Source: Acidobacteriota bacterium (GTDB taxonomy: Bacteria > Acidobacteriota > CAIWXX01). From it: a stretch of 35,456 bases of DNA. Shown piece by piece: positions 1 to 35,456 of this stretch (within the stretch, counting starts at the first letter, position 1; each line of letters opens with the position of its first letter). A program made the translations under genes and the position numbers. The notes under the pieces were generated by a model. It was not told where the DNA came from and did not search any database. It saw nothing but the letters and a program-made list of their open reading frames with translations. Location of the stretch: assembly GCA_016191015.1 (NCBI GenBank), contig JACPPM010000240.1, positions 1 to 35,456 on the forward strand. The letters run 5' to 3'.

Positions 1-23
1 GCACTCAACTTCTTAGACACTAA
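1..23 (+). repeat. Dispersed repeat, copy 1 (partial)
   Basis: This is the 3' end of the dispersed repeat, ending in TTAGACACTAA; the window edge cuts it off. It matches the copies at 131-167, 4565-4666 and 35275-35375 (the last inverted). It is followed directly by a GC-rich word (22-41) also found just upstream of the gene at 3538-4434. Confidence 0.6.
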
Positions 24-130
24 CGCGGCGGAGCCGCAACCAAGCAGCGCGGGTCTATGGGCATGTTGTCCCACCGCAGTGGGGTACCTCTTCTCTGCGT
101 CCTCTGCGTCTCTGCGGTGAACAAGTTCTA

Positions 131-167
131 GCCATTTCGTGTCAACACTCAATTCCCTAGACACTAA
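131..167 (+). repeat. Dispersed repeat, copy 2 (core)
   Basis: Core form of the repeat, GCCATTTCGTGTCAACACTC followed by a TAGACACTAA end. It lacks the ~60-bp extension seen in copies 3 and 4. Heptamers ending in CTAA/CTAG continue in phase from its right end to 188. Confidence 0.65.
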
Positions 168-308
168 GAGCTAACGGCTAAGGGCTAGCAATCTGAATCG
201 CCCCGCTCCACTGAGGCATTACGCCTGGACTCTGTAACGTTCGCCCTCCGGCAGCCACTATCGGATGGGACGCGCGTAAGCGGAGTCCGAGCGCGAGGAG
301 GAGAAGGA

Positions 309-1964
309 ATGAGGGTTCACCAGATGTTTATGAGATACATCGCGGGAGCGCTGATTGTCGTGGGATCGTCGGGCAGCGCCCAGGCCGCGACGACCTGGGT
401 TCGATCGGTTGGTGTGGCCGGTTCCGCGCAGGAGCTCTGGGGGATCGAAGGTGCACCGACCGGCGGTCACTACCTGGTCGGAGTGACGACCGAGGGCGCG
501 ACCGGCACTGACATCCTGGCCATGAGGATCGACGCAAGTGGAAACGCCTTGTGGCAGAAGCGCTGCGGCGATGCCGGATCCGAAACGCCGGGCGGCGCGT
601 GCGTCGCAGCAGACGGCGGATTGGTCATCGCCGGGCGGCGCGACAGTGACATCTGGATTCTGAAGCTCGATTCGAATGGAAACCTTGTCTGGCAGCGAGC
701 CTACGGCGGCGCCGGAAGCGACGTGGTGACCGCGATCGAGCCGACTGCCGATGGAGGATTCGTTCTCTCCGGCTCCACAGACTCGTACGCCGGCGCGGGG
801 CTATCGGAGGCGTGGGTGACCAAACTGGACGGGTCTGGCGCGATTGTCTGGTCCAAGATCTATGGCGGCGCGAACACCGATGTCGGCGCCTCGATCCTGC
901 CGATAGCCGATGGTGGGTATGTCATGGTAGGCAGGACCAAATCGTGGGGCTCGGGAGACTTCGATATCTGGGTCGTGAAAACGGATTCAGTCGGAAACCC
1001 AGTCTGGCAAAAGGTCTTCGGCGGTGCTGCTGAAGATCGAGGTAACTGGGCTGCCACGACGAAAGATGGCGGTTATGTCATCGGGGGACGGACCGATTCT
1101 TTCGGGGCCGTACCCGGATTGCGCGACGCGATCTTGATGAGAATCACATCGACTGGCACCGTGTCCTGGGCGAGGGCCTATGGCAGCCCGGCAGAGGAGC
1201 TGGCCAATACCACACAGACGAGCGACGGCGGCTACCTGATCTATGGCTCCCGTGATCCGGGAAGCACGGTTCTCGACGGATTCCTCATCAAGACGGACTC
1301 TCTCGGCACGATCAGCTGGCAGAAGACCGTCAATTACCCCGAGACCGATCGGATCACGGCCGTCCAGGAAGTGACCGGCGGGTACGTTTTCGCCGGCGGA
1401 AGCACGCATTTCGACGCGCCGCAAGGCGATGGAATGATCGTGCGTGCTTCCTCATCCGGGACGGTCGACGCTGCCTGCGGGAACCTCCTGGTCGATGCGT
1501 CGTTCGCGTCCGTGGCTTGTGCACCAGCCACTGTCCCGACGACCGCCACGGTCGCATCAGTCTTCCCGAGCTCCCTGGCCGGATCTGCCGTTACCGACAT
1601 CGCTTACGGAGTTGGATACGTCTGCACATCTGCTCCAATGCCGGACCTGACCGGAGCCTGGACGCAGATAAGTAAGAAGGGATCGAAGATCACTGGCATG
1701 TTCAGCTGCCAGAACGCTGGAAGCAGCCCCGCAGGAGGCTTCACCGTCAAAATCTACCTGTCCGCAAAGAGGACGATCGGCAGGAGCTCCGCACTGATCG
1801 CAACGAAGAGCGTGCCATCGCTCTCTGCCGGCTCCACGGTGACGATCAAAGCGAGGGGTACCAAGGGGAGCAAGCACAAATACATCGTCGCCGTCGTGGA
1901 CGCGGCTGATGTCGTGAGCGAGGACGATGAGGCGAACAACACCGTCGTCGCGCTGATCCCATGA
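309..1964 (+). CDS. Secreted 7-blade DGGY-repeat propeller protein with CARDB-like C-terminus
   Basis: A 551-residue exported protein. The start at 309 has a strong purine-rich ribosome site (AGGAGGAGAAGGA) directly upstream, and residues 1-27 form a signal peptide ending in SAQA. The body holds seven ~55-residue units, each with a DGG[YF] turn and a core like D-I-W-V-x-K-x-D-x-x-G-x-x-x-W-Q-K; the seventh core is degenerate. Seven such units fit one closed beta-propeller. From about residue 448 to the end, a PDLTGAW...DEANNTV module looks like a CARDB-type immunoglobulin-like adhesion domain. The same repeat type fills the larger protein at 6940-9390. The molecular role is unknown; surface binding or scaffolding is inferred from the architecture only. 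Confidence 0.85.
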   Translation: MRVHQMFMRYIAGALIVVGSSGSAQAATTWVRSVGVAGSAQELWGIEGAPTGGHYLVGVTTEGATGTDILAMRIDASGNALWQKRCGDAGSETPGGACVAADGGLVIAGRRDSDIWILKLDSNGNLVWQRAYGGAGSDVVTAIEPTADGGFVLSGSTDSYAGAGLSEAWVTKLDGSGAIVWSKIYGGANTDVGASILPIADGGYVMVGRTKSWGSGDFDIWVVKTDSVGNPVWQKVFGGAAEDRGNWAATTKDGGYVIGGRTDSFGAVPGLRDAILMRITSTGTVSWARAYGSPAEELANTTQTSDGGYLIYGSRDPGSTVLDGFLIKTDSLGTISWQKTVNYPETDRITAVQEVTGGYVFAGGSTHFDAPQGDGMIVRASSSGTVDAACGNLLVDASFASVACAPATVPTTATVASVFPSSLAGSAVTDIAYGVGYVCTSAPMPDLTGAWTQISKKGSKITGMFSCQNAGSSPAGGFTVKIYLSAKRTIGRSSALIATKSVPSLSAGSTVTIKARGTKGSKHKYIVAVVDAADVVSEDDEANNTVVALIP

Positions 1965-2002
1965 GCGAGACTCACCCAGGGCAGGCCGACGGCAGGTGAG
2001 CG

Positions 2003-2839
2003 CTATTCGGAGACCGTGGCGTCTTCGACGATGACGGGGTAGGCGTATCCGGCGCCGAAATCGCGATCGACTCTCAGGGTGCCTCGAACGAGAACCACAT
2101 CACCGACTGAGACCGTATCGACAGTTGTGACGGTCAGGTCGTCGTCGCCCTTGTCGCGCGAGCCTGTTCCGTCTCGAAGATGAATCCAGTTTTTGCCCAT
2201 GATCCCGCTGAGAAATTTCGCGACCTTGCCACGGACCGCGACGGGCTTGTCCTTGAGGGTCGACTTGCCGGCCCAGACTTCAGACACTGTCTTCGCGTCA
2301 GGCCCCTCGGCCTTCGGGACTTTGATGTTCTCGACCGTTGCCGGACCGGCGCCTGCGTGCGCGGGGGTGGGCGCGTCCATCCCGCCTTCGAGAGAGCCGA
2401 AGAGCAGCTTGTCGAACTTGCGCTGGAGCGTCTGGCTTTCAAAATCCTTCGAGCTCATCGTGACATTTACCGTGACCGTCGACCCGACCTGGACCTGCGC
2501 GTTCTGGACGGCTGCCCAGGTCTCCCCCTTTGCCGTCTTCAGGCGGATGTAGGTGAAGCCGGATGCGTCCACCGACTCGAGCACGACTCCAACGACCTTC
2601 TCAGTTGCGGGGGTCAAACTCGCTCCAGCGGCATCCTCTGCCGTCGGGTGACCCGGAGGCATCGAGGGAGGCGCGGCCTCCGATCCGGGATGTTCCGGCG
2701 CGGCTTGGCCAGCTTGCTGCGACTCATGAGCCGGGACAGGCGCGGCCGCCTGCTGGCTGCCTTTCTGCGTTTCGGACCCGCCCCCGCCACAGGAAACGGC
2801 CATCGCGGCAATCAGCAAAATCATGATGCTCTCTCTCAC
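2003..2839 (-). CDS. Lipoprotein with OB-fold-like (NrfJ-like) domains
   Basis: The start is taken as GTG at 2839, five bases after an AGGAGG site; an in-frame GTG at 2857 and ATG at 2824 are alternatives. The N-terminus has a hydrophobic stretch and a lipobox ending AVSC, so the product (278 residues) should be a lipid-anchored envelope protein. A Pro/Ala/Gln-rich linker follows. Two halves then resemble nucleic-acid-binding-type OB folds: a GETWAAVQNAQVQVGSTV segment, and a later part with VRGKVAKF, NWIHLRDGTG and VLVRGTLRVD, the pattern seen in NrfJ-related proteins. It has its own promoter at 2948-2976. Biochemical function is not known. Confidence 0.8.
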   Translation of the reverse strand: MRESIMILLIAAMAVSCGGGGSETQKGSQQAAAPVPAHESQQAGQAAPEHPGSEAAPPSMPPGHPTAEDAAGASLTPATEKVVGVVLESVDASGFTYIRLKTAKGETWAAVQNAQVQVGSTVTVNVTMSSKDFESQTLQRKFDKLLFGSLEGGMDAPTPAHAGAGPATVENIKVPKAEGPDAKTVSEVWAGKSTLKDKPVAVRGKVAKFLSGIMGKNWIHLRDGTGSRDKGDDDLTVTTVDTVSVGDVVLVRGTLRVDRDFGAGYAYPVIVEDATVSE

Positions 2840-2947
2840 GGTTCCCTCCTGCCTCACTGAATCCAGCTCACCTTCACGAGCGCCATCCTACCCCGACCGC
2901 CTGCGGTCAGCCCGGACACCGCTCATCCGTCTCTCCACCAAGGCGCC

Positions 2948-2976
2948 AATCTAGGCCCGCCTCGGCGGTTTGTCAA
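2948..2976 (-). promoter_or_regulatory. Sigma-70-type promoter for the lipoprotein gene
   Basis: On the minus strand TTGACA (2971-2976) is followed after 17 bases by TAGATT (2948-2953). This lies about 110 bases upstream of the GTG start at 2839. The perfect -35 box and ideal spacing support it; activity is untested. Confidence 0.6.
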
Positions 2977-3036
2977 TTGAGCGCGATCTGCCGTAGTGAA
3001 ATGCCGGCGCGAATGAGGCTCCGACGCCCCTGGACC

Positions 3037-3366
3037 CTACGGACCTCCCCTCGGCTCGCCATGACTCCCCTCCGCAACTCGGAGAACAGGACTGATATCA
3101 CCATCATTGTCGAGGTAGATGGTGAGCCCCCGCGATCCCACACGGGCCGCGGCGGCCTCCTCGACCGCGATCTGCACGAGCCTCGCCTCTAGCGCGTTGC
3201 GCGCGGCGCGCAAATCCCGGTTTTCGTCGACCAGCCTGTCCCGCTCCGCTCTCGCCGCCGCCAACTCGGCATCAAGCGGCCGGGTGACCCGAAATCCTAC
3301 AAATAAGGCGGCCGCCATGAGCGCCGCCACCAAAATCTGCACTAAGGTTTCAACCAGTCTCCGCAT
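3037..3366 (-). CDS. Small single-pass membrane protein with coiled coil
   Basis: A 109-residue protein. The start at 3366 follows GGGAGGTGGGCTG, a good ribosome site; longer forms starting upstream lack one. Residues 7-25 (about LVQILVAALMAAALFVGF) form one membrane helix. Residues 30-70 are a charged Ala/Arg/Glu/Leu coiled coil (LAAARAERDRLVDENRDLRA). A short hydrophilic tail with a YLDNDGD segment follows. It lies between two other leftward genes for envelope proteins. The layout recalls FtsB/FtsL-like or other short bitopic coiled-coil proteins, but no family was recognised and no function is assigned. Confidence 0.6.
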   Translation of the reverse strand: MRRLVETLVQILVAALMAAALFVGFRVTRPLDAELAAARAERDRLVDENRDLRAARNALEARLVQIAVEEAAAARVGSRGLTIYLDNDGDISPVLRVAEGSHGEPRGGP

Positions 3367-3537
3367 CAGCCCACCTCCCTCTCTCCGGATTCGTGAGTCT
3401 TCGTCTGCGGTACGAAGGGCAGCATACTGCCCACACTGCCCGTACTGATGATAACCCCTGCACGACACGATTACATCCCCCGGCCCGGTGACGGGCCGGG
3501 TGGTGGTCTCGTCGTGCCGCCCGCCGGCGGTGGTGGG

Positions 3538-4434
3538 CTACCGTGCGTCGAGTGCGCGCATCCGTCGAAGCTCTATATCCCGATACCGCCTCCGCGCAAC
3601 GAACAGAAGTGCTCCGAAGATCGTGACCTCGAGAATCCCGCCGAGCATGAGAGGGTACCAGACATGGTACGGCTGCGAGTACATCAGTGACGCCGCACCC
3701 ACCGCAAGTTCAAGAACACCGAGTACGATCAGCGTGCCCATCACACCGATCGCGGCTCTGCGGGCACGGCCCTTGGAAACGAGCCAACCGATAATCGCGC
3801 CGATGCATCCAATGATCGCCCCGAACGTGCCGCCGAGCACCCCCGCCTGCGACGAGCTCCACCATTGCCGCCCGCCTGCGAAGTCAGCGAGTGGATCTTC
3901 ACCCGGGGCGAACTGCACGAGCTCGAGCGAGCTCAGAAATACAGCGCCCCCCGCCGGCAGGAAGACACTGATGACGAGGCGTTCAGGAGGAGGGTTGCCT
4001 ACGCTGTTGAAAAACGGCAGCACAAATGGACGCCAACCGGAGGTCCCGGTCAGGGCCGCCATCGGACCGGATTCCCCTAGTGTCCGCGAGAAGTACGCCC
4101 CACCTCCCGGGAAATGGCTCCACATCTCGAGATACCCGGTCCCTTCAACCCCGTCGCACCGCACCTGTCCCACGATGGCGTAGGCCGTCCGTGTGACACC
4201 CGGATTCTCGATCGTGAAAATCAAGTACGGGCCAGGCTGGTTCGGGACGCTCCGAATCTCGAGGGTTCCAGCATCGCCACCCGTTCCGCCGGCCAGCACA
4301 CTGCCCGCCCCCAGCCGACCGGCATCTCGAAGCCCCACCCAGGAGATTTCTTCAAGGACATCCACGGCAAGTGCGTGCGGCACCGGGTTCAGTGCCGAGA
4401 GCGCGGCCAGAGCGACCAGAATTGTGGGTTTCAT
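3538..4434 (-). CDS. Exported membrane protein: extracytoplasmic beta domain plus three membrane helices
   Basis: The start at 4434 follows a GGGAGG site by six bases and opens a signal peptide (MKPTILVALAALSALNPV...ALA). The 298-residue product has a Gly/Pro-rich, probably beta-rich, extracytoplasmic region (about 22-190; YLIFTIENPG, TGTSGWRPF, ISVFLPAGG). About three membrane helices follow between 205 and 285, then a basic tail (RRRYRDIELRRMRA). A strong hairpin (4450-4489) lies immediately upstream of the ribosome site. The gene is downstream of, and on the same strand as, the DUF2089-type regulator, so the two may be co-transcribed through the intervening dispersed repeat. No family was recognised. 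Confidence 0.75.
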   Translation of the reverse strand: MKPTILVALAALSALNPVPHALAVDVLEEISWVGLRDAGRLGAGSVLAGGTGGDAGTLEIRSVPNQPGPYLIFTIENPGVTRTAYAIVGQVRCDGVEGTGYLEMWSHFPGGGAYFSRTLGESGPMAALTGTSGWRPFVLPFFNSVGNPPPERLVISVFLPAGGAVFLSSLELVQFAPGEDPLADFAGGRQWWSSSQAGVLGGTFGAIIGCIGAIIGWLVSKGRARRAAIGVMGTLIVLGVLELAVGAASLMYSQPYHVWYPLMLGGILEVTIFGALLFVARRRYRDIELRRMRALDAR

Positions 4435-4449
4435 GATGGGCCTCCCAAC

Positions 4450-4489
4450 GCGGCGGAGCCGCAACCTGCATTGGTTGCGTCTCCGCCGC
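4450..4489 (-). promoter_or_regulatory. Hairpin in the 5' leader of the membrane protein gene
   Basis: Two 17-base arms (4450-4466 and 4473-4489) pair with one mismatch around a 6-base loop. On the mRNA the hairpin ends three bases before the GGGAGG ribosome site (4441-4446). It could terminate transcription from the DUF2089 gene (there is no T-run), protect the mRNA end, or restrict ribosome access. The left arm plus three flanking bases recur exactly at 22-41. Confidence 0.55.
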
Positions 4490-4564
4490 GCGTGAGAGCG
4501 TGGAGGGTGGAGAGTGAGAGCGTTCTTCCGAGCCACCTCGATCGGCGGAGACGACCGCTCCGTT

Positions 4565-4666
4565 CCTGCATTCCTCCCCTCCTGCTTTCCTGAGAGGAGT
4601 TCGGAAGATCTAGCCGCCTCAAATTTCTTGCCATTTTGCATCAACACTCAACTTCCTAGACACTAA
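4565..4666 (+). repeat. Dispersed repeat, copy 3 (full ~100 bp)
   Basis: Matches the reverse complement of 35275-35375 along its length: a CATTCCTCCC / CTGCTTTCCTGAGAGG block, a GTTCGGA block, then TTGCCATTT...TCAACACTCAACTTCCTAGACACTAA. Its right end supplies the TAG stop of the DUF2089 gene (4663-4665). Sub-copies of the core lie at 1-23 and 131-167. It encodes no credible protein. Confidence 0.7.
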
Positions 4667-5001
4667 GATTTCGGTTTCTCGGAGCGACTCGCCAGCTCCT
4701 GCCGGTGCGCTTCGAGCAGCGCCTTCATCGTGGCCATGTCGAGCCTCCCGTCGGCGTAAAGCGCTCTTGTCACCAACTCGAACTCGCTCACCGTCTCCAT
4801 TTCATCCAGAACTCTTATCTTCTCGATAAGCCGGTCCAGCCTCAGACGAATCGTGGGATAGGTTATGCCGTAGGACTGGGCCAGCTCCTTCAGGGAACCC
4901 GATGCCATGATGAAGCGTTTGATGAAGGCCAGGTCTTCGTCGGAGAGATACTCGAACCATGATTTACGATCACCTGGCTCGGCCGCGCGTCCTTCTTTCA
5001 T
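4663..5001 (-). CDS. DUF2089-type helix-turn-helix regulator
   Basis: A 112-residue cytoplasmic protein. The N-terminal half has SWFEYLSDEDLAFIKRFI, then SLKELAQSYGITYPTIRLRL (about residues 37-56), the helix-turn-helix typical of DUF2089-family proteins, which are thought to be transcription regulators. An RLIEKI segment and a helical C-terminus follow. It has a near-consensus promoter (5036-5064) but a weak ribosome site. The stop codon lies inside the dispersed repeat, so the last residues (SRSEKPKS) may have been altered by its arrival. A truncated relative with the same upstream region lies at 11474-11692. In both places membrane protein genes follow directly, which suggests that the family controls such genes here; this is inference. 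Confidence 0.8.
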   Translation of the reverse strand: MKEGRAAEPGDRKSWFEYLSDEDLAFIKRFIMASGSLKELAQSYGITYPTIRLRLDRLIEKIRVLDEMETVSEFELVTRALYADGRLDMATMKALLEAHRQELASRSEKPKS

Positions 5002-5194
5002 ATTGCTTATCCGGCTATCAATTCAATTATTAATTATATTAAAACAGATTTTAACTTTTGTCAAGTGGCAGACCGCCGTGAATGAGGCTTGGTGGCGGAT
5101 TCCGAACAGGCGGGCCGAATCCGTTTTTGCCGCCGTCCTGGATTCAAGCTAGACTTCGGTTGAGCGGGGTGATTTGGCGCGGTGACGCGCCGGG
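4958..5194. repeat. Duplicated DUF2089 upstream region, copy A
   Basis: This stretch aligns with 11640-11884. It starts in the first codons of both DUF2089 frames and continues through TCAATTCAATT, ATATTAAAACA, GGATTCCGAACA and GGATTCAAGCTA to the word near GGTGACGCGC. The match is roughly three-quarters by eye and includes the promoter. Copy A ends just before the amidase ribosome site. The right end (about 5155-5194) also matches 9528-9565 next to the epimerase remnant. Confidence 0.7.
5036..5064 (-). promoter_or_regulatory. Promoter of the DUF2089 regulator
   Basis: On the minus strand TTGACA (5059-5064), a 17-base spacer and TAATAT (5036-5041), about 35 bases before the ATG. The element is conserved in the second copy (11727-11755), with the same spacing, while surrounding bases have diverged. 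Conservation supports function. Confidence 0.7.
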
Positions 5195-5204
5195 AGGTGC
5201 AGAG

Positions 5205-6872
5205 ATGGTGCGAAGGCGATTCTCGATGCTGGTGTCAATCGTCCTGACTTCTGTCCTGTTGCGGGCCGCAGACATTCGGGATGCGCCATCGACGACGCTT
5301 CCCGGCTTCGTGCTCGACGAGGCGACGATCGTGGCAATGCAGGCAGCAATGTCCGACGGCAAGGTGACATCGAGACAGCTTGTCGAGGGCTATCTGGCGC
5401 GGATCGATTCAATCGATCGCAGCGGACCGTGCCTGAGCTCGGTCATCGAGATGAACCCCGACGCGCTTGTCATCGCAGATGCGATGGACGCAGAGCGCAG
5501 CAAGAAGGGGCCCAGAGGACCTCTCCACGGAGTGCCGGTCCTGATCAAAGACAACATCGACACGGCGGACCGGATGCAGACCACAGCGGGTTCCCTTGCC
5601 CTCGCAGGCTCCCGCCCCGCACGCGATGCCTTCATCGTCTCACGTCTTCGCGAGTCCGGGGCGGTGATCATCGGGAAGGCCAACCTGAGCGAATGGGCGA
5701 ACTTTCGCTCGACGAAGGCCTCGAGCGGCTGGAGCGGGCGCGGCGGACAGACGCGCAACCCGTACGCGCTCGACCGCAATCCATCGGGGTCGAGCTCAGG
5801 TTCGGCTGTGGCGGTTGCCGCCAATCTCGTCGCAGTTGCGATCGGAACCGAGACAGACGGTTCGATCGTCTCCCCAGCCTCGGTCTGCGGCATCGTCGGC
5901 CTCAAGCCGACCGTTGGCCTGGTCAGCCGGTCGGGCATCATCCCGATCGCGCACTCGCAGGATACGGCCGGGCCGATGGCGCGCTCAGTCGCCGATGCCG
6001 CGGCCCTGCTCGCTGTGATCGCAGGCGTGGACCCAGCCGACGCGGCGACTGCTGGCAGCCGGGGGCTGCCGGACTACACTCGCTATCTCGCTCCTGACGG
6101 GCTTCGAGGCGCGCGGATCGGCGTCGTGCGATCCAGCGCCTTCAACCTCAGCGACAAGGTGCTGCCGGTCCTGGAGTCGGCAATCGGCGTGCTGCAGCGG
6201 GCCGGTGCCGTCGTGATCGATCCGACGGATGTCCCGAATCTCGGCAAGACGGACGAGGCCGAATGGGAGGTCCTTCTCTACGAATTCAAAGCCGACCTCG
6301 AGGCGTACCTCGCCGCCCGCCCCGGCACGCATGCGCGATCGCTCAGTGATCTCATCGCCTTTAATCGCGACCAGAGCGAGCGCGAGATGCGCTTCTTCGG
6401 CCAGGAGATTTTCGAAAAGGCCGACAGGAAGGGACCGCTCACCGAAGCGGCCTACCTCGATGCGCTGCGAAAGAGCCAGTCATTGATGCGCGAAGGGATC
6501 GACGCGGCCCTCAGCGGGCAAAGGCTGGACGCGCTCGTGGCCATCACCAACGGGCCGGCACACTTGACGGATCTGGTGAACGGGGATGCGTACACGGGCG
6601 GGAGCTCGTCGCCGGCCGCGGTCGCCGGGTATCCGAGCATCACGGTCCCCGCGGGCTTCGTCCACGGGCTTCCGGTGGGGATCTCGTTTATTGGAGCAGC
6701 ATGGAGCGAGCCGGTGCTGATCAGGTTGGCCTATGCCTTCGAGCAGGCAGCGCGCGCCCGGCGCCCGCCGCAGCTCAGGCCCACGGTTGATCTGTCGCCG
6801 GGCCCGTGCAGCGTCATTGGGAGCCTGGCTCATGCGCCGACTTCCCGCGTGGTGCCGGGCGTTTTCAAGTAA
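5205..6872 (+). CDS. Exported amidase-signature-family hydrolase
   Basis: A 555-residue amidase. The start at 5205 follows GGGAGGTGCAGAG; an upstream in-frame ATG lies in a conserved non-coding duplication and is rejected. Residues 1-22 look like a signal peptide, so the enzyme probably acts in the periplasm. The amidase-signature Ser-cisSer-Lys triad is visible: Lys115 in VLIKDN, the cis-Ser in GSSSGS (about 198), and nucleophile Ser220 in TDGSIVSPAS, within GTETDGSIV. Such enzymes hydrolyse amide bonds of small molecules or peptides; the substrate cannot be read from sequence, and the lack of gatCB neighbours and the export signal argue against GatA. The next gene is convergent with a 67-base gap. 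Confidence 0.9.
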   Translation: MVRRRFSMLVSIVLTSVLLRAADIRDAPSTTLPGFVLDEATIVAMQAAMSDGKVTSRQLVEGYLARIDSIDRSGPCLSSVIEMNPDALVIADAMDAERSKKGPRGPLHGVPVLIKDNIDTADRMQTTAGSLALAGSRPARDAFIVSRLRESGAVIIGKANLSEWANFRSTKASSGWSGRGGQTRNPYALDRNPSGSSSGSAVAVAANLVAVAIGTETDGSIVSPASVCGIVGLKPTVGLVSRSGIIPIAHSQDTAGPMARSVADAAALLAVIAGVDPADAATAGSRGLPDYTRYLAPDGLRGARIGVVRSSAFNLSDKVLPVLESAIGVLQRAGAVVIDPTDVPNLGKTDEAEWEVLLYEFKADLEAYLAARPGTHARSLSDLIAFNRDQSEREMRFFGQEIFEKADRKGPLTEAAYLDALRKSQSLMREGIDAALSGQRLDALVAITNGPAHLTDLVNGDAYTGGSSSPAAVAGYPSITVPAGFVHGLPVGISFIGAAWSEPVLIRLAYAFEQAARARRPPQLRPTVDLSPGPCSVIGSLAHAPTSRVVPGVFK

Positions 6873-6939
6873 ATCGAAAAATTCACGACACGGACCGCTC
6901 TCCTATCCGAGGATCCAGGTTGAGATCCCGGCCGCACGC

Positions 6940-9390
6940 CTATGGCGAGCAAAGGTCGCTGCTCCGGTCACCTCCCAGACTGGCCCTCACGTTGAGTCGC
7001 CTCACCCGAGCTTTCGTGTTGACGGGATTGACGGGGGCGGTTTGTGGCACTGCCGTGGTGTCCTCGACGACCGAATCCGTGGAGCGTCCCACGCCGGCAC
7101 AGGTTTGACCATCCGGGTCGACACCTATCACAACCACCCCCCCGTTCAAGGAATCCGTTTCATCCACCTGACTCCGGCCGGCAAGAACGAATCCACCATC
7201 GTGCGCAAGCGCCATTGAAAGACCGTACTCATCCAGACCGAGATCAAGAGCCCGATCCCAGACGATGCTGCCGCTCGAGTCCAGACGCACCCACCAGAGG
7301 TCGGAGCCGTGCTCGTTATTGACCTCGTCCGTGCTCCCCACGAGGATAAACCCGCCATCGGACATCGGTTCGCTATCGGTGGCGTAAGGACTGCGGGCAC
7401 CCCGAGGGATGATCGCTTTCTGCCATGAGACGTTACCAGAGCCATCCAGTTTCAGCACCCACGCTGCACCCCCTGACGACGTGCTACCGAATGAGCCTGT
7501 GTAACCCGCAACGACGAAGCCGTTGTCGGATGTCGGTTGCACAGAATATGCCCTGTCGTAGTCTTCACCGCCGTATGTTTTCTGCCACACGATATTGCCA
7601 GATGCATCAAGCTTCACAACCCAGACATCCTCGTTCCCTGCGCCCAACCAGGTCGTGTACCCCGCGACCACATATCCGCCATCGGGAGTCTGCTTGATGG
7701 ACGACGGAGTCGTACCCGCAGGGGGCGCGCCGAGCTGCTTCTGCCACTGGATCTCGCCCCGGCTCCCTGCCTTGACCACCGACGTCTGCCAGACGCCTGT
7801 ATGCGCCGAAAACACAAAGCCTCCGTCATTCGTGAGGCTAAGTGCCGGGTCCCCGTCGTATGGCGACTGGTCATAGGTGCGTTCCCATTCGATGCCCCCG
7901 CCCGGATCGAGCTTGATGATCCAGACATCCGAATCGAGCTTGCCACCGCGCCGCACACCGGCCTCTCCTGCTACAAGATAACCGCCGTCCGGTGTCGGTT
8001 CGATCGAAGTGGCAGCATCTGACTCGGAGCTGCCGTACGTTTTCTCCCAGCTCACCGTCCCGGATGCGGATAGCTTCACTACACACGCGTCCCCCCTTGC
8101 AGCATCGCCGAAGGAGTAGGTCCGACCGGCAGCTACGTACCCGCCGTCCTGCGTCCGCCTGATATCCACTGCAAACCCGGCCGGACCCCCGCCCCACCTT
8201 TTGTGCCATAGGAGCTTGCCATTCTCGCTGACCTTGGCCCACCAGGCACCGCCATCTCCAGCGCCTGCGATCGCGTACGTTCCGTCGCTAGCACTTTGGA
8301 TGGAGTACGGAACATCCGGCAGAAGCCTGGGCGGGAGCCGAAGCCAGACCTTGTCGCCAGTAGGGCCGAGTTTCAGCCAGTACGCGTACCCAACAGTCTG
8401 GCCAGCGCAGATGAAACCTCCGCCCTTCGCTTGTGCGATTGCGTACCCTGCTTCCGCATTGCCGTATTCGCCTCGCGTGTATTCCCATGTAACTTGACCC
8501 GATCCATCAACTCGGACAAACCATGATCTCTTCATTGCATCTTGATTCGATGCATTCTCACCGGCGACTGCGAAACCGCCGTCGGCTGCTGCCGCAACAC
8601 CGTTGAAGGCGTCGTTTTGAGTGCCGCCGTATCTCCGTTCCCAGAGCATCCCGCCAGTGGAATCCAGTTTGATCAACCACCCGTCGAACTTGCCAGCGGA
8701 GGATGAATTGGTCTTGCCAGCCAGCACGAACCCCCCGTCCGATGCGCAACCCATGTCCAACGCGAAATCGTCCTTCACGCCACCATACGTCTTCCTCCAT
8801 AGAGCCTTCCCGGACGCATCCAGCTTGAGGCACCATGCGTCCGCTCCCCCTGCTCCGAACGAGCGTGTCCATCCACTTGAGATGTAGCCACCGTCGGATG
8901 TTTTCACCACGGAGTTGAGCCGGTCGTCACTACTACCACCGTGTGTCCTTTGCCACTCGAATGCGCCCGTAGAGTCCAGCTTGACTATCCAGCCATCCGA
9001 CTTACCGGCGCCGGATGACTCAGTCCGCCCCGCAAACAGGAAACCCCCGTCTGCGGTCTGGAGCACCGAAAGCGCCTCGTCATCCTTCGACCCACCATAA
9101 GTCTTCTGCCAGATCACATTCCCATTCACGTCCAGCTTCGCGTACCAGGCATCCGAATCGCGACCGGCTATCGCCGTGGTGGAGCCAGCGACGATGTGTC
9201 CCTCATCAGAGGTTGTTCGCTGCGAATAGGCGGACCAGTATTCCTGCCAGCGAATCTTAGTGGCCCACTGGGCCTCATGGGTCGGCGGGCCGGCGCTCGC
9301 GTCCACTGCTCCACGGGAAACCGCCACGGCGAGTAGCAGGCCGGCACCCACCATCCACAGCGTTTTTCCCGATGCGGCTTTCTCTCTCAT
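6940..9390 (-). CDS. Large secreted 14-blade DGG[YF]-repeat propeller protein
   Basis: An 816-residue exported protein. The start at 9390 follows GGAGGGTGCT; the longer upstream form has no ribosome site. A signal peptide (MREKAASGKTLWMVGAGLLL...) precedes repeat units of 50-60 residues. I count fourteen cores of the form D-x-W-x-x-K-L-D-x-x-G-x-x-x-W-x-K-T-Y-G-G, the last ending in a degenerate VVVIGVDPDGQTC. Fourteen equals two seven-blade propellers, twice the number in the protein at 309-1964. The C-terminal ~45 residues are low in structure and have no CARDB-like domain. Function is unknown; extracellular or periplasmic location is inferred from the signal peptide. Confidence 0.85.
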   Translation of the reverse strand: MREKAASGKTLWMVGAGLLLAVAVSRGAVDASAGPPTHEAQWATKIRWQEYWSAYSQRTTSDEGHIVAGSTTAIAGRDSDAWYAKLDVNGNVIWQKTYGGSKDDEALSVLQTADGGFLFAGRTESSGAGKSDGWIVKLDSTGAFEWQRTHGGSSDDRLNSVVKTSDGGYISSGWTRSFGAGGADAWCLKLDASGKALWRKTYGGVKDDFALDMGCASDGGFVLAGKTNSSSAGKFDGWLIKLDSTGGMLWERRYGGTQNDAFNGVAAAADGGFAVAGENASNQDAMKRSWFVRVDGSGQVTWEYTRGEYGNAEAGYAIAQAKGGGFICAGQTVGYAYWLKLGPTGDKVWLRLPPRLLPDVPYSIQSASDGTYAIAGAGDGGAWWAKVSENGKLLWHKRWGGGPAGFAVDIRRTQDGGYVAAGRTYSFGDAARGDACVVKLSASGTVSWEKTYGSSESDAATSIEPTPDGGYLVAGEAGVRRGGKLDSDVWIIKLDPGGGIEWERTYDQSPYDGDPALSLTNDGGFVFSAHTGVWQTSVVKAGSRGEIQWQKQLGAPPAGTTPSSIKQTPDGGYVVAGYTTWLGAGNEDVWVVKLDASGNIVWQKTYGGEDYDRAYSVQPTSDNGFVVAGYTGSFGSTSSGGAAWVLKLDGSGNVSWQKAIIPRGARSPYATDSEPMSDGGFILVGSTDEVNNEHGSDLWWVRLDSSGSIVWDRALDLGLDEYGLSMALAHDGGFVLAGRSQVDETDSLNGGVVVIGVDPDGQTCAGVGRSTDSVVEDTTAVPQTAPVNPVNTKARVRRLNVRASLGGDRSSDLCSP

Positions 9391-9574
9391 AGCACCCTCC
9401 CCTTCTCGGCTGCTCGATGCGGTCACCGAAATCATATCCCGGAACCCCGTCTTCCTTTGGGGCGAGGCACGCTCGCACGCAGGGCTCCGGCGAAGTCTTC
9501 AGGCAGAAAAGGAAGGCACACTTCATAGATCGGGGTAATCTGGTGAGGCTCTGCGCCCGGAGCGCGGACCGATC

Positions 9575-9679
9575 CTACCTGAGCGTCTCGAGCCCTGCAC
9601 GCAGGGTCGGATAGGTCAGGCGTGGGCGCAGCTCCTGGCGGAAGCGTCGCGTATCGCCACAGTACGATACGCGTCCGAT
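9575..9679 (-). pseudogene. 3' remnant of an epimerase gene
   Basis: Translated on the minus strand, 34 codons plus the stop read IGRVSYCGDTRRFRQEL...TLRAGLETLR. This is nearly identical to the C-terminus of the intact epimerase at 11900-12853; differences are few (R for L, P for A, L for H). The downstream flank to 9528 also matches. Upstream of 9679 the frame stays open to about 9781 but no longer resembles the epimerase. It is best read as the leftover end of a duplicated epimerase. Confidence 0.75.
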
Positions 9680-9835
9680 CGTAAGGTCGACTATGATGCG
9701 TGCGATTCGATCCGCACGTACGAACACATTGCCCGCGCCGCCGTTCCATCTCCTTCCGGATCTGCAAAAGAAAACCCCCACACACCGGCCGCCTCGATTG
9801 CTTCGACGTTTGCCCGGGCTTGGTGTGACCCTTCT

Positions 9836-9912
9836 GGATGAACCGTTTGAACTCCAGCGACCAACCGCAGCCGCCCCCCTTGTCAGGCGTCGGCCGGAGC
9901 GCCTTGTTGGGC
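9836..9912 (-). other. Possible decayed attC-like recombination site
   Basis: On the minus strand, eight bases after the stop of the gene ending at 9921, lies GCCCAACAAGGCG followed by CCGGCCGACGCC. This resembles the left half of integron attC sites (R''/L'' boxes). About 75 bases on, CTGGAGTTCAAACGGTTC partly resembles a right half, but the GTTRRRY box is imperfect and arm pairing is poor. No integrase is seen. Confidence 0.25.
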
Positions 9913-9920
9913 CGCAGTTT

Positions 9921-10271
9921 CTACCGGCTGAATCTCTCCACGGTCTTGGCCGCTACCCAGCCGCAACCGCCGAGCAGTAAAGCATAGGCCGGTGAAAACA
10001 AGAAGATCAACGCGGCCGTGGAGGATCCCGTCCGCGTCGCACCCCAATCGAAAACCCATGCCAAGTGCACGAAGGCAACGGCCAGCGCCGTGACGGAGGC
10101 GAAGACAAGGGCAGCCCACGATGTTCCGCCTGCACCCGTTCCACGCACGATTACCATTCCCGCCACGAATAGCGGAAAAAGGTTCCACAGAACGAACCAG
10201 TGAAGTCCCTCCGCGTAGAGAACCAGAAACCCGCAGGCTGCCAAGAGCACAATGCCGGTGGTACGCATCAT
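9921..10271 (-). CDS. Multi-pass membrane protein, fifth frame of coupled operon
   Basis: A 116-residue hydrophobic protein starting with ATGATG at 10271; its ATG overlaps the stop of the preceding gene as ATGA, so translation is probably coupled. About four membrane helices are visible (residues 4-20, 24-42, 50-72 and 84-107), joined by short loops such as VRGTGAGG and DWGATRTGSS, with a basic end (KTVERFSR). No family was recognised. Longer forms upstream would overlap the previous gene deeply and are rejected. It is the last gene before an attC-like sequence and an epimerase remnant. Confidence 0.7.
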   Translation of the reverse strand: MMRTTGIVLLAACGFLVLYAEGLHWFVLWNLFPLFVAGMVIVRGTGAGGTSWAALVFASVTALAVAFVHLAWVFDWGATRTGSSTAALIFLFSPAYALLLGGCGWVAAKTVERFSR

Positions 10272-10735
10272 GATCGCTCCGCCGCCCGGTACCGTTGTTT
10301 GGCCCACATCAGGATAGTCCGTCGATCTTGCTTCGCCAGTTCGACGAGGCGGCTCAACTCGGAAAGATCGCCCCCGCTCAGCTCGATTGCTGCAAGGCGC
10401 ACGCGTTCTGGCTCACGTTCACGCGCCTCCGAGCCGTAGCGCCCTAGGATGGTCCGGGCCTCGCGCCATTTACCATGGAATGCGCGTTCCATCGCCGCCG
10501 CGACCATCTCCTCCGTGTCGTCCTTCTTTGCGTCGAGGAAGCGGTAAAGGGTGAACGCCACGAGAGCCGGCAGACCTAGGGAAACTGCGACGAGAACCAA
10601 CCGGTCTATCCCGACAGATACGTAGGGCATAGGCCGAGCGTGGCCGATGAACGTGATGCCGGCAAAGAAGGCCGGAAGCAGACAGAAAATGAAGGCCAGT
10701 GCCGCGAATAGCCAGGCCCGCTTGCCCCTTGCCAT
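10268..10735 (-). CDS. Membrane protein with helical cytosolic tail, fourth frame of coupled operon
   Basis: A 155-residue protein starting at 10735, two bases after the stop of the upstream gene (TGA GG ATG). Two membrane helices lie at about residues 8-30 and 45-66. The remaining ~85 residues are soluble, charged and helical (DDTEEMVAAAMERAFHGKWR, ...ILGRYGSEAREREPERV, LSELSRLVELAKQDRR), with spacing like one or two TPR/Sel1-like helical pairs. It is the only member of the operon with a sizeable soluble part and so the likeliest point of contact with cytosolic partners. No family was recognised; the role is unknown. Confidence 0.7.
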   Translation of the reverse strand: MARGKRAWLFAALAFIFCLLPAFFAGITFIGHARPMPYVSVGIDRLVLVAVSLGLPALVAFTLYRFLDAKKDDTEEMVAAAMERAFHGKWREARTILGRYGSEAREREPERVRLAAIELSGGDLSELSRLVELAKQDRRTILMWAKQRYRAAERS

Positions 10736-10737
10736 CC

Positions 10738-10980
10738 TCACACCCAGCCCGACAGGAGGTTCATCACCGAATCCAGACTCGCAGCCAGCGCCTGGCGTGG
10801 CGGCAGCCCCTTGCGCAGGTGATGGACGAAAACCGGCACGCCAATGAACGTCAGAAAAATAGCTTCCAGAATGAGAAAAACGATACCATGACCCGCCCAG
10901 TTTTCGAACCAAGGATGGAGGACGCAGAGAAACGCCACGAGATTGGCCAGCATGGCCAGAACCAGAATTCCCGATTTCAT
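10738..10980 (-). CDS. Small two-helix membrane protein, third frame of coupled operon
   Basis: An 80-residue protein beginning MKSGILVLAMLANLVAFL. The ATG at 10980 overlaps the stop of the previous gene (ATGA). Two membrane helices (about 3-22 and 31-53) are followed by a basic, amphipathic tail (HHLRKGLPPRQALAASLDSV). A longer in-frame version from 11085 would run inside the previous gene and is rejected. No family was recognised. Its size and position suggest a subunit of a membrane complex with its neighbours. Confidence 0.7.
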   Translation of the reverse strand: MKSGILVLAMLANLVAFLCVLHPWFENWAGHGIVFLILEAIFLTFIGVPVFVHHLRKGLPPRQALAASLDSVMNLLSGWV

Positions 10981-11477
10981 CCCGCCATCCTCCCAGCTTT
11001 GTTGCGAAAGCTCCGCCACACCGTAAGAAGTGTTGTGACTGGTGCGATGGGCGCGGCATAGAGCAGGGCGGCCGCTCCCGCCCAAGCCCAGTACTGTCCC
11101 TGGTGGTCCGCAGCTTGGTCATAAGACGGGTAGGAGACCGCCAGCGCACCGATCACTACGACGACGATCCATGCGGTGCCATGAACGACAAGGCGGAACG
11201 CAACAAGCCTCAGCGGCACGGAAGCCGGCAGGCGGAGGAAATAAGGCCACTGGCGCAGCGGCCAGATTGCCGCGAGTACAACCGGGAGCAGTGCCAGCCA
11301 GCCCACCGAGCTCTCGTACAGGGAGTGAGGCGCCCCGCCTTCGGGGAACGGATTCATCCGTTGCAGATCGCTGATCTCGTTGATGAACACCAGCAGAAAC
11401 ACCCACGTCACGACCAGCGGAAATACCGCTCGGAGAAGGTGTTCTTGCACGATGCTCAATCGCCCCGACAGGCTCAC
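10977..11477 (-). CDS. Four-helix membrane protein, second frame of coupled operon
   Basis: A 166-residue protein. I place the start at GTG 11477: it overlaps the stop of the upstream leader frame as GTGA and is preceded by AGAGGG at a suitable distance. TTG at 11459 is an alternative; an ATG at 11651 would run through the DUF2089 remnant in another frame and is unlikely. Four membrane helices are visible, near residues 12-33 (RAVFPLVVTWVFLLVFI), 55-72, 88-108 (WIVVVVIGALAVSY) and 120-145. The end is basic (VWRSFRNKAGRMAG) and overlaps the next gene. No family was recognised. Confidence 0.65.
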   Translation of the reverse strand: MSLSGRLSIVQEHLLRAVFPLVVTWVFLLVFINEISDLQRMNPFPEGGAPHSLYESSVGWLALLPVVLAAIWPLRQWPYFLRLPASVPLRLVAFRLVVHGTAWIVVVVIGALAVSYPSYDQAADHQGQYWAWAGAAALLYAAPIAPVTTLLTVWRSFRNKAGRMAG

Positions 11478-11692
11478 CGCCAACCCTCTGTTTTCCGGGC
11501 GGAGTGAAAGCCCGGCAGTCGGAACACGCTGGCGCAGTGGGTCCACAGCCGGGTCCGGTCCTGTCCCTGCGCCAGCTCCCTCAGGGACCGCGACGCCAAG
11601 ATGAAGCACTTGACGAAGACTATGTCTTCGTCGGGTAGGTACTCGACCCATGACTTGCGCTCACCCGATTCGAGCGTGCTTGGCTCTTTCAT
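11474..11692 (-). pseudogene. Truncated DUF2089 gene, now the leader frame of the membrane operon
   Basis: The first ~42 codons (MKEPSTLESGERKSWVEYLP..., ...SLRELAQ) match the intact DUF2089 protein at 4663-5001. At the point where the recognition helix should follow (SYGITYPTIRLRL in the intact copy) the sequence changes to unrelated residues (GQDRTRLWTHC...). The frame runs 72 codons and its TGA overlaps the GTG of the next gene. The DNA-binding function is surely lost. Because the promoter and N-terminal frame are kept and the stop is overlapped, the remnant may persist as a translated leader that feeds ribosomes into the operon. Confidence 0.7.
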
Positions 11693-11884
11693 TTTGATCA
11701 GACAGTCATCAATTCAATTCTTACTTATATTAAAACACTGTTTAACTTTTATCAAGCTCAAGCCTACTCTGAGTGAGCTGGGGTAGGGATTCCGAACAAC
11801 CGCGCTGGATCCAACTTCGCCCTGGCGTTTCGGATTCAAGCTACACTTCATTGATCGGGGTAATCTGGCGAGGTGACGCGCTGG
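11640..11884. repeat. Duplicated DUF2089 upstream region, copy B
   Basis: Diverged copy of 4958-5194, covering the start of the DUF2089 remnant, its promoter and the spacer up to the stop of the epimerase. Best kept words are TCAATTCAATT, ATATTAAAACA, GGATTCCGAACA and GGATTCAAGCTA. The part near 11845-11884 is also found at 9528-9565. Confidence 0.7.
11727..11755 (-). promoter_or_regulatory. Promoter of the membrane operon
   Basis: On the minus strand TTGATA (11750-11755), 17 bases, TAATAT (11727-11732). It is the counterpart of the DUF2089 promoter at 5036-5064 and differs by one base in the -35 box. It lies about 35 bases before the truncated DUF2089 frame and should drive all five coupled frames. 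Confidence 0.65.
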
Positions 11885-11899
11885 GAGCGGTGACCGGTC

Positions 11900-12853
11900 C
11901 TACCTGAGGGTCTCGTGCCCCGCACGCAGGGTCGCGTAAGTCAGGCGCGGGAGCAGCTCCTGCCGGAAGCGTCGCGTATCGCCGCAGTACGACACGCGTC
12001 CGATCTTGATGAAGTCGCGGGTGAGAGGCGCTCGTGTCCTGAAGGCGGCGGCAAAGATTTCGCAACAGCCCGCTGCCGCCCGGATCATCCACAACGGCAT
12101 GCGCCATGGTCGGGGCACCCCCCAGACGTCGCAGGCCTGATCGAGGAAGTCCTGCAGAGTGACCGGGCATTCGTCGCCCGCGTGATATATCCCTTGAACG
12201 CCATCATTGACGGCGGCGGCAGCAGTGGCGGCGAGATAGTCTGGCGTGGAGATCAAGTGGATCCAGGTCGGCTCTTTCCAGACTCCCAACAACCGATGGC
12301 GGGCGAGCCATCGCGCAGTGTCGACCATCAGGATGCCGCGCCCATACACCATGCCAAGGCGGAGCGAGACGGGAGTGGTCTGCGTGCCCTGGGTGCGGTG
12401 GAATAGCAGCCGCTCTTCTTCACCTCTGGTCCGCGCGTGTACAGAAACTGGATGGCCATCGAGCCTCCCCGCGGCCGGCTGTGCCGGCGTGGTCGGGCCT
12501 TCGACATGCGGAAAGGCGATCAGGATAACCCGTCCGACGCGCGCCTCGATGCATGCGTCGAGAAGGTTACTGAACCACCGCGTGTTGGTGACGGGCAGGA
12601 ATTTCTCGGGGCGCGGGGCGAAGAGGACCCCCGCGAAATGTACGACCGTGTCGACTCCCTCGACCGCCGGCGCCAGCGTTTCCGGCCGCGCGAGATCGGC
12701 GGGTACGACCCGGACGTTCGAGGCGGCACGCAGGTCCGTGGAGACAGGCGTGCGGTGGAGCATCAGCCGAAGGTGATGGTCACCCCCGGCGAGATGCCTC
12801 GCAAGCAGTCCGCCGAGATTCCCGGAAGCACCAGTGATCAGGATCGTGCGCAA
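11900..12853 (-). CDS. Atypical NAD(P)-binding epimerase/dehydratase-family protein
   Basis: A 317-residue extended short-chain dehydrogenase-type protein. The start is TTG at 12853, a few bases after GGGGAGGGG. The Rossmann motif TGASGNLG is at residues 7-14, with VVHFAG near 71-75. The usual catalytic YxxxK is replaced by H139-A-R-T-R143, so the classic proton-relay Tyr and Lys are both missing; the protein is probably an atypical member that binds a dinucleotide or works by another mechanism. The final 34 residues are duplicated as a remnant at 9575-9679. It is divergent from the transporter at 12965 and upstream of the DUF2089-like promoter region. Confidence 0.8.
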   Translation of the reverse strand: MRTILITGASGNLGGLLARHLAGGDHHLRLMLHRTPVSTDLRAASNVRVVPADLARPETLAPAVEGVDTVVHFAGVLFAPRPEKFLPVTNTRWFSNLLDACIEARVGRVILIAFPHVEGPTTPAQPAAGRLDGHPVSVHARTRGEEERLLFHRTQGTQTTPVSLRLGMVYGRGILMVDTARWLARHRLLGVWKEPTWIHLISTPDYLAATAAAAVNDGVQGIYHAGDECPVTLQDFLDQACDVWGVPRPWRMPLWMIRAAAGCCEIFAAAFRTRAPLTRDFIKIGRVSYCGDTRRFRQELLPRLTYATLRAGHETLR

Positions 12854-12964
12854 TCGTCCCCTCCCCGCCGGGGTCGGACACTAACGTCCCTCGGGCACGC
12901 GCGTCAAGTGCGGAGATCGGGTAGAATCCACCGCAATGGGGTTGCATTCGGGCGGGGGACATCG

Positions 12965-14293
12965 GTGCCTGTGAGGACAGGGCGCGACGTAGGCGGCACC
13001 CTCATCAGGGGACTCGGGCCGTTCGCAGCGGCATCGCTGGTGGCGGGCAACATCATCGCGTCGGGGGTCTATGTCATACCGGCGACGCTGGCTGAGGTGG
13101 CGGGGCCGGTGTCGCTGGTCGCCTGGGCGATCAACGCCGCAGCATTCCTGTGCCTTGCTGCCGTCTTCGCGGATTTGGGAGGGGCCTATCCTGTCTCAGG
13201 CGGGCCACAGTCGTTTGTCCGACTCGCGTTCGGCGATTTCGCCGGTCTGCAGACCTCGTACCTGTACTGGCTGAGCTGCGTGACCTGCAACGCTGCGCTC
13301 GTCACGGGCTTCGTCGGATACCTGACGGTGTTCGTGCCCGGCGCTGCCAACCCGGTGGCGTCTTTCCTCACGGCCCAGGCGCTGTTGTGGGCACTGACCC
13401 TCGTCAACATCCTCGGCGTGCGCGCGGGTGGCGCCGTCCAGTCCGTCACCACCGTGCTCAAGATCCTCCCTCTCCTCGCTCTCATCGTCCCTCTCCTCCT
13501 GCGCGCTTCGCTGTCGAACATGACCCCGTTCGCGCCGCACGGGTACGGAGCCGTCTTCCCCGCGATTTCACTCGTGGCATGGCTCTTCCTCGGTTCCGAA
13601 TCGGTCACCGTACCTGGAGAGGAGGTCGCAGGGGCGGGACCGGCCATCCGGCGATCGGCCTATCTCGGGTTCGGCGTCGCCGCCGTCCTCTACCTGCTCG
13701 TGGCCGTCTCTCTGACCGCCGGAATCCCCGCCGGTGAAATCGCCGGAAGCCCGAGCCCGCTTGCCGTCGCCGCGTCCCGTGTCGTCGGCCCCGCCGGCGA
13801 GACGCTCGTCACTATCGGCGCTCTGATCTCCATCTTCGGCGCACTCAACGGCTGGCTCCTCGTCACAGGCCGCCTCCCGTTTGCCGCTGCGCGTGACGGC
13901 TTCGCCCCGGCGCGCCTGGCGCGCATCCATCCCAGGTACGCCACACCCGCCGTCTCGCTCGCGATCTCGTCCCTCATCGGCTCGGTGCTCATCGGTCTCT
14001 ACTTCAACCGGACGCTGCTTCAGGCGTACAACTTCATCGCCCTGCTCTCGACCGCTACCGCCCTGATTGCCATCGGCGCCGGCTGCGCCGCGCATCTGGT
14101 GCTCCTCCGGCGCGATCCCGATCGCTTTTCGCAGAACCAACGCCGGCGAGGTCCCTTCGTGGCCGTGATGGGCATCGCGATTGCTTTGCTGATGACGGCG
14201 GGAACGGGATGGGAGATCGCGCTCTACGCGGTACTGTCGATGGGTGTCCCGGCGGTCTACTATTTTCTTCGAGGCCGCGGAGGGCGGGCTTGA
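12965..14293 (+). CDS. AdiC/PotE-like amino-acid or polyamine transporter (APC superfamily)
   Basis: A 442-residue, about 12-helix inner membrane transporter. The GTG start at 12965 follows GGCGGGGGACATC; the long upstream extension is antisense to the epimerase and rejected. It resembles the basic amino acid/polyamine antiporter family: AGNIIASGVYVIPATL in helix 1 matches the AdiC motif, with Asn29 and Ser33 at the substrate amine/carboxylate positions. LQTSYLYWLSC matches AdiC helix 3. Trp206, Glu212 and Trp297 align with AdiC gating residues Trp202, Glu208 and Trp293 (constant offset of four). Substrate is uncertain. No decarboxylase gene is adjacent, so an acid-resistance antiport system is not supported by context. 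Confidence 0.88.
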   Translation: MPVRTGRDVGGTLIRGLGPFAAASLVAGNIIASGVYVIPATLAEVAGPVSLVAWAINAAAFLCLAAVFADLGGAYPVSGGPQSFVRLAFGDFAGLQTSYLYWLSCVTCNAALVTGFVGYLTVFVPGAANPVASFLTAQALLWALTLVNILGVRAGGAVQSVTTVLKILPLLALIVPLLLRASLSNMTPFAPHGYGAVFPAISLVAWLFLGSESVTVPGEEVAGAGPAIRRSAYLGFGVAAVLYLLVAVSLTAGIPAGEIAGSPSPLAVAASRVVGPAGETLVTIGALISIFGALNGWLLVTGRLPFAAARDGFAPARLARIHPRYATPAVSLAISSLIGSVLIGLYFNRTLLQAYNFIALLSTATALIAIGAGCAAHLVLLRRDPDRFSQNQRRRGPFVAVMGIAIALLMTAGTGWEIALYAVLSMGVPAVYYFLRGRGGRA

Positions 14294-14300
14294 GCGTGTC

Positions 14301-14924
14301 CTAGGGCGCGTTCGTTCTGGCTTCAGCAGCAATCGCCTCGAGATCTGAGACGACGGCGTCGATCTCCTGTTGTGAGACGTTCGCGGCTTGCAGGATGTCT
14401 TCGGCATCCTGGATGATTGCATCCACCTCGCTCTGCGAGATTCCCGCGCTGTTCAGGACCGCGGCGACATCGTCGGCGAGTTGTGCCTTCTCCTTGTAGG
14501 AAAGGCTGGAATCACCAAGCGCCGATTGGAGATCGCTCGTGAGCTTGGTGACGCTGGCCTGTGACGGCTTGGTCGCGCCCTGAGCGGCGGACATCACGTC
14601 GTCTGCGAGTTTCTGTTTCTGGGCATCGGTCACAGTCGACCCCGCGCGGATGGAGGTCAGATCGGTCTTGAGCTGATCGAGATTCTGCTGCTGGGCCGGT
14701 GATATCAGGGACAGCGCCTTCTCACGCGCTGCTGGAGCGGTGGTCCTGTCCGCCGGCGGCTGCGGTGCCTGCTTCGCGGCCTGCTGTGGAGCACTGGGCG
14801 TGGGGGACGCGGATGGTGGCTTGGGCTTCTTGCGGTCCGGCGGAGCGGCCTGGCCGGCCGTGATCGCCATCGTTGCGACCAGAGCGACGATGCCGTTCCG
14901 AGCCGTCGAATTCCATCTCATCAT
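14301..14924 (-). CDS. Secreted alpha-helical protein with proline-rich linker
   Basis: A 207-residue protein. ATG at 14924 follows GGAGGGTGAG; a second ATG three bases on is possible. A signal peptide (about 1-26, ending GQAA) is followed by a Pro/Ala/Gln-rich segment (KKPKPPSASPTPSAPQQAA) and about 130 residues of repeated short helices, three of them with related Q-K-x-x-L-A-D-D-V patterns (QKQKLADDVMSAA, KEKAQLADDVAAVL, SEVDAIIQDAEDIL). It ends seven bases from the convergent transporter stop. No known family was recognised; a periplasmic structural or binding protein is a guess. Confidence 0.7.
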   Translation of the reverse strand: MMRWNSTARNGIVALVATMAITAGQAAPPDRKKPKPPSASPTPSAPQQAAKQAPQPPADRTTAPAAREKALSLISPAQQQNLDQLKTDLTSIRAGSTVTDAQKQKLADDVMSAAQGATKPSQASVTKLTSDLQSALGDSSLSYKEKAQLADDVAAVLNSAGISQSEVDAIIQDAEDILQAANVSQQEIDAVVSDLEAIAAEARTNAP

Positions 14925-15046
14925 CTCACCCTCCTTGCTCCCCCCAAGGGTAGCACAACATCCTGACGCGCAAGTGGGGAGGCCGGTTACGGTGAACCGG
15001 GTGATCACGGCCCGTCGCCGTCACACTCAGCATTGCATGAAAGAGG

Positions 15047-15052
15047 TATAAT
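15047..15052 (+). promoter_or_regulatory. -10 box upstream of the M24 peptidase gene
   Basis: A perfect TATAAT lies 31 bases before the start at 15083. No good -35 box sits 16-18 bases upstream, so this is a partial promoter call. Confidence 0.4.
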
Positions 15053-15082
15053 GCACGACGGGAGCCTCGAGAGGAGACACGA

Positions 15083-16255
15083 ATGGACACTCAGAGCATT
15101 CAGGCATACCTGCGGGAGCACAAGCTGGATGGCTGGCTTCTTTATGATTTTCAGGGGTTGAATCCGATCGCGTTGAGGATGATCGGTCGGGAATGCGCGA
15201 TGCTCACGCGCCGGTGGTTTTACCTGATCCCGGCCGAAGGATCTGCTGTGGCGCTGGTGCACAAGATCGAGGAGCATCAATTCAAGGGGCTCCCCGGGCG
15301 GCTGAAGACCTTCACGAGCTGGCAATCGATGGAGAAGGGCCTCAAGGACATGCTGAAGGGGAGAGTGAGGATAGCGATGGAGTATTCCCCCCGATGCGCC
15401 ATTCCGTATATCTCACGGATCGATGCCGGGACGGCGGAGCTGGTGAGGGCGGCGGGGGCCTCGATTATCTCCTCGGCGGACATGGTCCAGTACTTCACGA
15501 GCCGCTGGACGGATTCCGAGTTGGCAACGCACAAGACCGCCGCGCGGAATCTCGTGGAGATAGTGCGGCTGAGCTTCGCAGAAATCGCTCTACGCGTTGG
15601 CGCGGGCGAGTCGATCGACGAATTCGGCCTGCAGGAGCTCATCGTGCACAAGTACGAAGAGATGAACATGTTCTCCGAGCACCGTCCGATCGTGGCCGTC
15701 AACGAAAACAGCGGGAACCCGCACTACTCGCCCTCTGAGGCCGTCACCAAGCCGATCACCAAGGGCGACCTCGTTCTCCTTGACATCTGGGCGAAGCTCA
15801 AGGGGAGCTCGACCATCTACGCCGATGTCACATGGGTGGGGTACGTCGGGGATTCTGTGCCCGAGAGATACCGGGAAATTTTCGAGGTGGTGAGCGGGGC
15901 GCGAGACGAAGCGCTCCATTTCATCCAGCAGTCCTGCCGTGAAGGCCGGGTGCTTCACGGGTGGGAAGTGGACGATGTGGCACGCAATCACATCGCCAAG
16001 ACCGGGTACGGTCCGTTCTTCATCCACCGCACAGGCCACTCGATCGGATATCAAGACCACTATACCGGTGTCAACATGGATAACCTGGAGAGCCGGGACG
16101 AGCGGGAGCTGATCGAAGGCGTCGGGTTCAGTATCGAGCCCGGCATCTACCTGAAGGAGTTCGGAGTGCGAAGCGAGATCAATGTGTACGTGGGGAAAGG
16201 CGAGGCGCTCTGCACAACCGAGCCGCAAAAAGAGGTCATCGCCATCCTCCAGTGA
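15083..16255 (+). CDS. M24-family metallopeptidase (Xaa-Pro aminopeptidase type)
   Basis: A 390-residue cytoplasmic peptidase with GAGAGGAGACACGA before the ATG. The N-terminal domain (1-145) is of the creatinase type; the C-terminal pita-bread fold carries all five metal ligands: Asp234 (LVLLDIW), Asp248 (TIYADVT), His319 (RTGHSIG), Glu352 (SIEPGIY) and Glu365 (GVRSEIN). Xaa-Pro dipeptidases and aminopeptidases of this group remove residues before proline, using two Mn, Co or Zn ions. It heads a rightward cluster with a methyltransferase (9-base gap), a DNA repair protein and a thioredoxin-like lipoprotein, with no obvious pathway link. Confidence 0.92.
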   Translation: MDTQSIQAYLREHKLDGWLLYDFQGLNPIALRMIGRECAMLTRRWFYLIPAEGSAVALVHKIEEHQFKGLPGRLKTFTSWQSMEKGLKDMLKGRVRIAMEYSPRCAIPYISRIDAGTAELVRAAGASIISSADMVQYFTSRWTDSELATHKTAARNLVEIVRLSFAEIALRVGAGESIDEFGLQELIVHKYEEMNMFSEHRPIVAVNENSGNPHYSPSEAVTKPITKGDLVLLDIWAKLKGSSTIYADVTWVGYVGDSVPERYREIFEVVSGARDEALHFIQQSCREGRVLHGWEVDDVARNHIAKTGYGPFFIHRTGHSIGYQDHYTGVNMDNLESRDERELIEGVGFSIEPGIYLKEFGVRSEINVYVGKGEALCTTEPQKEVIAILQ

Positions 16256-16264
16256 GCCGCGGCG

Positions 16265-16942
16265 ATGGTCATCGACCTGGGACGGCTCTACCGCGGGCGG
16301 TTCCGCGAGGCGGAGCGTGAGAGTAGAGCTGAGCTGTGGCGCGTGCTCTGCACCGACTTCTTCCAAAACTACATTCGACCCACGGATCGGGTGCTCGACG
16401 TCGGCGCCGGCTACTGCGAGTTCATCAACAATATCCACTGTGGCGAGAAGATCGTTGTGGACCTGAATGAGGATACGGCGAGGTGGGCTGCCACGGGCGT
16501 GCGCGTGATTCAGAGCGCGAGCACTGACCTGAGCGCTCTGCATGAGGGAAGTATCGACGTGGCATTCGTGAGCAATTTCTTCGAGCACCTGCCGAGCAAG
16601 GCGGATTTCCTGGCGACCCTTGCCGAAATCCGGCGCGTCCTCGTTCCGGGAGGAAAGCTGCTCATCCTCCAACCCAACATCCGTTTCCTCCACGGCGAAT
16701 ACTGGGACTTCATCGACCACCACCTGCCGCTCACCGACCGATCGCTCGTCGAAGCGCTCGAATTCGTCGGCCTCCAGCCCATGGAAGTCCGCCCGCGTTT
16801 CCTTCCGTACACCACCAAGGGGCGATTGCCGAGAGCCGCGTGGCTCGTGCGCCTCTACCTCCGCGTCCCGCTCGCCCACAGACTCCTCGGAAAACAGGCG
16901 TGGGTCGTCGCCATAAAACCGGAAACGCTGGTGGAGCTGTGA
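16265..16942 (+). CDS. Class I SAM-dependent methyltransferase
   Basis: A 225-residue protein with the Methyltransf_11-type fold. Motif I is VLDVGAGYCEF (about residues 43-53), the motif II acidic end is VVDLNED, motif post-I/IV region IDVAFVSNFFEHLP and the next strand LVPGGKLLILQPN. The C-terminus (about 165-225) is basic and hydrophobic, typical of enzymes acting on lipids, quinone-like or sugar substrates, but the substrate cannot be told. The ribosome site is weak; the frame begins nine bases after the M24 stop, so re-initiation from the upstream gene is likely. Confidence 0.85.
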   Translation: MVIDLGRLYRGRFREAERESRAELWRVLCTDFFQNYIRPTDRVLDVGAGYCEFINNIHCGEKIVVDLNEDTARWAATGVRVIQSASTDLSALHEGSIDVAFVSNFFEHLPSKADFLATLAEIRRVLVPGGKLLILQPNIRFLHGEYWDFIDHHLPLTDRSLVEALEFVGLQPMEVRPRFLPYTTKGRLPRAAWLVRLYLRVPLAHRLLGKQAWVVAIKPETLVEL

Positions 16943-16946
16943 GCGG

Positions 16947-17324
16947 ATGAAGCGAGATGCGCGGCAACACAAGACGACCGGGCAGAAGTCACCAATACGC
17001 CCGACGATCTGGGACGCAGTTTATGCGATCGTGCGCCGGGTACCGCGCGGACGTGTCGTCACCTATGGCCAGATTGCGAAGCTCCTCGAAAACCGAATCT
17101 CACCCCGCTACGTCGGGTTCGCGATGCATGTCTGCCCGAAGGATGTCCCCTGGCACCGCGTGGTCAACGCCACCGGCGGCTGCTCCACCGACAGGCTCCC
17201 CGGAGAGCAGCCTTGCCGCCAGAGAATCCTGCTCGAGCGGGAAGGTGTCCGTTTCCGCTCGAGCGGGACCCTTTCGATCGCGAACCACCAGTGGTCACCG
17301 AGGAAGCGAGGAATGCATTGCTGA
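16947..17324 (+). CDS. Alkyltransferase-like DNA repair protein (ATL)
   Basis: A 125-residue relative of the C-terminal domain of O6-alkylguanine-DNA alkyltransferase. VTYGQIAKLL (39-47) and the following helix match the DNA-binding HTH; PRYVGFAM is next. The active-site P-C-H-R is here P68-W69-H70-R71: tryptophan replaces the alkyl-accepting cysteine. This is the hallmark of ATL proteins, which bind O6-alkylguanine, flip it and pass the lesion to nucleotide excision repair without transferring the alkyl group. The gene starts four bases after the methyltransferase stop and overlaps the start of the next gene. Confidence 0.88.
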   Translation: MKRDARQHKTTGQKSPIRPTIWDAVYAIVRRVPRGRVVTYGQIAKLLENRISPRYVGFAMHVCPKDVPWHRVVNATGGCSTDRLPGEQPCRQRILLEREGVRFRSSGTLSIANHQWSPRKRGMHC

Positions 17325-17752
17325 ACGCCAGTAGACATCCGATCCTGATCCTTGTTATCGCCATCGCGACTCTCTCTTCCCTCGCTTGCCAGAAGCGATG
17401 GAGTGGCCTGGTGCTCTCGCATGGTGCCGAGATCGATGTGAAGAACTACTCAGCCACCGGAAGGTACACGATCATCGATTTCTTCAGCGACGATTGCCCG
17501 GCGTGCGTGCAGCTTTCACCCGAGCTGGAACGCATCGATCTCGAACGCCGGGATGTAGTCCTCGTCAAGGTCGATGTCGATCGGCCCGGCACCCGCGGAA
17601 TCGACTGGGGAAGTCCGGTGGCGCGCCAGTATGACCTGCACGCCCTGCCACACCTCAGAATCTACGGAAAAGACGGCCAACTCGAGCTCGAAGGCGATGC
17701 GGCGATCGAGAGAGCACTGGCCTGGATAGGAGGGAAACAGGGCCCGTCGTAG
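17318..17752 (+). CDS. Thioredoxin-like lipoprotein
   Basis: About 144 residues if started at TTG 17318, after GAGGAATGCA and overlapping the previous stop; GTG at 17291 is the main alternative, and a start at 17213 inside the ATL gene is less likely. A hydrophobic stretch ends in the lipobox LSSLAC, giving a lipid-anchored periplasmic protein. The thioredoxin fold shows TIIDFFSDDCPACVQLSPEL with redox motif C-P-A-C, VVLVKVDVD, and the cis-proline loop HALPHLRIYG. It may reduce disulfides or help maturation of envelope proteins; the partner is unknown. Confidence 0.82.
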   Translation: MLNASRHPILILVIAIATLSSLACQKRWSGLVLSHGAEIDVKNYSATGRYTIIDFFSDDCPACVQLSPELERIDLERRDVVLVKVDVDRPGTRGIDWGSPVARQYDLHALPHLRIYGKDGQLELEGDAAIERALAWIGGKQGPS

Positions 17753-17814
17753 TGCCGGCGCGGATCAACCTCCACGCCGGGAGCATTCCACCGGCCGGGC
17801 TCCAGGATGCCGGC

Positions 17815-18036
17815 TCAGGCAAGACCTCCAAGATCTGCCGAGATGATTCCCTGGCACACGGGACAGACGATGACGTGACCTCGTCTCGGCAGGCTCGAAA
17901 CAAAATTCACTCTCGACCGCAGGAGGCGCACTACCTGCACTGAGGCGATTTCCTCTTTGCATAGAGGGCATCTGAGGGGAGACTCGAGAACGTATTCGGC
18001 TTCTCGTTGGATGGGCGGCTGGACCGGTTCGGGCAT
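17815..18036 (-). CDS. Small zinc-ribbon protein
   Basis: A 73-residue protein. GGAGGTGAATGC precedes the chosen ATG at 18036; another ATG four bases upstream opens a different frame with no ribbon. The two knuckles are RCPLCKEE (C-x2-C) and VCPVCQGI (C-x2-C), about 35 residues apart, so one structural zinc site is expected. The middle is rich in basic and hydrophobic residues (VRLLRSRVNFVSSLPRRG). The zinc ribbon is clear; function is not. It is convergent with the thioredoxin-like gene. Confidence 0.7.
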   Translation of the reverse strand: MPEPVQPPIQREAEYVLESPLRCPLCKEEIASVQVVRLLRSRVNFVSSLPRRGHVIVCPVCQGIISADLGGLA

Positions 18037-18119
18037 GCATTCACCTCCGGGGTGATTCCGCTGAAACGTCCCCCGACTATAGTGGGCGAATTGCCCCGGG
18101 TCAAGCGGATCCGCCTGGC

Positions 18120-18150
18120 CCCAAATCCGCGGCTAAGCCGCGGATTTGGG
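18120..18150. repeat. Palindromic element P1
   Basis: A perfect 31-base palindrome with one central base: arms CCCAAATCCGCGGCT and its complement. The AATCCGCG core is shared with P2 (18372) and P3 (24072). It is followed by AT-rich TTCAAAA heptamers. Confidence 0.65.
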
Positions 18151-18371
18151 CAATTCAAAATTCAAAATTCAAAATTAGGAAACCGGAAACTGCTCGGTCA
18201 ATCGCCGGGCGCGGCGTGCTCGGGTCGCTCATGAAAGCCGTCCCACACACGAATCGACAAGGTCAAGCATCTCTTGACAGAAAGAAATCTCGACCGCTTC
18301 GGTGCCACGACGAGCGTTGCATCTGCGCTAGCCCCGTCACTCAGGCTTCCCCCGCTTTTGCATTTTTAATT

Positions 18372-18404
18372 CCTGAATCCGCGCGGCTTACGCGCGGATT
18401 CAGG
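18372..18404. repeat. Palindromic element P2
   Basis: Two perfect 14-base arms (CCTGAATCCGCGCG and its complement) around a 5-base loop, about 150 bases downstream of ssb. The arms are the same as in P3 upstream of tolQ apart from one base. Confidence 0.7.
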
Positions 18405-18550
18405 CCTGGCCGCTGTGACGCCTCGGTCTTGTGGGACCGGCGGCCATCCCTGGAACAACGTGGACGCAGATGTCGACGAAATCAAAGGCTATTCGTCTAC
18501 GAGTACGTCTACGATGGACGCACCCCAGTTCACTGAGGCGTCACGGGCCG

Positions 18551-18994
18551 CTAGAAAGGAGTGTCTTCCTCCTCCGGTGGGACGTAGCTGTCGTACTGGG
18601 TGTCGGGGAAGCTGGGAGTGGCGTCGCTGCGGGTCGCGACGGCGGCAGGCTGGCCCGCATCGTCGCGGCGGCCCAGGAGCATCATGTTCTGCGCCACGAT
18701 CTCAGTCGTGTAGCGGTCCTTGCCTTCCTTGTCGGTCCATTTTCGCGTCTGCAGTCTTCCTTCGAGATAGATCTGCTTCCCCTTCGTCACGTATTTCTCG
18801 CAGATATCGCCCAGCTTTCCGAATGCCACGATGTTGTGCCACTCGGTTCGTTCCTGCTGCTGCTGCTGCCGGTCGGCGAAAGTCTCGCTCGTCGCCACGC
18901 TGAAATTCGCGACCGCCCGGCCGTCCTGTGTGCGGCGGACAACAGGTGCCTTGCCCACGTTGCCGATCAGAATTACTTTGTTGATACTTCGCAT
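18551..18994 (-). CDS. ssb: Single-stranded DNA-binding protein
   Basis: A 147-residue SSB. AAGGAGTTTCTGGA precedes the ATG. Residues 1-110 form the OB fold, with the usual start (SINKVILIGNVGKAPVVRR), NFSVATSE, TEWHNIVAFGKLGDICEKYV and KGKQIYLEGRLQTRKW. A short variable linker leads to an acidic tip PPEEEDTPF, the conserved C-terminal peptide that binds replication and repair proteins. A run of five glutamines interrupts the OB fold near residue 44-48. It is the last gene of the tol operon in this window, 30 bases after cpoB; that linkage is unusual, and co-transcription is inferred from spacing only. Confidence 0.95.
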   Translation of the reverse strand: MRSINKVILIGNVGKAPVVRRTQDGRAVANFSVATSETFADRQQQQQERTEWHNIVAFGKLGDICEKYVTKGKQIYLEGRLQTRKWTDKEGKDRYTTEIVAQNMMLLGRRDDAGQPAAVATRSDATPSFPDTQYDSYVPPEEEDTPF

Positions 18995-19024
18995 TCCAGA
19001 AACTCCTTGCTCACCGGCTGTGTG

Positions 19025-19858
19025 CTACCGAGGTTTGAGCCCCAGGTCCTGGAGCCGCTGCTTGGCGATTCGCGCCTCATCGGAGACACCGTACTTGTCA
19101 ATGAGCTCTTGAAGCGCCGCCACGGCATCTCCCGTCCGGTAGAGCTCAAGCAGCGCGTAGCCTTTCTTGAGCATCGCACTGGGGATCTTGTCACCCTTAG
19201 GATAGTTGAGAACCGCCTTGTTGAACTCGTCGACAGCCTGGTCGTAGCGCTTCTGCGAATAGTAACACTCCCCTACCCAGTATTGTGCATTGTCCGAGAG
19301 CTGAGTCGACGGATAGTTCGTAATATACTGGCGGAAGCCGGCGATCGCGAGGTCGAAATTGCCCTTGATGTAGTCGGTGTAGGCCGTGTTGTAAATCTGA
19401 TCCGGGGGTGGAAGCACGCCGGACGGCGGTGGGGTCGGGGACCCCGTCGGCGACGCGGGTGTAGCGGGGCCACCGATGGGTGGTTGAGCGTCGAAGCCTG
19501 AAGGCGTCATGCCGGACGGCGGGGCTTCATACTGTGGTCGCGTGAGTTTCTCGGAGATGCTGTCTAGCTGGGTGCTCGCCATCTGCATCTTCTCCGTCAA
19601 AACCTGCATCCGTTGCCCGAGCTCGTCCACTTTGATCGAGAGATCGGCCGTGTTCTTCTGCAGCGCCGTCATCTGTTCCTGCAGCCGCGCCTGGACATTC
19701 ACCATCTGGAGAGTCACGTCCTTGATCGATTGCTGCAGTGTCGCCACCTGCTTCTGGAGATCTTTGACGTCGACCATGAGCTGGTCCATTTCTTTGCTGG
19801 CATGGCCGACCCCGGCGCCGAGGAACAGGAAAAGAACGACGATCCCTGCTGCTCGCAT
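19025..19858 (-). CDS. cpoB: Tol-Pal system protein YbgF/CpoB
   Basis: A 277-residue periplasmic protein. The start at 19858 follows a GGGGGG-TGATGTG stretch and opens a signal peptide (MRAAGIVVLFLFLGAGVGHA). Residues 22-105 form a coiled coil (MDQLMVDVKDLQKQVATLQQ...), the trimerising part of CpoB, followed by a Pro/Gly-rich linker and about three TPR repeats (YNTAYTDYIKGNFDLAIAGF, AQYWVGECYYSQKRYDQAVD, ...ALLELYRTGDAVAALQEL). In E. coli CpoB links Tol-Pal constriction to PBP1B. The gene lies between pal and ssb; a hairpin with a T-run precedes it. Confidence 0.92.
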   Translation of the reverse strand: MRAAGIVVLFLFLGAGVGHASKEMDQLMVDVKDLQKQVATLQQSIKDVTLQMVNVQARLQEQMTALQKNTADLSIKVDELGQRMQVLTEKMQMASTQLDSISEKLTRPQYEAPPSGMTPSGFDAQPPIGGPATPASPTGSPTPPPSGVLPPPDQIYNTAYTDYIKGNFDLAIAGFRQYITNYPSTQLSDNAQYWVGECYYSQKRYDQAVDEFNKAVLNYPKGDKIPSAMLKKGYALLELYRTGDAVAALQELIDKYGVSDEARIAKQRLQDLGLKPR

Positions 19859-19874
19859 CACATCACCCCCCAAG

Positions 19875-19912
19875 AAAAAAGAGGCGGATCTCGCTCGCAC
19901 GAGCTCCGCCTC
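19875..19912 (-). terminator. Hairpin and T-run between pal and cpoB
   Basis: On the minus strand the arms GAGGCGGAGCTCG and CGAGATCCGCCTC pair with one mismatch (plus-strand 19881-19893 with 19900-19912) around a short loop, and are followed at once by six T (19875-19880). The form is that of an intrinsic terminator. As it lies inside the operon, it may only reduce transcription into cpoB and ssb. Confidence 0.65.
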
Positions 19913-19928
19913 GCTTCTTTGTTCGCGC

Positions 19929-20486
19929 CTACTTCGCAACCACCAGGAACACGTCCCTCCTGTTCCTGGACCACGCATCCTCATTGTGGCTGGGATCCTC
20001 GGGCTGGCTCTTCCCGTAGCTGACCGTCTCCATCCTGCCTGCGCCCACACCCAGGTTCACCAGGTAGTTGTACGCAGCCTTAGCTCGGCGGTCGCCCAAC
20101 GAAATATTGTACTCCTCCGTGCCCCTTTCGTCGCAGTGCCCCTCGATGCGAATCCTCAGAGTGGAGTGTTTCTTCAGCACGGCGGCGTTGGCGTTCAACG
20201 TTTCGATGGCGTCGGCTCTCAGGTCCGCCCGATCGAAATCGAAATATACCTTCTTCAGCAACCCGCTCCGGTTGATCTGATCCAGATCATCGGGCAGCTC
20301 TGAGACCGGTGTTTCCGTGATCGGCTTGATTGTCGGCGATTCCACCATCGGTGTCGTCGACGGATGCTCTGTCACTCCCGTTTCCGGCGGAGCGACTGGA
20401 GCTTCTTTCGGCTTTCCCTTACAACCAGGGAGCAGTACCACGACTAGCGCGAAGACCAAGAGAACAGCAAACAACCTGCGGTTCAT
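19929..20486 (-). CDS. pal: Peptidoglycan-associated lipoprotein Pal
   Basis: A 185-residue outer membrane lipoprotein. The start at 20486 follows GGAGAGAGAAAGAT. The signal peptide ends in the lipobox LLPGC (Cys22). A Pro/Thr/Glu-rich linker (25-75) leads to the OmpA-like domain: VYFDFDRADLRADA, IRIEGHCDERGTEEYNISLG, DRRAKAAYNYLVNLGV and NRRDVFLVV, the peptidoglycan (meso-DAP) binding pattern. Pal binds TolB and tethers the outer membrane to the wall. It is separated from tolB by about 150 bases, with a possible promoter of its own (-10 TATACT near 20589). Confidence 0.95.
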   Translation of the reverse strand: MNRRLFAVLLVFALVVVLLPGCKGKPKEAPVAPPETGVTEHPSTTPMVESPTIKPITETPVSELPDDLDQINRSGLLKKVYFDFDRADLRADAIETLNANAAVLKKHSTLRIRIEGHCDERGTEEYNISLGDRRAKAAYNYLVNLGVGAGRMETVSYGKSQPEDPSHNEDAWSRNRRDVFLVVAK

Positions 20487-20588
20487 ATCTTTCTCTCTCC
20501 TGAAAATTGCCCAGATGCTAGGGATCAAAAACTTCTTTCCTTCGGTACCCTGGTTAACCGCCGGGAAACGCTCCCGCAATGCACAGAT

Positions 20589-20594
20589 AGTATA
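20589..20594 (-). promoter_or_regulatory. Possible internal -10 box for pal
   Basis: TATACT on the minus strand, about 100 bases before the pal start, in the 150-base gap after tolB. The -35 region is weak (TGTTGC at 17 bases), so this is only a candidate. Confidence 0.25.
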
Positions 20595-20636
20595 CGACAA
20601 GGGGGAGACGCGCAACAGACAAAATCGACTCCACCC

Positions 20637-21980
20637 CTATCTGCTCCACCTCGGCGTGTGATTGTTGCCCTGCGTCGTCAGCTGGCGCACATTACCGCCC
20701 GACGGATCCATGCAATACACTTGATAGGAGCCGCTCCGGTTGGACGCAAAAATGATGTGCATCCCGTCGGGACTCCACGAAGGGTTCTCGTTCATCCCCT
20801 GGCCTGCGGTGAGCCTGAGGGAGGTCTGCTTGGTGAGGCCGACCTTGACGATGTTGAACTCACCGCCCTCGCGGGAGACATACAGAACATACTCCCCATC
20901 AGGGGACCAGGCGGCCGAGTCATTGTAGCTGCCGCTCTGTGGCATCAACCGCCGTGCCTCTGTGCCTTCGGCGTCCATGATGTAGATCTGCGGCGGTCCA
21001 CCGCGATCGGATGTAAAGGCGAGGAGGCGGCCATTGGGCGCCCAGGAAGGGGCTGTATCAATGGCCGGGGTGGACGTGATGCGCCTGAGGCCGGTACCGT
21101 CCGGATTCGCGATGTAGATCTCGCTGTTGCCGTCGCGGCTGGAGGAGAAGGCGATCTTGGTGCCGTCAGGCGAGAAGGCGGCCGACGTGTTCAGTCCCTT
21201 CGTCGATATCGGCGCCAAAACCCCTTCGTATATCGCGTATGAGAACAGGTCCGGATTGTTGTTGCGGTAGGATGTGAAGAGGATCTTGCGCCCGTCCGGA
21301 GACCAGGCCGGCAACATATCGGGCACAGTATTGAAGGTGATCCGGGTCTGACTGTTGCCGTCGTAATCCATCACGTACAGCTCACGGTTGCCATCCCGGG
21401 TCGAGATGAACGCGATCTTCGAGGTGAAGAGGTTCTTGTCGAGGCCGATGACCCGCTTCAGGATCTCGTTGGCAAACTGATGTCCGATCTGACGGGCGAC
21501 CTTCATCTCACCGCCATAGCTCTTGCCGAGAACATAGCTCTGGGTCTTGACATCATGCAGGCTCGCCGTGAACGTCAACCGGTCGCCAGCCCGCGTCGTC
21601 GCGCCGACAACGAGATAATCAGCCTGCAGTGACGCCCAGTCCTTGAACTTGATCTTCTTTTCGTCGAGCGCCGGAATGAACTTGTAATGTTCGGCCGGGA
21701 TGAGGTTGAAATACCCGCTGAAAGCCAGATCGTCCCAGAGGGTCGTGTGAATGGTCTTGGCCGCTTCGTACAATGTCGCGTCCCCCGCACTGACCCGGAG
21801 CTCAGGGAGAGCCATCTCATAAGCGCTCACTCCCGTCCAAACGGGTATCGTCACATCCTGTTGCGGGAATGCCGGGGTCCATGCCACTAGCGTCAGGGTC
21901 GCGGCCCCGAGCACAGCCCACAGTCCCGCTGCCCCGGACCATTCTGCACTCTTCATCCTGCACTCATCAATCTTCGGCAT
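20637..21980 (-). CDS. tolB: Tol-Pal system translocation protein TolB
   Basis: A 447-residue periplasmic protein. The start at 21980 (GAGG before it, one base after the tolA stop) is preferred; ATG at 21956 would give a tidier signal peptide. The N-terminal domain (about 40-175; LYEAAKTIHTTLWDDLAFSG, ADYLVVGATTRAGDRL) is followed by a six-blade propeller of PD40 units with the typical AWSPDG, AFSPDG, SWAPNG, AWSPDG, SWSPDG turns and IAFISTRDGNRELYVMDYDG. TolB binds Pal and TolA. Full length for the family. Confidence 0.95.
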   Translation of the reverse strand: MPKIDECRMKSAEWSGAAGLWAVLGAATLTLVAWTPAFPQQDVTIPVWTGVSAYEMALPELRVSAGDATLYEAAKTIHTTLWDDLAFSGYFNLIPAEHYKFIPALDEKKIKFKDWASLQADYLVVGATTRAGDRLTFTASLHDVKTQSYVLGKSYGGEMKVARQIGHQFANEILKRVIGLDKNLFTSKIAFISTRDGNRELYVMDYDGNSQTRITFNTVPDMLPAWSPDGRKILFTSYRNNNPDLFSYAIYEGVLAPISTKGLNTSAAFSPDGTKIAFSSSRDGNSEIYIANPDGTGLRRITSTPAIDTAPSWAPNGRLLAFTSDRGGPPQIYIMDAEGTEARRLMPQSGSYNDSAAWSPDGEYVLYVSREGGEFNIVKVGLTKQTSLRLTAGQGMNENPSWSPDGMHIIFASNRSGSYQVYCMDPSGGNVRQLTTQGNNHTPRWSR

Positions 21981-21981
21981 C

Positions 21982-22740
21982 TTACCTCTCATAGTGGAAC
22001 TCGAAGTGAACATTGAGCGTGTCCTCCCCATATGCCTGCGGCAGAGGAGGCATCGGGGTCGAGGCGTAGACGGCCCGTTGAGCGGACATGTCCAGGGAGC
22101 TGATGCCGCTCGATTCCTCCACTTGCACGTCCGTCACCCGGCCGTCTCGCTGGATCCGGAAGAAAACCGTGACCTGGTACTGTCCACTGACATCCCCCAC
22201 CACGATCGACTGGAACCAGTTCGACGAGATCTTGTCGCGAATTCGAAGAAGGTAGTAGGCGAAGGGAAAGCCCTCGAGCCCACCACCACCCGACCGGTCC
22301 ATCCCCACACCGGTGGAGAACTCGCCCCCTTCGAACTTGCTCTCGAGCTTCGCGGCCGGCTGAGCCGCCGGCCGTGCCGCCGGCCGCGCCGTCGGCACCG
22401 CTCCCTGCGCCGACTGCACCGGCTTCTTGGCCGGCTTCGGCTTCTCGGCGTAGGTGAGCTTCGGCTTGACCGGCTCAGGCGGAGCCTCCGGCTCGGCCTT
22501 CGGAGCATCAGGCGGCCGAACCGATGGGGGCGCCGCGCGCTGAGCTGACTTCACCCCACCGCCGGGTAACTCGGCCAGAGTCACGATGATCGGCGTCGCC
22601 TTCGGCCGGATCGCCCCCGGTAGGGTGATCGCCGCAACGATCAACGCCGCGTGCACCATCACCGAGAGAACGCACATGTTCCTGAAGTTGTCCGGATGTC
22701 GCTGGAGGCGAAAGCCGGCGCCGGCCAGGGCCTGAGACAT
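21982..22740 (-). CDS. tolA: TolA/TonB-type energy transducer
   Basis: A 252-residue inner membrane protein spanning the periplasm. Its ATG shares one base with the tolR stop (TGATG). One membrane helix lies near residues 22-41 (MCVLSVMVHAALIVAAITL), followed by a Pro/Lys/Ala-rich extended part (PKAEPEAPPEPVKPK, KPAKKPVQ, ARPAARPAAQPAA) and a TonB C-terminal domain (about 155-250; YLLRIRDKISSNWF, VTVFFRIQRDGRVTDVQVEE). The domain is of the TonB type more than the E. coli TolA type, as usual outside Proteobacteria; the operon position makes TolA the role. It links TolQR to TolB and Pal. Confidence 0.9.
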   Translation of the reverse strand: MSQALAGAGFRLQRHPDNFRNMCVLSVMVHAALIVAAITLPGAIRPKATPIIVTLAELPGGGVKSAQRAAPPSVRPPDAPKAEPEAPPEPVKPKLTYAEKPKPAKKPVQSAQGAVPTARPAARPAAQPAAKLESKFEGGEFSTGVGMDRSGGGGLEGFPFAYYLLRIRDKISSNWFQSIVVGDVSGQYQVTVFFRIQRDGRVTDVQVEESSGISSLDMSAQRAVYASTPMPPLPQAYGEDTLNVHFEFHYER

Positions 22741-23165
22741 CAGCGCCCCTTCTCGGGGATCGGTTCCGTGATCATGCCCAGCGTCTCGATTCCCGCCTTC
22801 TTCACCTTGTCCATCACCGTGATGACATACCCGTAGGGCACATCCTTGTCGGCTCGCAGAAACACCAGCTTCTCCGGCCGATACTCGAACATCTCTCGCA
22901 GCCGCCCCTCCAGCAGGTTGACGTTGATGATCGATTGCCCGATGTAAATGTCGCGCTGGCGGTCGATCGTGATCACGACACGTTCCTCGTCTAGCGGCGC
23001 GCGGGTCTCCGCCTTCGGGAGAGTGATGTCGATTCCGGATTGCATCAGAGGCGCGGTGACCATGAAGATGATGAGCAGCACGAGCACGACGTCGACCAGC
23101 GGAGTCACGTTGATCTCGGACATGTGTGCCCGCCGTCCCCGGCGATCTTGCAAGGTCATTCCCAT
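22740..23165 (-). CDS. tolR: Biopolymer transport protein TolR/ExbD
   Basis: A 141-residue inner membrane protein; GAGGCTCTGAG precedes the ATG. After a short basic start comes SEINVTPLVDVVLVLLIIFM, the single membrane helix with the essential proton-carrying Asp (about 25), then the periplasmic domain (LPKAETRAPLDEERVVITID... LVFLRADKDVPYGYVITVMDKV). With TolQ it forms the proton-driven stator that energises TolA. It overlaps tolA by one base. Confidence 0.94.
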   Translation of the reverse strand: MGMTLQDRRGRRAHMSEINVTPLVDVVLVLLIIFMVTAPLMQSGIDITLPKAETRAPLDEERVVITIDRQRDIYIGQSIINVNLLEGRLREMFEYRPEKLVFLRADKDVPYGYVITVMDKVKKAGIETLGMITEPIPEKGR

Positions 23166-23213
23166 CTCAGAGCCTCATCTACAATCATATACGCGCGAGA
23201 GGGCCGCCGGGGT

Positions 23214-24002
23214 CTAGGTGAAGTTTTTCTCTACGATGCTCAGGAACTCCATCGAGAAGTCATCCATCTCGGCGGAGAGGTTCTTGATCATGTTCAGGAA
23301 GTAGTTATAGGCCATGACGGCGGGGATGGCGGTGAACAGCCCGGCGGCGGTCGTGATCAGCGCCTCGGAGATCCCCGGTGCGACGGTGGCGAGGTTTGCC
23401 GAACCTGAAAGACCGATCTCCTGGAACGCATCCATGATGCCCCAGACAGTGCCAAAGAGGCCGACAAACGGCGTCACGGACCCCGTGGTGGCCAGGAATC
23501 CCAGCAGTTTCTCGAGCCTGCTGACCTCGTTGCTCTCGGCCCGGAGCATCGACCGGTTCACCGATTCGAGGTTCTTGATCGTCATCCTCCCCTCGCGCCC
23601 CGTCTCTCCACCAGCGGCTGCTCCGCCCCCTGCCGTCTGCGCCGCCTGGATCTGGTAGTTCAGCTCGTTGAACCCAGCCTGGAATATCGCGACCAGGGGC
23701 GTGTTGGGGAGCTTCTCGCAGACCGACGTGACGTCCGAAAATTTACGGCTCTTGCGGAAAACGCGGAGGAACGAGTCCCCTTCGCGGCGCGCCCGCGCGA
23801 AAAGCAGATAGCGGCTCACCACGATCCCCCAGGAGACGACGGAGAAGAAGAGGAGCACAAGCAGGACGATCTTGGCGACAAGCCCCGAGTGTCGAATCAT
23901 CGCGATGATCTGTCCGTCGAATGTGGACGGCGAGGCAGCCGGCTGCTGCAGAGCCAGAAAGGCGGACGACAAATGTACGACTAGCGTAGAGAAAAGCCCC
24001 AT
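23214..24002 (-). CDS. tolQ: Biopolymer transport protein TolQ/ExbB
   Basis: A 262-residue inner membrane protein. ATG at 24002 follows AGGAGCAGTG; GTG three bases earlier is possible. Three membrane helices are seen: about 38-62 (IVLLVLLFFSVVSWGIVVSRYLLFAR), 165-190 (FLATTGSVTPFVGLFGTVWGIM) and 210-235 (ALITTAAGLFTAIPAVMAYNYF), with the family's T-x-P-x-x-G-L-x-G-T-V motif. A Gly/Ala-rich insert (AGGGAAAGGETG) lies in the cytosolic loop. It is the first gene of the operon, under a good promoter at 24028-24057. Confidence 0.94.
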   Translation of the reverse strand: MGLFSTLVVHLSSAFLALQQPAASPSTFDGQIIAMIRHSGLVAKIVLLVLLFFSVVSWGIVVSRYLLFARARREGDSFLRVFRKSRKFSDVTSVCEKLPNTPLVAIFQAGFNELNYQIQAAQTAGGGAAAGGETGREGRMTIKNLESVNRSMLRAESNEVSRLEKLLGFLATTGSVTPFVGLFGTVWGIMDAFQEIGLSGSANLATVAPGISEALITTAAGLFTAIPAVMAYNYFLNMIKNLSAEMDDFSMEFLSIVEKNFT

Positions 24003-24027
24003 CACTGCTCCTCTTAAACTCGCGCGG

Positions 24028-24057
24028 AAAATAGCACATCCGTTTTTCGGGTGTCAA
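24028..24057 (-). promoter_or_regulatory. Sigma-70-type promoter of the tol operon
   Basis: On the minus strand TTGACA (24052-24057), 18 bases, TATTTT (24028-24033), about 26 bases before the tolQ ATG. Palindrome P3 lies just upstream of it (24072-24104). Confidence 0.6.
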
Positions 24058-24071
24058 TCCAGCCCCTTGTT

Positions 24072-24104
24072 CCTGAATCCGCGCGTCTGACGCGCGGATT
24101 CGGG
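24072..24104. repeat. Palindromic element P3
   Basis: Arms CCTGAATCCGCGCG and CGCGCGGATTCGGG around a 5-base loop, one mismatch. It is the same element as P2 and sits on the other side of the tol-ssb operon. Confidence 0.65.
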
Positions 24105-24184
24105 ATGCGCCTTAATCCGGCGACAACATTTCAAAGGATTGAGGGACCAGACCCGCGAGAAGGGTGCCGGTGTCCCAATCTCGT

Positions 24185-24315
24185 AGAGACTCTGGTGGAG
24201 ACTGGTGGAGACTGGTAGAGACTCCCGAGCGGAACGATGTCGAGCTGCGAAAGCAGTGCTGCACCGATCGCTGCGAAGTCTCTATGAGTCTCAATGAGTG
24301 TCTACGAGTATCTCG
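24185..24315. repeat. Inverted pair of decamer arrays
   Basis: The left array (24185-24234) repeats GGTGGAGACT-like units with a 10-base period. The right array (24276-24315) repeats TCTATGAGTC-like units with the same period. Read on opposite strands both are AGTCTCNANN, so the arrays face each other around ~40 bases and could fold as an imperfect long hairpin. Confidence 0.6.
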
Positions 24316-24428
24316 CCCTTGTATGTGAGCACCGCGGCGACGAAGGCGACGCCGCAGATGCGGCATGATCGCCGGATTTAGGGCTGCGGCAAGGTCGAGG
24401 CGCCGACTCGGGCGAGGCCGTTCCGTGC

Positions 24429-24570
24429 GAAACCGCAGATGGCGCAGATTTCCGCGCAGATTACGCAGATTCTTCCAGCATTCAACCGACGAGCAACTTG
24501 CCCCTCACTCTCGGGTCGGCGCGAAGCAATCGGCGACATCTGCGAGTCAATCTGTGAAATCTGCGGTTTC
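24429..24570. repeat. Inverted pair of GCAGATT-type arrays
   Basis: The left arm (24429-24471) starts GAAACCGCAGAT and continues with CGCAGATT units. The right arm (24538-24570), read on the minus strand, also starts GAAACCGCAGAT and continues with ACAGATT and CGCAGAT units. The arms flank about 66 bases of single-copy sequence. Confidence 0.6.
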
Positions 24571-24659
24571 CGGGACTTTGCCGTCGTCTTGTGCGGCTGC
24601 GTTTGCGATCTTGCGGGAATACGCCTCTTCGCTTACCATATCCAGGGGATGGTGAAGCC

Positions 24660-25025
24660 ATGAAGGTTCTGATCGTTGACGACTCGTCCACAATGCGCCG
24701 CATCATTTTCAACTCTCTGACCAAAGTCGGGCAGCATCAGATTGTGGAAGCCGCGAACGGAAGGGAAGGACTGGAGAAGGTGCGCGAAGGCGGGGTCGAG
24801 TTTATTCTGACCGACTGGCACATGCCCGAGATGAACGGGCTGGAGTTCGTCCGGGCCGTACGTGGGATCGCGTCGATGGAAAGTGTTCCGATTCTGATGG
24901 TGACGAGCAACGCCGTGTCAGAGGAAGTGATGGAAGCAGTCAAGGCAGGCGTGAACGGATACATCGTGAAGCCGTTCCAACCCGAGACGCTCAGGGCCAA
25001 GATCGAATCGGTCCTGAAAAAGTAG
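24660..25025 (+). CDS. CheY-like single-domain response regulator
   Basis: A 121-residue receiver domain with no output domain. The acidic pair Asp7-Asp8 (LIVDDSSTMRR), phosphoacceptor Asp52 (ILTDWHMPEMNG), Thr82 (MVTSN) and Lys104 (IVKPF) are all present, so it should be phosphorylated by a histidine kinase. The sequence is close to chemotaxis-type CheY. No kinase or other chemotaxis gene is near, so the partner is unknown. The start is preceded by GGTGAAGCC, a weak ribosome site. Confidence 0.92.
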   Translation: MKVLIVDDSSTMRRIIFNSLTKVGQHQIVEAANGREGLEKVREGGVEFILTDWHMPEMNGLEFVRAVRGIASMESVPILMVTSNAVSEEVMEAVKAGVNGYIVKPFQPETLRAKIESVLKK

Positions 25026-25050
25026 TGCAGCCGGCGCACTCTCTCCGGCC

Positions 25051-26541
25051 ATGAGAGCACCGGCGCCCGGGCGGCCCCGTCGCTGCGTGGAAGGCGTCGG
25101 CTCCGCGCCTGCCACGCTCAGCCTGCTGGCAATTGTGGTCTCGCTCGCAACGTCCGGGTGCCGCATCGGTTCCGCTCCTACGGCGCCCCCGGCCGCAAGC
25201 ACGGCCGCCCTCTTGGCCAGCCTGCAGACCGCCCTCCCAGGTGCCACCGTCGCTCTGCTCATCGCCGAAGCCGACACCGGACGCGAGCTCGTCTCGGTCA
25301 ATCCCGATACCCTGCTCGTGCCGGCTTCCAACACCAAGCTATTCACGACGGCGGCCGCACTGGAAATGCTCGGACCTACCTACCGGTACGCCACCGAGCT
25401 ACGAGCCGTGGATGTGACGGAAACGGGCAAGGTCGACATCGTGCTCATCGGTGGCGGCGACCCGACCCTCGGCGACCCATCGGGCATCTGCATCGACGCA
25501 CTCCTGTCGGAGATCGCGGAGGCCGTCCGTGAGGCGGGGATCTGCGAGCGAATCAATGACCTGGTCGTCGACGACTCGTGGCTCGGCGCGGACCGCTATT
25601 GCCGGGATTGGCTCCTCGGCGATGTCGATTTCGCTTACGCAGCGCCAGTCTCGGCGGCGTCACTGAACGACAATCTGCTGGTGATCCATATGCAGGCTAC
25701 CCAGGACGGCGTTGCCGTCACATCGGATCTACCCTATGAGATCGATTCCGGTGTGCGCGTGGCAGAAGGCACCAACATCACAGTGAATCGGATCAAGCCT
25801 GGCGAACCCGTGACGATCCGCGGGACAATCAGCCCCGGCCCTGGTGTCGATCTTTACGTCCCGGCCGATGACCCGCCCCTGTTCTGGGCCGGGCGCCTCG
25901 CCGACGGCCTCGAGTCGCGCGGCATCCACATCCTAGGCCTGCCGCGAGCCGGCCCGGCGGGGCCCGGCACCTCGCTCAGGACCTGGTTGTCGCCGTCGAT
26001 CGCGGAGATCGTCAGGGAGACCAACAAAAGCAGCCGGAATCTCTGGGCCGATCTGCTCTTCCAGACGCTGGGCAAGGAGATCGTGGGTGACGGGACGTTC
26101 GGTGGCGGCGCCGAGGCTGTGGCACTGTTTCTCGAGCGGTCCGGCGTTCGATCAGGCGAGACTTCCATTGTGGACGGTTCGGGCCTCGCTCGCACCAACC
26201 TCACAACCGCCCGGGCGATCATGAGGGTGCTCCTCTCTATGCGCCGATCGCCGCGCCGGGCAGAGTTCGAATTCAGCCTGCCGGTGGCGGGGATCGACGG
26301 GACGATCCGCCGTCGCTTCGCCGGGACGCTGCTCGAAGGGCGCCTGGCCGCGAAGACCGGCACCTTGAGGCATGTCAACGTGTTGTCCGGATACATGCGG
26401 GGATCGCGCGACCTCGCTTTTGTCATGATCGTGAACGGACGCCTCGGGGCCGCCCGGGACGCAACCGCAGCGATCGACGGGTTCCTGGTCGGGATCGCCC
26501 TCATGATCGATCCTGGAATGGGTGCAACTGGACGCCGGTGA
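25051..26541 (+). CDS. dacB: D-Ala-D-Ala carboxypeptidase/endopeptidase, PBP4 type (S13)
   Basis: A 496-residue penicillin-binding protein. The signal peptide ends in a lipobox-like LATSGC (Cys37), so it may be lipid-anchored. The three penicillin-binding motifs are present: S93-N-T-K96, S328-R-N330 and K435-T-G. Their spacing (235 and 342 residues from the serine) is close to that of E. coli DacB (244 and 355), leaving room for the family's inserted domains II and III. It trims or cleaves peptidoglycan peptides in the periplasm. The ribosome site is poor, 25 bases after the CheY-like gene, and a slightly later start cannot be excluded. Confidence 0.92.
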   Translation: MRAPAPGRPRRCVEGVGSAPATLSLLAIVVSLATSGCRIGSAPTAPPAASTAALLASLQTALPGATVALLIAEADTGRELVSVNPDTLLVPASNTKLFTTAAALEMLGPTYRYATELRAVDVTETGKVDIVLIGGGDPTLGDPSGICIDALLSEIAEAVREAGICERINDLVVDDSWLGADRYCRDWLLGDVDFAYAAPVSAASLNDNLLVIHMQATQDGVAVTSDLPYEIDSGVRVAEGTNITVNRIKPGEPVTIRGTISPGPGVDLYVPADDPPLFWAGRLADGLESRGIHILGLPRAGPAGPGTSLRTWLSPSIAEIVRETNKSSRNLWADLLFQTLGKEIVGDGTFGGGAEAVALFLERSGVRSGETSIVDGSGLARTNLTTARAIMRVLLSMRRSPRRAEFEFSLPVAGIDGTIRRRFAGTLLEGRLAAKTGTLRHVNVLSGYMRGSRDLAFVMIVNGRLGAARDATAAIDGFLVGIALMIDPGMGATGRR

Positions 26542-26640
26542 TATCCATGTGACAAGATCGAGTGTGGCGGAGGAGATGAGAGCCGTGGCAGGAATCGAGA
26601 GGGGTGTACCGGGTTCTTCGTCGCGTGGATGGTGGCGGTG

Positions 26641-28479
26641 ATGAGCAGGAGCATACTGGAACGGCTTGATGATCGGGTGCTGGTATGCGACGGCGCGATG
26701 GGAACGATGCTCTACGGCAAGGGTATCTTCATCAACAAGTGTTTTGATGAGCTGAACCTGTCAGCACCGCACATCGTTCGGGACATCCACACCGAATACC
26801 TGCAGGTCGGTGTCGATATCATCGAGACCAACACATTCGGTGCGAACCCGTTGCGCCTCCATCCGCACGGGTTGGAGGAGAAGATCCGGGAGATCAATAT
26901 TGCGGGTGCGCGGATCGCTCGTGAGGCGGTGGGCAATGGGGGCGCGTTGGTCGCCGGCAGCGTGGGACCCCTCGGGGTGAGGATTGAGCCATGGGGAAAG
27001 ATCAGCGTCGACGAAGCTGCCGAGCTGTTCAAGCGCCAGGTTGGCCCTCTCCTGGATGGCGGCGTCGATCTGTTCATCCTCGAGACCTTCTTCGACCTGA
27101 ATGAGATCCGCGCCGCCATTCTGGCGGTCAAATCGCTGTGCGATCTCCCGATCGTCGCCCAGATGACGCTCGAAGATGACGGGAACAACCTCGAGGGGAC
27201 GAGCCCCGAGGCGTTCACGTTGAAGATCGACGAATGGGGTGCCGATGTCGTCGGGTGCAACTGTTCGGTCGGCCCGGCGGTCATGCTGGATTCGATCGAG
27301 CGGATGTCGCAGGTGACCGGCAAGAAGCTCAGCGCGCAGCCCAATGCCGGCAAGCCGCGCAACGTTGAAGGGCGCACAATCTATCTCTGTTCGCCGGAGT
27401 ACATGGCGAGCTACGCGCGGCGCTTCATCCAGGTCGGCGTCAGGCTTGTGGGCGGCTGTTGCGGGACGACACCCGACCATATCAAGGCGATCAAGTCGGC
27501 TGTGAGATCGCTCCAACCAGGGAGCAGTCGCGTGACGATTGCTCACCCGATAGAGCGGGAAAAGGAAGTGACGCCGGTCCCTCTCGCCGAGAAGTCCCTA
27601 CTCGGGAAGAAGATTGCCGAAGGGCAGTTCGCGATATCGGTCGAGATTGTGCCGCCCAAGGGATGCGATCCCGCGAAAACGATCGCGTCCGCCCGTTTTC
27701 TGAAAGAACGGGGAGTGGATGCGGTCAACATCCCGGACGGGCCGCGCGCATCGGCGCGCATGAGCGCCCTGCTGACAGCCACGCTCTGTCTGGAACGCGC
27801 GGGAATCGAGCCGATCCTTCACTACACGTGCCGCGACCGGAACATCCTCGGCATCCAGTCGGACCTCCTCGGCGCCTACGCAATCGGTCTTCGCAACATC
27901 CTCGCGGTGACAGGAGATCCGCCCAAGATGGGCGACTACCCCGATGCCACGGCTGTGTTCGATATCGACTCGATCGGACTCACCAACGTCCTCGACAACC
28001 TCAACCACGGCCATGACATCGGGGGCACGCCCATGGACACTCCGACAGGGTTCCTGATCGGGGTCGCCGCGAACCCGTGTGCGATGAACCTGGAGGAGGA
28101 GGTGCGCCGATTCCAGTACAAAGTCGAAGCGGGAGCCGATTTCGCCATTACGCAGCCGGTGTTCGACACCGAAGCGCTCGAACGATTCCTCGACCGCATC
28201 CAGCACATCCGCGTTCCGGTTCTGGCGGGTATCTGGCCGCTGGTCAGTTACAGGAATGCCGAGTTCATGAATAATGAGGTGCCCGGCATCGTCGTACCGC
28301 CGCAGGTCCTCGAGAGAATGCGCGCCGCCGCAACGCCCGACGCGGCCCTGCGGGAGGGTCTCGCCATCGCGCGCGAAGCGATCGCCCGGATCCGGCCGTC
28401 GGTCCAGGGGCTGCAAATCAGCGCGCCATTTGGTAAGTTTGATCTTGTGGTTGAGCTTCTGAGAGGAATTGACGATTGA
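26641..28479 (+). CDS. Fused homocysteine S-methyltransferase / methylenetetrahydrofolate reductase (YitJ type)
   Basis: A 612-residue fusion; the ATG at 26641 is preferred over 26629, though neither ribosome site is strong. Residues 1-295 are the homocysteine methyltransferase barrel (VCDGAMGTMLY, ETNTFGAN, GSVGPLG) with zinc ligands Cys206 (GCNCS) and Cys273-Cys274 (GGCCGTTP), the same positions as in MetH. Residues about 325-612 are MTHFR-like (ISVEIVPPKG, NIPDGPRASARMS, TCRDRN, LAVTGDPP, ITQPVFD). As in Bacillus YitJ, it would make methyl-THF from methylene-THF and use or pass on methyl groups to homocysteine. It lacks cobalamin-binding modules, so a separate activation partner would be needed for a MetH-like reaction. 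Confidence 0.92.
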   Translation: MSRSILERLDDRVLVCDGAMGTMLYGKGIFINKCFDELNLSAPHIVRDIHTEYLQVGVDIIETNTFGANPLRLHPHGLEEKIREINIAGARIAREAVGNGGALVAGSVGPLGVRIEPWGKISVDEAAELFKRQVGPLLDGGVDLFILETFFDLNEIRAAILAVKSLCDLPIVAQMTLEDDGNNLEGTSPEAFTLKIDEWGADVVGCNCSVGPAVMLDSIERMSQVTGKKLSAQPNAGKPRNVEGRTIYLCSPEYMASYARRFIQVGVRLVGGCCGTTPDHIKAIKSAVRSLQPGSSRVTIAHPIEREKEVTPVPLAEKSLLGKKIAEGQFAISVEIVPPKGCDPAKTIASARFLKERGVDAVNIPDGPRASARMSALLTATLCLERAGIEPILHYTCRDRNILGIQSDLLGAYAIGLRNILAVTGDPPKMGDYPDATAVFDIDSIGLTNVLDNLNHGHDIGGTPMDTPTGFLIGVAANPCAMNLEEEVRRFQYKVEAGADFAITQPVFDTEALERFLDRIQHIRVPVLAGIWPLVSYRNAEFMNNEVPGIVVPPQVLERMRAAATPDAALREGLAIAREAIARIRPSVQGLQISAPFGKFDLVVELLRGIDD

Positions 28480-28557
28480 ATCATTGCCGATTGACCCATT
28501 GCCGCGATGATTCAGTGGCCCGATGATTCGATAAACAAATATTGAAGGGGGGTCGTG

Positions 28558-29757
28558 ATGCGAATGATGGCGGGTTTCTTGGCGGTGTGGAGCGCCACGT
28601 GCGTAGCGCAGGACAGGGTGAGCTTCAAGAACGGAAACGCGTTCGATGCGCAGGTCCTGTCGCTCGGGGATGCGAACGTGGTTCTGAAGACCGCGTATGG
28701 GGAGATGCGGGTGGCACGGCGCGAGCTCGACGCGATTGTGTTCGGGGGCCGGGTGGTGAGGATTGCGCTCGTATCGGGCGATCGTGTCATGGGGGTGATC
28801 GCCGAGGAGGGGGCGACCTCGATGTTGCTCGCCACCGGAACCGGTCCCAGGAGGATCGAGAGGCAGGAGATCGTCGGGATCGATCCCATTGCACGCATGC
28901 GATTCGACGCGCTCGGGCGCGAGCTGCCGGATCTGCCGACGCCGGTTGGAGGGCGTGACCCTGTGCTCGCTTACGTGGCCGAGGACAAGGACGACAGGCC
29001 GGTGGGGGATCTTCGTGCGGACGAGATCAAGCTGAAGATCGACGGGACCGAGGTGCCGGCGAATGCGCTGCGGCCTGCATCGCCGAGCCAGCTTCTCGTG
29101 CTGCTCGACGCCAGCAGCTCCATGGCGGCAAGGAAGAAGCAGGTCGGCGAGGCGCTCGACAGCTTCGCCCGTGCCGTAGCTCCTGCGACGGTTCAGATCA
29201 TGTCATTCAACGACGATATCAGGCTCCTGGATAGTACGGTGATGCCGTCCAAAGCGCTCGAGTCACTGGACTTCAAAGGGGGTTCCCTGCTGCTCGATGC
29301 CGTCGCCTCGGCCGTACGGCACGCCGAAGCACCCGGACCGGGACATGCCATCGTGGTGGTCACGGACGGGACCGATACCGGCAGTGGAATCGTGCCGACG
29401 CTTGCTGTGGAGCGTCTCAAGGCGTCCGATATCCCCTGCTACACGATCGGTCTTCTGCCGGAAGGAAAGAGCGGCACGCCAGCTATCGATGCCAACTCCG
29501 TGGACCAGGGGGCACTCGAGCGGATGGCGAACGTGAGCGGCGGGGCCTATTTCGAAAAAAATCCCCGAAAGAAAGATAAGAACCCCGAGCTCACGACGAT
29601 CTTCATACGAATCGCCGACGTGCTCGCCGCACGGCGCGCCATCGCTCTCGATCCGTCCCGCCTCGGCCCCGGTTGGCACCAGGTCGAAATCGACACGTCG
29701 CGAAAGGGAACGAAGATCCGGTACAAGAAAGAGGTCTATATCCCCGGCGCCGCGTAG
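28558..29757 (+). CDS. Secreted VWFA-domain protein
   Basis: A 399-residue protein. ATG at 28558 follows a GGGGGG-TCGTG stretch; GTG three bases before is possible. A signal peptide (MRMMAGFLAVWSATCVAQ) precedes a ~95-residue N-terminal beta domain in which short strands (VSFKNGNAFDAQVLSLG, VRIALVSGDRVMGVI) look like tandem SH3-like folds. The VWFA domain covers about 180-370 and has an intact MIDAS (LLDASSSM, D-x-S-x-S; later VVVTDGTDTGSG). This fits the 'VWFA-related' group that is abundant in Acidobacteriota. It probably binds a protein partner through a metal ion in the envelope. No MoxR-type ATPase is adjacent. Confidence 0.85.
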   Translation: MRMMAGFLAVWSATCVAQDRVSFKNGNAFDAQVLSLGDANVVLKTAYGEMRVARRELDAIVFGGRVVRIALVSGDRVMGVIAEEGATSMLLATGTGPRRIERQEIVGIDPIARMRFDALGRELPDLPTPVGGRDPVLAYVAEDKDDRPVGDLRADEIKLKIDGTEVPANALRPASPSQLLVLLDASSSMAARKKQVGEALDSFARAVAPATVQIMSFNDDIRLLDSTVMPSKALESLDFKGGSLLLDAVASAVRHAEAPGPGHAIVVVTDGTDTGSGIVPTLAVERLKASDIPCYTIGLLPEGKSGTPAIDANSVDQGALERMANVSGGAYFEKNPRKKDKNPELTTIFIRIADVLAARRAIALDPSRLGPGWHQVEIDTSRKGTKIRYKKEVYIPGAA

Positions 29758-29768
29758 GAGCCGTGCTG

Positions 29769-29820
29769 GGTGCTGAGTGCTGGGTGCTCCCCTCCGGCAC
29801 AGCACTCAGCACTCAGCACC
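29769..29820. terminator. Heptamer-built inverted repeat between convergent genes
   Basis: Two 20-base arms (29769-29788, 29801-29820) pair with one mismatch around a 12-base loop, between two converging genes. The arms are made of GTGCTGA/GTGCTGG heptamers and their complements. There is no T-run, so it is a possible bidirectional terminator or a structural repeat. Confidence 0.6.
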
Positions 29821-29833
29821 GCAGGGAGAGTGG

Positions 29834-30766
29834 CTACTCGACTACGTACGGCATGCCCCAGGCCGCAGCGTTGTAATCGTCGTCCGTTTCATTCTGGAGG
29901 CAGAGTGAATCAAGGGCGTCGATCGCGGCGTGATGGCACCCATCCTGGAGGTTCACCGTGTAGGTGTACGTCCAGACACCGTCTGCTGCCACGGCATCGC
30001 CGCCGTTCACGCCGTCGTCGTACATCAGATCCCTGCCGCCCACCGGCCTGTTCGGGTGGCAGTAGACGTAGGTGAGCGGATCGAGCCCCGAGGTGCTGCT
30101 GTTTGTCACACTCGCCTCGACCTTCACCACATCGCCATTGGTGACCCTCACGATCTCGGTCTCGACATCTCTCTTGTCTGCCGGGTCGGTGATGTCCATC
30201 ATGAGGGTGTCGTTGACGTACACCTTGACCTCGGTGACAAATACCGTCTGACGCCCGGGATCGCTGAGTCTGACTTCGGCCGGCGAGATCTCCGTCAGAT
30301 GCCACTTCCCATCCTCCTTCTGCCAGGTCGAGTACCTGTAGACGGTGTCTTCGATCGGCTTAGCGCCCGGGTTTTTTCTCCCGTCGAAAGAGGTGTCGAC
30401 GTAGAGCGTCGCATCGATGTCGATCACGGTGCTCACCGTAGCCGTGTCACCCACGACGATGACCGTCGAGGTCCGGACCGGGTCAGTCTCGAGTCTTCTC
30501 CCCCACCCCGCCGGCAGCGTGGCCTCTGCGTCCGCGGCCAGAGGCGACATCGGGGCGCTCGAGTCGGGCAGATTCCCCTCAGTGTAGGCCGAACCGTACC
30601 GTTTCGTTGTCCCCGTAAGATACGGGCTGAAATACGCCGACTTCTCGATCAGTTTCTTGATCTCCCTCTTGTCCTTCCGCTTTTGCGCCGCCTGGTCAGC
30701 AGCCGGAGACGACGCCGGCATGAGCAACCCGATTGCGATGACGCACGGAACAAGCCTCCCAAACAT
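29834..30766 (-). CDS. Secreted protein with choice-of-anchor-like beta domain
   Basis: A 310-residue exported protein; AGGAGAGGGTAAC precedes the ATG and residues 1-23 form a signal peptide (ending SPAA). An N-terminal Lys/Arg-rich helix (KRKDKREIKKLIEK) is followed by a domain (about 60-165) with RLETDPVRTSTVIVVGDTAT and YRYSTWQKEDGKWHLTEISP, resembling SnoaL/NTF2-like ketosteroid-isomerase-type folds. The C-terminal part (165-300) is beta-rich, with YDDGVNGGDAVAADGVWTYT, an Asp/Gly-rich pattern seen in choice-of-anchor and metal-binding adhesin modules. The two-domain reading is tentative and no function is known. Confidence 0.75.
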   Translation of the reverse strand: MFGRLVPCVIAIGLLMPASSPAADQAAQKRKDKREIKKLIEKSAYFSPYLTGTTKRYGSAYTEGNLPDSSAPMSPLAADAEATLPAGWGRRLETDPVRTSTVIVVGDTATVSTVIDIDATLYVDTSFDGRKNPGAKPIEDTVYRYSTWQKEDGKWHLTEISPAEVRLSDPGRQTVFVTEVKVYVNDTLMMDITDPADKRDVETEIVRVTNGDVVKVEASVTNSSTSGLDPLTYVYCHPNRPVGGRDLMYDDGVNGGDAVAADGVWTYTYTVNLQDGCHHAAIDALDSLCLQNETDDDYNAAAWGMPYVVE

Positions 30767-31067
30767 GTTACCCTCTCCTTTCCTGAAGGGATCAAACGGC
30801 GATCCCCTCCACGTCTGGTTGGTCCCATATCGTGGCAGGAGGGTTTAATCGAACGTCGCAGAAACACTACGACCGATTGGAAACCAATGGCCTGCTGCGA
30901 TTCTGTGAACGGTTCGAGAGGAATCGTGGAATGTTGGAATGATGGGTGCCGCGGCCGAGCCGTGGCGGCCTATTGCCAAGAAAGCCGGTGTGCTGCCGCT
31001 GCTCCTTTCCCGAACCCACTATTCCATCATTCCACCATTCCAAGTGCGGGCGAAGCGCGCTAGGTTG
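30767..31067. other. Non-coding spacer with inverted short-repeat pair
   Basis: No gene is seen. A GTGGAATGTTGGAATGATGG array (30926-30946) is answered on the other strand by a GGAATGGTGGAATGATGG array (31015-31044), flanking about 68 GC-rich bases. It has the same layout as the arrays at 24185, 24429 and 29769. Confidence 0.55.
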
Positions 31068-33269
31068 TCAAGATCCGACCTTCATAACGGCGAAGTTCCC
31101 TCGCGCATCGACGGCCTTGATGACCATGAGCTGTCCCGGCTGGGGCTTCGGTGCCTCGACGCGCTCCTCAAGGCCGTCGCAGATCCGGTCCTTCGGAAAG
31201 AGCGGTTGCCACTTCCCGCCGTTGACCGACAGCGCCAGGGCGGAAATCGGGCTTGTCGTATCCGTGACCACGAACGCCAGCGCGCTTCCCGATGCGACCG
31301 GGGGCGAAATCCGCGGCGGCGCGTTGTCGACGACAAATGTGGCGGACTCACGGGTGGCCGTCTGCGCCTCCGCTTTGGCGTTGTCTTCTTCATCGCTCGC
31401 GTCGATCTTGATTCTGTACACACCATCCGGCAGAGCCGTCGTGTCGACCACCAGTGCTGTCTGGCGTGTCCCCGTCTTCAGGACTCTCCAGCTCTTCTCC
31501 TCGATCTGCTTGAAAGAGAGGGTGAAGACGAGCTCGTCGCCGTTGGGATCATCGCCCGTCCAGAGGATGGTCTGCATTCCTTGAGCGTAGAGCTTCTTTC
31601 CCTGCGGGGAGGCTTGAGTCAGCGCCCCCATCGGCGCACCGGATTGCTGATCCGCCCTTCCCTTCCCGTTGAGATCGTCGCCGCCGAGGTATTCCCCCTC
31701 CCCGGTGCTGAAGCTCTTCTGATACACCTCACCGGGCGCACTCACCGTCACCGACGGTATGCGGGGCGGCGCATTCTGCTGTTGATAGTTGATCGTCACC
31801 TCGTCCAGCTCCGCACTCTCCCCGCCGGCTCCCGGAGCGAATGAGGCCTTCCACTGCAGGTACCGCCCCGACGGGCTCGGAATCTGCTCGCCCGTCGGGT
31901 TCTTCATCGGCACGGACCAGTCGGACCATGTGGCATCGGGCTCCGGCGTGTTCCCCGTTCGCGTCGAGATGCCGATCGCGCTCCCGCGCCCCGCCCATCG
32001 GACGACACCCCAGTTCGAGATCCATCCGGCATCCTGGACATGCGACGTGAATGTACCCTGGCTCGCCATCGCGTCGCTCAACCGGTACACCGCCGCGCGG
32101 TTGTTGACGCCACAAAGGAGCCGGTCCCTGCCGAAGCGCACCAGCGCAGTGCATTGTTCGCCATCCAGCTCAGCCGCCAGCCCCGAACGCGAGTCCTCAG
32201 AGACCCAGTAGAGCCGCCCACGGCTCCCGGTGGCCACCATGAACCTCCCGGCTCCCGCTTCGGCCACCGCGTAGATCGTGTCCTCATCGCTGCGCCACAA
32301 TTCGCGCACACCCCCATCGGCACGGATCTGGACCAGCAATCCGCGCAGCTTCTTCTCGGCCTGGGGTTTCACGGTCCCCGCGGGCGTGAACGTGATCCCC
32401 GCCGCAGATTCGCTTTCTACAGTCGTAGTAACCTCGGCCGTCACACCCGCCACCTGCACCTGGGCAGGGACGACAGCAGGGGGGCGCGGGGGAATCGCCG
32501 GCTCCCCCTCGCGGCGCCCCTCGGACGCACCGGCGATGATCGATCCATCCGGCCGCACGAGAATGGAACGGACCTCCCGGAGATCCGAGCTCCAGATGGC
32601 CAGCGCCTTGCCCGACGGCGAGATCCGGTAGATCGCGCCGCGCGTATCGCCTCCAGCCAGCAGATTGCCGGCCGCATCGATCGCCAGGCTGACGATGTTG
32701 CCGTCACCGCTCGAGAAGAACGCGGTGGCCTCTTTCGCCCGGCTGATCTTTCGGACGATACCCTTGTCGCCCGTCCCCGCGTAGAGATTGCCCGCCGCGT
32801 CGAAGACCATCGCCCAGATGTACTTGTCTTCGGTCTTGACATAGACCTCGTCCTTTCCCGCGGGACTGATCGCGTAGATCTTGCCGTTGGGCGAAGTGGC
32901 GGCGTAGATCGTCCCGGCTCCGTCCATCGCGATGGCAGTGACGTGCGTCTCCTCGCTGTCGAAGAAGGTGGTCGACTTGCCGTCGGGGGCGATCTTGATG
33001 ACACGGCCCTCGAATCCTGTCCCGACGTACAGATTCCCGGCAGCGTCGGTGGCGGCGCACCATACGGTGGACTCAGGCATGGCTCCCGCCTCGACGGCCG
33101 CGTTCGACAGCCGCAACACCCCCTCGGTGTCGATCGCGACGTTGGAGGACTTGCCCTTCAGGAAATCCTGATAACTGTCGAATTCGAAGCTCCGGGGGGC
33201 GGCCGCGTTGAGCGACGGGGAAGCGGCGGCGAGCACAATCAACGGAAGGACGATCAATCTTTGTAACAT
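31068..33269 (-). CDS. Large secreted beta-propeller protein
   Basis: A 733-residue exported protein; GGAGAGAGTCC precedes the ATG at 33269 and a signal peptide (MLQRLIVLPLIVLAAASPSLNA) follows. Residues about 55-420 hold six to seven NHL/SMP-30-like blades, with A-T/D-D-A-A-G-N-L-Y-V/A-G-T-G turns (AATDAAGNLYVGTGFEGRV, MVFDAAGNLYAGTGDKG, LAIDAAGNLLAGGDTRG). A Pro/Val-rich insert (PPRPPAVVPAQVQVAG) splits the propeller near residue 265. The C-terminal half has beta-sandwich segments (LQWKASFAPG, ELVFTLSFKQ, DGVYRIKIDASDEEDN). It is leftward together with the S55-like gene upstream. The ligand or reaction is unknown. Confidence 0.82.
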   Translation of the reverse strand: MLQRLIVLPLIVLAAASPSLNAAAPRSFEFDSYQDFLKGKSSNVAIDTEGVLRLSNAAVEAGAMPESTVWCAATDAAGNLYVGTGFEGRVIKIAPDGKSTTFFDSEETHVTAIAMDGAGTIYAATSPNGKIYAISPAGKDEVYVKTEDKYIWAMVFDAAGNLYAGTGDKGIVRKISRAKEATAFFSSGDGNIVSLAIDAAGNLLAGGDTRGAIYRISPSGKALAIWSSDLREVRSILVRPDGSIIAGASEGRREGEPAIPPRPPAVVPAQVQVAGVTAEVTTTVESESAAGITFTPAGTVKPQAEKKLRGLLVQIRADGGVRELWRSDEDTIYAVAEAGAGRFMVATGSRGRLYWVSEDSRSGLAAELDGEQCTALVRFGRDRLLCGVNNRAAVYRLSDAMASQGTFTSHVQDAGWISNWGVVRWAGRGSAIGISTRTGNTPEPDATWSDWSVPMKNPTGEQIPSPSGRYLQWKASFAPGAGGESAELDEVTINYQQQNAPPRIPSVTVSAPGEVYQKSFSTGEGEYLGGDDLNGKGRADQQSGAPMGALTQASPQGKKLYAQGMQTILWTGDDPNGDELVFTLSFKQIEEKSWRVLKTGTRQTALVVDTTALPDGVYRIKIDASDEEDNAKAEAQTATRESATFVVDNAPPRISPPVASGSALAFVVTDTTSPISALALSVNGGKWQPLFPKDRICDGLEERVEAPKPQPGQLMVIKAVDARGNFAVMKVGS

Positions 33270-33284
33270 GGACTCTCTCCGACA

Positions 33285-33319
33285 TTTTGCATGTTGAATC
33301 TTGCACCTTGCAGTTTGCA
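33285..33319. repeat. NNTTGNA heptamer array
   Basis: Five heptamers in phase (TTTTGCA, TGTTGAA, TCTTGCA, CCTTGCA, GTTTGCA) directly upstream of the ribosome site region of the propeller gene at 31068-33269. Confidence 0.6.
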
Positions 33320-33391
33320 ATGATCGAATACTTTGGAAACGTTTGACATCTGAACAGACCCCCACTTACCGCGCAGCCCACGACGGGGGGC

Positions 33392-35176
33392 TCAGGAGCT
33401 CCGGATCTTGAGCTGGATGAGTCGGTACCCCGAGACCGTGTAGCTGGTCGGCAGCTCCGCATCCAGAGCTGGAGAATAGTAGATCCGCCGCATTTCGCTC
33501 GTATTCGACCGAGATCCGATGATGGCTGCTGCGGAAGGGGGCAGGTCGCTGAGGTCCTCGCCACGAAGCACGATCCCCGAGCGCCGTTCGCTCAACCGGA
33601 CGTATACCCGGTTGTTCTTCCGGAGGTTGTTGAGTGCCCGGATGAGCTGCGGGTACGTCTGCGGATAGTACGCCTCGCGGAGCTCCGCGGCGTCCATCGC
33701 ATCCAGCATCCCACCCTCGCCGACATAGAACAGCAGATCACCCGTCTTGAGACTCCGAGGCAGCTCGAGCTCCGTCTCCTCTACGATGGCATCGTCCAAC
33801 TCACCGCGCAGGTGCACCTTCATCTTCACGGTTCCCCCGGGCTGGTAGGTGCTCCGGTCGAGCTCGACTCTCTCCAGCCTCGCCGTCTTCGGCTTCTCGT
33901 CCGACCGGACGACGATCTCGACTGAGTTGACCGACACGTGCCTGTAAGGATTGTTCAGGAGCAGGTAGACCGGTGTCGCCACGAGCGACGCCAGGTCATC
34001 GGCCGATGTGCCACCCGTGAATATGTCGCCGACGGTGATGCTGGTGCCGGCACCGAGGTTGATGGTTGCCACCATCCTGAGCGTACTGTCGCCATACTGG
34101 CGTTCACGTGAGGTGATCGTCGAGAGCATCGTGATGTACGTCAGGATCGGCGAAAGGAACTTGTCGGTGACGATCTCAAACCGGTACTTCTCTTTCGCCC
34201 CCATGCTCGTCTCGAGCTCCACGTTTATTGGGATCATCTGCGGGTGCTTGCCCAGGGTCCCCGCGATTGCCGTCGCCCTGTCCTGCTCGACGGTACCGAC
34301 CACATCGGCCGTTGAGGAGATCTTGAAGGAGGCGTAGAGGTTCGGCAGCAGCGAGATCACCTCGGCTCGCGCCATCGGCCACTGGATGCTTCCCATATTG
34401 AGGAATGGATGCCCAAAGGCGTACACGCGGCCGTTGTCCACCATCGTGACCGTGCCGACCGCTGAGAGATCGAAGTCACCGCGGACGAGTTGCACGGATA
34501 CGGCCGAGCCCGGCTTGAACGGCTCCAGGCTCTTCTCGATGGCCTGCTCGAACTTCCCTCCCCCACTCCCGCCCGCCACCGGGACCAGGTTGGATCCCGA
34601 GAACAGGGACGTGAGCCGGTTGACTGCCCCCTGGCTCAGCCCGGAGAAGCTCAACGGCGTCTGAATGTAAGACACTCCCCCCGGCGACGAGGAGGCCTCC
34701 CTCCGAAGCGGTGACGCGAGCTCCTCCAGCGTCATCATCTTCTTGAACTCCAAGGGCATGCTCGAAGCACCTGAAAAGCTCGGACCCGCACCCGCCCCGG
34801 TCGTCGTCGAGATCATCTCCTGGATCGGAGTAATTCCCGCGATTGCCTCCTTCGCGAATGGAAACGCCGTGCTCACAGCCCCGATCACCTTGTCGCCAAT
34901 GTACACCGGGCTGCCGCTCATCCCCATGATTACCCCGGTCTGTTCCATCGGACCACCGCTCAGCCGGGCAATGATCAGATTCTGCCGGGGACCGGTGTTC
35001 TCGAGGACCCCCAGAATCTCAACCTGGAACTCCTCGATCTCCGTTCCCTTGAAAACCGTCCTCCCAACTCCCTGCATCCCCTTCTTCACCTCCTGCAGCG
35101 ACATGATCTCCTGGGACGATGCCACCCCGGAGACGCTCAACGCGAGCAGGACAAGACCCGTCTTGAAAACACCCAT
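33392..35176 (-). CDS. Secreted protein with SpoIVB S55-like peptidase motifs
   Basis: A 594-residue exported protein. ATG at 35176 is preferred to TTG at 35182; a GGGTGG site precedes it. A signal peptide (1-22) is followed by KKGMQGVGRTVFKGTEIEEF, then GVIMGMSGSPVYIGDKVIGA: Ser89 in GMSGSP matches the catalytic serine motif of SpoIVB. A later VYAFGHPFLNMGS puts a candidate catalytic His at 256. In Bacillus SpoIVB the His precedes the Ser, so the order is reversed here. The rest (about 330-594) is beta-rich with KMKVHLRGELDDAIVEETEL and NNRVYVRL. Probably a periplasmic serine protease or an adaptor derived from one; substrate unknown. It has a good promoter at 35215-35243. Confidence 0.85.
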   Translation of the reverse strand: MGVFKTGLVLLALSVSGVASSQEIMSLQEVKKGMQGVGRTVFKGTEIEEFQVEILGVLENTGPRQNLIIARLSGGPMEQTGVIMGMSGSPVYIGDKVIGAVSTAFPFAKEAIAGITPIQEMISTTTGAGAGPSFSGASSMPLEFKKMMTLEELASPLRREASSSPGGVSYIQTPLSFSGLSQGAVNRLTSLFSGSNLVPVAGGSGGGKFEQAIEKSLEPFKPGSAVSVQLVRGDFDLSAVGTVTMVDNGRVYAFGHPFLNMGSIQWPMARAEVISLLPNLYASFKISSTADVVGTVEQDRATAIAGTLGKHPQMIPINVELETSMGAKEKYRFEIVTDKFLSPILTYITMLSTITSRERQYGDSTLRMVATINLGAGTSITVGDIFTGGTSADDLASLVATPVYLLLNNPYRHVSVNSVEIVVRSDEKPKTARLERVELDRSTYQPGGTVKMKVHLRGELDDAIVEETELELPRSLKTGDLLFYVGEGGMLDAMDAAELREAYYPQTYPQLIRALNNLRKNNRVYVRLSERRSGIVLRGEDLSDLPPSAAAIIGSRSNTSEMRRIYYSPALDAELPTSYTVSGYRLIQLKIRSS

Positions 35177-35214
35177 ACGCAACCACCCTCTATATTCGAA
35201 GATTCTTCGGATCT

Positions 35215-35243
35215 TAAATAAACAATCCGCCTCTCAGTGTCAA
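35215..35243 (-). promoter_or_regulatory. Sigma-70-type promoter of the S55-like gene
   Basis: On the minus strand TTGACA (35238-35243), 17 bases, TATTTA (35215-35220), about 39 bases before the ATG. A heptamer array and dispersed repeat copy 4 lie directly upstream. Confidence 0.6.
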
Positions 35244-35249
35244 GTATGA

Positions 35250-35284
35250 GGGACTAGGGGCTAGGGACTAGGGATTAGTGTCTA
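35250..35284. repeat. GGGNCTA heptamer array
   Basis: Five heptamers in phase: GGGACTA, GGGGCTA, GGGACTA, GGGATTA, GTGTCTA. The last belongs to the end of dispersed repeat copy 4, so array and repeat are in register, as they also are at 161-188. Confidence 0.6.
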
Positions 35285-35375
35285 AGAAGTTGAGTGTTGA
35301 CACGAAATGGCAAAACGTTCGAGTGGGTGAGATACTCCGAACCCCTCTCAGGAAAGCAGGAAGGGAGGAATGAAG
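35275..35375 (-). repeat. Dispersed repeat, copy 4 (full, inverted)
   Basis: Reverse complement of the form at 4565-4666: TTAGTGTCTAAGAAGTTGAG at its left end, AAATGGCAA, CTCCGAAC and CTCTCAGGAAAGCAGGAAGG at its right end. A further TTCCTGCTTTCCTGAGA word at 35440-35456, cut by the window end, suggests another copy beyond. Confidence 0.65.
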
Positions 35376-35456
35376 GTACGTATAAGTCATCTCGGGATCT
35401 CAGGGTGGCATAGTACAGACCCCTTCCTGCCTTCCTAACTTCCTGCTTTCCTGAGA

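Follow-up and report, generated by a model that had tools for sequence, protein, structure and literature searches.

Four small membrane-protein genes behind a duplicated DUF2089-type promoter in an Acidobacteriota genome

INTRODUCTION

Between positions 11692 and 9921, on the minus strand of a 35,456-nt stretch of Acidobacteriota DNA (the window), five open reading frames follow one another with hardly a base between them. What are they? The first-pass annotation took them for an operon of five coupled genes for membrane proteins, whose tight coupling suggested one complex of fixed stoichiometry, and for a candidate undescribed system, set, like a cassette, into the middle of an older locus. 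Alternatively, they might be a chance run of open frames, the leftovers of mobile DNA, or an operon put together from parts that traveled separately.

CODING POTENTIAL OF THE FRAMES

The first frame, O1 (11692-11474, minus strand), has no predicted membrane helices. O2 (10977..11477) starts with GTG at 11477, stops at 10977, and encodes 166 aa with four predicted helices; O3 (10738..10980), with an ATG start at 10980, encodes 80 aa with two; O4 (10268..10735; ATG at 10735) encodes 155 aa with two, followed by a soluble, all-helical tail; and O5 (9921..10271; ATG at 10271) encodes 116 aa with four. Hydropathy thus bears out the 4/2/2/4 pattern claimed for O2–O5, and the sequence itself bears out all four claimed couplings: a GTGA overlap between O1 and O2, an ATGA overlap between O2 and O3, a 2-base gap between O3 and O4, and an ATGA overlap between O4 and O5. 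When O2–O5 were compared with each other, no internal paralogy was found.

Are they genes, or a chance chain? Frames of at least 75 aa joined by junctions of -4 to +4 bases were sought in the window and in 60 Markov-resampled control windows. The longest chain in the window comprised four frames, and chains of at least four also appeared in 10 of the 60 controls. Because four-frame chains are not rare in such G+C-rich DNA, coupling alone is no evidence, and the case for genes rests on codon bias and homology, instead. The in-frame codon scores of O2, O3, O4 and O5 are 0.16, 0.23, 0.14 and 0.07, and those of the other five frames are all negative; third-position G+C (0.67-0.72) and codon bias are both host-like; and the four frames run on, one after another, without a stop or frameshift. 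With homology added, O2–O5 look like real genes. O2, O3 and the tail of O4 have homologs in the same frames, which refutes chance for O2–O4, and the codon bias and clean helix pattern argue against it too, so that a fortuitous chain is scarcely credible for the set. It could still account for O5 alone, the weakest of the four in both codon score and homology.

A LEADER MADE FROM A BROKEN REGULATOR GENE

O1 is a different matter. Its head (11567..11692, minus strand) comprises codons 1 to 42 of a DUF2089-type regulator gene, present here as a truncated duplicate. The presumed native copy, 6.7 kb away (4663..5001, minus strand), is intact; it encodes a helix-turn-helix (HTH) protein of 112 aa and provides the only PF09862 match above cut-off in the whole genome (4813-4947). 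The O1 head is 75% identical in DNA to 4876-5001, and the 42-codon fragment is 61% identical to the intact copy in protein. The two copies align from the upstream DNA, which was included in the copy, through codon 42 and then diverge, with likeness ending at 11567. The O1 tail (11474..11566, minus strand) is an out-of-family read-through of 30 codons whose stop overlaps the start of O2 (GTGA), and its codon score, -0.16, gives no coding signal. O1 as a whole, keeping 42 of the 112 codons, has no match to PF09862 over the family cut-off. Because the DUF2089 start ends at 42 codons, the tail lacks coding signal, and PF09862 finds no match, O1 is, to judge from its sequence, a leader built from a broken regulator gene and does not belong to the set. 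The proposed five-member operon shrinks, then, to four genes and a leader.

THE OLDER LOCUS

The intact DUF2089 gene is followed by a partner (3538..4647, minus strand) encoding a conserved membrane-anchored protein of a kind that is ~270-370 aa long, with hydrophobic helices and a conserved middle part (e.g. YLEMWSxFPxGxRxFSRTL). The same succession, DUF2089 and then this kind of membrane protein, occurs in four other genomes (G001, G050, G175 and G197), where the protein measures about 270-300 aa. The class of the window's genome is represented in the comparison by one further genome, G001, which belongs to a different genus. Downstream of 11692, DUF2089 lacks its second half and the partner gene is missing too, both from the very point at which O2–O5 begin, and the idea that something was replaced inside an older locus gains support accordingly. 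As a two-gene module in Acidobacteriota, short DUF2089 regulator plus YLEMWS...FSRTL membrane protein, the arrangement can be seen at 5001-3538 of the window and in L055 (6149-7379), L056 (5357-6546), L057 (5490-6634) and L046 (1486-2560); the two members scanned had no Pfam match above cut-off.

The nearest neighbors of the set are an epimerase gene and a gene for a repeat protein. The epimerase gene (12853-11900) is intact, and its 3' end with the DNA downstream (11838..12005, minus strand) recurs as a direct repeat of 168 nt, 86% alike, at 9513..9680 (minus strand). The ‘epimerase remnant’ described earlier is present, therefore, but is more exactly a second copy of the neighboring intact gene's 3' end. 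The simplest history would be that the epimerase–DUF2089–partner block was duplicated and that O2–O5 then displaced the partner gene of the extra copy together with the latter half of its DUF2089, while the promoter and 42 codons stayed; the lipoprotein/amidase stretch, from 9513 to 5196, was probably inserted separately. Positions 11567 and 9681, examined as possible transposon-style ends, share no repeats of seven or more bases; no tRNA gene that could have served as an integration site lies within the window; and a search for RNA families found none.

Other pieces lie about. A 47-nt direct repeat (85%; 123-169 and 4622-4668 of the window) straddles the junction of DUF2089 with the gene that follows, and its copy near the contig end may be a further piece of that duplicated locus. 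The stretch 9690-9870 (minus strand), reading VEAIEAAGVWGFSFADPEGDGT, looks, by eye, like the end of a protein of the glyoxalase type and may be one more gene fragment of the patchwork. Two look-alike, GGxxxD-type, beta-propeller-like repeat proteins (309-1964 and 6940-9435), one per strand, stand on either side of the duplicated DUF2089 region.

RELATIVES OF THE FOUR PROTEINS

As the first-pass annotation had it, the membrane proteins went unrecognized: neither they nor O1 matched a known family in Pfam, NCBIfam, PADLOC or PHROGs, and PADLOC-DB yielded no anti-phage defense model at E values up to 10. A phage tail-protein match at E 0.9, from the viral, phage and plasmid collections, was dismissed. 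The AlphaFold2 model of O2 is poor (pLDDT 59), and an O2–O3 profile search of the PDB matched nothing. O4 models moderately overall, with a confident helical tail; the Foldseek check that had been suggested matched the model to no known fold in the PDB.

O3 is the best connected of the four. It is 66% identical to a protein encoded on Desulfobacteraceae contig QZJS01000088 (L025), about 53-55% identical to proteins in three related genomes from the phylum of that record, and 48-52% identical in the Acidobacteria genome G325 (JACTMI010000039). It is rare, present in one of 149 genomes in G325's class and in three of 395 in a sample of the phylum (where one further match was rejected). All six members found have two helices and an HxRKGxxxxxALxASLDxV...GW tail; O3 itself, with its C-terminal motif HHxRKGLxxxxALxASLDSV, combines 80 aa, two helices, an invariant PW...W, a glutamate (E) in helix 2, HxRKG and SLDxV...GW. 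No Pfam or NCBIfam model matched, and we propose these six as a small new family of membrane proteins. For one O3 relative, DUF5671 and Cyt_c_ox_IV scored weakly, below their cut-offs, and were not used. A stretch of G451 (L033) that matched the O2–O3 profile at 2e-5 contains four internal stops, and was set aside as hydrophobic noise.

O2 has been matched elsewhere only in its C-terminal half, 95 residues of which share 44% identity with a protein fragment from Desulfobacteraceae. On QZJS01000088 this half lies directly before O3, with the same ATGA overlap; it lacks the first 72 residues there, and adjoins a toxin-antitoxin-like pair. By sequence and gene order, O2–O3 is the only demonstrated pair of the set. 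Residues 73-150 or so of O4 match a free-standing soluble family whose members occur on an Azoarcus plasmid as well as elsewhere in Acidobacteriota; a homology search with the two-helix part gave no match. In G106 (L022 6144-7918), one free-standing relative of the tail lies directly downstream of what looks, by eye, like an NhaA-type Na+/H+ antiporter gene; the neighbors of the rest are unrelated. Searches of genomes and of viral, phage and plasmid collections found no relatives of O5, an orphan, and the viral, phage and plasmid collections searched yielded none of O2 or O3.

How much of the gene order is conserved, then? The O2–O3 order and overlap do recur in one other bacterium; the full O2–O5 set was found nowhere else in ~1,070 genomes (different parts being searched in each) or in the viral, phage and plasmid collections. 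The genomes searched lend no support to the strong claim, that of a single conserved and undescribed complex. Because O3 also stands alone elsewhere and relatives of the O4 tail are free-standing, the set appears to have been put together from separately traveling parts, gained piecemeal, perhaps, by horizontal exchange and domain fusion.

Could the genes be a dedicated complex all the same—a transporter, say, or an immunity pump against a membrane-active compound—passed around as a cassette whose full set has simply escaped sampling? The tight coupling of the frames would suit this, as would the holding together of O2 and O3 in another phylum and the analogous sets of DUF2089 plus small membrane proteins in leaderless bacteriocin loci. 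The set includes no ATPase, permease or bacteriocin family, however, and its absence as a whole from everything searched also tells against a cassette; we consider this explanation distinctly improbable.

Decay is a stronger contender. O2–O5 might be remnants that mobile DNA left behind in a scrap region, open only because they arrived recently and without function in their host. The surroundings, a patchwork of gene fragments between duplicated gene ends, fit this account, and so does the state of O2 in Desulfobacteraceae, truncated and next to a toxin-antitoxin-like pair. Outside the window, O3 is mostly solitary or beside a truncated O2. In three genomes it stands alone beside, and convergent to, tRNA-Pro(CGG) (L034 8127-8203; L035 7317-7393; L058 6590-6666), and in one of these, G593, two phage-type integrases lie beyond the tRNA gene (L034 8225-11389). 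The sole other genome of the class, moreover, has no relatives of the set. Against decay stand the four consecutive frames, free of stops and frameshifts, the host-like third-position G+C and codon bias, and the conserved motifs that O3 retains. Decay seems somewhat unlikely to us on this evidence, yet it is the alternative to be taken most seriously.

PROMOTER AND CANDIDATE REGULATION

The region upstream of the truncated copy (11692..11777, minus strand) contains a promoter-like TTGATA-17-TAATAT at 11755-11727 and, at 11747-11725, the block AGTTAAAnnnTGTTTTAATATAA; upstream of the intact copy stands TTGACA-17-TAATAT. With three mismatches allowed, AGTTAAAnnnTGTTTTAATATAA has just two sites in the 6.4-Mb genome, upstream of the truncated and the intact DUF2089 genes. 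Between the two copies, the block stretch is alike at 25 of 30 positions, compared with about 18-21 of 30 in the flanks. A 52-base block around AGTTAAAnnnTGTTTTAATATAA, lying at about 11757 and 5066 in the window, is matched at 39 of 52 positions upstream of DUF2089 in G001, which none of 2000 shuffles reached; the promoter of the truncated copy matches the G001 promoter at 33 of 52. Between the -35 and -10 of the intact copy lies a perfect palindrome, TTAAAA-TCTG-TTTTAA, which in the truncated copy, read from the sequence, has one mismatch.

Block and palindrome together could be an operator through which DUF2089 regulates itself. DUF2089 is a widespread regulator, and we know of no characterized target for it. 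Given a candidate operator at both sites, the prediction follows that the intact DUF2089 protein controls O2–O5, in trans, perhaps, since its own gene bears the sole other promoter block. Because the promoter and first 42 codons were retained, O2–O5 are most likely transcribed from the DUF2089-type promoter, and translated by coupling.

The overall finding seems real but narrow: a membrane operon, specific to this lineage and assembled horizontally, that stands behind the duplicated promoter of a regulator. That O2–O5 form an acquired and assembled inner-membrane operon of this kind, possibly controlled in trans, is the reading we prefer, with belief and doubt about evenly balanced. Several things count against it. 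The full set is in one genome only; O5 is an orphan with the weakest codon score; O3 is also found on its own; the promoter of the truncated copy is like that of G001 at just 33 of 52 positions, and its palindrome is imperfect; and none of O2–O5 could be matched to a stress or immunity protein already known. The bolder version, an undescribed four-subunit inner-membrane complex under membrane-stress control, with the intact DUF2089 controlling exactly two loci, strikes us as unlikely. Should the preferred reading hold, we would be seeing regulatory rewiring by promoter duplication, in which foreign membrane genes come under an existing membrane-linked regulator by displacing its partner gene, and DUF2089 would acquire a defined candidate operator, present in the genome at exactly two places. 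The prediction for O2–O5 is specific, and can be tested.

COMPARISON WITH KNOWN SYSTEMS

DUF2089 has been divided into zinc-ribbon, HTH and SHOCT-like parts and placed in membrane-stress operons, linked to PSP and Lia (PMC11237479). The locus resembles these in having a DUF2089-type start and promoter directly before tightly packed membrane genes, and differs in that its DUF2089 is truncated. O2–O5 differ from PSP/Lia operons, too, in having no Toastrack, LiaI-LiaF-TM or PspC domain; Pfam gave no match to these, or to PspA, at E values up to 10. In leaderless bacteriocin clusters, such as that of enterocin DD14, a DUF2089 protein has small membrane proteins of two and four helices as its neighbors (PMC7332713). 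The likeness is one of layout only, no sequence match having been found, and the present locus differs in that a bacteriocin gene, a bPH2 protein and an ABC transporter are all absent; a search of O1–O5 for bacteriocin, ABC and PH-domain transporter families found none. From such analogies a role for O2–O5 in membrane stress or immunity may be inferred, and a membrane-protective or membrane-sensing module, in line with the presumed role of other membrane genes linked to DUF2089, is the likeliest functional reading, though a doubtful one.

Closest of all is the Acidobacteriota pair of DUF2089 and membrane protein. The regulator start is the same, and so is the promoter block, in the window and in G001; the difference is that here the partner has given way to four small membrane genes unrelated to it.
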